NCBI RefSeq assembly: GCF_029784135.1
Contig: NC_073746.1
Location: 50,180,393-50,244,392, forward strand
Source of the DNA: Toxorhynchites rutilus septentrionalis
Taxonomy: Eukaryota > Arthropoda > Insecta > Diptera > Culicidae
DNA length: 64,000 bases
Reading direction: 5' to 3'
Part shown: piece by piece, positions 1 to 64,000 of the stretch
How the letters are laid out: the number at the start of each line of letters is the position of its first letter
Position numbering within the stretch: position 1 is the first letter of the stretch
Notes under the pieces: model-generated
Told to the model about the DNA's origin: nothing
Database searches by the model: none
The model's input: only the letters and a program-made list of their open reading frames with translations
Made by a program: the position numbers and the translations under genes

Positions 1-2070
1 TAATTCGCCTCTTCTCGATTATTATGGCATAAGAACCAGTCTGGCATAGCTCGATACTGGAATCAGGAAGAAAGATGCGGTATTAGAAGGAACATTCGTT
101 TCATGTCAGATGAAACTATTCTTTTGAGTCGGAAGTAATTCTATCCTTACATCCTGTCCTTTCGAAACCGAACATCAATTAGAAAATTATGAGAGTTACC
201 CACAAAAAGGTTGTTCCGTTGGAGTGAAATCAATTAAAGTGCTTAGAAAGTGCCTTCAATTTGTTTTACAAACTAAACGAATGTTCGACCACTGGTGACC
301 ACCAAAAACTCGTATCCTCGCAGTTAACAAATCTAGTCCTTGTCAATTGGTGCGAAAAAGCAAGAAAACAAAATTCCATAAGTTGACACCGTGGACCAGA
401 AAAAGGTTGGAAATATTCAAAGCGTTCCGCACATAGTACTGCGGCAGTACCAAAAAGCACCAGACCGCCGATATTGGATCCTGAAAGCGGAAGGATGCAA
501 ACAGTGGGGAAAATCGCTAGAAACCTGCTTCTTTTGGTTCCGGTGATGGTGGGAAAGCGTTTTTTTTTGGGGCAACGAATGGCGGGCGGTGAGCTTCAGC
601 AACGTTGTACCTGAATACCACCAGCAGCGTTGGTGCAAAATTGACGAAATGTTTCTGCCACCCTTTTCGCACACCACGTTTGAACTCCCGGTTCGTTGGA
701 AGGCGAGTGGTGTTGAACGGAGTGGAACCACGTGTGATTCTACACTGTAGATGTGGGATAGCGAGCAGAGAAAAAAAAAATCAGGAAAAAAAAGTCCCAA
801 GCGAAGAACGCTGTTTGTTTGTTTGAAGAAAAATTGCTGGGTGTGCAGGAATTTAAATTAAATTATATAAATTTTATAATCAAACAGCAAATTTTTCTGC
901 GGAAATGAAGTGGAAATTTCGTAAACAGCAATTTATTTTGTTGTCTTTCGGAACGAATTGCACGTTTACTTTTGCACTGTTTCTTCATTCCAATGATTCT
1001 TGGGCAGGAAAAAATATACACTCCGGCTGAAGCTTCGAAGAGATGTAAATAATGGTGTGTTATTTTTCAATGGCATTGGCATCGAAGCATTCTTCGTATC
1101 CGCCCGTATGGTTCCAATATTTTGCGTTATATATTCGGTAAAGTTTAAGTCGATATTCAAATCGAAATCGGCGATGGATGAGTGATGCTGCGATTGTGTC
1201 TGACTATTCGCATTCCCCATTCCACTTTCGATAATTTGCAAACTTCGCCCTTCTGCCATCACCAGAGTGAACGCCTTCGATAACATCAAACGGAAACCGC
1301 CGTTGGTATTTCCTTGCGGTTTCCGCTAAATGAACGACAGTATTGCGGCCCAATTTTCTCGGCGACCATCAAATTGTGGTTTGCGAACATGAAAACGTCG
1401 AACGCCTCCATGCTAATGGCAGCAATTTACTTTCTCTGCACCGGAGGAAGCGGCCGAACTATTGGAGAAGAAGGAGGAGGGGTTGTTTATCGGAACGGAA
1501 CAAACTATTGAAATTACTGTTGTTGACAGATTTCCTCTTGTGTTTAATGCGGTCGATTTGAACAGATGATTCTGGAATTACTTGTTTCAATTTGTTACTA
1601 CTTTGTTTCGATACAGTAGCGTTTGGAGAAGATTCTCAGAGCGATTATGGAAGTATTGGATCCGATTCCCGTTAGACATTTTTTAATTAGTTTTGTTACT
1701 TAGTGTCTCTCATCCACGATAGGATGATAGGATGATAATACTAGTAATACTAAGATAAGAAAGCAAATTTCCTCCGTTATCGCCATTGAAAGATCGAATT
1801 AATCACTTTAGTCTACAGAAACAAAGTTTCAATTTTAACCTAACAACTGGTAAACATGTGAAATTTGTTTTTAACAACAATAATACAGGGACAGGTACTT
1901 GCTAGATTGGACACGCACACGCAAATGGCTATAACTCGGTAAATAATGGTATTAGGGTATATTCTTGAATGTCTGAACTACAGAGATATGAGGAACAAAA
2001 ATGATTTTTTTCAAATTTCTAGACTAGAATACCTTGATATATACGTTTACAGAGACATTAAGTTGATACT
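1..2070. other. No recognisable gene
   Basis: AT-rich DNA with only short open frames on both strands, none resembling a known protein. There are a few homopolymer runs and no inverted or tandem repeat of note. It could be intergenic or intronic; the sequence does not decide. Confidence 0.5.
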
Positions 2071-2211
2071 GGAGGCGATCTGGAGTAGTAGTAATATCCG
2101 TATCTCTTACGCTTAAGTTATGAGTTCAATTCTAACTCCCAACATTCTTCCAAAAAGGGAAGTAAAGTGACGAACCAACCAAAAAAAGTCAATTCAGATA
2201 AAAAAAAATAA
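2071..2211 (+). mobile_element. tRNA-derived SINE, family 2 (old copy)
   Basis: The stretch begins GGAGGCGATCTGG, runs through a degenerate pol III A box and a B-box-like GAGTTCAATTCT near 2122, and ends in an A-rich tail. A second, better copy lies at 51880-52027 with the same body order (GGAGGCGATCT, a hydroxylated-looking A box GTAGTGGTAAC, CTCCCAACATTCTTC, then an A-rich end). Two dispersed copies sharing tRNA-like promoter boxes support a SINE. The family name is not known to me. Confidence 0.65.
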
Positions 2212-2239
2212 GTTGACCCTGGAACGAGAATATTTTTTC

Positions 2240-2720
2240 CTAGTATATCACCTGTTACATATTTTTCACTGAAGGAGCTTTGTTTAAATTGAATGGAATG
2301 TAATCATTTTAATAGGGCTTACCAGATTTTTTTTGATTCCTGCAAAATGTCCTATATAGAAAAAACAGCAACTTTTGAAGCGAGTTTCTTCGATGTTATT
2401 GAAACTTAGTACTTATGATGGGAGCTACCCAAAATCACTATTTAAATCAAGATGTTTTATTAAAATATGATGATCAACAATATTATTGAAAAATCAATAA
2501 ACTATTTTGGAAAAAATAACAATTTAAATGTACCGCTAGAAAATTTCACTCAAAAATTGAATTCAAAAGCTTTTATTACTCAAAACATCTTCCCTTCGAT
2601 ATTTTTTGAATATTTTGATTGGAAAACCTTTTCAAAAAACAAAGTTTGACGCATAGTGGTACGTGGAGGCAAATTGGCGAATATGGTTTGGTCACCTGAA
2701 AATCAACAAAATGTAATAAC
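2240..2720. repeat. Dispersed repeat shared with 60410-60610 and 61550-61740
   Basis: Segments such as AATCAATAAACTATTTTGG, the text around CTCAAAACATCTTCCC and AACAAAGTTTGACGCATAGT recur with mismatches near 60460-60600 and 61550-61570. Part of the same family is visible at 11750-11990. It lies directly beside the pogo-like transposase remnant and may be part of the same element. No coding capacity is visible here. Confidence 0.45.
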
Positions 2721-2811
2721 AATTATTTATTTATCCTTGGTTGGTACAGTCACACGCAGGAAAACGATACTGAGCTCGTATATCTCCCAAAGTTCGAAAA
2801 AATTAGTCACA

Positions 2812-3249
2812 ATTTTCTTTATTGAACGCCATTAATCGAGCCACTGAGGTATTTCCTGGCTTTCTCAAAGATAGCTTATGAGCCTTCATAAAGATTTCAA
2901 CCCATGTCCGTCCAGCGCATGTTCCTTTGAAAGGGTGCTCTATGCCATTTTTAACCGCAAACGAATAGGCAATTCTTCGAAGCTGGACCTGAATGTGGCT
3001 TTAAAGTGGTCTTTATTGAACGACGTATCCTGAAATTGATACAGATTTAATATTTCTTGCATAAAGAACATGGAAACGCAAATGCTGAATTTCGCATTTT
3101 CGTCGATAGCGTCTCAAAGTTGGTTCTGGCACACCGAACTGTTTTGAAGCACCCAGAACAGGCAAACCTTCTTCTCTAGCTTTCATAACATTCTCCAAAC
3201 TGGTGTCTGATCAATATTGGTCTATTTTTCGCTTCTAAGTTTTAACCAT
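2812..3249 (-). pseudogene. pogo-like transposase, DNA-binding half only
   Basis: Read on the minus strand from the ATG at 3249, with two stop codons in the first 20 codons, the sequence encodes a lysine-rich start and then a pipsqueak-type helix-turn-helix (ASKQFGVPEPTLRRYRRK, within 3013-3198). After a frame change comes a second, CENP-B-like helix-turn-helix with RRIAYSFAVKNGIEHPF and LSLRKPGNTSVARLMAFNK. This order is the N-terminal half of pogo/Tigger/CENP-B transposases. The DDE catalytic domain, normally following, is absent. In-frame stops and the frame change make this a fossil. Neighbouring host-repeat copies have pogo-like ends, so it may derive from a related autonomous element; that link is inference. 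Confidence 0.75.
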
Positions 3250-3763
3250 CTGCAATGAAATACCAAAAATTAGCATAATGTTGCAGTTCGCCAACTTGCC
3301 CCCAAGCGACTTTTTCAATAAAAAAAAATTAGCTGAAAAAAAATCATGATTGAAACTCGCCGGAAACAAACATATTATGTAAAATAGAGTACCTTTATCA
3401 TGTATAAAATTATTTTGAAATTTTAACTTTTCTCATAAAGTGGATAATGAAATTTGAAAAAAAAATAACAAAATCACGATTTTTCTCATTTTTATTTTTC
3501 ACTTTTTTTTGTGATAACGTTTTCGGCAGAGTTACCGAGTACAAAATTTGGCCTTGTTATGATGCATCTTCAGTCAAAAGTAGGTGGCGCTACCTTCATT
3601 ACAACGGGTCAAGTTACCGATTCGTCATCTTGCCTCCCTCTCCACTATATAACCGAATCCTGTATATAATCGAGTCTAAAAAAAATTTTTATTCGTTTTT
3701 GTTTTTTGAATATAAAAGAGGAATTTGATTTTTGATTCATCCCCTTAAAGTCAGAAAACACCT

Positions 3764-4443
3764 TGTAACCTGATTTCCAGGTTCCTTGGCGACAGATTGA
3801 GGAAGTCCGTCGATTGCCATATAAATACATCACACTTACACAACAGAACAACAGAACAGAACATACCTTGGCTGGGGCAAGCTGGGAAGAGAATCAGTAG
3901 TGGTCAATGGGTATAATTTCATCTTCTCTACTCTCTCTAGATAACTGGAACCCAATAAGGAAGCTGGTCACTCAATTTCGAGGATATAAAAGGAGCCAGT
4001 GTAGAAAGACGAGGCCTCTTATTTGCTGAATCAAAATTTGAAAACCGGCATGCTGCACCCAATGGCTGAGTAGACCAGCTAACATCAGCTTTCTTCCATC
4101 CTGGCCACGTTTCGTTCCGTTCATCGAAGAGAGGACCACATACCCAGCCCAGCCCGATTGGAGACACACTACACAGCCATACATACACTGATACACTTTA
4201 CATGAATTTCAAATAAATATTGTAAGTACATTTAAAACCCTTGTCATCATTTGTATGGTATCGCACAGTTTTCCCTTTTGTGTGGAGTGACGTAGGAAAT
4301 CATCAACGTTTCCCTAGACTTCGGACCTGGACGTCGTCTCGTAGAGGGCACCTGGGTCGAGTGACCAGGTTCTTCGCGACGCCCGAACAATTTATATTTT
4401 TTTTTTGTCTCCGTCTCATGCGCTTCCGGGCAAGGAGGTGACA
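3764..4443 (+). mobile_element. Solo LTR, 680 bp
   Basis: The insert begins TGTAACC and ends GGTGACA, so it has the TG...CA termini of an LTR. It is flanked by a 4-bp direct repeat ACCT (3760-3763 and 4444-4447). The matching stretch of copy B (19451-19470) reads straight through with a single ACCT, giving a natural empty site. CCATATAAATAC near 3819 could be a TATA-type promoter and AAATAAATA near 4210 a poly(A) signal, as expected in an LTR read on the plus strand. No internal retroviral sequence remains, implying LTR-LTR recombination. The parental family, possibly BEL/Pao or Ty3, is not identifiable from this alone. Confidence 0.75.
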
Positions 4444-4935
4444 ACCTTTCTCACATGAAAAAAATAAATTTATCCAAATTCTCTCAGAAGGTGATAGACG
4501 ATAATATTTGATGAAAAAAATCCTTCTACTTATATGTTCGAATTTCAACAATGACAGAGTTATAGAACTTTTTTTTTTTGTATCGGACTCTGTTGCCTCA
4601 AACTGGCTCTACATTACAAAGTACGCTACAGAAGACGATTCTGTTGCGTTCATTTCAAAGATGAGACAATTTAATCTAGGTTATAATAGTGGAACATCTA
4701 AATTAGTGGATTTTAATAACATTTTTGAAGTGAAAAACATAAAAGTTAATAATTTTTAATGTGTTATTATTTATTTCATCCTAAAAATTTTTACCAAACT
4801 AGAATGTTTTTATCAATTAAATTGAAGCTTTTTAACCGCTCTACAATTTGTTCTCTGACACCCAACTTCTATCGTTCTTAATTTGGCTGCAATATTGATA
4901 TAAACAATTTCTGGTGAAAATTCAAGGAAAATCTT

Positions 4936-5291
4936 TTTTTTTTTTATTAATTCGTTTATTTTTACAGGCTCAGTTACTTAAGTTTAAAGGAGCCGAATTC
5001 TTAAATATATTTTCAAAACTATATATATATATATATAAACAATTTTCTTACATCTATGGTTAGTAAGGTGGAAAACCGATTACTCGCGGTGTGCTCGAGT
5101 TTAGAAGGGTGACATATTTTTAGGAGAAGGATGGGATATAAGGAAATTGTAACAATGTTGATGAGCACTCAATTCTTAAATCTATTCGTATATCTATAGT
5201 TTATTTACATTTCAACTTATTCTACTATTTATAGCAAGGGGACGAATTACCCGCAAAGGAAGGAAAGGAGGGTAGAAGGATGTAGGAACAA
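4936..5291 (-). other. I-type element 3' UTR and poly(A) end
   Basis: Read on the minus strand, this follows the ORF2 stop and ends in an A-rich tail (plus-strand T run from 4936). It includes a (TA)8-like tract near 5019-5036. The block CCGATTACTCGCGG at 5071-5084 recurs near 15762-15775, outside any complete element, suggesting that a related element left a piece there. Confidence 0.7.
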
Positions 5292-7340
5292 TCACACACG
5301 AAGATCTATAGCTTTAAGGAAAACATATATATGGGACATGTAATCAAGGTCTAACCGAGCCAACACATCTCTCACCGGCACATTGGGCTGTCTTCCTCGG
5401 GCCCGAAGGGAGTTTTCTAAATTCGATCTGGCGACCAGATACACCTCGCACGACCAAACAATGTGCTCGATGTCGTGATAACCTTGGCCACAAACGCAGA
5501 GATTGCTGCTGGCAAGATTGAAACGAAAGAGTAGTGCATCTAGCGAACAGTGATTGGACATGAGTCGGGAGAAGGTGCGGATAAAGTCCCGACTCAAGTC
5601 TAGACTTTTGAACCACGGTTTGAGGCTAACCTTAGGGATAATCGAGTGAAACCACCGGCCCAATTCATCTTCATTCCACTTGCGTTGCCAGTTAGCGATG
5701 GTATTTTTGCGAACTAAAGAATAAAATTCATTGAAGGCGATTTGACGCTGATATATATCGCCTTCAATTGCACCTACCTTTGCCAATGAGTCAGCCCTCT
5801 CATTACCCGGAATTGAGCAATGTGAAGGGACCCAGACAAAGGTAATGACATAACAGCGTCTGGATAAAGCACTCAAAATTTCTCGTATTCTCTCAAGGAA
5901 GTACGGCGAGTGCTTTTCCGGCCTCACTGAACGGATAGCTTCGACAGAGCTAAGACTATCCGTTACAATGTAATAGTGTTCAACAGGACGTGAGGCGACG
6001 CTGTCCAGCGCCCAGTATATCGCTGCCAATTCAGCAATATATACCGAGCAAGGATTCTGAAGACTGTGTGAGGTGCTAAAAAATACGTTGAACACTCCAA
6101 ATCCTGTGGACTCATTCATAGAGGACCCATCAGTAAAGTATATATTATCACAATTGATACGCCCATACTTTGCATTGAAGATTGTAGGAACGAACCCCAA
6201 TCTAAGATAATCTGGATTTTCATGGATTTTATCCTTCATGAACAGATCGAAATGTACAGAGGAATTGATGTAGTCAGGAAAACAAACACGGTTGGGAATA
6301 TACGAAGAAGGAACAACCTGCATAGAGGTGAATTCATGATATGAACTCATGAATCTAGAATGAAAATTTAGCTCGATCAATTGCTCAAAATTTCCGATCA
6401 CCAATGGATTCATAACCTTACACCGGATGAGGAACCGAAGAGATAATAAATTGAAGCGATCTTTTAGTGGGAGTACGCCTGCCAAAACCTCGAGACTCAT
6501 GGTATGCGTTGAGGGCATACATCCCAACGCAACACGGAGACAAAGATACTGAATTCGCTCGAGTTTAATGAGGTGTGTTTTGGCAGCTGATTGAAAACAG
6601 AAACTGCCATACTCCATCACTGAGAGAATAGTTGTTCGATACAACATAATAAGATCTTTGGGATGGGCTCCCCACCAGGTGCCGGTAATTGTACGGAGAA
6701 AGTTTATTCTTTGTTGACATTTTTTACTCAGATACCTAATATGGGCCCCCCAAGTACATTTGGAGTCGAACCAGACCCCAAGATACTTGAATGACATAGC
6801 ATGAGTGATCGGTTTACCCAAAAGTTGAAGCTTTGGTTTTGCTGGTCTATGCTTCCTAGAAAAAACCATCATCTCTGTTTTCTCCGTGGAGAATTCGATC
6901 CCTAGCCCAATGGCCCAGGTTGAAAAATTGTTCAAAGTATCTTGTAAGGGTCCTTGCAGGTCGGATTCGTTTGATCCTACGACAGACACCACTCCATCAT
7001 CTGCAAGTTGTCTTAGGCTGCAATTTTGTGTAAGGCAATTGTCGATGTCGCTTACATAGAAGTTGTACAAAAGGGGGCTTAAACATGAGCCCTGGGGGAG
7101 GCCCATGTAAGAGACCCGACTTACTGCCGAATCTCCGTGAGAAAAGTTCAAATGTTTCTCACAAAGCAAATTATATAACATATTATTCAATAGAGGCGGC
7201 AGACCCCGAGAGTGTAATTTGTCTGACAAAACCTCTATTGAAACAGAATCAAAGGCCCCCTTTATGTCCAAGAATACTGAAGCCATTTGTTTTTTTCGGC
7301 GTAAGTCATTTGAATTTCTGAAGAAAGCAACGCAAGACAA
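5292..7340 (-). CDS. I-type ORF2, 3' part: reverse transcriptase, RNase H, Cys/His tail
   Basis: This frame carries the catalytic core of the element's reverse transcriptase. Motif A reads FLDIKGAFDS at about residues 23-32. Motif B is LPQGSCLSPLLYNFY. Motif C is LADD at about 112-115, a Leu variant of the usual F/Y-ADD. An RNase HI domain follows (TDGSS, the Glu of AELAAIYWAL, TDSLSS, and the Asp of GNERADSLAK), then a CxC...H...H...C tail (CVCGQGYHDIEHIVWSC). It primes cDNA synthesis at nicked target DNA. The true protein begins at ORF2's ATG at 8974. The two frames meet at a seven-T run (7290-7296 on the plus strand), where this copy is one base short of phase. The first ~17 residues of this frame are therefore an artefact. 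Confidence 0.9.
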   Translation of the reverse strand: MSCVAFFRNSNDLRRKKQMASVFLDIKGAFDSVSIEVLSDKLHSRGLPPLLNNMLYNLLCEKHLNFSHGDSAVSRVSYMGLPQGSCLSPLLYNFYVSDIDNCLTQNCSLRQLADDGVVSVVGSNESDLQGPLQDTLNNFSTWAIGLGIEFSTEKTEMMVFSRKHRPAKPKLQLLGKPITHAMSFKYLGVWFDSKCTWGAHIRYLSKKCQQRINFLRTITGTWWGAHPKDLIMLYRTTILSVMEYGSFCFQSAAKTHLIKLERIQYLCLRVALGCMPSTHTMSLEVLAGVLPLKDRFNLLSLRFLIRCKVMNPLVIGNFEQLIELNFHSRFMSSYHEFTSMQVVPSSYIPNRVCFPDYINSSVHFDLFMKDKIHENPDYLRLGFVPTIFNAKYGRINCDNIYFTDGSSMNESTGFGVFNVFFSTSHSLQNPCSVYIAELAAIYWALDSVASRPVEHYYIVTDSLSSVEAIRSVRPEKHSPYFLERIREILSALSRRCYVITFVWVPSHCSIPGNERADSLAKVGAIEGDIYQRQIAFNEFYSLVRKNTIANWQRKWNEDELGRWFHSIIPKVSLKPWFKSLDLSRDFIRTFSRLMSNHCSLDALLFRFNLASSNLCVCGQGYHDIEHIVWSCEVYLVARSNLENSLRARGRQPNVPVRDVLARLDLDYMSHIYVFLKAIDLRV

Positions 7341-8974
7341 TCATTCGTCCCCTTGCCCCTGCGGAACCCATATTTTATATCTGAGAGTAGGCCATTCGTT
7401 TCAACCCATCGATCAAGGCGAAACAAGATCATTTTCTCCAACAATTTCCGTATACAAGACAGCATTGCTATTGGGCGGTACGAATTGAAGTCGGACGCGG
7501 GTTTTCCGGGTTTTTGAACAGCTATAACTCGTACTTGTCTCCAATCATCTGGAACAATATTATGCTCCAGAAACCGATTGAATAAATTCAACAAGCGATG
7601 TTTCGCCACATCAGGGAGGTTTTTCAGCAAGTTGAACTTAATTCTATCCGATCCCGGAGCAGAATTGTTACATAAAAGCAGAGCAAGAGAGAATTCTACC
7701 ATCGAAAACTCGGAATCAAGATCGCACCTACCTTGTGGTATATCTCGAACAATTTTTTGCACAGGAGCGGAATCAGGACAAACCTTCCGTGCAAAATTCA
7801 AAATCCATCGATGTGAATATTCTTCGCTTTCATTCGTTGAAGAGCGATTTCTCATGTTTCGAGCCACTTTCCATAATTTTTTCATTGACGTTTCTCGTGA
7901 CAAACCTCCCACGAAATTTCGCCAATAAGCACGTTTTTTCCCTTTGATCAAGTTTTTAAATTGATTTTCAAGGTCCAAATACGTCTGAAAATTTTCAGGG
8001 GTTCCACGTTTCCGAAAAGCTTTAAATGCATTCGATTTTTCTACATAAAGCTTGGAACATTGGCTATCCCACCATAGATTGGGAGGCCTTCGACGAATAG
8101 TGGAGCCTGGGATGGGTTTCGTTTGAGCGCGAACCGCGCTGTCATAGATCAAACGAGAAAGGAAGTTATACTCCTCCAATGGAGGTAAACCATCTCTGGA
8201 ATTGATGGCTAGAGCAATCGCGTCCGCATATTTTTTCCAGTCAATGTGTCTTGTGAGGTCATATGCCATGTTTATAGATTCAGAAGAATTCGACCCAATG
8301 GTGATGGAAATTTTGATTGGCAAGTGATCACTACCGTTGGGGTCCTGGATTACATTCCACTTGCAATCTAACGATAGTGAATTCGAGCAAAGCGAGAGGT
8401 CAAGAGCACTTGGGTTAGCAGGAGGTTTAGGCACACGTGTTGTTTCCCCAGTGTTCAAAACGGTCATATTGAAGTTGTTACAAAGGTCATATATCAACAA
8501 TGAACGATTGTCGTCGTACTGTTCCCCCCAGGCAGTTCCGTGAGAGTTGAAGTCTCCCAAGATCAATCGTGGCTCAGGAAGGAGTGAGCACATGTCATCA
8601 AGTTGTTTGCGGCTAACCGCAGCTCTCGGAGGCCAATACAAGCTGACAATACAGAGGTCTTTGCCTCTGATGTTTGCATGACAAGCAACAGCTTCGATCC
8701 CTCCAATAGGTGGAAGGTCAATTCGAAAAAATGAGTGGCACTTATTGATCCCCAATAGTACCCCTCCGTATCTGTCATCGCGGTCCAAGCGTATAATATT
8801 AAAATCGTGGAAAGAGATATCATCTCGCGAAGAAAGCCAAGTTTCGGACAGAGCAAAAACATCACAATTGAAGTTATGAGTTAAAAATTTGAATGTATCC
8901 AATTTAGGGATAAGACTACGACAATTCCACTGTAAAACAGTGATATCTCCGACCTCTCTATCTAAATTAGACAT
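7262..8974 (-). CDS. I-type ORF2, 5' part: AP-like endonuclease and N-terminal reverse transcriptase
   Basis: The ATG at 8974-8972 overlaps the last codons of ORF1 (ATGTCTAA), the usual tight ORF1/ORF2 coupling in this superfamily. The apurinic-type endonuclease shows QWNCRSL near the start, SETWL, LGDFNSHGTAWG and the terminal SDHLPIKI block, so all catalytic blocks are present. It nicks target DNA. The first reverse-transcriptase blocks follow (VIAVQKPGKP, NSYRPIAMLSC, YGFRRGKGTNDCLALL). The frame then ends early at 7262 because of a one-base change in the A run complementary to 7290-7296; the remaining domains continue in the frame of 5292-7340. Length of this part is 570 residues. Start choice rests on the overlap with ORF1 and an intact endonuclease N-terminus. 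Confidence 0.9.
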   Translation of the reverse strand: MSNLDREVGDITVLQWNCRSLIPKLDTFKFLTHNFNCDVFALSETWLSSRDDISFHDFNIIRLDRDDRYGGVLLGINKCHSFFRIDLPPIGGIEAVACHANIRGKDLCIVSLYWPPRAAVSRKQLDDMCSLLPEPRLILGDFNSHGTAWGEQYDDNRSLLIYDLCNNFNMTVLNTGETTRVPKPPANPSALDLSLCSNSLSLDCKWNVIQDPNGSDHLPIKISITIGSNSSESINMAYDLTRHIDWKKYADAIALAINSRDGLPPLEEYNFLSRLIYDSAVRAQTKPIPGSTIRRRPPNLWWDSQCSKLYVEKSNAFKAFRKRGTPENFQTYLDLENQFKNLIKGKKRAYWRNFVGGLSRETSMKKLWKVARNMRNRSSTNESEEYSHRWILNFARKVCPDSAPVQKIVRDIPQGRCDLDSEFSMVEFSLALLLCNNSAPGSDRIKFNLLKNLPDVAKHRLLNLFNRFLEHNIVPDDWRQVRVIAVQKPGKPASDFNSYRPIAMLSCIRKLLEKMILFRLDRWVETNGLLSDIKYGFRRGKGTNDCLALLSSEIQMTYAEKNKWLQYSWT

Positions 8975-10508
8975 CAAGAGAGATAATCATTGCAAGGAGG
9001 GGCCATGTTTGCATCAATTGCTGTAAAATTGTCTTGATTACTGGAAGCATTGAGAAGACAAGGGTTCTGATGGAGTCGGAAACATTAAAACACTTGAAGA
9101 TTTGATCCAAAAGGTCAGACAACTTTATAAATCCCGATTGGGAAGTTGAGCTGGACGGAAAAACAGGGACAGTTGGGGTTTTTGATGTCCCCTCGAGTGC
9201 TGGGTCGTTCGAAGGTGAACTATTCCCACGGAAGCCAGGAGGAACCTGATTTTGCTTGTCCGCTGCACTCGATTTTTTAGGCAAGCTAACTGGGGGTATC
9301 ACCGGGGGGACTTGTTCTTGAACTTTGGGAGTGGTCACATTTTTGCGCCGGGGATTCCCTTTGAAAATAAACGGTGTGCCCCCGCTAGCTGTGTCCGCTT
9401 CCATTTCATCAACTGGCAACGTGGAAAAGGTATTGTGTGTTGAGATTGGTTGTTGTTGTTGTTGGGCCAGTGGAGAAGCGCCCTTTAAAATTTCCGCAAA
9501 AGTGCGCTTCGAGCGTTCGTTTAAAGAGCGCTTCTGTTTCTCCCAGCGACTCTTGTAAGTTTCACAAGCTGAGAGCGCGTGTGGGGATCCTCCGCAATAT
9601 GGACACTTATGCTCAGTCGCACTGCAGGATTTCCCCTCATGTTGCTCTCCGCAAGTGGCACAGCGCTCCTTGTTGGCACAATAATCTGAAGTGTGACCAA
9701 CTGACTTGCATTTGTTGCAAGTCATGGGCTTTGGCACGAAGAGTCGCACAGGTAATCTCAATTTGTCCACCATTACGTAGTCAGGGAGGGCGGCACCAGC
9801 AAAGGTGACTCGAAACGAGTCGGACGGCGTAAATTTCGTTTGGTCCCCATCATGGGAGAGTTTCCCCAGTTGGCAACAGTCCAAGATCTTTACTTCCATT
9901 GAGGGAAGCTTCTTGAACTTGCCTTTTCCTTCTTTTTTTATTTGTTCGCTCGTCAGACCCGTTTCAGTTATCACCCCCTCAATTTCTACGTTATGGGAGG
10001 GTATAAATTTTCTATATTCGAGAGTGAAGTGTTGGTCAGCAACAATCTCGTTTGCGTGTTTCCGTTCATTCACGACATCCCGCAATTTGTTCGGTATAAC
10101 CCTGCGAATTTCAGATACAGAAGTGTATCTGGCCAGATCTTTCATGATCTGAATCACGTTAAGGCTTTTTCCTTTTGGTTTTGGCCGGAGGAAAACAACC
10201 CACGGGCCAGTTCCAGGTGCATCTTCTGGATAAACTCTGACACGTGGAGCGGAAACAACAGAGGGAGAAGACGAGGACGAGGACGAGGATTGGGTTGGAT
10301 CGGAAACATCAGAAGGGGGAAGCGAAATCGATGATGGGAGAGGGGGAGTGGAAGTAACAGTCGGTTCAGAAGGGAGGCTTGCTATTTTCTTAGAGGGGGG
10401 CTTGGAAGGATGAGCAGATTCGTCCCCAGAAGAATTATCTTCTTTTTGAGGGACTCGTTTATGTTTTTTCCCAGATCTTCAATGGGATTCATTATCGGAG
10501 ATCTCCAT
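8967..10508 (-). CDS. I-type ORF1: RNA-binding Gag-like protein with zinc knuckles (one nonsense codon)
   Basis: Read from the ATG at 10508 this is a 513-codon frame ending at TAA 8967. A Ser/Pro-rich N-terminus is followed by a conserved RNA-binding block typical of I elements (GPWVVFLRP, then SLNVIQIMKDLARY, with EYRKFIPSHNVEIEGVI further on). Three Cys-rich knuckles come next (CNKCKSVGHTSDYC, CATCGEQHEGKSC, CPYCGGSPHALSAC), then a long Gln/Pro/Ser-rich tail. It is expected to coat the element RNA. The only defect seen is TGA at codon 10 (plus-strand 10479-10481). Because of that stop the longest unbroken frame starts only near 10157 with a GTG, and I take the upstream ATG as the ancestral start. 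Confidence 0.85.
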
Positions 10509-11047
10509 CTCTGGAGATCCTCCACTATTCTCCGTTTTACAAAAATTTTTGTCTTATTTCTAATCTATTATTGATTTTAACAATAATCTCAAAAAAAAAA
10601 AATAACAAAACAAACAAACAAAAAATTATGATGATAATATTAAGCAATGAACATATGAGTTGAACAATAATATTAATATTAAATATGTGTACCTTAATAT
10701 AAAAGTTGTTCCGATACTGCGCTCTACTGCCCTAACCAGGGAGAGACAGAGGCTACGCGCTATGGATCAACACAATAGCGCAAGAATAGCTCGCACGGTC
10801 ACGTGATGATAATTCCCGTTAACGACAGCCACACGATGGCGATCCCGTTATGCCGATGTTCAACAGCCGCCAAGGGCTGCAAGCTGCAAGAGCGCTGCTT
10901 CCTTTGTTCCACTTCACAAAAGGTCAATTCGAAAGCGGACAGCAATGACCTTCACTCGTACACTATACCAATCGCACAATAGTAAAAGTGGCAACGCACA
11001 ATAACGACACTGAACTTTACTCGTCAAGAGTTGGATAGCGAATCGAG
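10509..11047 (-). promoter_or_regulatory. I-type element 5' UTR / internal promoter region
   Basis: This is the 539-nt leader between the element's 5' end and ORF1. The first ~300 nt (11047-10740) are GC-balanced, whereas 10700-10540 is A/T-rich with CAAACAAACAAA runs. Elements of this class use an internal pol II promoter at the 5' end. No TATA box is evident, and the presence of the whole leader means the copy was not 5'-truncated. Confidence 0.6.
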
Positions 11048-11208
11048 GGAAAATCTTCAAAAATCACGATTTTTACCCCACTGTACATGTAATAGCCGTC
11101 ATAATTGAAAAAAAATATTTTTTTTTACAAACTGTATATAATCGATTCCAAAATCGTATATAATCGAATCACATATAATCGAGTCTGTATATAATCAAGT
11201 CCGACCTG

Positions 11209-12042
11209 TATACATTATTATACCAAAAGCATATCTTCTTTGCATGTCCAATTAATGTGACTGACAGTTACTATTGTATCAACTTAAAATTATAATAGAA
11301 TATCAATGAAACAAAAACCATTAACAAATTTTTCTCAAAGAAATGTTGCTGACAAACATGTCCGGGACTCAAAACAAGAGTGTCCGGAATTCAAATCATG
11401 ATTAAAAAAGTGTCTAGATTCCAAATCACGGCACAATGAAAAAAATTACATATTTTGAACAAATATATCATGCTTTTTTGGAATTCTGTGATTCTCTTAC
11501 ATTCACTTACATGAATGCTTTCTAATGTTATAGGAACGGAACGCGCTTAAGTGTCCGGATTTCGATGCATCTCGATATAACCAATTCAATATTAAGAAAA
11601 TCAGGTTTGTGATATACTAGAAAATTTCTCTAACATTATTTTCATTGTAGTTCAAACGTTATATCTTGAGAGCGGTTGGTTCTAGAATAAGATGTTATAT
11701 ATTATATGAATTTAGATTCCATTTTTTTGTGTTACTTTTCCTAAATAGCTTAACAAAGTTTCGAAATTTGATTTTTAAAAAAATTATATCTCCATTTTGG
11801 TGAGTCAGACATAGCTGTATGTCAAACTTTGTCAAATTGAAAGGGTTTTCCAATAAAAAAAATCAAAAAAAAAAAATCAAAGGGGGTTGTTTTGAAAGTT
11901 TTAAAAGTTTTTAATATTCAATTCAATATTTGAGTAAGATTCATTATCAGTACATTCAAAATGTACTGATGATAAATTCAATTTTCCCAAAATAGTTCAT
12001 TTTCCAACTACTTTGTCGTACATCATATTTTTTATTACATAC
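11209..12042. other. AT-rich DNA with old dispersed repeat
   Basis: No gene is visible. The stretch around 11750-11990 (TGTCAAACTTTGTCAAATTGAAAGGG) recurs with mismatches at 61660-61750 and so belongs to a dispersed repeat. The rest is low-complexity AT-rich sequence. Confidence 0.5.
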
Positions 12043-12496
12043 AAGTCGGACTCGATTATATATGATTTGATTATATGCAAATGTAGACTTTTAAACATAG
12101 ATTGTGAAAAAGGAAATTATGTTTCAAATATTACTTATTCCAAGAAAAGTGTAATATTTCATCGTTAAGGTGAAATAAAATTGGCTATTATAAGTTGAGT
12201 GGAGTAATAATCGTGATTTTTGGAGATTTTCATTAAATTCTCACCAGGAGTTATTGGGTGTCAAAGAACAAATTTGACAACTATGATTTGGTTTATAGAA
12301 ACAATCAAGCTTATTATAAATTTTTGGGTTAAAATTAATAATAACACCTTCAAAAGCACTATCTTTAATTTTCCACTTTCAAAATGTTATTTTATTCCAC
12401 TAATTTGGATGTTTCACAACTAAATCCTATACTAAATTTTCTCATCTTTCAAATGAAAGCAACAGGATCGTCATACGTAGCGTACTTTCTGAAGTG

Positions 12497-13579
12497 CACT
12501 CTGTCCAACTTCTATACCACCCTGATTCTATTTCGTTGCAACACAAACAGTTAGAATTTCAACAAGATACATTCATACATTGCTGAATGCTTAGAATAAA
12601 GTATATTTAACGTCAATTTCGCTCAATAGAATTGTTTGTTTATTTATTGTGCTTAAATATGATAGTTTCAGCTGTCCTGTTTCTATAAGACAACTTTAAA
12701 ATTCATAACTATTATCAATGAAAAATTCAAAACGATCGAATGATTTACATGTCTATAATTGGTAACCTTGCCATTTCGACTAATAACCATGCAAAATTCG
12801 TGTTTACTAAATTCTGCTGAATGGTTTTCTCGATATTTTCCCAATTTTTTTTTCCGAAATTGCGACCTTGAGCTCTTCAATCGTGGTGTACCGTTTTCCC
12901 TCAGTGTAGAATTTGCGTGCAAGGATCCCCCCTAAGATTTTCAAAAGGATTCAAGTCTAGAGAGCAAGCTGGCCAGTCCAAAAAATTATGTTTTTGGTTC
13001 TTAATCCATTGCTTAGTTTACTTGCTGGTATGAATAGTAGCATTGTTTTGCTGGAATGTGATTTTTTTGTGACGATATCCACGCAAAAACGGCAGGAGAG
13101 AGGATTCCAGAACATGTGTGTCTAGCTATGTCCCGCTTATCCCGGTCAGAGAGATTTGATTTACGTGGATCTCTCTCCTTTATACCGTATCCTTGAGGAT
13201 TCGCCGCATAATTGAGCCCTACTGGATGGAATCGTCCAATCCGACGAGAAATTTCACTGATACCAACATTTTCTTGGTGAAATGCATCGATTTGTCTTTC
13301 TTTTCTCTCCGTGAGGACTTCTCCCTTCGGCATTTTCCAGATTTAATTGATCAAAACAACTTAAACAATGGAAAATGTTACTGGTCTTATAGAAATTTGA
13401 CAGTTGAAAACACGGAAACATTCGTTTACGCTCAGCGCTTGCACACACACATATGATAATCATGCAGTGTATGATATTCACCAATACCTAATACTAGAAT
13501 ATAAATTAAATCATTGTTTGTTTACAATTACACAAAGCAGCAAGATCATCACCTGGTCTTATAGAAGTTGGATAGAGTG
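12497..13579 (-). mobile_element. Tc1/mariner-type element, ~1.1 kb, degenerate
   Basis: Inverted ends CACTCTGTCCAACTTCTATA (12497 on) and GTTGGATAGAGTG (ending 13579) bound the insert. Secondary copies of the CTTATAGAA end motif occur inside, near 13385 and 12685, as in Tc3-like elements with more than one transposase-binding site. The flanking dinucleotide is TG on both sides, not the TA expected for Tc1/mariner. The interior encodes a shortened, broken transposase on the minus strand. Confidence 0.75.
12800..13333 (-). pseudogene. Tc1/Tc3-like transposase, internally deleted
   Basis: From the ATG at 13333 the frame encodes a helix-turn-helix start typical of Tc3-like transposases (MPKGEVLTERKERQIDAFH, then ISEISRRIGR, NPQGYGIKERDPRKSNLSDR). 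After roughly 110 codons the sequence jumps into the C-terminal catalytic region, seen across frames as FQQNNATIHTSK, FLDWPACSLDLNP and RGILARKFY, then ends near 12800. The middle of the DDE domain, including the first catalytic Asp region, is missing. Frame changes and stops rule out activity. Confidence 0.8.
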
Positions 13580-13891
13580 TGGAGTCAGTTTGAGACAAAC
13601 GGATCCCGGAACAATAAAAAAGTTTGACTCTGTCATGGTTGAAATTCGAGCATATGCGTAGAAGATGATTTATTTCATCAAATATGATCGTCTATCATCT
13701 CCTTAGACATTCCGGATATATTTATTTTTTTTATATAAGAAAGTTGTTTTCTGAAGAGGATGATTCAAAAATAAAATTTTTCTTTTTCTATTAAACAATT
13801 TTTTTTTACTTTTTTTTACTCGATTATATACAGGATACGATTATATGCAGTGAATAGAAATCGGAGACTGAATATAATCGAGGCCGCCCTG

Positions 13892-14999
13892 TATCTGTAT
13901 TTCGAGCTACGATTTTTTGAATAAAAAAGATGATAATTGCTAATTTCTAATCTAATTCTGACTCTAATTCTAAAATATCTAATTTATAAATAACCAATAG
14001 CAATCTGATTTAAAAATATCCAATAGCAATCGATTTGGTTATATAATAAGTTAATGATTATGAACATCGTAAAATATCTCAAGCACAAACATTGTTAACT
14101 CGGTTGTATTTTTGTATAAACCGTGCTTCATTTTTGGTTCTGTAACTCTATCAGTGTCATCAACATTTTCCTTGAATTTCAATACTTCTCTGTATTATTG
14201 TATAGTTTCTTAGGTTTCCGAACTTATCTTTTTCTACACCTTCATTCTCGATCGCAATATTTATCTTCTGTACTTTCGCCCAAATTTGAAATTTCAATGT
14301 TCCCATTTGTATTATTCTTTGGTTTATATGTTTTCGGTTATTTCGAATACTTATTTCTTCTTCATATAAACATCTATCATTGTCGCACAATACCATATTT
14401 CATATTTCGTTTTGAACGTTACCAAGTGGCTGTCAATATGATCTGACCTTCAACTTGCATGCTAATTTTTAAGTTTATCCCCTTCGCATAAAATCCAGTC
14501 CAAACCATTAAAGATCTTCCTTCAACATCGCCAGCAGAGATGGACTCAGGATTCTTTTCGTAGATCTCGCCAGTAGCCCGTACATCCATCGGGATGTCCT
14601 AATTAAACTTACACCTTAACTAATTAAATTAATTAAACTTGAACTAATTAAACTTACACAAACTCGTACACTTTTTATCTTTCGAAAAACGTCACTTTTA
14701 ACCAGAAAAAAATGCGGAGCCTAGTTTTTCAAATTAGTTTTTTTCAAGGTTAAAGTAAGGATACCATCTGGTCGGAGTTGAAAATCAGGACACCTGTCAC
14801 AGCTTCGATTTTGATCAAACCATTATCAATCTTTCGAGATATAATTAAATAAAAACACGTTGTATGTGGTTTGCACTTCAAGAGACTAAAATACTTAAAT
14901 CTACTTATTTAACGTATTTCTAGGACTATACATGCGTTGAAAATACTCCGGAGGTAATGGTTTCTGTACTGTACGAGAACAGAATATTTTTGGGTGGTG
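13892..14999. other. No recognisable gene
   Basis: AT-rich sequence with a few AATTAAACTTA repeats near 14600-14660. Short open frames on both strands overlap one another and resemble nothing known. Confidence 0.45.
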
Positions 15000-15053
15000 T
15001 GAGGTGCGTAGAAGAGAGATTGAATGCACAATGCCCTACCCCTCGCAGCTGAC
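15000..15053 (+). repeat. Left arm of a 2.1-kb-spaced inverted repeat
   Basis: The arm starts GAGGTGCGTAGAAGAGAGAT and continues through ATGCACAATGCCCTACCCCT. Its reverse complement, with few mismatches, is at 17138-17190. The arms may be ends of two copies of one dispersed repeat in opposite orientation, or ends of one element. Confidence 0.7.
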
Positions 15054-15332
15054 AGTATAACAGTGATGTTGGTGTTATATCATAGCAGCAGTTGTAGCAC
15101 ACATGTCACATCAGCAGACAACGGTCGAATAGGTAAGCCACACTTAATATTTCCTCTCTGTATCGGGTGATTTTACTGTAGGATTATACTACCGGCATTG
15201 AGGAACCCTTGCAGTGAATATCGGAAGCTCCACATTGGCGATCCTGCCGGACATTTTATGTTTTTTGGCAAAAAAACAATACATTAAATATTCAGTGAAA
15301 TCACCCGGCATAGGGGAAAGAAATTCAAGAAA

Positions 15333-15510
15333 ATGGCGTGTTGGGACAACCGCCTGTGAAAATAAATGGCGTGTCGGGACAACCGCCTGAGATATTGCGT
15401 GTTGGGACAACCGCTTGGAAAAAGGGGCGTGTCGGAACAACCGCCTAAAAACTGCGTGTTTGGACAACCGTTTTGAAAAAATTGTATGTCGAAGAAACCA
15501 CCCAATATCG
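15333..15510 (+). repeat. Minisatellite, ~30-bp unit, about six copies
   Basis: Six head-to-tail units share GCGTGTYGGGACAACCGCCT and are separated by 8-12 A-rich bases. Units start near 15333, 15366, 15395, 15426, 15453 and 15484, the last most diverged. Unit length varies between about 27 and 33 bp, so the array does not keep one reading frame. It is GC-richer than its surroundings. Confidence 0.8.
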
Positions 15511-15744
15511 AAAAGAAACAACGAGCCGGAAAATGCTCGATCGGTAATAATAGTTCCCAGGAAACAACATTGTATGCACTGAAGCAGATGATAGCTGGAA
15601 GTGTCATGACATTCCGGCGTATGAAGCGACGACAAGTAATACAAACGTCCGATGAGATCAAATCCAAAAATATATTAAGGCTTATATGGCGTCAGCTTGA
15701 CAGGGCCGGGAGTTCAATATTTCGACAATGTTTGCCTCACAACT

Positions 15745-16090
15745 ATGTTAGTAATATGTAACCGATTACTCGCGGTTGGCTCGAGGTTAGTATCACAAGT
15801 GTTCTCATAAATGGGATGTTGCAGTCTGCAACGCTCTGTACGTGTGCCCGACACAGGATACTTCCTATTGGAATGCAGCTGACCATTAATCAGCAACGCC
15901 CCCCTATTCTGTACCCCATATCTAGCGTGGTGCGTCTTTCTCGACTCGAGGAATCCAGGATAGAATGGTCACTAGCCGGCGCAATCATCAGTTCGTGTAG
16001 AGTTGTCATGAGCGGTACAACCTTTGGCTCTTGTTGAATGATCAGTGGACTGCACAACCTTTGGCCCGTGTATCTGTAAAGAGTGTGTTG
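15745..16090. repeat. Fragment sharing a motif with the I-type 3' UTR
   Basis: CCGATTACTCGCGG followed by GGCTCGAG at 15762-15785 matches the 3' UTR of the I-type element near 5071-5095. The following 300 bases are unusually GC-rich for the window and non-coding. It may be the remnant of a related LINE tail; the evidence is a single shared block. Confidence 0.35.
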
Positions 16091-17137
16091 CTGTCCATTC
16101 TTAAAAAACGTTTTTTTTCGGACAAGAATTTAAGTCTACAGCACACAAAAATTTACTTTGCCATTTTTTCCGCGAAAAATTTTGAACCTTTTCCAAAAGC
16201 CTCCTTTTCCGCTGAAAACCAAAAATCGAGGATGGAAGAAGGGAAAATCGCAAATTTTGACTGACTCTCCATAACAAGCAGATTCCGCTCAAATATATAG
16301 GGGAAAAGGGGGGGAATTTGGACCACCTAAGCAAATCGCCTAATAATTCTATACCAGTACGGTGTAAATAAAAAATGTCGCATTGTATAGTGAGCTACAC
16401 TTGTTTTCTCTCAATCAATAATGTTTAATCATTATATCAAGCTTCAAATTACCAAATATATCATAAAATAAAAGAGATGATTTTTGGACATTAAAATTTG
16501 ATGCGGGGTGATTTGGACCGTCTGTGGGGTGATTTGGTCCAGCGTGTGTTTCATCGAAAAAAACATACTTATGTTTATGTAAAGTATTTTGGGACGGATA
16601 TCAAAAATAAGAAAAAAGAACTAGAGAAGAATTTAATAACAGTATCTTGTGAATGCTTTGCAATTGTAGACCCACTTTTTCCTTGTTTGAAATTTATTAT
16701 TACTTTTTTAACATTCTTTCATTCAAAGGTTGTCTTCAAAACGATACAGTTGAGAAAATATATTACGTAAAAAGAAAAAAAAAACAATGACCTTATTCGT
16801 TATAGCTAACGTCGTATTTCGGATTACAAAAAGCAGCTCTGCAATGTTGGAAACAAATCATGATTATACATAATCAATCATAATGATCGTATTTGGGCCA
16901 GTGACCTCCACTGCCACTTTGAGGTGTTGCAACTCTCTATTAGTCTAATCCTAAAAATAGAAAAACAAAAATTTCTATTCGTTCAGGGCAATCGCCATCT
17001 TTCAATGGGCCTACGGGAGCTACATTTTTAGTCCATATTTACATCCCATAGCGCATTTACCGAATCCAAATAAACAAATTTACGCCTCTGGATACGTCAG
17101 GATTTCGCTCTAAAAATGCAACCAGGCGTGTAAGTTG
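16091..17137. other. No recognisable gene
   Basis: Contains G-rich blocks near 16299-16330 and 16500-16545 that repeat GGTGATTTGG(A/T)CC. These may be the terminus of an unidentified element. No coding signal is seen. Confidence 0.4.
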
Positions 17138-17190
17138 CTGCGAGGGGTAGGGCATTGTGCATTTAATCTCTCTTCTACGCACCTCACAGG
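17138..17190 (-). repeat. Right arm of the 2.1-kb-spaced inverted repeat
   Basis: Reverse complement of 15000-15053, reading GCGAGGGGTAGGGCATTGTG on the plus strand and ending in TACGCACCTCAC. Confidence 0.7.
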
Positions 17191-18045
17191 TGGCTTGCGA
17201 GTCAACAAGCGATAAGCGATGTGATTTTTACACCATATAATTCAGCATGAGTTTGAAAGAGGGTTTCAATTGAACATTCTTGCAATGTTTCGGTGTTTGG
17301 ATATGTTTTTCCAAATCAGATTTCCCGGTAATGGTTCATTTTGGATTCCAAACGTCTGTTTAAACAAAATGACAAAATTTACATACCACGATTGGCCACC
17401 AACACTTATCAATCACATAATCTCATAATAATTACGTCTTATTGTTAGAGAAATGTACTTCTGGCACAATTCGTCGGTAAAATTCCGTTCAGACATTTAA
17501 AAATCAATTTGAAATATCGGGATAAAACGCAAAACCGAGTTGAAACGAAAACTCTGAATGAAAACAGATGGAAGATCTCGTGAAAAAATGTAACTGTTAC
17601 TTTCTACACGCTAGTCAAATTGAAGTCACCAACAAAAATGTTACAGGAGGGTTGCGTCCGAGGAATGACCGCATATGACGTAGGATTACTTTGAACCATT
17701 ATTGCATACTGATTCTGGATATGTTTGAAAAGTTCCATTATTATAATCTTTGATAATAATTTGATGGCCATGAAAAGAGCTTTTAGTTTCATTATTGATT
17801 AATATTTGTTCACTCCACAAGTGGCACAACCGAGCGGTGAGGACAGAAGGATGGTGATTAGTCGTTTTATGGTGCACGATAAAAGATGCCAAAGGGGCAT
17901 GAGATGAGAACTGGGGTGCAAATTGGACCAATCAAAGCGTGGGGTTTACCGCAGTAGAAAATCAAACCAAACGCATTATTCATTGCACAGTTCCGTATTA
18001 GAACTGAATGGTCAACTAAGAGAGCACAGATTGCTTGTGTCAATT

Positions 18046-18960
18046 GACCAATCCGAAGGTGGGGAATTTGTGTAGATATTGACGAATTTCATGCCAACTC
18101 GTCTTAAAAGTTGACAGCAGTATCTCAGATAGCAGTGGAACATTGTGGGTGTCAAGACATGGGTCATGTAAGCAACTTTGCATACTAGAAATATTCGAAA
18201 AACGAATTAGACTACTTTTTGAAAAAAAAACAATTTTTTTTTTCTTAATTTTTTGCAAACATTTATAATTTTAAAACTATGATGCCTACAAAATTATTAT
18301 CAAAGGATTAAATGTAGGAAATTGTTTAAATTTTCACAAAAAAATACCAAAAAAAATTTAGAAAAAAATTTCGCTGACAAAAAAATTATTTAAAAAATTA
18401 AAATTCATTTTTCTCGAAAACGTATTTTTTTAAATTCCCAAAAAAAATATCTATGAATAGCCCTTACAATTTCCAACAAGTCGGGCACAAGATGGGCACT
18501 TTTACAGGGAAAAAGTTTTTCGAACCACAACTTTTTCATGTTTTCTTCGAAAAAAAAGTGTAACTATCCCTAATTTTGTTTAAAGTTAAGAAAGCGATAT
18601 AGTGTATCCGACAAAGTTTTAGACCTTGTGAAAATGTAAACTTTTTTCGAGTACATCAACTTTCTATCTTTTATAGTTTTTGGAATATAAGTAACTTTTG
18701 GATGAAGACTCCTGCAAAAAATAATGTTTTGCTCGTAACATTTTTGTGTTTTCGAGAAAAATGAATTATAATTTTCAAAAATTTTTTTTCAATGAATTTT
18801 TTTTTCCGAAAATTTTTTTGATAATTTTTAATGAAAACCAAAATAATTTCCTACATTCCATTCTTTTACTAAAATTTAGAAGGTCTGATAGATTTTTTGT
18901 AAGTAGGTAGGTTTTTTTCGGAAATTTTAAACTTAAAAACGTGAGGTTTGTACGTACCCT
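18046..18960. repeat. Dispersed repeat, family R (longest copy)
   Basis: GAATAGCCCTTACAATTTCC at 18457 and the ~300 bases after it recur at 33857-34160. The block near 18090 (ATGCCAACTCGTC, then ATCTCAGAT) recurs near 53878, and further pieces lie at 54680-54945. It is AT-rich with long A and T runs and no coding capacity. Confidence 0.6.
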
Positions 18961-19287
18961 TTTCAGAGTCATCACTTAATTTGGAGAGAATTTAGAGAGC
19001 TTATACTCAAATTTCATTTCTTTCTTGAATGAAAATATATGTTCATCAAAACCGAATTCTAGATTCCTACGTCAGAAACGTTATCGTGTCTTGAACATCC
19101 TTCTAATTTTCGTAGCAGTCAAGTAGAATTAAATATTCCTGTCAATTGTATTTAGATTCGATATGAACCTTCGTTTTAAAAACGTTTGCAACGCAGCATA
19201 ATCAAATATTTTATTTTCTTCCACAGCCTCAAGGTTTGAATAAAATCAAACATTTAAAATCGATTGTACTTGTGAATCGACTCGGAC

Positions 19288-20095
19288 TCGATTATCCGGA
19301 GTATTGTTTTTTTTTCACTCCGGATAATCGAATCCTCCGGATGATCGAGTCAAAACAATTTTTTTTTCTTTATTTGTTTTTTTTGCATGTATTTTTGGTT
19401 TTTTGAAAATAAAAGAGGAATTTGATTTTTGATTCATCCCCTTAAAGTCAGAAAACACCTTTCTCACATGAAAAAAACTGATTTATCCAGATTCTCTCAG
19501 GAGGTGATAGACGTTCATATTTGATGAAAAAAATCCCCCTACGCATATGTTTGAATTTCAATAATGACAGAGTTATAAAACCTTTTTTTTTTTTGGATTC
19601 GGTCGCCTCTAACTCGTACATTAAAAAGTACGCTACGGAAGACGATTCTGATGCTTTCATTTGAAAGATGAGAAAATTTAGTACAGGATTTAGTAGTGGA
19701 ACAACTAAATTAGTGAATTTTAATAACATTTTGGAAGTGAAACACTTAAAAGTTAATAATTTTTAATGTATTATTATTAGTTTTATCCTAAAAATTTATA
19801 TTAAACTAGATTGTTTCTATCAATTAGAATGAAGTTCTTTAACCGCTCCACAATTTGTTCTTTGATGCACAACTTCTATCTTTCTTAATTTGGCTGCAAT
19901 ATCGATATGAACAATTCCTGGTGAAAATTCAAGCAAAATCTTCAAAACCACGATTTTTACCCCACTGTACAAGTAATAGCCACTTAAACTTCCTCAACGT
20001 TGAAAGGTTACATTTCTTCATGAAATAAGCCATATTTGAAACATAAAAAAAAGTTTTTCCAAACTGAATATAATCGAGACCAAAATTGTACATTA
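19288..20095 (+). repeat. Host repeat copy B (uninterrupted)
   Basis: This ~0.8-kb copy begins GGACTCGATTATCCGGAG, has clusters of GATTATCCGGA-type motifs at its left end and TATAATCGAGACC at its right, and ends near 20095 without the outer CCGACCTG. It reads through the two places where copy A carries insertions: ACCT at 19457-19460 and AAAATCTTC near 19940. It therefore serves as the empty-site reference for both. Confidence 0.8.
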
Positions 20096-22865
20096 AATAA
20101 TTTCAAGTAATCAACCTAGGGTTGTTCATCTTTAAGTTATGTGAATTGCTTAATAATTTGTTCCAGACCTTGTAGTTCGCGATAAAGATTTCAGCCTGCA
20201 AAGTTGGCCCTAGAAATCCTGACGTTCATACAAGAGTCGCGTTGACATCGCCTAAACATTATTCCAATATGGGTTTGTGAGTACAGTATATAATCCAGAT
20301 ATCTGGCGATTTATGTATGAGCGCGCACCGCGAGCAACTTGAATCTTTCGTTAATTGGTAGTATGCAGTCTATGGTTGACAAAAGAATAATAAAACAGAA
20401 CAGCATCAAGCATGAATCTTGTTTTTTTTTCAGACTAATAAACTAGATTTTTCTATGCAACAAATATCTCAATGGTACAGATTTTGATACAGATTTTTAA
20501 ATGAAAAAGTACCGAAGACTAAATATTTTTATCTCTTTCAGTACAAATGACTGTTTTTTTTTTCGCGAAGGCTCAATAAATAACTTTTATCTTGACTTGA
20601 AAATATTGTATTTCATTAAACCTTCATCGATATGTATTTGATTTTCTGATTTAATGATTGATTTTATTTACTTATTTTATTATGTATTAATCTGAAGTAA
20701 ACTTCACCATAATTATGATAAAACAATCTGCATACCATATAGAACGTTAACAGATTTCAAAATTACCAGCACTATAATTGTAACAAACGCTATAATAACT
20801 CGAATGGCACAGTTGAAAAATGTCGATTTGTTACGTTTTGTCGATTGCAGAGCATGATTTTTGATGATGATGCGATAAAGAACAGGAACCTATTATCTTC
20901 ATCGTGAATATCACCCCTCAATAGTGCATGATACATGAACCAGTGCGAATTCACAAAGACGAGAGAGGACTCGCTGATCTCGCATCCGCTAAACTCAAGA
21001 GTGTTATATTCCGTTCATTCATTAATCCAAACAAAGCGTTCTAGGACACGGGATTAGTGCAGCGTTCGTCTGAAATCATCCGTTTAATGAGGAAAGAAGA
21101 TGACTCCGCTGCTTCGCTACGCAGCGCTTCCGGAAGAGGAAGCAAGGAAGAAAGCTGAACTCATTAACAGTTGCAATAAGTTTGCGAAGTAGTCGTTGTA
21201 CTGGATGCAGTACTTGCAATGATTCTATACTTATGTGAAAAGTGTGGTTTTTGTAGCGGCTCAGATGAATATTCAATTCAATTCTGGGTTGTTGATATCA
21301 TTAACATATTGTATCGCTCGGTTGATGGACCTCAGGAAAATAATTAAAAACTTTACCCAATTCGAAAGTGTTTTCTAAGCTAGTCGGCTGTTTTGGATTC
21401 TGCGAGAGCTGCAGCCGGATTGTCTGTGGCAAGTGATAATAGAAAGAAAGTGATATTATGCAAATATATCTTCACGTAGGCACACACATTCTCTCTCAGG
21501 CAGGCACATTACAGAAAAGCTGCAAATGCATGCATCTCATCAACTGCTTCCATTGCTGCTGACGCTGCCGTTCACGTCGAATGCATGCAAGTTCATACGT
21601 ACAGTATTTGCAAGCCTTATGCTCCCACAGATTCACCTACCCGAAGCAGCAGCAAACGACACCAACGATGCTGCGATGACAGCAGTGATGCATAAACACG
21701 TCAAGTCAAACTGGTGCCCTCGCTGCATCCATTCGGGACGATGAGAAACACGCCCCAGGAACATATTTATTCTCCAGTTTATCACACAAGCACAGCTTGT
21801 TTTCCCTCCCGTTTTCAACCCCACGCTTGAGGATAACCCTCCACTTCAGGATTCTTCTTACACCATATGTCGCAGTCAAGCTCAATTCATAATTTTTTTC
21901 TCATTTCTGGAGGACATATAGTAGAAGCTTTGTCAAAATATGATGAGGATCCTTTGTGTGTGAGACTTTAGCATTATTTCTTGGAGGCTATGTCAGATAT
22001 TCCCTCTTTTTTTTGCTAGATAAAAATGATCTTAGTTCATTCTGAACCAAGACCCGCTTATTGCGATTTAAACTTATTTCTCGTTATTATATCAATGATG
22101 AGACACACATCATACCATTATCACACTGCAACCATACACATTAGCAACTAATGGTACTTTGAATCTATTTTAGATGGCTACATGCTAGAGAGATATTTCC
22201 CCGGGGGCGTACCAGCGGTTTACAGATATTAATCGGCACGTACCGAAAGCGAATAGTCTCCGTCCCTCCAGGGGATGGAGCGTTCAACGCTACCGATTGA
22301 TTTGAGCCTAGAATATACCGATTTGGTATATGACGAGGGACCCATTCGCACAGAGTACATAGCGCACACACCGGTTGAATACGAATCCGAACTGCAAACG
22401 ATGGGAAACAGATCTTAGGCGTGTTTCCCTTAGGCTATACCTACTAACCGTAATGGGTTGTACGTGGTGAGTTGTTTATTTTTCGTAGGAATGGTTTTTA
22501 TTAGTTTTTCTGATTTTTTTTTCAAAAACGTTTATTAATCAGACTTAATTACTTATTATCTAACGTTCACAGAGACAAATTGCACCTTTAAATTTAACTT
22601 ATTTTCAATATAATTAACACTAACAATTTAATAATAACTAAATCTAACACTAGATTAATTGGACAGGATTAGAATTTAGGCCTAGGATGGAGCGTTTTTT
22701 TTGGCTTTGTGCACATTAATAGTTGTTTAAGATTACAGAAATCAACTTTTCAGTGCTCCGAGCTCAAATTATGTCCAGTTTATTGGAACTGTCAAATAAA
22801 AAAGTAAAAAAAAAAACTTTTTTTAATTAAACGGTTTAATGTACTAAAAGCTAGAAAATAATTAG
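20096..22865. other. No recognisable gene; possible LINE tail near 22500-22640
   Basis: 20100-22480 looks like single-copy DNA of mixed composition with no convincing frame. From 22510 a T run followed by CGTTTATTAATCAGACTTAA and AT-rich sequence resembles the minus-strand 3' end of a mosquito LINE (compare the T run and CGTTTATTTTTACAGGCTCA at 4936-4975). This is a weak, composition-level resemblance. Confidence 0.35.
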
Positions 22866-23046
22866 GCAAGTAGCAGTTTATAGTTATCACATCCCTTCCT
22901 TCATTAATCTAGGACAATGATGAGACTAAAATAAAATCGTGGGCATATGATGAAACAACTAACTGTGCCCCACGATCTTATTTTAGTCGCATCATTGCCC
23001 TAGATTAATGACGGAAGGGATGTGGTAACTATTAACTGCTACTTGC
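22866..23046. repeat. Near-perfect foldback (80-bp arms, 20-nt loop)
   Basis: Left arm 22866-22945 and right arm 22966-23046 are reverse complements with about seven mismatches or indels. The arms begin GCAAGTAGCAGTT and reach the loop at CGTGGG(G)CA. The transcript of either strand would fold into one long hairpin. No internal coding sequence exists. It is most simply a foldback-type MITE; no clear target duplication was seen. Confidence 0.85.
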
Positions 23047-23094
23047 ATTCTACCTTTTTTTTAATTTTATTTCTTACCTAATTTTCTTCGGAAT

Positions 23095-23925
23095 ATTTTG
23101 ATGATATACTGTATTCTATTAGTCAAATCATTTCATTCGATACCGATATTGAGTGTTTTAACGGTGGCCAAATTAGATTTTTCAAGATAATGGAATACAC
23201 AGTATCACAATGACAGCAGAGATAAAGGTTTATTCTAAATTTCAGATCAATAGATCAAAAGGAACGGGGTCAATTTTTTATTAATGTGGGACAACCCTAC
23301 AGACATGCAAACAGGTCAAGTTGAATGAAACCGTCTAAATAAGTAATTTGCTATGTATGTATGCTATGTATAATTTGCCTAAGTAGCTGTGATCTACTGA
23401 TCCAGCCCATTCACTTGATACCCATTCTGATGGGGTTTGTTTTGTTCCTCGTGTCCTACTAGTCAAGCTCTTTCATTTGATACCCATATTGGTTGGGCTT
23501 TGGAAAAAAAAATATCTCCATTTTTTTGTGGTTGCCATTTTGGATTGGCATTCCTCATGTATAACTGTGTTCTACTAGTTAAGTTATTTTATTTGAGACC
23601 CATATTGATTGGGTTTTGAGAAAATATGTAATCTGCCATTTTGTTGAGGCGGCCATTTTGGATTTGAATTTCTCATGTATAACTGTGTTCTACTAATCAA
23701 TCTCTTTCATTTGATACCCATATTGATGGGGTTTTGAGAAAATATGTAACCACCATTTTGTAGCGGCCGCCTTATTGGATTTTTAAAATCATGAAATATG
23801 CAGTTTTATAATGACTGCAGAGATAAAGTGTGTTCCAAATTTCAGATCAATTGGTCAACAGGAAGGGGTTCAAATTTCTATTAATGTGGTAAAGCGCTAC
23901 AGGCAAACATATTACAAACATACAA
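23095..23925 (+). repeat. Tandem array, ~117-bp unit, with matching end modules
   Basis: Units carrying TTTGA(T/G)ACCCATATTG(A/G)T(T/G)GG begin near 23472, 23589 and 23706, a 117-bp period, each followed by GCCATTTTG and a TGTTCTACTA block. More diverged units start near 23133 and 23409. The modules at 23195-23320 and 23800-23925 resemble each other (GAGATAAAG, AAATTTCAGATCAAT, TTAATGTGG) and flank the array. Confidence 0.75.
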
Positions 23926-23930
23926 ACATA

Positions 23931-24431
23931 CAGTAAAACCTGTTTTTGTGCGGATTTTTTTTGCGAGAATTTTTTTGTCTAATTTTTTTGCGGTTTTCTG
24001 TTCTTGTGCGGTATATGAAAAGAAGCATATTTGACGAAGTTATTGTCCATTTAGTTTTTTCGATGGTTTATATGCATTTCAGTGGGAAAAAAGCATATTT
24101 GCGTCTCAATTATCCACTTCTGAAATCATTCCCTTCCTCCCATCAAATGCTCTAAGTTTTTCTAAGTGTTTGTATGACAACAGCCACGCGCAACCGAAAA
24201 GGCAAACTGTCCCTTCGCAAAGCAGGGAAACAAAAGGAAATTATACGGTGAATGGCGTGGATTTGAGTTATTTTCTTGGGGGAAACTTTTTTATGCGGTC
24301 CCTATCTACCGCACAAAAAAAAGTTTTTTTTGAAAATTTGTACCGAACACGATTTTTGAAAGCTACTGGTGAAGTTCGGCACGATTTTTTTTATGCGGTC
24401 CCTATCCCCCGCACAAAAAAAGGTTTGCCTG
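23931..24431. mobile_element. pogo-type MITE, ~501 bp
   Basis: Ends CAGTAAAACCTGTTTTTGTG and, read inward from the right, CAGGCAAACCTTTTTTTGTG form terminal inverted repeats. Both ends sit next to TA. CAG...CTG ends with a TA duplication are the hallmark of the pogo branch of Tc1/mariner. The motif TGCGGTCCCTATC recurs twice inside (near 24294 and 24395). There is no transposase, so it must have been moved in trans. Confidence 0.8.
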
Positions 24432-24570
24432 TACAAATTATAAGGCAAGCTAAAAAGAACCGTTAAATAAAAAAAATTGTGTCTTTCTGTGTTTGTTCTT
24501 CAAAATCATGCACCCTCCTCTGTCTGTTTCGATCACTTGGAAAGACAAACGGTACGCATAAAGAAACAGT

Positions 24571-25496
24571 AGGTGAAGTGCGGGTAATACGGACAATGGG
24601 TTTAATATGGACAGGTGTTTGATTTGTATGGTTACTTGTTGATCTTCAGATTTATTTTAATGAGAACACCTTCTACAAGTTTTCTATAATATTTAAAACC
24701 ACTGATCCCACTGAATGGCAATGAATACTGATCAAAGAAAAATAAAAATCGAAAATCATACATGATTCCGCGTGTGGATGTAATTTCAACGTCTTCGATA
24801 TTGGGCTTTTTGAGTGGTTTAATATCAAAATTAAATTTGCTGATAGTTATATTTCGTTTTGTGATATTAGATGTGAACGAAAAATGAAATTCATTTGTGA
24901 GTGGAGAATTTAAATTATTGAAATAATTGTACTGTAGGGTGAAGCGTTGCCTGTGGACTATGGAGTGAGATGGACTGTGAAAAGTCTGTTTAATCTATTC
25001 CCAAAGAATGCCCTGTTTCTATAAACGGAAATCAAATCGCCAAAGGTGGACTGTTTATAAGCTGACTGGAACCAAAAGCAAAATAGTTGAGGTCTGTCCG
25101 TTTATACTGCTGAAAAATACAATATCACTTCAAGGTGGATGAATTCGATTTTTTCATCATTTCACGATCATTCGTGATGAGTTCAACTCTTAGTTGAATA
25201 AAATGTTTTTTCTCACGAGCGATGAACCTCTTCGCTTCGTATATTACAAACCTGTCCATATTCCCCCCGCTACATGTCCTTATTACCAGCATAGAAAAAT
25301 CTGTTGTACTTTTCGGTCTGTTTCAATTTCAGTGAAAAACATTGAAAAACACTTTTTTGTAAAACATTTGGCCGATTAGGTCGAAAAACAGTATATTGAA
25401 TTGAAAGGCAATGTAATAAAGTTTTGGGAAACATTAGTTCCCAAAGATATAATTGAAATTCATTTTAACATGTCCGTTTTACCCCCACCTCCCCTA
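24571..25496. mobile_element. Candidate MITE with imperfect inverted ends
   Basis: Left GTGAAGTGCGGGTAATACGG and, reading inward from the right end near 25490, GGAGGTGGGGGTAAAACGG are similar. A further related block (CCTGTCCATATTCCCCCCGC, 25253 on) mirrors TTAATATGGACAGG at 24602. No target duplication was established. Low confidence. Confidence 0.35.
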
Positions 25497-26311
25497 ATAA
25501 TTGATGTTCTTCGCTGTTCGTATGAAGCAACGATACTGCCACAATATAGTTTTCCATCATCAAAACAAGCACTATGATATAGGCAATAAAAAAGGAACAA
25601 TGTAACTGAGATAGAAATAGTAATACTGTTTTTTGAGGCATTATATCCTTTGCCTTGAGAACAGTTCATCTTGTTGTTTTTCTGTTAAAAAGAGAAAGAG
25701 TTGAGAAAAAATATGTGTTGCTATTGCTGGAGAAACACAAATAACTTTTCAAAAGAACGTAATGAATTATTCAAATATGTTATACATAAATTTGAATTAA
25801 CTAAAAACCGGATACTTCCGGAATTTTCTTATAAGCTCTGCTTATTGTTTTTTTTCAGAAATTTCAGCATCCTGGAAATGCGATCAAAATTCCTACTTTG
25901 ACCATTGTCTTTCGTTTTCCAAAAATTGAAGAGAAATAATGAATGGGCTGTGAGAGATTCATGATTTTGTGTTAATTACCATTTTATCTCACGCATTATC
26001 TTTTCCATTAAAACTTATTAAATTTCCGCATAATTCAAAAACTATTCAAGCAAACGGAACCAAATTTGGAAAGGAGAGGGGTTCCCATGAAAGTAATGCA
26101 CATATTTCAACCAAACATATTCCAACCAAACATGACAATAGAAAATTTTCGGAAAACTATGAAGAAAAATGGGAAAAAATTCAATTAGCATATGCTCTAC
26201 AACTACATATGGACAAGCGTTTTTAGTCCATTTGATGTTTGCGGTAACGAAATTGATCTTCGTTCGAAAGTGAAAATGGATTTTAATGTGATAAAACGCA
26301 CTGCTATATCG

Positions 26312-26684
26312 TCTTCTATCTAAATAAATAAAAATGGATCGCCGAATGTGTTAATAAGAGCAAAACTCGAGAAAGGAATTGTCTGGTTCAGGGCTGTCTT
26401 CATTCTATCAAATTTCTGTATCAAACATTTATTCCATGCAACGGAGAAACATGTTATTTGCAAGTGGATAAAAATCTGGAATCGAGAATGGTGTCTGAAA
26501 ATAATCTGATATTCTGATGTCGAATTTTGGTAGAAGTACTGACATTTTATAGTCAAAATAATTTTAAAACATTTTTTTTAGAAAATCAATCAATGAACAG
26601 TTCTGTGATTGAATCCGTGCACTAAGTAAGAAAACGTGAATGTAATTAGATTTTGGGCGGAACGAAGTTTGCCGGGTCAGCTAG
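26312..26684 (+). mobile_element. Short non-autonomous Helitron
   Basis: Starts TCTTCTATCTAAATAAATAA and ATGGATCGCCGAATGTG, and ends GTTTGCCGGGTCAGCTAG. The TC...CTAG ends, with no inverted repeats and no target duplication, are characteristic of Helitrons. The 3' end closely matches the second Helitron in this window (GTTTGCCTGGTCAGCTAG at 35837-35854). It has no coding sequence. Confidence 0.8.
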
Positions 26685-26692
26685 GGACTAAT

Positions 26693-26936
26693 AAACATGA
26701 TTGTTTCTCTAAACCAAATTGAAGCTCTCAAATAGCTTTACAATTTTTTCTTTGACACCCAACTTTTATCTTTTTTCATTTCGCTGTATTATCGTTATAA
26801 ACATTTTACATTTACATTTTGGAAATGAGTCGTATTTCAAATATAATAAAAAATTCATACTGTATATAATCGAGTCCAAAATTGTATATAATCGAATCAT
26901 ATAAAATCGACTCTATATATAATTGAGTCCGACCTG
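26693..26936 (+). repeat. Host repeat copy E (right-end fragment)
   Basis: Aligns with the right quarter of copy A, including CTTTGACACCCAACTT and the TATATAATCGAGTCC cluster, and ends GTCCGACCTG followed by TA. The left part is missing; the fragment begins just after the Helitron 3' end. Confidence 0.75.
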
Positions 26937-29769
26937 TATAATGATAAGTTTTAGTGGGAATATCAGAAAAATTAAAGAAAAATGGTTGAATGCTTAAAGT
27001 AGTCAAATATCATAAAGTTTTTCATTCAAATTTGAACGATTTGAAACTGCCTTCGAGTCTACTAATCTGATAGATAGAGAAGTGTTTCTAAGGCAAAATC
27101 TGATAGAGAAATTTGCCCTCAAAACACTTGTCTTCGATGATGCGAATTGAAGATCCTAGGGATCTATTTCATATATCGTCACACAACCGGAAGGCAGAAG
27201 CTATACAAAGATTTAGTTGTACCCTTTTTGTATTTTAGATTGACTAACAGTCCGAAACGGCTTTCGAATTAGACATGATGAAATAATCTTGATGCCGATT
27301 GCTTAACGGTTTCGGTAGTTGTTTTCTCTTCCTTCCCATCGATACTCCGATAAAGTGTAGTTATCGTAGATTTCTTGACTTTGCGATAATGCGACGCCAC
27401 TGGGATATAACGCAAAGGGTGGTTATTAGTCTGCAATGAAACAACAACAAAATAATCAGCTCCTTCTCATGTAATACATTCCCAGCCTTTACCCCGCTGT
27501 GTTCCCCCGAATTGGTATCAATATCTCTCTTCTCAATTTTTCCACTGATAATTTTGTTATCTTTCCTAACATTTCTGAGTTTAGATCCAAGAGTATTTCG
27601 AGATTTGACCATTTTCAGCTGAATTGAGGATTGAAATTTGATTCATACCATACCAGTGCCTACTATTTCTTCAAACTCTCTAAACTCACAAACAAGAATA
27701 ATTTCTAACATACAGTGGAGTTATTTGGAGCATTTTCTCCATTCATCACGAAAAGTATGCTCAGTTCAAGACACTAAACTAATGTTATATTTGCCTCGCT
27801 TTATTGTGTTCCCCCATCAGAGCTTGTGCGCCTTTTCATTCCATTTTCTTTTCGGGAAGGTTCATTTCTTTTCCCCATTACGGTCATCTGTCACCATGAT
27901 TAATGATGTGAATTCGTTTTGTTATTTTTTCATCCATTTCATTTACCTCTAAGTTTCTCCATTTGCATATGATTCGTCCGGAGCGAGGAGTTTCAATTTT
28001 CTAACCCGCAAAATGGATGATCGGGAAGAAGGGAAAACATGGTACCCAATTTCCACTAACCATCCCAAGGAACAATTATCACGTGCTTCAGAAATAAAAC
28101 CTGCCAAATTCGTTCGGTCTTCCATTTATTGAAAGTTGCTTTTTTATGTAGTTTTTTTTTTAATTCTTCCATTCCATGTCCGAGGAAGTCCACAGAGAGG
28201 CGGATGCGGAGCTATAGAATGGCAACATCACCACCGCTGGGTGATGGCTATTTCGAGGGCTCGGCCCGGCCCGGGGGGGTTTACTGCACGTGTGGCCCTA
28301 ATGGATGAATCGATATCCGCTACCGATTGTCGGAAATTGGTTGGTCGGATGGTTCGCTAGATGTGAAAGGAAACATTCGAGGGAAGCAAATGCGAGGTGG
28401 TATCAGAAGTTATTAATTTCATCTTTGTAATTTCTTTCATTTCGATGTGGCTTGCTTCCGGTCGCTTGGGTCGATTTCCCATCTGTGGATCCGGGAGAAC
28501 CGACAAAGGACAGAAGATGGGAAGTATCGTTATGCTATATACGTTGGTAATTATCTCCGTATTTTACGTTTGATTGGACTGTTATTGTCTATATAGACAA
28601 TCTCGAAGGATTACATAACCTTTCTTTGGGATTGACACATTTAGAAAATTTACTGTTTTGGTAGTGTTTCAATTTGTTTTTAAATTGAACAATACATTGA
28701 TGTCAGTGAAACTAATTTCTGCAAAATCAATAATTGTATAAGTAAATAACCATAATCGACAGGACGATAAACAACAAAGCTCATTCATAATCGATTTAGT
28801 TTCCAGCAGACCAGCATTCGTATTTATTCTTTTGTCGGCAACAAAATTGATTATCCTTTGTTGAAGAAAAAAAGAACCGTGAGGCGTAAGAAATTGTCAA
28901 CGATAACCTGCAACTTATAATAATACGCCCATATTGTATCCTTCGAAGTAATCAAACATGATCATATTGCCAGTATTTTTTCTCCATCAGATGAATCACT
29001 TCTCGAAGCTGGAACCACTTCAGCCAGAGACACTCATAATTCTGGTACCGAAAATTTCACCCACGACAATGCTATTTCCACTCTGAAGCGCCGAGCTTGG
29101 GTGGATCGCCATTCGAATTTCAGGTCCCGAAAGCGTTGGACAATGGATGACATCCTCAAACTCCAGGATAAAAACTATTATTCATCTCTTAATTCACTTT
29201 CGTTGTTTCGCTGTTTTTTTTCACTCTCTTTTCTCATTCTGTGTCACGAACATGGGAAACCTCCGCGCTGGATGGAAAATGGTAGCAGTTTCAGCAGTGA
29301 TCCGAGAAGCCATAATCGACTGTTGCTGGTCTCCCAGAATCGTCGGGCGAATGATTGCAAAGTAGTCTGACCAAGGAACGCCACTTCGTTTCATTGTCAG
29401 AGGAGAAGAAAAGCCCGCTTGCTTACAATGATTGAACGATATGCTTTCCCTATTCTCTGTGGTCGGATTGATGTCCTTTTTTTCACCGCCAAGAACGTTT
29501 TCGGTCTGGAAGTGGTCTGAGCGGTAGCAGTGGCTTAGCTGTGCGATAAGATGAATAAATAGAAAATAGAGGCGATTCCCCACAGCAATAATATTTTACA
29601 GTCCTCTATTCATATACAGTAGATTTTTTGTATTGCCTAGGCGTTGCTATATTCCCTATTGAGTTATCATAAAACAATAATAGTTGTTAACGAAATGAGA
29701 TAGTGGAAGGTACGTACGACCCCAGAATCACTAAATTGCGAAGAAACGCGCAGCAAACAAGGTTGCCAT
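26937..29769. other. Apparently single-copy DNA without a recognisable gene
   Basis: Composition is more balanced than in the repeats, with local GC-rich patches near 28200-28330 and 28440-28510. Open frames on both strands lack recognisable domains. An 18-bp perfect palindrome ATTGTCTATATAGACAAT lies at 28584-28601. This and the regions near 48000 and 57400 are the likeliest host-derived stretches. Confidence 0.45.
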
Positions 29770-30209
29770 CAGTGTTACCACATTTAAATCTGTACCGAGG
29801 AGTTAAAATACTTTCTCATCTGTACTTTTTCTTCCAAAAATCTGTACCAAAAATATGCGTTGTAGAAAAAATCTAGTATTTTAAGCGACTTGAATCCCAA
29901 AATTTCCTGAATTACCTCATATTCTTCAGACGATCCCTGTAAGAAACTCTCTCCTAATGAAACTGATCAATTATTGCATTGTAAGTGCTTTTATGATCAG
30001 CCGCACCAAGCGATACGTAAATGTCGTAATTGTCGACATGTACCTTAATGTTGCTTTGTTCAAATGTAAGAAATTTCACATGCGGAAAAAATCTGTACAA
30101 ATCTGTACTTTTTGACAAACATCTGTGCTTTGTACCGTACAGAATCGGTACCAAAAATAGCGAAAAAATCTGTACTTTTCCAGATAATTCTGTACGTGTG
30201 GCAACACTG
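29770..30209. mobile_element. hAT MITE, 440 bp, with 8-bp target duplication
   Basis: Ends CAGTGTTACCACATTT and, inward from the right, CAGTGTTGCCACACGTA form inverted repeats. Flanks GTTGCCAT (29762-29769) and GTTACCAT (30210-30217) are an 8-bp duplication with one mismatch, as hAT elements make. Body segments near TGCTTTTATGATCAGC and ACCTTAATGTTGCTTT match the larger copy at 54946-56089, so this looks like an internal deletion of that family. A short piece of the transposase frame survives on the minus strand (29954-30217). Confidence 0.85.
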
Positions 30210-30442
30210 GTTACCATATGGGCGTCTTCAGAATAATCTGTACTTATACAGATTTTTCAGACTTGTTGAAATCAAGAATCTGTAGTTAGATTACATATTT
30301 ATTGGGTTTCCTACATAATTTACAGATTATTCGAAATAACGTTCCAATATTATTCATGGTTTGATGTAAAGTTTTTTTCTGTCTCATCAATTTTATTCAT
30401 ACAGCATTTGAATCAGTCTGAATAAGACTAATTCTGGCATTC

Positions 30443-30710
30443 ATCTTCTTGAATGGCGTTAACGTTCCCTGTGAAACTTTCGCCGTCTCAACGTATTAAC
30501 TAGCGCCATTTATTAATACTTAGTTGAGATTTCTTAAGCCAAATAACACGCCTTGAATGTATTCCGAGGGGCAAGCTCTTGAATACGCGTGACCACAGTG
30601 CAAGTCGAAGGAAATTTGTTTGACGAAAAATCCCCCGACCAGAACGGGAATCGAACTCAAACATCCGGCATGATAATGTAAGACGCTAACCACTCGGCCA
30701 CGGGTGCACC
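30443..30710 (-). mobile_element. Feilai-type SINE
   Basis: Read on the minus strand it begins GGTGCACCCGTGGCCGAGTG, a tRNA-like head. The A box TGGCCGAGTGG corresponds to 30690-30700 and the B box GAGTTCGATTCCC to 30646-30658. The body continues with GGGGATTTTTCGTCAAAC and CAAGGCGTGTTATTTGG and finishes near a GAAGA-rich tail. Head, body and tail agree with my recollection of Feilai, the abundant Aedes aegypti SINE. It is transcribed by pol III from the internal boxes and needs LINE machinery to move. Confidence 0.85.
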
Positions 30711-30718
30711 TTATTTCA

Positions 30719-31016
30719 GCATTCATACACTCGAACCAGTGTTGTCAGAAAGCATTTCATTTTCGACAGAAAACATGTCATTTCCTGCCTTGAAGCGTCA
30801 AATAGCCAAACAATGTAATATGTACCCCAACGCTTTAAAATGTTTGTATGTATGGAAGCAGACATCTCTTTCTTTTTTCTTTTTTCGCCTTTTTTTTGGG
30901 ATTGCACACAAAAAAAAGTTCAAACAGCGTCAACGGGGATCTAACCAAGGTCGGCTGGAATGATATACTGTTTTACACGACCGCACTATCAACATAGCTA
31001 ATAATGCTGTTACGCA
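30719..31016 (-). mobile_element. tRNA-derived SINE, family 3
   Basis: Nearly the same sequence as 53425-53697 in the opposite orientation. Head (minus strand): AGCTATGTTGATAGTGCGGT with B-box-like GGTTAGATCCC; body: TGCAATCCCAAAAAA, ACATACAAACATTTTAAAGC, GAAAATGAAATGCTTTCT. It lies about 10 bp from the 5' end of the Feilai copy, in the same orientation. The family name is unknown to me. Confidence 0.75.
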
Positions 31017-31184
31017 GAAGCGTGATAATATTACAAATTTTACTCTTAGAAAACATGTTCCAGCATGAAGGAGAACTATATACATCTCGCTCTGGGCCAT
31101 GAACATATGTGGCGAAGTAATGCGTGTCTTTTATTTCGCTCGCTCGTATTAATCTTATATTGCCGTACCATATACACTGCGTTT

Positions 31185-32254
31185 CACAATTATAGAACTA
31201 CTCATTTTTTCGAAGTTTCCAGAGATATGTAAGAAGTCGGTTGAATTGAAGTATATAAATAGTGTAGGATATAACAACTATCTCCATTCAAAAGACTGAC
31301 CATTTGAACTTTATTGTTGTGTTCAGTCGCGAAACATTCAAAAACAAAAATTCCAGTGTTTCATAGCTATAGAACCAGATGGAAAAACTCTCACTCCTTT
31401 ACAAAATTAACGTCAAATTGAGTTTCTAATTCGTAGGTCATCTTTAGTTCTCAATAAGTTCAAATGACCCATTCGGGGTGGTTTTGACCAAACTGCGTCA
31501 TGTTGAAGTGTGTATCTCATTCTACGCAGATGATACTGCTCGTTTAAGCTCTTCAAATCACTCATACTGCTTGTAAACTGCATCTACTATTCGTACGATC
31601 ACTCCTCAAAAGTTCTTGATAGGGTTTTTATATGGTAATCAAGCTGACCAGTTCAGAATCTGAAGCCCATGAAGATCTCATCTCCAAAGCTGTGGGTCCA
31701 AAAAATAAGGTGGAAGCTGATGCCATGGGTTTCACTATTTCAGGAGAACTTCTCTGATAAAGAGAAATCCAATCAATTTTGGGTGTATGCAGCGTAAAGT
31801 AGGACTACTTTTACATGTTCGATTTAAGGCTAAAAGATGCAAAAAATCTGTGTCATCGGCTAGCTTCTCAATAAATAAATAACACTGCTTATCGTTCTCT
31901 CACTAAAGCACGGTAAATGTGAATTCCAAAAGTGGGCTTATACTGACGTGAATACTCATTTTACTTTGAAAGTTCATGTTAGAAGAATTGAAGATATCTA
32001 GAAGAATAATCGTTTTGATACGTTTTGACGTTGTATTACGTTTTCTGGGTATAGCGAGTACAAATTAAAAAACTAGATATTGGTCGCATCACGAAAACGA
32101 TACTAAAGACGGCTCTCACTGGAATCTGTCGGTTAACGCAACCTAGAGAGATTCAACTACGACTGAAAATTTTTGAAGACTTTTAACAGCATCTGAAGAA
32201 GCCACACGGGCTTACGTCGCTGTAGAAACAGAATCTTCTGAACGTCAGATTGTT
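31185..32254 (-). mobile_element. Tc3-like element remnant
   Basis: One end (CACTGCGTTTCACAATTATA, 31186 on, preceded by TA) resembles Tc1/Tc3 ends. The matching right end was not found; it may be lost at the junction with the LINE fragment near 32255. The interior carries the C-terminal transposase remnant at 31430-31700 on the minus strand. Confidence 0.55.
31430..31700 (-). pseudogene. Tc3-like transposase C-terminus
   Basis: Read on the minus strand with several stops, the fragment reads LNWSAWLPYKNPIKNF, then RIVDAVYKQYE, FEELKRAVSSA and NEIHTST. The order matches the conserved end of Tc3 transposases (a DWPA...SPDLNPIENLW block, then the EELK helix). The final catalytic residue region is before the preserved part and no intact catalytic triad remains. 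Dead. Confidence 0.6.
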
Positions 32255-32281
32255 GAGGAAAAGCGTCCATTTCTAGTCCTT

Positions 32282-33862
32282 TTGTCTGAAACACACATTG
32301 TTGAAATAGAATCATTTGATCAGTATAGTATTCCGGGATATAATATTGCTGTGTGTTTATCACATTCGAGGCACACTGGCGGTGTTGCTATTTATGTCAA
32401 AGAATCAGTTCAATTCAATCTTCGCCTCAACGAAGTGTTTGATGGTAACTGGTTCTTGGGCATTACAGTTGAACATGGCATGGAGATGGGTAATTTTGGT
32501 GTTTTGTATCATAGTCCCAGCTCAAGCGACTTGCGTTTTGTTGAAATTTTAGAAAACTGGCTTGAAATGTTCCTTGACTCTAGCAAATTGAATATATTAG
32601 CTGGTGATTTCAATATTAATTGGCGTGATGACTACAATTCGAACCATTTGAAGCGTGTATCCGATTTCTTCAATTTGAAACAAACAGTACATGAATTTAC
32701 GCGCATTTCCAGGCACAGTAAAACTTTAATTGATCATGTTTATTCCAATTTTGATACTATTTACACAGTCACGGATACCAATTTGAAAATAACCGATCAT
32801 GAGACTTTAATTATCAATATTGTAGATAATCTCGTGGTAAATGAAAATGTTGTGAAATTAAAGTGCTGGAGGAAATATTCGAAGCATGCTGTTTCGAATC
32901 TCGTAGTGAGAAGCCTGGATTTTCCATTCGAGGTCGGTAATTTAGATGAATCATCAGCTGTTCTAACTAATACCTTGAAAGAGTGTACAAATCGGCTTGT
33001 TACGCAAAAATTTGTTCCTATGAAAAACTCGAACAGCTGGTTCAATTTGGATCTTTTACGCCTTAAACGTGAGAGAGACAGATGGTGCAAGAAATTTTGT
33101 AGAACAAATGATGGAAATCATTGGAATACGTACACAAACGCGCGCAATATATATTCACAGTCGATTAAGAAAACTCGTTGTGAATATATTCAGAGGAAGA
33201 TTGATCTGCATCAAAGCAACAGCAAGGAGTTATGGAAAATTTTGAAATCTTTATTAAAACCTAGTAATAGCAAACCGCGGTCCATAACTTTTAATGGCAC
33301 ACTTGAACAGTCTGAACAGGCTATAGCATCTAAGTTTAACGATTATTTTGTCAATAGTGTTTCATTGATCAATCAGTCCATTGAATTGGTTGATGAACCT
33401 GATGAAATAAAACAGCCGGTTAACAGTAGTTGTAGATTTGAAAGTTTTCACCCAATTACATTAAATGAACTTAGAACTATTTGCTTTTCTTTAGGAAAAA
33501 CGGCTGAAGTGGATAATGTCAATGCTAGAGTTATTCAAGATTGCTTTCATGTCATCGATCATATCTTGCTGGACCTTATTAATAAATCTTTGCTAACTGG
33601 GGATGTGCCTAAGGTGTGGAAGGAATCTTCAATAGTTCCAATTCAAAAGGTTGCTGGAACGATTAAAGCCGAAGAGTTTCGTCCCATCAATATGTTGCAC
33701 ACGCTAGAGAAAATATTAGAAGTAGTCGTTAAAGGCCAGCTGCTGGAATATTTAAATTATTTTTTTGATAATTTTTCAAGCGTTGGGAGTCCTCCTTTTC
33801 TTGAACTGTTTTCTAATATGTTATTGATAAATTTTATGTCAACTCGTCTTTGGAGTGAATAG
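32282..33862 (+). pseudogene. Non-LTR retrotransposon ORF2 fragment: endonuclease and start of reverse transcriptase
   Basis: An unbroken frame of 526 codons opens without a credible ATG; upstream sequence is cut near 32255. The AP-type endonuclease shows SETHI near residue 3, GGVAIYV, GDFNINW near residue 105, LIDHVYSN and ITDHETL. The early reverse-transcriptase blocks follow (SSIVPIQK, FRPINMLHTLEKILE), after which the frame runs into an unrelated dispersed repeat near 33815. The catalytic core with motifs A to C is missing. The style fits the CR1/L2/Jockey group rather than the I element. A 5'- and 3'-truncated copy whose frame is still open suggests fairly recent origin. Confidence 0.8.
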
Positions 33863-34170
33863 CCCTTACAATTTCCAACAAGTCGTCCATGCATCGAAAG
33901 ATGAGCATTTTCACAGGGACCAAGTTTTTCTAACAACAACTTTTTCATGTTTTCTTTGAAAAAATTGCAACTTATCCTAATTTTGTATGAAATCAAGATA
34001 TAGTGTATTCGACATAGTTTTAGATCTTATTAAAATATGAACTTTTGTTGAAGACATCAATTTTCTATTTTTTATTGTTTCTGGGATATAAGGCAGGCAT
34101 TTTTGCATGAAGACTTCGGAAAAAAATAATGTTTTACTCGTAACTTTTTTTTGTGTAAATTCTCGCATCG
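33816..34170. repeat. Dispersed repeat, family R (second copy)
   Basis: Matches 18457-18790 across GAATAGCCCTTACAATTTCC, CTTTTTCATGTTTTCTT, TATAGTGTAT(C/T)CGACA and the stretch after GTTTTACTCGTAAC. It abuts the LINE fragment on its left. Confidence 0.65.
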
Positions 34171-34204
34171 TTTCTAAATAGAAAAAAAAATCGGAACATG
34201 CAAA

Positions 34205-35854
34205 TCTCTTCTCTACATTTATAAAAATCTCGTGTCACGATGTTTGTGATCGAACTCCTCCGGAACGACTCGACCGATTTTCACGAAATTATGCACCAAA
34301 AACTTGGTAGCCATAAGAAGAGGACGTTAACTATATATGCTACCGCTAGGGTATCGTTTACCGTATGTTTAATACCGATTAGGGTGGCCCTATGCAGAAA
34401 AAAATCTAAACAATTTTAATTTCTATTTTTTCTCCCTCCCTCACCCTCAACTTCAATTTTTAATCGCGATTTTAGTATTTTGATATAAACAATATACAAA
34501 TGATCGACTCGTCTTTCGTTTTTTGAAAAGAACGAATTTATTTACGTTGTTGAATGATAGATGGCGCTAAGCTGGCTTCATCGAAATTCCATCCACACAT
34601 GCCCGATAACCTCAATTCGGCTAAAACATGCGTGTTGCCGGCGAGCTGGAAGACTTTTTGAATAAACATAATGAATTATTGAAATTGTTCATATCACACA
34701 TGCTCGGATTGCAAGGTGACAATCACGTTATTGTCATCAATCCTAATAAAACACCGACTGGAGAACACATCTATACATTTAATGCGTATGTTGTTGAAAA
34801 CATTGCTGGAGTCATGGACTGCACAGCGACGTGAGAAATTGTGATTCGAAGAAGAAACAATAATCTGGAGTTCATCGTTGATACACACCGTTCAAACGAT
34901 GCTCTCCATCTTCTTCTTCAATGGTACTAAAGTTCCTAATGGTCCTAACGTACACCATCTCAACGTAGAATCACTTGCGAACGATAGAGAGGTAGAGAGC
35001 AAACGACTGTGATTAAAGACAATCAGAAGCAGTGTGAGGAAAAATACACTCACTTGCGAGACGTTATCATAAACAACGCCGACACAGCCTTTGCTATTGC
35101 CAAGCCTAAACGCATGCATTGTCATGATATTACAGCACGTGTGTTTAAACAAAAAAACATGAATGAAGAATGAGCTTCATTACAACTTTACACGTATTCG
35201 GTCCCACACCTTGCTGGATGTTTTCGGTTAATGGCAAAAGCAAAACGATAATGGCTCATATGCACATTTTCAATTTGGATAGTCGACAAAATACGCTCTG
35301 AGGAAATTGATAGTGTAATTTCTTCATGAATTCCAGATGCGTGTATTGATCAACCATTCACCGTATTATGAAATCCGATCGAGTCAAAATTACCCGAATC
35401 GATTGCAATATTGCATTCTGTCATCCTCTTCGGCGGATTGGAAAAATGTGACAACCTTGAATCGCAATGCGATATAGAAGTCATTGAGTTCGCGTTCCAT
35501 TTCTGTGAAGCATAAATTGTTTTGAATTTCGAGTGAAATAAACGCGCTGTTAAAACATTAAATATAAATGAAAGTTGGGTCTATTATGTATTCAAGAGAA
35601 CAGAACAAAGATTCGTTAATGAAATACATCGAATTAACAAACGGAATGGTTTGTGTGTTTTTTTATATTTTTGTCGGTAATAATCGCTCTATTCCTCGGT
35701 ATGTCAAACATACGTGTCACGAACGTTTCATCTATGCGTAGATCGTTAAAACATCTAAACACACTTACAATACATTAGTTATTTTTTGTTTAACAACCAA
35801 CATATTCACTACAAATAATTTTTATGGCACAACAACGTTTGCCTGGTCAGCTAG
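34205..35854 (+). mobile_element. Helitron, ~1.65 kb, with broken Rep/helicase
   Basis: The 5' end TCTCTTCTCTACATTTATAA and the next block (TCTCGTGTCACGATG, ACTCCTCCGGAACG) are Helitron-type. The 3' end is GCCTGGTCAGCTAG, followed by T. The left flank is A, the right T, as Helitrons insert between A and T. There are no inverted repeats or target duplication. It is internally shortened relative to a full autonomous Helitron (5 kb or more). Confidence 0.8.
34628..35530 (+). pseudogene. Helitron Rep/helicase remnants
   Basis: The first block (34628-34834) reads GELEDFLNKHNELLKLF and NPNKTPTGEHIYTFNAYVV, characteristic of the Helitron helicase-like N-terminal region. After a TGA the same frame continues with VIRRRNNNLEFIVDTHRSND. 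A later block near 35285-35420 gives KIRSEEIDSVIS, a stop, then IPDACIDQPF, matching the segment of the Rep-helicase protein upstream of the rolling-circle domain. Stops and gaps separate the pieces. The Rep two-His motif and helicase Walker boxes were not found. Confidence 0.75.
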
Positions 35855-36736
35855 TTTATACATGAAAATGTTATTAGTTAAATATTAAAAGTAATTTTTG
35901 AAAGAATACAAAGTTGTTATCAGCATTTTTTATCTTGTAAAGGTGCCCATCTTCCGATGTATAGATGACTTGTTGGAAATTTGAAACTTTGGCCTGTTTG
36001 GCTCTAGCTGTCCGCATGGACTCTCTTATAACCTCCCAGGGTCGTCTATGGTCTCTGCAGGTTGTGTAAAGGGAAAACACCACGTTCTTAAGTTTCCTAA
36101 TACGACGGACTTTTTATTATAAATTCATTCCTGTCCTATTTCCCTAGCTCCTCACTTTTTACAGGGTACTCACATATGTAATGTGTTAATGTCAGGGCCC
36201 GCCGTGATCCTTCCTTGCTTGCTCGCATTGGCTCGGTTATCCGGTGGAGATCTAGATCCGGTTCGTCACTGAGTTGTCTTAAGGGGTTCTCTTCCCGGGA
36301 TTTCAGCTCTGGTTCTCGGTTCGATCGATGATCCACAACGTCTCACCAGGAACAAACATCTGATGAATTTCGATTTCGATGAACCTCAGTATTAAGCCGC
36401 CACACAACTTCGTGTTGATTAGTGGGACGGCTTACGACTCCCAATTAGTGAAGGGACTTGATCTTTTGGGAAATTTATTCCACGAAAAAAAACTTTTTTG
36501 TTTTTGGAGTCGTTTATAACACGTCTGGTCTTTGTGCGGTCGCTCCAGTCAGTCCCGAATCGATCCCACCGGAGCTCTCTCAACCCGCCAAAATCTACTC
36601 GCTCGGGTTCCTTTTACCGCCTTCAGTCGTACCAACCTGTGCGATGTTTGAATGTGTCGGGTAATGTTGATTGTGCTGTTTACAAACCTTGATTCGTGTT
36701 GTGTATGACTATGTGCCGTCCTTTTAACCCTAGATA
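35855..36736. other. No recognisable gene
   Basis: Short frames near 35874-36083 and 36136-36336 on the minus strand are basic and Ser/Arg-rich but match no family I recognise. The region forms the left flank of the errantivirus and ends in GATATATA. Confidence 0.4.
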
Positions 36737-36740
36737 TATA

Positions 36741-37170
36741 AGTTAACACCCACATCCCCATGTACTACACGAACAGATCAACTAACCACCGAACAACAGC
36801 GGTGACCCACTTCCAATAGAGCTAACGCATCAGTTCTCCGGGCGACACATGAACAAACAGCGCATCATCATTGACGGCGCATCGACCTGAATATTTGCAC
36901 CGTCAACATCATCGATACCAACGACCCATCGAAACATCGACCTATCGTTCGATACACAATCCTAAGGCTCAGCGCTTTGGCCAGGTCGAAGTCCACCACG
37001 ATCGAGCTCACCGGAACCAAACTGGAGAATCAGCATAACCGTACGCCGCGTTAGGGAACTCAGCTCAGGCTAATTAGTAAGGAATAAAGTCAGTCATAAT
37101 TCGATGTTCAAGTGAGGTAGTTCGTTTATAATTTTTTAAAAACCTTCCCAAAGGCCTAACTTCTTTAACT
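36741..37170 (+). repeat. Errantivirus 5' LTR (430 bp)
   Basis: Direct repeat of 44537-44966. It contains a poly(A) signal AATAAA at 37083-37088. There is no good TATA box upstream; ATCAGTTCTC near 36829 resembles the TCAGT initiator used by TATA-less insect LTR promoters. It ends TTCTTTAACT, its last T being shared with the primer-binding site. Confidence 0.93.
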
Positions 37171-37186
37171 GGCGCAGTCGGTAGGA
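37170..37186 (+). promoter_or_regulatory. Primer-binding site, tRNA-Ser
   Basis: TGGCGCAGTCGGTAGGA begins at the last base of the 5' LTR. It is complementary to the 3' end of an insect tRNA-Ser, with apparently one mismatch to my memory of that tRNA. Overlap of primer site and LTR by one base is common in errantiviruses. Confidence 0.8.
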
Positions 37187-37413
37187 TGCGATTACCGCTC
37201 AAGTGTTTCGAAATAGATATGAAATAGTGATCGAATTGATTAAGTGCAGAACAATATCGGATTAACAGAAAATAGAAATAATCTAGTGCAAAGTGAAGTT
37301 TAACTGAATAACGAGAAAAAGAGGCCCAAATACAAAAGACAATACGTGTGCTTCGAAAAAGACTTGAACATTACTAATGTTTGTTTCAAAGAAGAAATTT
37401 ATCAGATCAATCA

Positions 37414-37472
37414 ATGAAGGTGCTATCGGGAAGAACCACTCTGCGAATATTAGTTTTATTCTCCATGTAAGT
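37414..37472 (+). CDS. Leader exon: probable start codon and signal-peptide half of Env, ending at a splice donor
   Basis: ATG at 37414 opens 17 codons with a basic start (MKVLSGRTTLR) and then a run of hydrophobic residues, the shape of a signal peptide. At 37467 it meets GTAAGT, a near-consensus donor. Without splicing the frame stops at once (TAA, 37468-37470). The exon ends two bases into a codon. The base at 42800, just after the candidate acceptor, completes that codon and leads into the env frame. So a 5.3-kb intron covering gag and pol would give env its initiation codon. In unspliced RNA it is a short upstream ORF that could dampen Gag translation. Confidence 0.7.
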
Positions 37473-37606
37473 AATTCTCCACAATTATTATCTTATACCT
37501 TCTATATAACTAAAGTTAAAACACCCAATGTGGCAGAATTGATATCTGCATAAATATTAATAATATCATTATCAAAAGAAATTAAACGTATGTGCAAGTA
37601 GACCAC

Positions 37607-37838
37607 CTCGCGTAGCGAGTAACTAGTGTGTAACAAACAGAGAGCATATCTGTAGTTCCACTAGTGCGGAAAGTTCTTATCAGACCATCCAACGGTGAAG
37701 TGCTAATCTCACACCGCGTAGGAGACTGATCGCATAGCAGAGTGAATATCTGTGGTAGATGCGATCGGTACAATAAGATTTCCCCCGGTCGAAAGCACAG
37801 TGTCTACACAGCAGAGAGAATATCTGCGCCGTGTGTAG
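37607..37838 (+). promoter_or_regulatory. Leader stem-loop array (packaging or translation signal candidate)
   Basis: Three hairpins share the apical sequence CAGAGWGMATATCTG at 37638-37652, 37738-37752 and 37812-37826, each able to form a CAGA/TCTG stem. Outer stems differ: ACTAGTG/CACTAGT (37622-37628, 37659-37665), GATCGCAT/ATGCGATC (37728-37735, 37759-37766) and CTACACA/TGTGTAG (37804-37810, 37832-37838). A small hairpin CTCGC-GTA-GCGAG precedes them at 37607-37619. The array lies after the env splice donor and before the gag ATG, so it would be present only in full-length RNA. Function is inferred from position. Confidence 0.75.
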
Positions 37839-37952
37839 CCAGCCGCGTTTAGATTGTAAGAAACAATCGCCATATAAAATATCGCGTTTAGATTTAAGAA
37901 AATTCTACAGAAAAACTAATCAAATTTCTTCACCCCCGAGATATAGGATTTG

Positions 37953-39299
37953 ATGGACCGTTTCCATCCCTATAATTTAAGAAATCGAGAACTGAACACG
38001 GAAATGAACAATTCTCCTAACCCAATACCTCCTCCTCCACCTCAACCGAATCCTTTACTACCCCCTAGACAGAACATGAATCGAATTGAAGAAACAAACA
38101 GAATATTCGAACAGGCTGAAAAGATTACGAAATCTCTCCAAACACCCCAAGCGGTGAGAGAACTGCAACCATTCGACGGCAATCCCGTTAAGTTGCATAG
38201 TTTCATTAGGTCCGTCGAACATTTTATGCCATTCATGGAACCTATTAAAAATACACCTTTCGAGCAAATTTGGCTTCAAGCTATAAGAAGCAAAATAATT
38301 AATGAAGCGGACCAAGTCCTAGAAACTTATGGAACTTCTCTCAACTGGGATGAGATTAAAGCAAATCTCATCGCTTATTATAATGATAAACGTGACTCAG
38401 TCACACTTACCCGCGAGCTGTTTCAACTTCAGCAAAACGGATCAGTTGAACAATTTTTTGGACAAGTACAAAATCTTCTATCCTTACTAATTAATAATAC
38501 TAATATTTCTCCAAGAGAAGAGAATATTAAAAATGATAGAAACTCGACGCATAAGGAAAATGCTCTACAGGTTTTCCTAGCAGGGCTGAAAGAGCCGATT
38601 GGAGGGAACGTGCGTGCACGTCAACCCAGAAATATAAAACAAGCATTTGATGCTGCGGTAGAAGAACGTAACTATCAAAGTCGTACGGGCTTAAGTAAAC
38701 CGACTTTAACACCACGTTTACCCAAACCAATACATTTTTATCCTCAATTACAAACTCGTCAACCGATGTTTAATCATCGACCATTTATTCCCCGTCAACC
38801 ATATCAATCATATCAGCATGAAAGTATTCCAACCAGACCAAACTTTACGCCTCGTTTTCCAGCTCCACCTCAGGGCAATAATACCAACAATGGACAACTT
38901 CGGAAAGCATTACCGAGTCCAATGAATGCTGATAAATCCATTCGCTCTAAATATGTAAATTACGTTAATAGACCACCGCATAATTATAATGCAAGAAGCC
39001 AATTCTTTCCTGCTGTCCCACCGAGACCAGCACGGATAACGGAATTAAGAAATATTGAACAAACTCAACAAAACGTTCAAGAGTATCAATACGAGTATCA
39101 ATGTTATCCTTTGGCAAGTTATCACCACGATTACTACCCAACGCCAATGGATAATTATTCATACGAAGAAGACCATTCAGAAATACATTTAGAAAATGAG
39201 CAAGAAACTTCCAATGAGACCTACGAACAAGAAACTTCTAGCGAAGCAGTCGATAACCTAAATTTTCAACTGGAAAGCACATCCCATTTCCCCAGGTAA
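37953..39299 (+). CDS. gag: Errantivirus Gag polyprotein
   Basis: 448 residues from the ATG at 37953 (the preceding in-frame TTG is not a likely start). The protein forms the particle core around genomic RNA. It opens with FHPYNLRNREL and a Pro-rich stretch, then has the errantivirus Gag core (LQPFDGNPVKLHSFIRSVEH near residue 70, with later LQVFLAGLKEPIGGNVRARQP). A basic, Pro/Gln/Tyr-rich tail follows. There is no CCHC zinc knuckle, as in other errantiviruses of this type, where basic residues bind RNA. It ends at TAA 39297-39299. The pol frame opens 43 bases earlier in the -1 phase, so Pol is probably made by -1 frameshifting. The leader between LTR and this ATG is 782 nt. Confidence 0.93.
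   Translation: MDRFHPYNLRNRELNTEMNNSPNPIPPPPPQPNPLLPPRQNMNRIEETNRIFEQAEKITKSLQTPQAVRELQPFDGNPVKLHSFIRSVEHFMPFMEPIKNTPFEQIWLQAIRSKIINEADQVLETYGTSLNWDEIKANLIAYYNDKRDSVTLTRELFQLQQNGSVEQFFGQVQNLLSLLINNTNISPREENIKNDRNSTHKENALQVFLAGLKEPIGGNVRARQPRNIKQAFDAAVEERNYQSRTGLSKPTLTPRLPKPIHFYPQLQTRQPMFNHRPFIPRQPYQSYQHESIPTRPNFTPRFPAPPQGNNTNNGQLRKALPSPMNADKSIRSKYVNYVNRPPHNYNARSQFFPAVPPRPARITELRNIEQTQQNVQEYQYEYQCYPLASYHHDYYPTPMDNYSYEEDHSEIHLENEQETSNETYEQETSSEAVDNLNFQLESTSHFPR
39257..39299 (+). promoter_or_regulatory. gag-pol overlap with candidate -1 slippery site
   Basis: The pol frame is open from 39257 while gag ends at 39299. TTTCCCC at 39287-39293, read in gag phase as T-TTC-CCC, fits the X-XXY-YYZ slip pattern and sits just before the gag stop. 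Tandem slippage would place ribosomes in the pol frame. C-type slip sites are unusual in animals, so the exact position is uncertain even though a -1 shift is expected for this genus. Confidence 0.5.
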
Positions 39300-39322
39300 A
39301 CTCAAAAAATTTCATCCCTTAC

Positions 39323-42300
39323 ATGGAAATTCCCACACGTCAAGGGTTTGGATTGAAATTATTGATAGATACGGGAGCTAACAAAAATTATTTATGCCCC
39401 CGATTTGTGAAAAAATCCTTTGCGCTGCCTACACCAACTGTTGTCTCCAACATCTCAGGCACTCACAAAATTGAACGATATGTCGACTTCAATCCATTTC
39501 CCGACTTAACTGATAAATCGTTCAAATTTCATATTTTTGATTTTCATAATTTTTTCCACGGCCTTATTGGGTATGAAACGCTTCAGGAACTTAAAGCGAA
39601 GATTGAAACAGATGACAATTCCATAACCATATTAGGAACAAAACTTCAGATGCTCAGAAAACATCCAGAACCTTTCTCAAAGGAAATTTCAAGAGAAACC
39701 ATTCATAATATAGAGATACCAGTTTCCGAGCAATCAGGTGATTTTTTACTAGAAGATGATCTCGAAATCAATACAAACCTTTTCATATGTGCTGGTTTAT
39801 ACCAAGCAGTAGGTCATAAAGCCATTGTCAGTCTCAAGAACAGTTCAACTGAGAATCAAACACTTTCATTAGATTATCCACTCGAGATCACTCTTAATAA
39901 CTTTGAATGCTTGGTTGAGCAAAACGAATTCAATTTTTTGGAAGCTCGTCCTGACAGATTCAGAAAACTTATGGACCAACTTCGTCTGGATCATTTAAAC
40001 AGAGAAGAGAAAAATAGTTTGATCAATGTCATTGAGGAAAATCAAGATATTTTTCACCTCGACAACGAACCCCTTACAGCTACTAATGTTGTGAAACATA
40101 AAATTTTGACCCATGATGAGATACCTGTGTATCAGAAAAGCTATAGGTATCCTCATTGCCATAAAGAGGAAGTCGGCAAACAAATTCAGAAAATGCTTGA
40201 TGAAAACATAATTCGTCCTTCTACGTCACCATGGAATTCACCCATTTGGGTCGTTCCGAAGAAAGCGGATGCTGCAGGTATTCAAAAATGGAGAATCGTC
40301 GTTGATTACAGAAAGCTCAATGCTAAAACTGTGGATGATAAATTCCCCATACCGAATATCACGGATATCCTAGATAAATTAGGGAGAAGTAAATATTTTA
40401 CAACCCTAGATTTAGCTTCGGGATTCCACCAAATTCTGATGGAAAAAGACGATATTCAAAAAACTGCATTTTCAACTGAGAACGGCCACTACGAATATCT
40501 AAGAATGCCATTCGGGCTGAAAAACGCCCCGGCAACATTTCAGAGAACAATGAATGCTGTGCTGGTAGGCCTAGCCGGATTTATCTGCCTAGTGTATATG
40601 GACGATATCATTGTATTCAGCAGCAGTTTACAAGAACACTGCAACAACTTAAATAAAATTTTCGCTGCTCTTAAAAAAGCCAACTTAAAAATACAGCTCG
40701 ACAAAAGTGAATTTTTGAAGAAAGAGGTCTCCTTCCTCGGTCACGTGGTGAATGAAGAAGGTGTAAAACCAAACCCAGAAAAAATTGAAGTTATCCAAAA
40801 TTGGCCAATTCCCAAAACCGAGAAGGACATTAAATCCTTCTTAGGAACACTGGGATACTATAGAAAATTCATAAAGGATTTCAGCCGGATAACGAAACCG
40901 CTAACACAATGTCTTCGGAAAAATGAGAAAGTAGAACATACTCCAGAATTTCTAAAAGCATTCAACAAGTGCAAACAGATACTTTCTAGCAGCGCTATTC
41001 TAATACACCCAGATTTCGAAAAAACCTTCATATTGACAACAGATGCATCCAAATACGCAATAGGAGCTGTTCTCTCACAAGGTCCAATCGGAAGAGATAA
41101 ACCTGTTGCTTTTGCATCGAGAACACTCAGTCAAACCGAAGAAAAGTACTCCACTATTGAGAAGGAGTTACTAGCTATTTATTGGGCAACCAAATATTTC
41201 CGACCGTACCTTTTCGGAAATAAATTCATTTTATACACAGATCACAAGCCGCTTACTTGCGCCGTGAACTTGAAAGATCCATCAAGTAAAATTGCCAGAT
41301 GGATGATTGCTTTAATGGACTATTCCTACGATATAAGATATCGTGCCGGAAAACAAAATGTCGTTGCCGATGGCCTCTCTAGAATTCCCCAAAATTTAAA
41401 TCTGAATGAAGAACAAAATGATTCTTCATCAGACGCTGCTACGCAACATTCGGCAGACACCGATGACTCGGAATTTATCGCATGTACCGAAAAACCGGTA
41501 AACACTTTTTCCAATCAGATCATTTTGAAAATAGATGGAACTGAGAGTGAGACCACCGGAGAACAAGTTTTTCCCAAAGTCCTAAGACACACGTTTACAA
41601 AAGTGAATTTTGGTGTACCAATATTACTAAGAATATTCAAAGAATTCATGGATCCTAAAAGAGTAAATTGCATTTACTGCCCAGAAAATCTCATCAACAC
41701 CCTTCAAATTGTGTATAAAAACTATTTTTCTCGCGTCAAAACGTTTAAAGTAGTTATTTCACAAAAGTTCTTAATTGACTTAAAAACTGAAGAAGAACAG
41801 AATGAAGTCATAAATACAACACATACAAGAGCTCACAGAGGCATCGAAGAAAATCTGATGGCTATCAGCCAGAAATTCTACTTCCCGAACATGAAAAGGA
41901 AAGTTAGAACACACGTCACATTGTGCAATACGTGTAAAACTGCTAAATATGAGCGACATCCTTATAAATTGAACCTAGCCCAAACTCCAATACCTAAAAA
42001 GCCGCTAGACATAGTTCATGTTGATATATTCATATGTCAACCAAACACGTTCATATCCGTGGTAGACAAATTATCGAAGTTCGGAATGCTTTTTCCAATT
42101 AAATCGAGATCGATTCCTGACGTCCGTTCAGGACTGACAAAATTCTTCTCAACATATGGGATACCCAGACTTTTGGTCAGTGACAATGAACCAGCACTAA
42201 AGTCTGTTGAAGTAAGAGGCATGTTAGAAGAACTAGGAATTGAAACATATTTCACACCATCTAATAAAAGCGAAGTGAATGGAATCGTTGAACGATTTCA

Positions 42301-42586
42301 CTCAACAATTGCAGAAATGTTTCGCTGTTGTAGATCGAAACATGAGGGATTAAGTAAGAAAGAGTTGTTTAGAGTCACTGTAGCACTTTATAACGACACT
42401 ATTCACTCTTCAACCAAGATGCGACCCAAAGAAGTATTCTTTGGAATAAAAGAGGGAGAGGTGAGACCGAGTAACATTGAAGAAATTGTTAGGAAAAGGA
42501 ATGAAATATACAATGAAGCAACATTAGCTCTCATTAAAAAAACAAAAACAAGATTTACAGCACCACAACAAAAACAAGGAAGCTGA
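39323..42586 (+). CDS. pol: Errantivirus Pol: protease, reverse transcriptase, RNase H, integrase
   Basis: 1,087 codons from the first ATG; the functional product probably enters from gag upstream. Protease: LIDTGA, catalytic Asp at residue 16. Reverse transcriptase: MPFGLKNAPATFQ and YMDD at 425-428. RNase H: TDAS with Asp 574 and EKELLAI. Integrase: zinc site His 834, His 838, Cys 868, Cys 871; catalytic Asp 901, Asp 954 and Glu 990 with 35 residues between the last two (DD35E). All catalytic residues are present. The frame stops at TGA 42584, while a lysine-rich stretch resembling the usual integrase tail lies in the +1 phase directly after. Polyprotein is cleaved by its own protease and acts inside the viral particle and nucleus. 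Confidence 0.95.
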   Translation: MEIPTRQGFGLKLLIDTGANKNYLCPRFVKKSFALPTPTVVSNISGTHKIERYVDFNPFPDLTDKSFKFHIFDFHNFFHGLIGYETLQELKAKIETDDNSITILGTKLQMLRKHPEPFSKEISRETIHNIEIPVSEQSGDFLLEDDLEINTNLFICAGLYQAVGHKAIVSLKNSSTENQTLSLDYPLEITLNNFECLVEQNEFNFLEARPDRFRKLMDQLRLDHLNREEKNSLINVIEENQDIFHLDNEPLTATNVVKHKILTHDEIPVYQKSYRYPHCHKEEVGKQIQKMLDENIIRPSTSPWNSPIWVVPKKADAAGIQKWRIVVDYRKLNAKTVDDKFPIPNITDILDKLGRSKYFTTLDLASGFHQILMEKDDIQKTAFSTENGHYEYLRMPFGLKNAPATFQRTMNAVLVGLAGFICLVYMDDIIVFSSSLQEHCNNLNKIFAALKKANLKIQLDKSEFLKKEVSFLGHVVNEEGVKPNPEKIEVIQNWPIPKTEKDIKSFLGTLGYYRKFIKDFSRITKPLTQCLRKNEKVEHTPEFLKAFNKCKQILSSSAILIHPDFEKTFILTTDASKYAIGAVLSQGPIGRDKPVAFASRTLSQTEEKYSTIEKELLAIYWATKYFRPYLFGNKFILYTDHKPLTCAVNLKDPSSKIARWMIALMDYSYDIRYRAGKQNVVADGLSRIPQNLNLNEEQNDSSSDAATQHSADTDDSEFIACTEKPVNTFSNQIILKIDGTESETTGEQVFPKVLRHTFTKVNFGVPILLRIFKEFMDPKRVNCIYCPENLINTLQIVYKNYFSRVKTFKVVISQKFLIDLKTEEEQNEVINTTHTRAHRGIEENLMAISQKFYFPNMKRKVRTHVTLCNTCKTAKYERHPYKLNLAQTPIPKKPLDIVHVDIFICQPNTFISVVDKLSKFGMLFPIKSRSIPDVRSGLTKFFSTYGIPRLLVSDNEPALKSVEVRGMLEELGIETYFTPSNKSEVNGIVERFHSTIAEMFRCCRSKHEGLSKKELFRVTVALYNDTIHSSTKMRPKEVFFGIKEGEVRPSNIEEIVRKRNEIYNEATLALIKKTKTRFTAPQQKQGS

Positions 42587-42755
42587 CCCATCACTGGAAG
42601 TGGACGAAACTGTATACGTCGCGCGCCAAGGGGTCAAAAGTAAAACAAAGGATAAGTATAAACGATATCAAATCGCAAGAGATAACACAAAAACCTTCCA
42701 AGATCAGAATGGAAGAACGATACATAAAACAAAAATAAGACGTCAAAGAAAATGA
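42543..42755 (+). pseudogene. Displaced C-terminal tail of integrase
   Basis: In the +1 phase relative to pol, an open stretch runs to TGA at 42753-42755 and contains VDETVYVARQG followed by a Lys/Arg-rich end (KIRRQRK). Errantiviral integrases usually close with such a basic segment containing a VYV-type strand, so this is probably the native end of Pol. The phase change most likely lies at the seven-A run 42536-42542. It could be a mutation or an assembly error. This stretch shares its phase with env but is separated from it by the TGA. Confidence 0.7.
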
Positions 42756-42785
42756 CGTCTCGAAACCCAAAGTAGTACTCACATA

Positions 42786-42799
42786 TTTCTCTATTCCAG
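42786..42799 (+). promoter_or_regulatory. Candidate env splice acceptor
   Basis: TTTCTCTATTCCAG is a pyrimidine tract ending in AG. The env frame upstream of it has no ATG back to the TGA at 42753, so env needs a spliced-in start. The phase after this AG (one base, then the env frame) matches the donor at 37467. Confidence 0.7.
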
Positions 42800-44465
42800 A
42801 TTAGCCCTTGATGTTACAGCAGAAGTGACGATAACAGACCTCTCACGACATGATGGAATAATAGCATTTAGCGAGAGAGAAGCGAAGATTATCACATCTC
42901 AACATTTCCATCTCCACATCGTGGATTTGGAAAAGTTCGAAAGTAGTTTCACCAACCTCCAGTATACGTTACACCAGTTCGAACGACAAAATTTCACGAA
43001 ACCATACCTTAAAACATTGGACATTAGGATGAAACAAATTTCCGACAATTACAAACAGTTGAAACCCATACACCGACAGAAACGAGGACTCTTAAACCCA
43101 TTAGGAACGTTTATCAAATCATTGACCGGCAATTTAGACGACGACGATTTACAATTAATCCGACAAACGATAGAAAATTCAAAAACCAAAACCAACACAC
43201 TTATTGACAACAACAACCGACAAATCAGAATCAATCAGGAATTCGAAGCTAAAATTAACAATTTAATTAGCCACGTAAATGAAAACCAAATTGAGGTTTT
43301 AAGAAGAATATCGAGAATTGCCAATAACGTAAACACAGAATATGAAAATCATTTAAAAGGAATAGTTCACGATCTATTTTTCAATCTAGATCTACTAAAC
43401 AACCAACTAAGAGACATTTTTGAAATTGTACAACTATCGAAAATAGGGATTTTATCTAGGGCAATATTAAACAATAATGAAACAGAGTTTGTACTAGAAA
43501 AGTTAGAAGAACAAAATATTCACATTAACAATATTGACCAAATTTATGAATTTCTTAGTATAGAAACACATCATGAAAGTACAAAAATAATATTTGTGAT
43601 CAAGATCCCAATATTTATGTCAGAAAAGTTCCAATATATTAGATTTGAAACATTACCAAGAAAAAACAGAATTATATCGACACCCTACAACTCAGCTGTT
43701 CTGAGTAAAACACTGACACTAGGAATAAATAACGAATGTACAATTGTTGAAAATTATAGAATTTGCCAAAGACAGGAGCTCACGAATTTAACAGGCGACG
43801 GTTGTATCGACAACGCATTAAGAGGAATCAACGCATCTTGCCCCTACGAGGAACATCGCATCGGAATGGACATTAAGCCTATCGACGACCACACGCTGAT
43901 CGTGAGAAACGCTGATAAATCCGTTCTTCTGGATTCAAATTGCAACATCAAATCGAGACAGATAACGGGAACTCTACTGATCAAATATCCAAACTGCTCT
44001 GTTTCAATCAATGGAAGCAAATACGACGACAAGAGGACAATTAATCATCACGAGATCAGAACTATTTCAACAATTGGAGTGAACTTTCAGCCAACAGTAA
44101 TCTTCAACCAACCTGATCTGCAACAAGTAAACCTGCTTAGAATTGAAAACCGAGACCACATCCATAAACTGCAAAGAGACCACATAACACTGCAACATAC
44201 TACGATTGGATTCCTGATTCCACTCGCAGCCATGATCATAGGATTGGCAATCATGAGCCTGAAGAAACATATTGGAGTATACACCACACCACGAAATGTA
44301 TCAACAGAGGTAAAACCCTATGCTAACACAAAAAGCATGACATCTTCCCTCTCCTCAGATCAAACCCAACAAGACAAATCACTAGAAAACCCAGCACAAA
44401 CAACTTCAACGATACTCGCAGAAGTTCATCTATGCAACAATCAACAACAGCGGTTTCAATTCTAG
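42800..44465 (+). CDS. env: Errantivirus envelope glycoprotein (baculovirus F-like)
   Basis: The frame is open from 42756 but has no ATG near its start; the first start-like codon is GTG at 42825, from which 546 residues are counted. The body begins after the acceptor at 42799. A furin-type site RQKR at 43074-43085 precedes GLLNPLGTFIKSLTGNLD, which looks like the fusion peptide of insect errantivirus Env and the related baculovirus F proteins. A coiled-coil-prone, Asn/Gln-rich segment follows. A Cys-rich ectodomain end and a single membrane anchor (GFLIPLAAMIIGLAIMSL, 44208-44261) precede a ~65-residue cytoplasmic tail. Role: membrane fusion of particles. No internal stop or frameshift was seen. 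Confidence 0.9.
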
Positions 44466-44524
44466 CAGCCTCATCGAATTGTACCTCCGAAGAAAACAAC
44501 TTAAGATTCGAGACGAATCTTCAT

Positions 44525-44536
44525 TAGGGAGAGAGT
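44525..44536 (+). promoter_or_regulatory. Polypurine tract
   Basis: TAGGGAGAGAGT lies directly before the 3' LTR and would prime plus-strand DNA synthesis. Its purine run ends one base before the LTR's first A. Confidence 0.75.
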
Positions 44537-44964
44537 AGTTAACACCCACATCCCCATGTACTACACGAACAGATCAACTAACCACCGAACAACAGCGGTG
44601 ACCCACTTCCAATAGAGCTAACGCATCAGTTCTCCGGGCGACACATGAACAAACAGCGCATCATCATTGACGGCGCATCGACCTGAATATTTGCACCGTC
44701 AACATCATCGATACCAACGACCCATCGAAACATCGACCTATCGTTCGATACACAATCCTAAGGCTCAGCGCTTTGGCCAGGTCGAAGTCCACCACGATCG
44801 AGCTCACCGGAACCAAACTGGAGAATCAGCATAACCGTACGCCGCGTTAGGGAACTCAGCTCAGGCTAATTAGTAAGGAATAAAGTCAGTCATAATTCGA
44901 TGTTCAAGTGAGGTAGTTCGTTTATAATTTTTTAAAAACCTTCCCAAAGGCCTAACTTCTTTAA

Positions 44965-44966
<2 letters not shown>
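44537..44966 (+). repeat. Errantivirus 3' LTR (430 bp)
   Basis: Same length as the 5' LTR and identical as far as can be read by eye. Poly(A) signal AATAAA at 44879-44884. It is followed directly by TATA, the target duplication, and then by a long TA tract. Confidence 0.93.
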
Positions 44967-45049
<83 letters not shown>

Positions 45050-45054
45050 TTTTT
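44967..45054. repeat. (TA)37 microsatellite with T run
   Basis: An uninterrupted TA dinucleotide tract from 44967 to about 45041, then a 14-base T run. It abuts the errantivirus 3' LTR; the 5' flank of the provirus shows only GATATATA. Confidence 0.95.
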
Positions 45055-48000
45055 AATCTGTCATTTTATTTTTATTAGGTTTTTATTTATTGGAATAATA
45101 AAGATATTTTTTTTAATTTTATGCGAAGGACCCTATCTAGCTGTTTTTAAATTTTGCTGTAGTGTTTTCTCTATTTTTAACAATAATTTTAATAAATACT
45201 GTGGGTGGAGTGAATCTCAAACCGACAACGAAAACCCAACTTGTCACAAATTGTAGGCCTATTTATATATATTTTTCAGAATTTCAAAACACATGCTTTC
45301 GACAAAAATTAATTTTAATTTTCAAAATACTTTTATCCAATGATTTTTTTTTTCAAAAAATTGTTTGATTCTTTTTTAATGAAAACCTAAATATTTTTCT
45401 ACATTTCATTCTTCAACCAACATTTTGTGGATCTTATAGTTTTTAAATTAGGAGTTTTGAAGAAAATTTAAAAAAAACTCAAAATTTAAAAAAAAAACTT
45501 AAACAATGCTTTGGGGTGATCAATAATTTTATTCATGATTTTCCAGTGTAATATGTACAAAAATGTATAGAAATTCGTCGATGTTTTGGCTAGAGAAATT
45601 GCATTCCCAATTGCTCGGATGATTGGTGGGATCAGTTCTTCCACCTAACTGCTTCTTGTAAGTCAGAGTCATTTTGAACGAAAATAAAACTTTTTATCCT
45701 AGCCATTCCATGCCAAACCGATATAGTGGTTCTCATATTTTCGTGAAAAGTGGTAGTTTTGTTCTTTATCGCAAGATAAAAGACCCGATTTTTTTAATTT
45801 TTGTATTAGGGTACCCTCTTCCATTTTAGGGTGATATGAAAAATCAACTTTTTTTCCCTTTCTTCCAAAAATGACTATTTTCAAAAATTTATCTACAACT
45901 TTTGAACAACTGGGCTGATTCTAATGATCGACATATCAAATTGAAATCAATTAACTAGTTTTTTTTTGGAAAAATGTAACGCTTGTAAAACCAATTGTTT
46001 TGTTTTAGGAATTATTGATTGTACTTGTTTTTTTTATTGTTTACATGGCTTTGTATTGGAGGGCACTATATTTTTTATATTTTTTCTTGAAAACTGAGTT
46101 TTTTTATTACTTTTTTTCATTATTGAGTTATGATTTTTCAAATTTAACCGATGTTACAAAAAATAATTTTTTTCATCCAGAAATAACTTTTTAAAAAATT
46201 TATAACTTTTGAACTATTGGACCAATTCAGAGAATCAACATATCAAATTGGAGCTATGAGCTATTACACCTTCAAAAAAATTGGACTGCAATCACATAGA
46301 TCTAGTCAAGTTGCATAGGAATATTGAAGCAAACTGAAGCGAGTTAACTTTGAAAAATCATAACTCGAAACGAAACAAAATACATCTCTGATTTTTGGAT
46401 ATGTAATTGTAAGTAGTTGAAAGTTAGGATTTTTTTTTCATTTTTGGAAAAAAGGGAAAAAAATAAAAAAAATTAAAATTAAATCATTTAATTCTGAAAA
46501 GTCATAATTTAAAAACCAAAATAAACACATCTCCGAGTTCTGGATATGTTATGTAAAAAAATATCTGCTTCCAAGAAAAAATCGAAATCGGCCCAGTAGT
46601 TCAAAAGTTATTAATTTTGAAATAAATGATTTTTGGAAAAAATGGGGAAATGTTTACTTTTTGGACTAGGATGGAAATGGACACCCTAATGGAAAAAATA
46701 AAAAAAAAATATATGGGTCTAGTATTTTGCTGAGAACCACTAAATTGGCTTGCCATGTGATGACTGATCTTGGTTCAAACAACACATTAGATTTTCCACT
46801 GGAAAAAAGAAGTAAAAGACAATATGGTTACATCTGAAGCTGGTTAATATGACGGTACTGTTTGAGTAGTGGGTTTTAGGGTACAAAGTAGCCTCGAGTG
46901 AAATTTAGGTTGTCTGTTTAAGAAAAAAAGGGGTTTTCTTGGTGCTTTTTTGAAAAAAGGGGTTTTCTTGTAATTGTAGCTATTTGATGACTGTTTGAAT
47001 TTGGAAAGCTGAAATGGGGGCAAATTAATATGTTTAACGTCAATCAATATCGTTTAGATGTGTTGAAAATATGTTTATTTACTATGCCTAAAAATGGAAA
47101 CAAAAATGCTGTTCGAAAAATAATATTTTTATGCCATTCAATAAGCGATTCGTTGCAAATCATTAAAGAAGAGAAACTTCAGAGAAAAAAAAAAATTATT
47201 ACACAACCCCTCGAAAAATTCAAGTTTCTTTTCAGTAGTACGTTTGAACAATTTCACTCCGGTGATCAATATACTCCCGGAAAAGGGACATAAATACATC
47301 AAACTAATGTGCAATTGAAATTATAACATAATGATATTCGTTAAGGATAATGGAAAATTCAACAAGTACTCATTTACTGGCGTCTAGATCATTTCAATAC
47401 CATGCTCTTTTATGCGCCTAACTATTATCAGCATTTTTTCCATATACATCAAATGAACATTCTCGGCTTCATGACCCCGCTAATGGCGGTATCCATTTAA
47501 TCTTTTTTATCTACTCCCAGCATTTTCAACACTGCCACTTTCTGCATTTTTCCAATCAGTGAGTGATGATGCTGACTTATCCGGCCTCGATTTCCCGACC
47601 CCACGTTCATGGATCGCTTCACTGGTTTTTGTGGCAAAGCGGTTCCATCAGCTGAACATACACACACAAAACACATACACATTCACCGGAATCATCTCGA
47701 TCGATCGACTTGGGCCCGAGATGCAAGTTCATTTGCTCCTATGCTTCAACGGTTGACGACAGTGGCACCCCGTTTCGTGGATTCGAACATCAGAAGAAAA
47801 GTTTCACTTAATCTTTCCAACACCACCCTTCCAATGTGTTTTTCATCTTTTCCCGGCATTTTTTTTTCTGTCTTCACGCTCGCCCACGTTCCTAACACTG
47901 CAGCAGCTGTATTGGGTAGAACGAATATCAACAACTATCAATAAGATGGAAAAGCAAGAGAAGCTGCCGATCGTGATGAAGTGAAGTTGGGAAAAAAGTG

Positions 48001-49655
48001 TGCTTCCACATGCTGTCAATTTACACTTGGTAGCATGCAACGCATGCCTCAGAGTGTCTTTTTTGTGTGCTCTGTGAGAAAATTGTACCCGTAAAGGATG
48101 TGTCGAAAAGGCTTTCACTTTGATTTTTTCCCTGGCTGGAATGTTTATTGACATCACATCGATTAAGTTGGAAATCACTGATGTCGAGCGCTATATATTT
48201 TTGATGTATCAAGTAATTTGTGTGAGAAAACTGACGAACATCTTTCCACTGCTGCCTCAATTTTCCACTTAGCTATTATCCCTTCTGATGCATCTATCTC
48301 GAGAGTGAGAACCACTTTTCATGGGGAGCTAAGTTACTCGACTGAATGTATATTGTATTCACACGTGCCAAGGTCTCGCCTAGACATCTGTGTGAAGGAA
48401 TCCTTCTCGATAAATCCATTCCCAATCTCGCCAATTAAACACGTACGCAAAGGGAACCGAGAGTGCATGCATATCTGCTCGACGCACGTGTAAAGTTTAT
48501 ACAACGTAACCGAAGGAAGATGATCGTTCCTTCCTATGACAAATCAGATGCAGCACATCATAACCATCCGTGCGTAAGCGTAATCCCACGTCCAAAGCAT
48601 CATGGTTCACATCCGGCGAAGACTTTTCCTTTCTCTCCGTGATATCAGTGGAGGAATTCTAAGGACACGGGTGTGAGCAAGAGGTTAACTCCGGTTGGAA
48701 TGCTCCGGCTTTCTACCCCGGAAGATTGAACTGTGCACTACCTGCAGGCCTGGATTGGCTCCGGCAATGGCTTGTGGACAACAATCTGCAGATTCCTGTG
48801 AGCAGTCTGGTTCGGTTTGGTTATGAAGTTCTGAGCAAAAACTTTTGAGGTAATAAATTTAAAAGTTGCGCTCGATCCGGATGAACACTGCTACATTTGT
48901 TGCTGTTGCGAGTAAAGAGTTTTAATGGCCACAGATGGCTGTTTGAATGCCAGATTTGGTAATACGAGCGGATTTCCATTTGTGAAAAAGCCGTAGTGAA
49001 GGGGGAGTGGGGAAAATTGGTAGATATATATTGTTGTGGATTAGATCTTGAGTGGTGGGAAAACTAAAATTGCAAAGTTGGACATTACAATAATTCTGCA
49101 GATTTGAATTGCAATGGGTGGTGGAAATAGTTGTGTCTCACCACTGTGAAGGTGTGGGAATGGTTTCCAGTTAAAAACTGTTGAACTAATTTAAATTGAA
49201 TACTTTGAAGCAATTAATTCACCCAGTTTAGAATTAATGGTTCTTGCTCAGAGTAAGACAAGCATGACGCAAATGCACTGGAAAGAAATATTGTTCCGTT
49301 ATTTATCAAAACGGATATTTTTAGTATTTTGTAAGGTAAGGACGGGTGTCAAGGTTTCATAAGATTTTTTCCGTGCGTAATTTTCTTCCCGTCAAATCTA
49401 GACTTTTTCTGTTACAACATGATGTAGTCAAATATAAGAACTTACCAAAGCTGAGAGCTTAAGTCAACCAGCGGAACGATACAAATTCACAAAAATGGTG
49501 TTTTAAAATGCTTGAGAAGCTTTAATAATTTTCCGAAAGTGAAGTTCAGTGAAACAATTGAAAAGTTTTTGAAGCAAAAACGATAAGCGTGAATAAATGT
49601 TTGAGGAAGGTTGGCAAAAAAGAGAATATCTCCAGTCTCTCAGTATTCATTATTG
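45055..49655. other. No recognisable gene; AT-rich repeats then more balanced DNA
   Basis: 45055-46730 is AT-rich, with diverged repeated blocks of the form AACTTTTGAAC followed ~25 bases later by (G/A)ACATATCAAATTG (near 45896 and 46205) and AA(A/C)AAAATACATCTC-like blocks (near 46375, 46520). 47400-49200 is more balanced and looks single-copy, with no protein domain recognised. Open frames there overlap on opposite strands and have no coding signature. Confidence 0.4.
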
Positions 49656-49795
49656 TTTCACTGAATCTTGTATATCGCATCGATTTTTTTTAAATCAATT
49701 TTTGAGGGATTCCCATTAAATCAAATAACATCGGGTGATAGAGACTCATGTTTGATAAAAAAAATCCTTCTACGCATATGGTCGAATTTCAAATA

Positions 49796-50942
49796 CAGTA
49801 CTGGAAAAATATATAGAGGTTACGGTTTTTGTTTTCAATATTTTATCAGTTAATTTAATGTTTTCGAACTTAAAATGTAATTATCTGCCAGAGATAGTGA
49901 GAGTAATCAACAACAATGCGTTTTATTCTAAATCAATGATAGTTTTAGAATAATATAATAGGAAAACATGATGGAACTAATTATGAAGGCATCTTTTTTT
50001 TGACCTCATAAGGCCTCATAAGAATTTATTTCAAAACATCAATATTTTGTATTCTCTCCAATTTTTTCCAAGACTTCAATCAATCGATTTTGCATTCAAT
50101 TAACAAGATTCATATGACTCCTTCCAATCCAAAACGATGATACTGTGATCGGATAAATTTTGCTTAGTGTGTTTGGATGCGTGGATTGAAGCATTGTCTA
50201 GTTGAAAAATGAAATCTTCACCGACAAGTTTTTCTGCAGCATCAATTAAAAATTCCTCCAGCATGTCCCTGTGACATTTTGAGTCCATCTTGTTTGAAAC
50301 AAAAGCAATCGGTAGTTTACCGTTATAGCAAAATGCACTCCAAACCATAACTGATCCTTGTCCGAAATTCCGACTCATTCTAACCTCAGTACGATTGCGC
50401 AAATTATGTCACCCGTCTGGACCATCCAAATTAAATTTATTCTCGTCGCTAAAAAACAACGGATTGCCATTTTGAACCAAACGAGATATGTTTTCGAGCA
50501 TCTAACATCTGTGTATACGAACATAGAACTCAATACCTTCAATACGTATAGTAACGCATTTAATAAGGGCTCTGAGTTAATGTTTTGTTACATTCACATT
50601 TAGTTCTACAAGTAGTATTTTTGCTCAAATAAGAAGTAGGAAATTCATAATAGTCTCTACACAGCAAACATACGAATATTCAAGTCTCCGATGATAACAT
50701 TACCTTTCTCTCGATTTATGGCAATGACTTATATTCTTTTCTGCTTCTATATGTTTTCAGCCGAAAATGACAATTTACTTCTATACCATTCACACAAATA
50801 CGAATTAGTTGTTGACTAAACTTTTCAGTAGAATTCACGCATACCAACTGCATATATTTCATATGGTAACACAATTATCAGTACACGGGTGACCCTGTGA
50901 TAGCTTTAAAGATGCCTGTCTTCATAATTATTTGCTCTACTG
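49796..50942 (-). mobile_element. Tc1/mariner-type element, ~1.15 kb, degenerate
   Basis: It begins CAGTACTGGAAAAATATATA and ends (inward) CAGTAGAGCAAATAATTATG, imperfect inverted ends, each next to TA (49794-49795, 50943-50944). The TA duplication interrupts host repeat copy F at a point where copies A and B read through. It carries the transposase remnant described next, on the minus strand. Confidence 0.7.
50100..50520 (-). pseudogene. Tc1/Tc3-like transposase, catalytic middle
   Basis: Across two frames the minus strand gives LVQNGNPLFFSDENKFNLDG with the first catalytic Asp (SDE), a TGA where a Trp is usual, then SVMVWSAFCYNGKLPIAFVS and FIFQLDNASIHASK with the second catalytic Asp (QLDN). 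It stops at VLDWKESY, just where the third catalytic residue region should follow. The first two acidic residues survive but the helix-turn-helix N-terminus and the C-terminus are missing or unrecognisable. Dead copy, different subfamily from the one at 12497-13579 judged by its ends. Confidence 0.8.
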
Positions 50943-51355
50943 TATGATAGTGCCTTAGACTGGCTCTAATGAAAAATAGTAAGCTACATAGAACGATTCT
51001 ATTGGTTAAATTTGAAATACGAAAAGATTAAATACAAGATGCAGTTGTGAAACATCTAAGTCAGTAGATTTAAATATCTCTTGGGAGCAACACTACTCCA
51101 GTGTTACTTTGGTATTGAAATTATAAAATATTGGTATTGAAAAGCTATTTCGCTCCAATATAATAAGTACTAATAAGTACTATTCATTGTTATTTTCCTC
51201 CTATTACATCAGGCTTGTCCAAACCAAATTCTGGTATCAAGACCAATATGACGTATTCTTAAATATTTCCTCTTGCTCGATTATGTACTTTTGGAAAAAT
51301 TTCCATAGTATACATAATAAATAAATAAATAATATAGTGCGTATGTATTTTATGC

Positions 51356-51595
51356 ATGTTTCACCCATCCCCCTATTCTTTGGACCACGCCCCGGCAGAC
51401 TTTTTCTTGTTTCCCATGCTTGAGAACGCTATGAAAGGGGACCGTTTGGACGATGTTCCAGACATTCAACGAAATGTGACGCGTGTTATGAACTCCATAC
51501 CGGCTGAGCATTTGAAACGAGCCTTCCGGCACCTCTACGAACGTTCAAAAAATTGTATGGAAAGAGAAGGCCTATTTGTAGAAACTAATATGTAA
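51356..51595 (+). pseudogene. mariner transposase C-terminal fragment
   Basis: From about 51363 the frame reads PYSLDHAPADFFLFPMLENA, then NVTRVMNSIPAEHLKRAF, LYERSKNCMEREG. This corresponds to the YSPDLAP...DFFLFPKLK block and the last helices of mariner-type transposases. The upstream catalytic domain is absent, and no element ends were found. The stop codon after VETNM is close to the natural end of the family. Confidence 0.75.
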
Positions 51596-51711
51596 TATTT
51601 TGAGTATCTCGTTTTTTCTGTGTTTAAGAATATAATCCCGGAGCTTTTTGAATACACTGTGTATGCGTTTTCTTTTTATCCGAAATATGCATCAAACAGG
51701 AAAGTTTAGAT

Positions 51712-52983
51712 CAGGGGTTCTCAAACTGTTTTGGGCAAGAGACCGCTTTTCCAGAATTAAGTTATACCTTAGACCCCCATAACCAAATTTCTTTGAAAAA
51801 CTCATCTCTAGTTTTTCTCTTATTGAATAATTATCAATTGCTGTTGGTTAAATGAATAAACTTGATATTATTTTTTCACGGAGGCGATCTGTCGTAGTGG
51901 TAACACCGCACCTCTCACGCAAAAGGTCACGAGTTAAACATACACTCCCAACATTCTTCTAAAAAATGGAACTAATGTGACAAATCATTCAAAAGTGTTG
52001 AAAATCACTATAATACAGAAACAAAAATTCAATCATATTCAAAAAAATAAATTGGGATAAAATTTAGTAAATATCAAGTGTAATAAATACTTATTAATAC
52101 AAATTACTCACAAACTATAAAAACATCCAAATCGTAAACCAATCCATCCACAACTACCAAAATATCAAAATACGGTTCAATATTGGTTAGTTAAAGCCCT
52201 AAATCTCCGCGTTCGTGGATTTTCAAATGTTTTCTTCGGTTTCGCGTTGTTTGTAACCATAATGAAGCATTTTTCGACGAAGTATGATGATGGAAAAACG
52301 AGAAGATAATTTTCAGCAATGTCGCACATCGCAGGATACTGTTTTTCAATGCTTCGTTATAACTAGAACATATGACAACCTTCGTTGTACTCCTGCCTCA
52401 TCTGTGCTGATGATATTCAACTTTTCTTGCGTTATCACCTTGACTCATTCCATGGATGTGGTCCTAACAATCTGTTCCTTTCTAGTTTTCCGTTAGTTTT
52501 TTGATACAGATTTTTTTTTTTGCTAAAAATACAGATATACAGATTTTTTCAGAAAATTTTATAGGATCAAATGTGGCAACCCTAGTAATTCTTATAACAG
52601 GGTGGTTAGCGTAACGTTCTCTGTATTTTAAACATATACGCGATTTAACAGGAAGGAAGTCATCATCAAATTAATGTCCAAGCATGCTTCTGATATTTTA
52701 CTGTATAACAAGCTTGTCCTCAGGTTGCAATTTCATATGCTTTCTTGTCCTAAGGTTGCAATTTCATATGCGTTCTGAAATACATGGGAGCTTGAATGAT
52801 AATGTACTCAACTTTTAATTTAAAACTGGAAAATATGGAGCATCTTGAATATTTCAAATAAGAATTTGTGTTGTTTTATAGGGGATTCGATATTCAGACC
52901 CCGTCGACCCCCAAAATCAATATTCTCCTGGAAAATCTAAATCGACCCCAGGGGGTCGATATCGACCACTTTGAGAAACCCTG
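51712..52983. mobile_element. hAT element, ~1.27 kb, with perfect 8-bp target duplication
   Basis: Ends CAGGGGTTCTCAAACTG and, inward from the right, CAGGGTTTCTCAAAGTG are inverted repeats. GTTTAGAT stands on both sides (51704-51711, 52984-52991), an exact 8-bp duplication as hAT transposases make. No transposase is recognised inside, so the copy is non-autonomous. It contains a SINE at 51880-52027. GGTCGATATCGACC near 52954 is a further palindrome close to the right end. Confidence 0.88.
51880..52027 (+). mobile_element. tRNA-derived SINE, family 2 (copy inside the hAT element)
   Basis: Same family as 2071-2211. A box GTAGTGGTAAC near 51894, B-box-like GGTCACGAGTTAAAC near 51927, body CTCCCAACATTCTTCTAAAA, A-rich 3' end. 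It inserted after the hAT element or travelled with it. Confidence 0.7.
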
Positions 52984-53424
52984 GTTTAGATCATGCGTAA
53001 TGTTAATGCTATTTAGAACTTTAACTTCTTTGGGAGACCATGAGCAACTGATATCCCATTGTGGAAACGGGAACAAGATTGAACCTTTTCCAAAAACTTC
53101 ACCGCGAAAAACCACCACTCGAAAACTGCCCCACGCATGGGGTACATTCGGACAAAAAGACAATTTTCAAAAATTCGAATAAACCATTCGCAATCGCATC
53201 GATGTCCAAATGACAACCAGGATGAATTCAGGATTTTTTTTAAGTTTAAAAAAAATATTTAAAATCAAGGAAAAAAAGTGTCCGAATGTGCCCCCGTCTA
53301 CCATACATGGCCCAGACCGGGGTGGATATAGATCTCCTTAATGCTGGAAAGTGTGTTCTAAGAGTAAAATTAGAAAACACTTTCCATCTTCAATTTGTAA
53401 TGAGATGTAATATTATTGCACTAC

Positions 53425-53697
53425 TGCACAACAGCATCATTAGCTATGTGGATAGCGTGGTCGTATAAAACAGTCTTGCATTCCGCCCGGCCTTGGTTCG
53501 ATCCCCGTTGACGTCGTTTGGCCTTTTTTTTTGGGTGCAATCCCAAAAAAGATGAAAAAAGCTTCCATACATACAAACATTTTAAAGCGTTGGGGGACAG
53601 ATGATATTATTTGCTCATTTGACGCTACAAAACATGAAAAGACATGGTTTCTGGCGAAAATGAAATGCTTTCTAGCAACGCTAGTTTGGGTGTAGGA
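53425..53697 (+). mobile_element. tRNA-derived SINE, family 3 (plus-strand copy)
   Basis: Better preserved than the copy at 30719-31016. A-box region TGTGGATAGCGTGGTCG, perfect B box GGTTCGATCCC at 53495-53505, then GGGTGCAATCCC and the shared body to GTTTGGGTGTAGG. Confidence 0.8.
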
Positions 53698-54945
53698 AAG
53701 ATGATGCTTCTTTGTCTCCTAGCTTCATGGTTGAAGGCAATCCTACTTTCATCCACTGTTCGTCTATATAACCTCAAAACATCTCAGAATTTTCTTTCAA
53801 ACTAAATTGAATTCTATTCAGATAAGGTGTGGAACAATTGGTTGTTCCGACGTTTTTCATCTGTTATTGACGAATTATATGCCAACTCGACTGGTTATAG
53901 GCAGGAACATCTCAGATTGCAGTGAACTTTGTATACTTGAAATCTTCGAAAAAATCGTGGGGTTGTATCCGAGACACGACCGCTTAGGACGTAGGATAAT
54001 TTCGGGAAGCAACGATTCCTTCTTGCCTTAGCGAGAACAATACACTAATTGGTCATACGTCGTAATTTGTTTCTATATATCAATGCACGCATTGCACTGA
54101 GTATATAACGAGAGGCATCTTCCGTGCATCGCGATTCAACAAGCATCAAACACGCGTCTAACAGATGCACCCAGTTGCAGCGATAAAAATGAAACATCGC
54201 GAGAATGACCGTTTATGAAAAACAGTTTATGGACTCTCGGTCAAAACCATCAACGAAGCTAGGAGCTTGTTGCATCAGAACAGAGCCAATGCGCACGAGA
54301 GCAAATACGAATGGCAACTAAAAGTACTTCAAGTGAAATATTCGCTAGCGTTCACAGCTCGAGGGGAAAAATAAAACACAAAACGAGCAGAATAAGCGAC
54401 CTTTGTTGTTTCGGGCGCAGAAAGATTCCGAGAATTTTCCTCAGAGGAGATGCAATACTTATACGCTAGCGACAGCTTACTTACTATTCAAGGGTGGAGT
54501 TTGCTTCGCAAATGTTCTCTTTTCGCTATCCTCCTTCGTTGTTTATATTCTAACGGCTGCATAAGTTGCCCGTTATTACTTATTACGTTATTACTTGTTA
54601 ACAACGTTAACTTTACTTCATAAAAACGTGACCTGTTTTCTGATTTGGCACCCTTTATGTTAGACGTAGTCCTACGTCAAAAACTAGACTACTTTTCAAA
54701 TAGAGTAATTTCTAACACAAAAACTAGGCTATCTACAAAATTTTGGTCAAAGGATAAAATTTACAGTTTCTGGAATACATGGCATTTTTGTATGGAGACT
54801 CCTGAATAAGTAATGTCTTACTCGTATCATTTTTGTTTGTGAATTTTCGCGTTTTGCATGTTCTTGATATGTTTAGAAAACATGAAAAAGTCGTTGTTGG
54901 AAAAACTTTTCTCTATAAAAATACCCTTTTTTATACATTTTACAT
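53698..54945. repeat. Mosaic of dispersed repeats (family R and GACGTAG palindrome repeat)
   Basis: 53850-53975 and 54700-54945 resemble family R (18046-18960). 54600-54690 carries the reverse complement of the repeat at 63891-63970, including the palindrome GACGTAGTCCTACGTC at 54667-54682. 54040-54500 is more GC-balanced and anonymous. No coding signal. Confidence 0.5.
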
Positions 54946-56089
54946 CAGTGTTGCCACACTTTAATCTGTACCAGAGGGGTTAAAAATCTTTCTAATCTGT
55001 ACTTTTTTTTTCCAAAATCGAAAATATTCGTTGTTGAGAAAAACTAATTCATTAGCATGAAAAAAATACCCATTTATTTACTACTAATATTACATTTAAA
55101 TTTGCAAGTCATTCATGTGTTTCATGATGCTCATACATAGTATTTTTTCTGAATTTAGATGACATACTATCATTTATTAAAATTTTCGTGCTGCCGCCAT
55201 GATGTTTAATCAAATCTTTTAAATCCAAATTAGCGTTCATCGTATCGTTACTGAGTTGATTTGGAAGCTTATTTTTGTTCTGATTATATACAGAAAAAAA
55301 AGTTCGACAGTTGTCGAGGAGTGAGGCATAGTGAGAACGTAACAAACAAGACATCGAATCGCCGAAAATGCAAGCGAACCGTCAATTCTTTTTAGGAAAC
55401 GCTTCTAACACAACGTTAATGGTCGACTAATTGGGAAATTTTCTGGGATTTAACATTGCCGCAGCCTTGGGTGTCGGATTATCGAAATCGAATCTTTTTC
55501 TCATTTGCTTGAACAACTGCACGGAAACACTGCGACAAATATCCTTAAAATTGATCTGCCTTTCGCTGTTTCTTCAGCAGCTATTCCAACCTGAAAATTC
55601 TTGCTGCTTGTCGAATGATCTTCAAATTTAATAGCACTGGACATTGAAACAACGCAAGATTTCTCGCAGATATTAGAGAGAATTATCAAATAAAAATCTT
55701 TCAGTGCTTCATGTAACATCGTGAATTCAGGTTTTTCAGCCTGGAACAAAAGATTCAATCTGTTAATCTGGGGCAAAAGATACGTCGCACCATTCGACGC
55801 GGATACTTTCAGACGCTCCTTGTAAGGAATTCCGTCCTCATGAAACTGTTCGATCATTGCATTGCAAATGCTTTTATGATCAGCAGCACCAAGCGATACT
55901 GCGGCGTAAAATCCGTCATGTACCTTAATGTTGCTTTTTTCAAATGGAAGAAACTTCAAACGTGGAAAAAATCTGTACCAATCTGTACTTTTTGACGAAA
56001 ATCTGTACTCTGTACCGTACAGAATCTGTACCAAAAATAACGAAAAAATCTGTACCTTTCCAAATAAATCTGTACGTGTGGCAACACTG
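54946..56089 (-). mobile_element. hAT element, ~1.14 kb, parent family of the 29770-30209 MITE
   Basis: Ends CAGTGTTGCCACACTTTAAT and, inward from the right, CAGTGTTGCCACACGTACAG are inverted repeats; ATCTGTACC/GGTACAGAT motifs cluster near both ends. The 8-bp flanks do not match, so the duplication is eroded or the copy was rearranged. It carries a transposase-like remnant on the minus strand. Confidence 0.75.
55501..56034 (-). pseudogene. hAT-like transposase remnant
   Basis: 177 open codons whose middle reads YLLPQINRLNLLFQAEKPEF, followed by MLHEALKDFYLIILSNI. The NRLNLLFQ(S)E...P...L...L pattern is characteristic of a group of hAT-derived transposases of the zinc-finger/SCAN-linked type. 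The preceding stretch, around SLGAADHKSICNAMIEQF, is of the same protein or shuffled. The BED finger, catalytic residues and dimerisation tail are absent. The start is arbitrary; the open frame is probably a survivor of a longer gene. Confidence 0.55.
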
Positions 56090-57090
<1,001 letters not shown>

Positions 57091-59173
57091 AATATACAAA
57101 AACTCATCCAGTTTTTTGGCATATGCTCACAACATTTGTTTCGCACTCAAACGATTGAACTTAGTGGACCGATTTACATTACAATATTTTGCTTTTTTTG
57201 TCATTTTATATTCTAATACAAAAATAAAGTTCACTTTATACGTATGTATGCGTCAGTGTAATGTGAAATTGAAATTCCCATCATAATCTCCTAGCTACCA
57301 CCATCGAATTCAAAATTAAACAAAACCACACAGGTGAGAGGCGTTAAATAAAACATACGAAAAAGGATTCAATCGAGGCTCGCCTTCCCCATCGCTGCCC
57401 GGGCAAGCCTTGAATTTATAACAATTTCTTAATCTTCTCCGCAATCCTCTGGAGTTGTACGATGCTCGTGTGCGAAAACCGTCCTATGTCCTCACCCCAC
57501 ACTACGAAAAGGGCTAGTAGGACCCCGCATGATTGGGTGAACTTCAGCTCACACGGTAAACGAAGGAATACATAGAATTTAAATAGGAATTTGTTCCCGC
57601 TGTAAATAGTTTAAAAAGCGACACGGGACAGCCGCTGCCGGCTCCGCTGGCACTTTTCGGAAGGATGGTGAAAACAGTGAAACCATTTTCATGGTAATTT
57701 CCATGCATTCGAAAACATCAACAAGTTTCACGTAGGGAATTGAGATGGTGTCACGGGTTCAGAGCCACTTCGAAAAACGAAAGAGGATCTGAGGAGTGTT
57801 GTTCCAGCTTTCGTTTTTCCCTGTACAGTTTATTTGAGTACGCAATATAAATGGGGGTACGAACACCCATTGTGCCGAATTTATTTCCTCAAATGACGTA
57901 TCAACAGTTCTATTAATTATGCACCATCTCGCACACCGCTCTAAAATGATTGCTTGTACGTGATCCTAGAAACTACAATGTATCTAATGAAGCCGTCATG
58001 TAGTCACGAGATCAAATTCAATGGCATCGTTTTTTATCCTGTCGTTGTCCCATGGATCGCCCCACAAAGTGCACCTCCATAATGCATCAAATATCACTTT
58101 GTGCAATTTGCTTGCTATTAGCTGCAATATAGTGGTTTGTTTTTTCATCCGAGGCTCATCCACCTCTCAATTAAAAACTCCAGCGCTGTTCCATGTGGTT
58201 GGACCATTGCCACCTATCGGTGCTCTCGTTTTGTGTCAATATTTTAATTTAAAAATGTCACTTTGCCAAGATTAATTTAAAAAGCAGGGTGTACCGTATC
58301 GGGCCTCCTCGTTTCTACTACGGAGCATGACGAAATTGATCCTCACCGGGGTTAACGAAAAAAAAAATCCATATGAAGCGAATGGAGTGAGTCTCGGTAT
58401 TAAAAAATTAATTAAAATTCTGCCGTCTGCTCTGCCGTGGCTTGAAAAAATAACCACTGCCATGATGGCTTTCTGTTCTGTTTTTTTTTATTTCTTCAAT
58501 TTTGTATTTGAGCTTTCAAATGATACATTCGCCTGAATAGCAGTCGGGACGATGCAGTCGGTCGGATGTTGGATGATGATGTTGATAATTATATCGTCAC
58601 ACAATCGCATTCATACGTGGGACGTTTTGAACCCCCAGCGTGGTATTTGATGAGACGAGGTATAATGTGAGACCCTCAATGTACTCTCTAGTGTCGCATC
58701 TCATTAATTTACCGTGATTGGATGGTATCTCCGTTGTGCGGAGTCGTATTTGCAGATTGAATGTGAAAACGAATATCAGGCTACCATCCTAGACTTTAGA
58801 GTCACAATATCTCTTCAATTCAATAGACCTTGTATCAACCATTACCAGTAATGTCAGTACAATTTTTCTCACGTATAGCGAACACTTAACTTTATATTTT
58901 GGGCTGGTCTATATTTAAGCAGACCAAATATTTCAGGACTGAAAACGGGACACGTAAGCCAAAAAAAAATATTTTGATATTTTCGAAGAATTTTATTGTA
59001 TATACAAAATAATCAAGCATTCTTAGATATATCTGGTTTTTTCTCCACAACGAATGAATATTTAGATGATGAAGCGACGTTACGAAAGAGATTATGATTA
59101 TTGTAATATTTCCATATAATTTGTCACATTCCAGATCGTAGTTCCGTTTGACAATTGACATAATTTTCATGGC
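57091..59173. other. Apparently single-copy DNA without a recognisable gene
   Basis: 57350-58750 is the most GC-balanced part of the right half and shows no repeat shared with the rest of the window. Overlapping short frames on both strands lack recognisable domains. It could be intronic or regulatory host DNA. Confidence 0.4.
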
Positions 59174-59220
59174 TTCAACATTGAGTCGTGACTATTTCTT
59201 TGTCATGACTCAATGTTGAA
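59174..59220. repeat. Short perfect-like hairpin (19-bp arms, 9-nt loop)
   Basis: TTCAACATTGAGTCGTGAC (59174-59192) pairs with GTCATGACTCAATGTTGAA (59202-59220), one position forming G-T in RNA. It stands just left of a third copy of the GTCACGATTTTATTAAATTA...GTTAACG repeat (59238-59268). Confidence 0.85.
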
Positions 59221-59454
59221 ATCAAATCAGGAAACGGGTCACGATTTTATTAAATTAAGTTAACGTTAATAGCTACATTGAGATTCTCTAACCCGCCAAT
59301 GGTTTGAGTTTACGAAAAATGGAAGCACTCCCATTTACCCATGATGGAGCGAGGAAATATTGCAATGTAAGCTCCGCCTGTTTCAACTGAGTATGAATAA
59401 TAAAAGAAATAATAAATAATATAAAAAAAAAATTTGTGAATTCAGGGTTGTGTT

Positions 59455-59960
59455 AAATTTCAATTTCAATTTATTTATATAAAGGCTACAGTGTAAGGAA
59501 AAATCCTCTTAAATTACTGCAACGCGCGAGTATTTAAACTATTCTGTATCTCACAATAATATTTACTACTCAGTCGTGCTATTTCCTCCCGTTGAACCAC
59601 TCAATGCTGTCTTCGCGAAAACCGTTAAGCGAAACATTATTTTTAATATCGCTAGGAAGCCGATTCCAAAATGCTATTCCCCTTACAAAAAAAGTTTTAC
59701 CATAATGGGACGTGCTGTGGATCGGTAAAACATAATTCCGTACACGATCACTTCTAAAAGGTACAAGTTTTTCGTGTAAATATGTTGGTGTCATATAATT
59801 AATTATTTTGTGTAATAAAAGACAAGTTTTGAGCTTGAAGAACTCATAGAAAGGACAACCAAGTAATCGCTGTTGAAGATGTGTTACTCTAGAAAAGCGT
59901 GTTAGATTAAAAACATAGCGAATACACGAATCTAGAGCTACCCGTCGGACTTATTGGTGT
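59455..59960 (-). pseudogene. CR1/L2-type LINE 3' tail: reverse transcriptase C-terminus
   Basis: On the minus strand the frame from about 59955 reads ALDSCIRYVFNLTRFSRVTH, GCPFYEFFKLKTCLLLHKI, then LVPFRSDRVRN, SHYGKTFFVRGIAFWNRLPS and ends at TAG/TAA near 59579. This is the thumb/tail region shared by CR1/L2/Daphne-like elements (a YGK..FFVRG..FWN.LP signature). The 3' UTR is short and ends in an ATTGAA-like simple repeat (plus-strand AATTTCAATTTCAATTTATT at 59457 on), typical of such elements. 5'-truncated. Confidence 0.75.
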
Positions 59961-60409
59961 CTTTCTAGGATCGATCGTTCCAATTTTTGTGAATTCGAAC
60001 ATTGTTTCAAGGTTAAAAGTGACGTAAAAGTGCAACGTACTTCAATCCGAATGTTTTTGACAACCAGTTCTTGCATCTGCTTTATTGGGAATTTCGTGCT
60101 TTACTGCTTTAAATGTATTATGCTGAACGGATGCAGAAGAAGAGGTTTGAACTACGGAAGACAACACTTTTAACTTCTCGAAGTTGGAAGAAATTTTCGA
60201 AGCTTTAGGCGGAACAAGACATTGCCACATCGAAAACGAAAAACGCGGAGAATGCTTTGTTGTGTATAAGTTGTGTTCTTTGGTGAAAACTGAAGACGAA
60301 TGTTTGTTCCGCTCGTCCCCACCAGCAATAATTGGCAGCATCCTTGCGGCAACTATCCTAAATCACACTTTTCAATTAGATGACCAATTTTAATTAGGAC
60401 TGATTTCTC

Positions 60410-60610
60410 ATAATATAATCAACTTTTTTAGGAAAAATCATTACACGAAATTGTTGGAAAATCAATGAATTATTAAGAAAAAAAATAACATTTTAAATGC
60501 ACCGTTCAAAAAACTTACTTGAAAATTGAGTTCAATGCTGAAAATTTTGATAACCCAAAACATGTCCCACTCAATATTTTTTTTAATATAGGACTATGTC
60601 TTTGATTTGT
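60410..60610. repeat. Dispersed repeat shared with 2460-2640
   Basis: GAAAATCAATGAATTATT, AATAACATTTTAAATGCACCG and ACCCAAAACATGTCCC parallel the stretch at 2490-2600. Orientation is the same. Non-coding. Confidence 0.45.
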
Positions 60611-60899
60611 ATGTAGGGGGATAACTCTACGAAACATGTAACGAGTCATTAAAAGTTTTCAAACGCATATTACTTAAAATTGTTATTGCGACATATGTGT
60701 ATACCATTAGACAGGAAATTTATCCAGCATTTTTTGCTTGAAGCACGAACAGAAAATATAGTTTAAAAAACTGAACAATTAGATGATTTAAGTGGGTATG
60801 TTTTTTCGTCCGCTTTCCTCCCTGATGCAACAAGCAATCTGCAATCTGCTTACATTCGGGCGTTAGTTCACAATGTTAATCGATGCATATTATGAATTA

Positions 60900-61250
60900 T
60901 TCTCCATTTGCCGACAATAGGCATTTATCAGTTGTTGCGTTGTATGTTGTCCAATCAATTCATGCTCAATTCATGTTTTTATCGTGTAGGTCTTGCTACT
61001 AACAATTTATGCAATGCTGGTCCAGAATATCATGCTATCGAGCATATTGTTTGGTAATGTAAAAATGCAAATAAAGAATTTATCTGGCTGCTGATTTAGA
61101 GGTTCGAAAGGGTATACTAACGCATATAAGATTATGATAGCTTGAGTAGTCACGATCTTAATATATGTAAATCTTCCTCAGAACTTTGTGTTTAAAAATG
61201 ATAAATGATGACTCCTTGTCTTCTTCTGCATTATTGAATAAACAAAAAAA
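60900..61250 (+). pseudogene. I-type LINE 3' tail fragment (degenerate)
   Basis: Plus-strand reading near 60990-61060 gives RVGLATNNLCNAG then YHAIEHIVW with a stop, parallel to SSNLCVCGQGYHDIEHIVW at the end of the I-type ORF2 in this window. Two cysteines of the tail motif are lost. The fragment closes with AATAAACAAAAAAAAA near 61240, a probable LINE poly(A) end. It is older and more diverged than the element at 4936-11047. Confidence 0.55.
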
Positions 61251-61549
61251 AAGGTAGTAAATGCTTCAATGGTGTTTTTGTGTACATTTTTGAATAGAAT
61301 GTGGTTCCGGATTCTACCACGTTATCTCATCTAACCCGTTTAAAGGATACAAGTGCATACAGGAAACAGTTTTTTGAGGCTTTCATTTGATGTATCAAAA
61401 GAACAAAAATACAGATTTTGGTCAATGGAAAAAAAATCAATTCAAAAGCAATTACTGCACACAATCACAATCCTACGTCAAGATCCCGTCCGTGCCCATA
61501 GGCTCAGACCCGTTAACTCTTTTTTATGAGAAAATCCATTCAATTCAAC

Positions 61550-61990
61550 AAAGTTTGACGTATAGTGATGTCAAAATGAAGATATAAATAACAATAAAAT
61601 CCAATACTTTTTTTTCAGAAAAATTAATATTTTCTTTTTAATGAGTCCGACACAGCACCAATCTATATCAAACTTTGTTAAATTGAAAGGGGTTTCCAAT
61701 AAAATATCGAAGGGGAAGTGTTTTCAGTTTAAAATATTTTTAATGTAAAACTCAATTTTTTAATACGACTTTCTAACGATGTATTTGAAATGTTATTTTT
61801 TCCAAAATATTCCTTTGAATTTCCTACAACTTTGCGGTACATCGTATTTTAATCAGACATTTGTATTCCGGTCTTGATTTTTCCCAAAGAAGGCTCAGTG
61901 TATCAAGATACATCCCTATAAAAAATCAGCTGTAATTAGATAATGAAAATGGTGATTTTCGGTACCTAACATCATACGTAAAATAATTTC
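61550..61990. repeat. Dispersed repeat shared with 11750-11990
   Basis: TATCAAACTTTGTTAAATTG and AAAGGGGTTTCCAATAAAA at 61665-61705 match the stretch at 11818-11855 with few changes. Non-coding. Confidence 0.5.
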
Positions 61991-63890
61991 AAAAAAAAGG
62001 GAAGTGTCGTGTAAACGGCCGGTTGATTTGGAGTGGAATTGCTCTATAATATGTAAGCTTCATTCTAACACTCAAAAAACCGTGCTCTATTCCTGTAAAT
62101 ATTAGCAACTGGCACGTATTCTTTGTTCAACATTTTTATCTCATAAATTATATTTCCTTCAATCATTGTCCACGTATCAAACAAAATATGTTCACCTATT
62201 TGAACAGGATGTTTTATTTCACTAATGCTGCTCTGAATATCTAACCTTTTTAGAAATGAACTTTAATACAATCCATACATTCTATTGTGTTTCTCCTAGA
62301 CTAGCCTTCCAATACTGAATGCATTTTAATGCAGTGTCGAAAAATTTTCCACAGTTTCGATAAATTTAACATACTTTATTTCACCTGAATCAAATAGAGT
62401 TTTAAGAACATTTTGCATCTCACTAGTCAAAAATTATTCTCCTAATTCTAATAAAATTATCAAAACTAAAAAAACTGCTACATTGTCTCTTACAACTAGA
62501 TCGATAAATGTCTGATAAGTTACAAACCGATTTTTGGTAAAAAGAAACCAGATTTCAAGGCACGTGTTTCGAACATATCGCGGAGTACAACATGTTTTTG
62601 TTTTATATTTATACTCAAAATACGGTACAGATTAATAAAAAGACGGGACAATAAAAAAGGTTGAAAAAACGGTACTGTCCCATTCAAAACGGTACGTTTG
62701 GTCAGCCTATCTATACTCCAATCAGAATCGTTTGTGAGTTCCGCGCTCAGAGCAAAATTTTCAATCTGAATATTCAAAACAATTGTCAGGAAACTAACCC
62801 CAACCGATGATCTCAGCTGGTGCAGAGCGGTGGACGTCAACGGAAATGCGATTGAGTGAGCCGAAATCCATCACCAATCGGGATTGTTTTTTGTTTCTGT
62901 TTTCATCAATATCAGATGAAATCTGTGGAAGCAAAGAGTTGAGAACAAAAAAAAAACTTTTGGCGCTGATAGACGTATCGAAGCGAAAAAATTGGATAAA
63001 ACTGACAGATTCATATTCCGGTTTTGAGACATTTTTCATTTGTTGGTATCTGTAGGCAAACTGTATCGATCGATAGGAGGTGATTGTATAATGTCATTAA
63101 CAAATAAATCGGAATATTATATTTGCTTCCGAATCCATAGGTTTACTTTTACAATGTAAAAATAGGAGCAGAAGCCGAATCCCCAATAAATTATGTTTTC
63201 AATTTACTAGTTATCATGCCCGGACTCCGGTGCACCTTTTGTGTGGAATTTGTTCGCTGGAAAATCTGATTCTCCCCGTGCTGCACATTCAATAATTGGA
63301 ATCAAAACCACGTAACAACAGCGTTTCCGATGTTCCTCTCTTGCCATTTCCTTGCAAATGGCTCCAATTGGTGTGGTGGGTTTTTGTCCCGTTATCCTTC
63401 GCGTTCAAAAATCGAGCCCCGTATATCCGCAGGCTGCGAAACGGGATGGGCTATTTGCGCACCGGTTGTGTCTGGTTGGTTTGCGGTTAACTGTTTAGTT
63501 TTATCCATGTTGGCGCGTTGTTCTGGGCTTCTGGTGAGTCTGCAGCAGTGAGAGTAGAGAGGGAAAAATATACCACCAAAATAGTAGAGTCAGAGCGTTG
63601 AAGTGGCGTGATCGGTGCCGATTTCCGTTATAGAGTTTTAACGTGGGTAGGAGAAGGCGGAATATCGGGCGGTGCATGTTTGTGCACATTAACATACTCA
63701 CATTGTTACATAAGCTTGTAAACCTGACATCGACGTCGTTGTGTCAATCCTAATACTCGTCACTTGGTAGTTTGCTTATGCGGAAAATCTAATCACTTGC
63801 TCAGAGATGTCGGGCCAAAATTGTACTATTTACATTGCCACTTGCTAATCCGTTTGGTTAAGCTTATTCTGAAACTAGTTCAATTTTTGA
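61991..63890. other. No recognisable gene
   Basis: Mixed composition. A block near 62640-62720 (GACGGGACAAT, GGTACTGTCCCATT, AACGGTACGTTTGGTCA) looks like the end of an unidentified element. 62800-63700 is more balanced and anonymous. Confidence 0.4.
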
Positions 63891-63970
63891 CGTAGGACTA
63901 CGTCTTTCATTAAGGGTGCCAAGTCGGAAAACAGATCACATTTTTATGTAATAAAGTTAACGTAAATAAC
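63891..63970 (+). repeat. GACGTAG palindrome repeat, right-edge copy
   Basis: GACGTAGGACTACGTC at 63891-63906, then AAGGGTGCCAAGTCGGAAAA, CAGATCACATTTTTATG and AAAGTTAACG. The reverse complement of the same arrangement is at 54605-54682 and a partial copy at 59230-59268. It continues to the window edge. Confidence 0.65.
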
Positions 63971-64000
63971 TATTTTTGCTACAAACGAATGACGATTTGC

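Follow-up and report, generated by a model that had tools for sequence, protein, structure and literature searches.

Three predicted RNA hairpins that share one core sequence and differ completely in their outer stems lie in the leader of an errantivirus in the window (the whole 64,000-nucleotide stretch of DNA that was analyzed), and they are very probably a functional RNA element of some kind. The best explanation is that they form a repeated recognition element of genomic RNA whose loops are read by the element's Gag for packaging, and we give this explanation roughly even chances. It draws on the position, predicted structure and repetition of the hairpins, on the conservation of the surrounding block in a diverged relative (locus L089) and on the occurrence of the same design in other families, all established at the level of sequence. 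That the loop is the recognized part, Gag the reader and packaging the outcome is what we infer from these observations. Overall, the interpretation in the original prediction was partly supported.

The window element is a complete errantivirus, as had been predicted. Pfam matches identify gag, pol with RT, RNase H and integrase, and a Gypsy-type env of the F type, all between LTRs. The element is young; its two 430 bp LTRs are identical to each other, and TATA flanks it on either side. The closest named proteins to its env are of mosquito origin, the env of Wyeomyia smithii being 78% identical. The features of the element, all on the + strand, are as follows.

36741-37170, + strand: 5' LTR (AGTT...AACT, 430 bp), by identity to 44537-44966
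37170-37181, + strand: primer binding site TGGCGCAGTCGG, from sequence
37414-37468, + strand: short ATG exon (37414-37466) and predicted env splice donor GT (37467-37468), from sequence
37533-37549, + strand: weaker fourth hairpin (stem of 5 bp, loop AUUGAUA), without outer stem
37587-37882, + strand: block that can be aligned with the diverged relative L089, with changes at 16 of 291 sites
37622-37665, + strand: unit 1, outer arms 37622-37628 and 37659-37665
37725-37769, + strand: unit 2, outer arms 37725-37735 and 37759-37769
37804-37838, + strand: unit 3, outer arms 37804-37810 and 37832-37838
37953-39299, + strand: gag ORF, 448 codons, from Pfam and sequence
39323-42586, + strand: pol ORF (RT, RNase H, integrase), from Pfam
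42738-42760, + strand: hairpin AGACGTCA-AAGAAAA-TGACGTCT, perfect 8 bp stem, from sequence
42798-42799, + strand: inferred env splice acceptor AG, from sequence
42825-44465, + strand: env main exon ORF (Pfam Gypsy, Baculo_F)
44537-44966, + strand: 3' LTR

The primer binding site is one that we take to be of the tRNA-Ser type. The predicted env donor is GTAAGT at 37467, and the AG at 42798-42799 would open the env exon in a compatible phase, both sites being predicted from sequence and the phase being arithmetic on coordinates. In unspliced RNA the ATG exon at 37414 reads as an 18-codon upstream ORF, and its ATG is one of 8 upstream ATGs in the leader. A short peptide-coding exon upstream of gag is an arrangement reported for the ZAM and Beagle subclades in excerpts of PMC12992720. 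The placement of the hairpins between the env donor and the gag ATG, as originally described, agrees with the predicted sites. Because the hairpins lie inside the predicted env intron, they would be present only in unspliced RNA, and leader position together with absence from spliced RNA is the placement that a packaging signal would be expected to have.

The core, CAGAGWGMATATCTG, occurs in three exact copies, all on the + strand (37638-37652, 37738-37752 and 37812-37826), so the original count of three cores within 190 nt was correct. Each unit has a 5 bp inner stem with a 7-nt loop, a bulge on the 3' side and an outer stem of 7-11 bp. The apical hairpins span 37637-37653 in unit 1 (loop GAGCAUA, 37642-37648), 37737-37753 in unit 2 (loop GUGAAUA, 37742-37748) and 37811-37827 in unit 3 (loop GAGAAUA, 37816-37822). 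The arms pair perfectly over 7 bp in unit 1 (ACTAGTG / CACTAGT), over 8 bp in unit 2 (GATCGCAT, 37728-37735 / ATGCGATC, 37759-37766) and over 7 bp in unit 3 (CTACACA / TGTGTAG); in unit 2 the outer stem extends to 11 bp (37725-37769) with one U.G pair included. A weaker fourth copy of the core, CAGAATTGATATCTG, lies at 37534 and has no outer stem. The fifth pair of the inner stem varies among the four copies (G-C, A-U, G.U and G-C). Eight bases of the env exon (37437-37444) are complementary to 37737-37744 in the 5' half of the apical hairpin of unit 2, possibly by chance.

The perfect outer stems of 7, 8 and 7 bp and of unrelated sequence, which were at the center of the original prediction, withstand comparison with chance. 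With shuffled flanks, the probability of arms this long at most 10 nt from the core was 0.0061, 0.00135 and 0.0067 for the three units, with a product of 5.5e-8, and all three arm pairs appeared jointly in 0 of 20,000 shuffles. Among 9,129 real window positions, repeats included, arms of at least 7 bp were found at 2.1% and of at least 8 bp at 0.95%. The longest Watson-Crick run between arms of different units is 5, compared with 7-8 for true partners. If G-U pairs are allowed, the 5' flank of unit 3 with the 3' flank of unit 2 reaches 8, one above unit 3's own 7. Recent simple duplication of the three units was rejected as a source of the arms, since the arms have no common sequence and local similarity is mostly confined to the core.

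Folding predictions were consistent with paired outer arms, which had pairing probabilities of 0.6-1.0 across three sequence contexts. The inner stem of unit 2 had a predicted pairing of only about 0.41-0.45, and the weak fourth hairpin 0.01-0.29 in context. Of 200 shuffles, 3, 0 and 3 folded as well as units 1, 2 and 3, respectively, compared with 30 for the weak fourth copy, and the 441-nt region 37510-37950 had a folding z of -3.17. Stems of 6 bp or longer with 7-nt loops were not enriched in the window leader (0, compared with 0.87 in shuffles) because the inner stems there have 5 bp. In energy, the region as a whole folds better on the minus strand (-117.0, compared with -106.7 on the plus strand), and the same holds for unit 3 and the weak fourth copy. 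Unit 2 is the reverse (-19.7 on the plus strand, -12.1 on the minus), due to its U.G pairs; two of these form in + strand RNA only. Thus, the strand preference rests mainly on unit 2. An Rfam search of 36500-38100 gave no match above the cut-off and one below it (snR85, E 0.55, minus strand).

The original prediction attributed the arms to selection on RNA structure, with pairing kept while the sequence changes. The G.U pairs of unit 2 and the better folding of three of the four units than shuffles are the RNA-like features that agree with this. The second part would amount to covariation by descent only if the arms of the three units were homologous. Dimerisation, which was also proposed, received little support, there being no long palindromic loop. 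Support for selection comes instead from conservation of the whole block in L089 and from the same design with other stems in other families.

L089 (G000:C1:43808004-43811018, minus strand) retains LTRs, the primer binding site, the leader, the first 0.14 kb or so of gag and the terminal part of env including the polypurine tract. No pol match was found in it; pol, env and the greater part of gag are gone, while all three hairpins are kept. Between its two LTRs, identity is 96.6% over 203 nt. When the best-matching stretch of each region was chosen by local alignment, divergence from the window was 5.5% in the hairpin block (37587-37882), compared with 11-20% in LTR, leader and gag. For example, 46 of 412 sites differ in the 5' LTR (Fisher p 0.010 against the hairpin block), 24 of 119 in the initial stretch of the leader (p 2.6e-5) and 24 of 135 in the gag start (p 1.2e-4); 32 of 202 differ in the 3' LTR and 6 of 40 in the 40 nt preceding gag. 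The leader immediately upstream of 37587 hardly aligns with L089, so that the conserved block starts abruptly. LTR and 5' UTR are given as the most divergent parts of these elements in excerpts of PMC12992720. From this alignment, the block would either be under constraint or have been exchanged by recombination. Within it, the expectation that the arms would be better kept than their surroundings failed in this one diverged relative: 3 of 50 sites changed in arms, 1 of 51 in cores and 12 of 195 in the rest, which is not a significant difference (p 0.59). Two end pairs were lost (37622/37665 and the pair at 37832), and one pair became G.U (37637).

A search for leaders of the L089 type (best 40 of 79 candidates scored) gave one full copy, L089 itself, and two fragments, L185 and L186, in both of which the hairpins are absent. 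With one copy only, L089 does not represent a parasite family that proliferates. Further diverged copies of its hairpin block may exist in the genome. Among loci that have lost coding genes, the array is kept in the single loci L089, L146 and L149 (the last two described below) and is missing from the two L089-type fragments. At about 1580-1970 of the reverse complement, L089 also carries an insertion between AT-rich repeats, which resembles a tRNA-derived short element.

The original prediction also looked to sibling copies for arms that keep their pairing. The core CAGAGWGMATATCTG has 240 exact matches in 902.6 Mb of genome (0 for the reversed control), and among the 100 places listed, 96 lay in 32 full triples, 2 came from a partly listed triple and 2 stood alone. 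A leader search gave 81 candidates, of which the best 40 were scored and were 100% identical after rounding. There are about 80 siblings, near-identical where compared. Of 50 stretches, one being the window's own copy, 47 aligned over at least 400 nt; these showed 12 distinct places of difference from the window, only one of them in an arm, and 35 carried the single change at 37908. The burst is therefore too young to test covariation of the arms. In 11 of the 47 (L091, L094, L096, L098-L101, L103, L105, L106 and L110), 77 nt are duplicated in tandem from a point inside unit 3 onward, which doubles the 3' arm but not the 5' arm. The single cores at L107 and L108 were rejected as relatives because they had neither outer arms nor an alignable leader. 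In public viral contigs, 82 stretches with a 16-base core, once each, were taken as chance; the RT piece, the env alignment and the primer binding site pattern found no relative among these contigs, and prokaryote genome contigs gave no match.

Other errantivirus families of this genome were sampled with the env protein P0011 (best 77 of 1,809 candidates), so the families seen are a part of those present. Twenty stretches upstream of env were examined, with a primer binding site in 12 and none in 8. They formed five groups: the window group (L182), L164/L165, L170/L178, L171/L172/L174 and L176/L179/L181/L183. The four other leaders align with the window leader in short pieces at most, and CAGA-N7-TCTG after the primer binding site was not found in any of these four groups. 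In each of the four, a GTAAGT donor precedes this part of the leader. For the nearest env relative, L162 (58% identical), there was no leader in stretches L177 and L184.

Two of these leader groups, the L164 and L176 types, carry hairpin arrays in the same place; their 7-nt loop, RYGAAAA, is related to that of the window, and their stems differ. This observation is new; env proteins of families with related loops are only about 44% identical. In L164, four 80-nt repeats hold eight hairpins in all (AGTTCC-AUGAAAA-GGAATT and AATTCC-GCGAAAA-GGAATT), and L176 has three with GCGAAAA or ACGAAAA loops, 76-78 nt apart, plus a weak fourth. The number of hairpin pairs is 4 in L164, 3 in L165 and 5 in L149. 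The joint loop motif over families is R-N-G-M-A-W-A, and its window version is GWGMAUA. After the donor, motif loops sit on stems of at least 4 bp in 3 of 4 occurrences in the window, 8 of 9 in L164 and 3 of 5 in L176; each count was reached by 0 of 500 shuffles, which measure the coupling of motif and stem rather than an independent discovery, as the motif was derived from the leaders where it was counted. Motif hairpins on the minus strand or with the reversed motif numbered 0 in all five leaders. Two groups count against the best explanation: L170 has one GUGAAAA hairpin, which 11 of 500 shuffles reach, and L171 has no motif hairpin after the donor. Predicted pairing was 0.73-0.99 in L176, 0.11-0.90 in L164, where tandem copies compete and lower it, and 0.27-0.28 in L170. 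By eye, L171 repeats another motif, ACCAARC, between short U-rich and GAAA arms. In addition, L176, L179, L181 and L183 have a separate tandem repeat of about 33 nt, GAACAACGAACAAAGTGAAGTTATCAGTC, right after the primer binding site and before the donor.

Genome-wide, TTCCRYGAAAAGGAA has 59 matches, 48 of them in 11 clusters of 3 to 10 and 11 single. Only the clustering is informative, since the reversed control had 47 matches whose places were unlisted. Nine of the 11 clusters lie behind a primer binding site and GTAAGT donor (L146, L149, L164, L165, L176, L179, L181, L183 and L187). The tenth, L167, precedes a gag match without a primer binding site in the stretch, and the eleventh, C1:89143268, has an env match 12 kb downstream of it. 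Both L146 and L149 are forms with deletions that keep primer binding site, donor and env, with 3 and 10 hairpins, respectively. No pol match was found in the 1.6 kb examined, and a gag fragment (L146) or none (L149) precedes env.

A related loop of fixed size, free stems, repetition and placement in genomic RNA only together read as a protein-binding site. According to the best explanation, the three units would be copies of one RNA recognition element that is present in full-length genomic RNA and removed from spliced env mRNA. The recognized part would be the 7-nt loop R-N-G-M-A-W-A, held out by the stem; the sequence of the stem would matter little, and repetition would raise avidity. The most likely reader would be the Gag of this same element, which would pick out unspliced RNA to be packaged.

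Mason-Pfizer monkey virus has, near its 3' end, a constitutive transport element that binds NXF1/TAP and exports unspliced, intron-containing RNA. A similar role for the leader array, in which the repeated loops would recruit a host factor that takes intron-containing genomic RNA out of the nucleus, is unlikely in our estimation. The array lies inside the predicted env intron and would mark exactly the RNA that must leave unspliced, and related loops in families whose env proteins have diverged so far fit a host reader as well as Gag; the 3' location of the known transport element speaks against it. Excerpts of a 2014 review (PMC4276936) describe both the psi and the export signals of gypsy as unknown, and they report two internal entry sites in gypsy. 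An entry site or shunt that brings ribosomes to the gag ATG would account for a stable leader with 8 upstream ATGs. Such a translational role is nevertheless quite improbable, as the repetition of identical loops while the stems vary is more in keeping with a binding site than with ribosome entry, and the array is kept in the coding-deleted L089, L146 and L149, although part of gag remains in L146 and three single loci carry little weight.

Control of splicing, in which the array would restrain splicing at the env donor or acceptor and thereby determine what fraction of the RNA stays genomic, seems very improbable. The array begins 66-155 nt past the donor (weak hairpin at 37533, unit 1 at 37622), and the hairpin at 42738-42760, whose loop AAGAAAA fits the leader motif, is 38 nt upstream of the env acceptor. 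However, no acceptor-side hairpin of this type was seen in the examined stretches of other families, and L164, L176 and L146 have a fitting hairpin before the donor as well (CCCA-ACGAAAA-TGGG in both L164 and L176). We regard as hardly credible that the repeats are DNA-level sites, such as an insulator like the gypsy Su(Hw) repeats, with arms arising by chance or as cruciforms. Every site is in one orientation, and the gypsy insulator, which consists of 12 Su(Hw) repeats in the 5' UTR according to the same excerpts (PMC4276936), occupies the same position. Against this, the unrelated outer arms are far beyond chance, the two U.G pairs of unit 2 form only in + strand RNA and the loops recur on different stems in other families. 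The gypsy insulator resembles the window array in being a repeated leader motif; it is bound as double-stranded DNA, and no hairpins are claimed for it, whereas the window array consists of predicted RNA hairpins.

The array and its reading as a packaging element recognized by Gag can be compared with known systems. In MMTV a purine loop in the packaging signal (psi) is read by Pr77Gag, and PMC8096270 describes this binding as distinguishing unspliced RNA. The window array likewise consists of leader hairpins with purine-rich loops. It differs from the MMTV psi in its repeated 7-nt loop, unrelated stems, location after the donor and Gag without a zinc knuckle (the window element's Gag has only one cysteine), and it is known from sequence alone. 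Tandem repeats occur in the 5' UTRs of ZAM (307 bp, 2.3 copies) and Tirant (102 bp, 2-6 copies; PMC5408687), and like the arrays of L164, L165 and L149 they are errantivirus leader repeats of variable copy number. Those repeats are described as DNA repeats with a role that is unclear or HP1a-binding, whereas here they form predicted hairpins with common loops. BARE1 and BARE2 of barley have packaging and dimerisation signals, and the partner without Gag keeps its packaging signals, as stated in excerpts of PMC3735527. L089 similarly lacks most coding sequence and keeps the array, a candidate packaging signal, but BARE belongs to the Copia superfamily and BARE2 is abundant, unlike the single-copy L089.

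A literature search, with most subscription journals outside its coverage, found no paper on an errantivirus packaging signal. A compact repeated element found again in several families of a single genome would be a first handle on the packaging or export signals of errantiviruses, and it would illustrate how a Gag that has no zinc knuckles may recognize its own RNA. A broader proposal, which we put forward tentatively and with considerable doubt, is an errantivirus-wide leader code in which arrayed R-N-G-M-A-W-A 7-nt loops, on free stems and in changing copy number, are read as the packaging signal by Gag without zinc knuckles, the loop being the conserved word with a dialect per family. If true, this would also explain unexplained repeats in Drosophila errantivirus leaders. 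Lastly, the window contains pieces of non-LTR retrotransposons with endonuclease, RT and RNase H domains at 5292-10157 (- strand) and 32282-33862 (+ strand).
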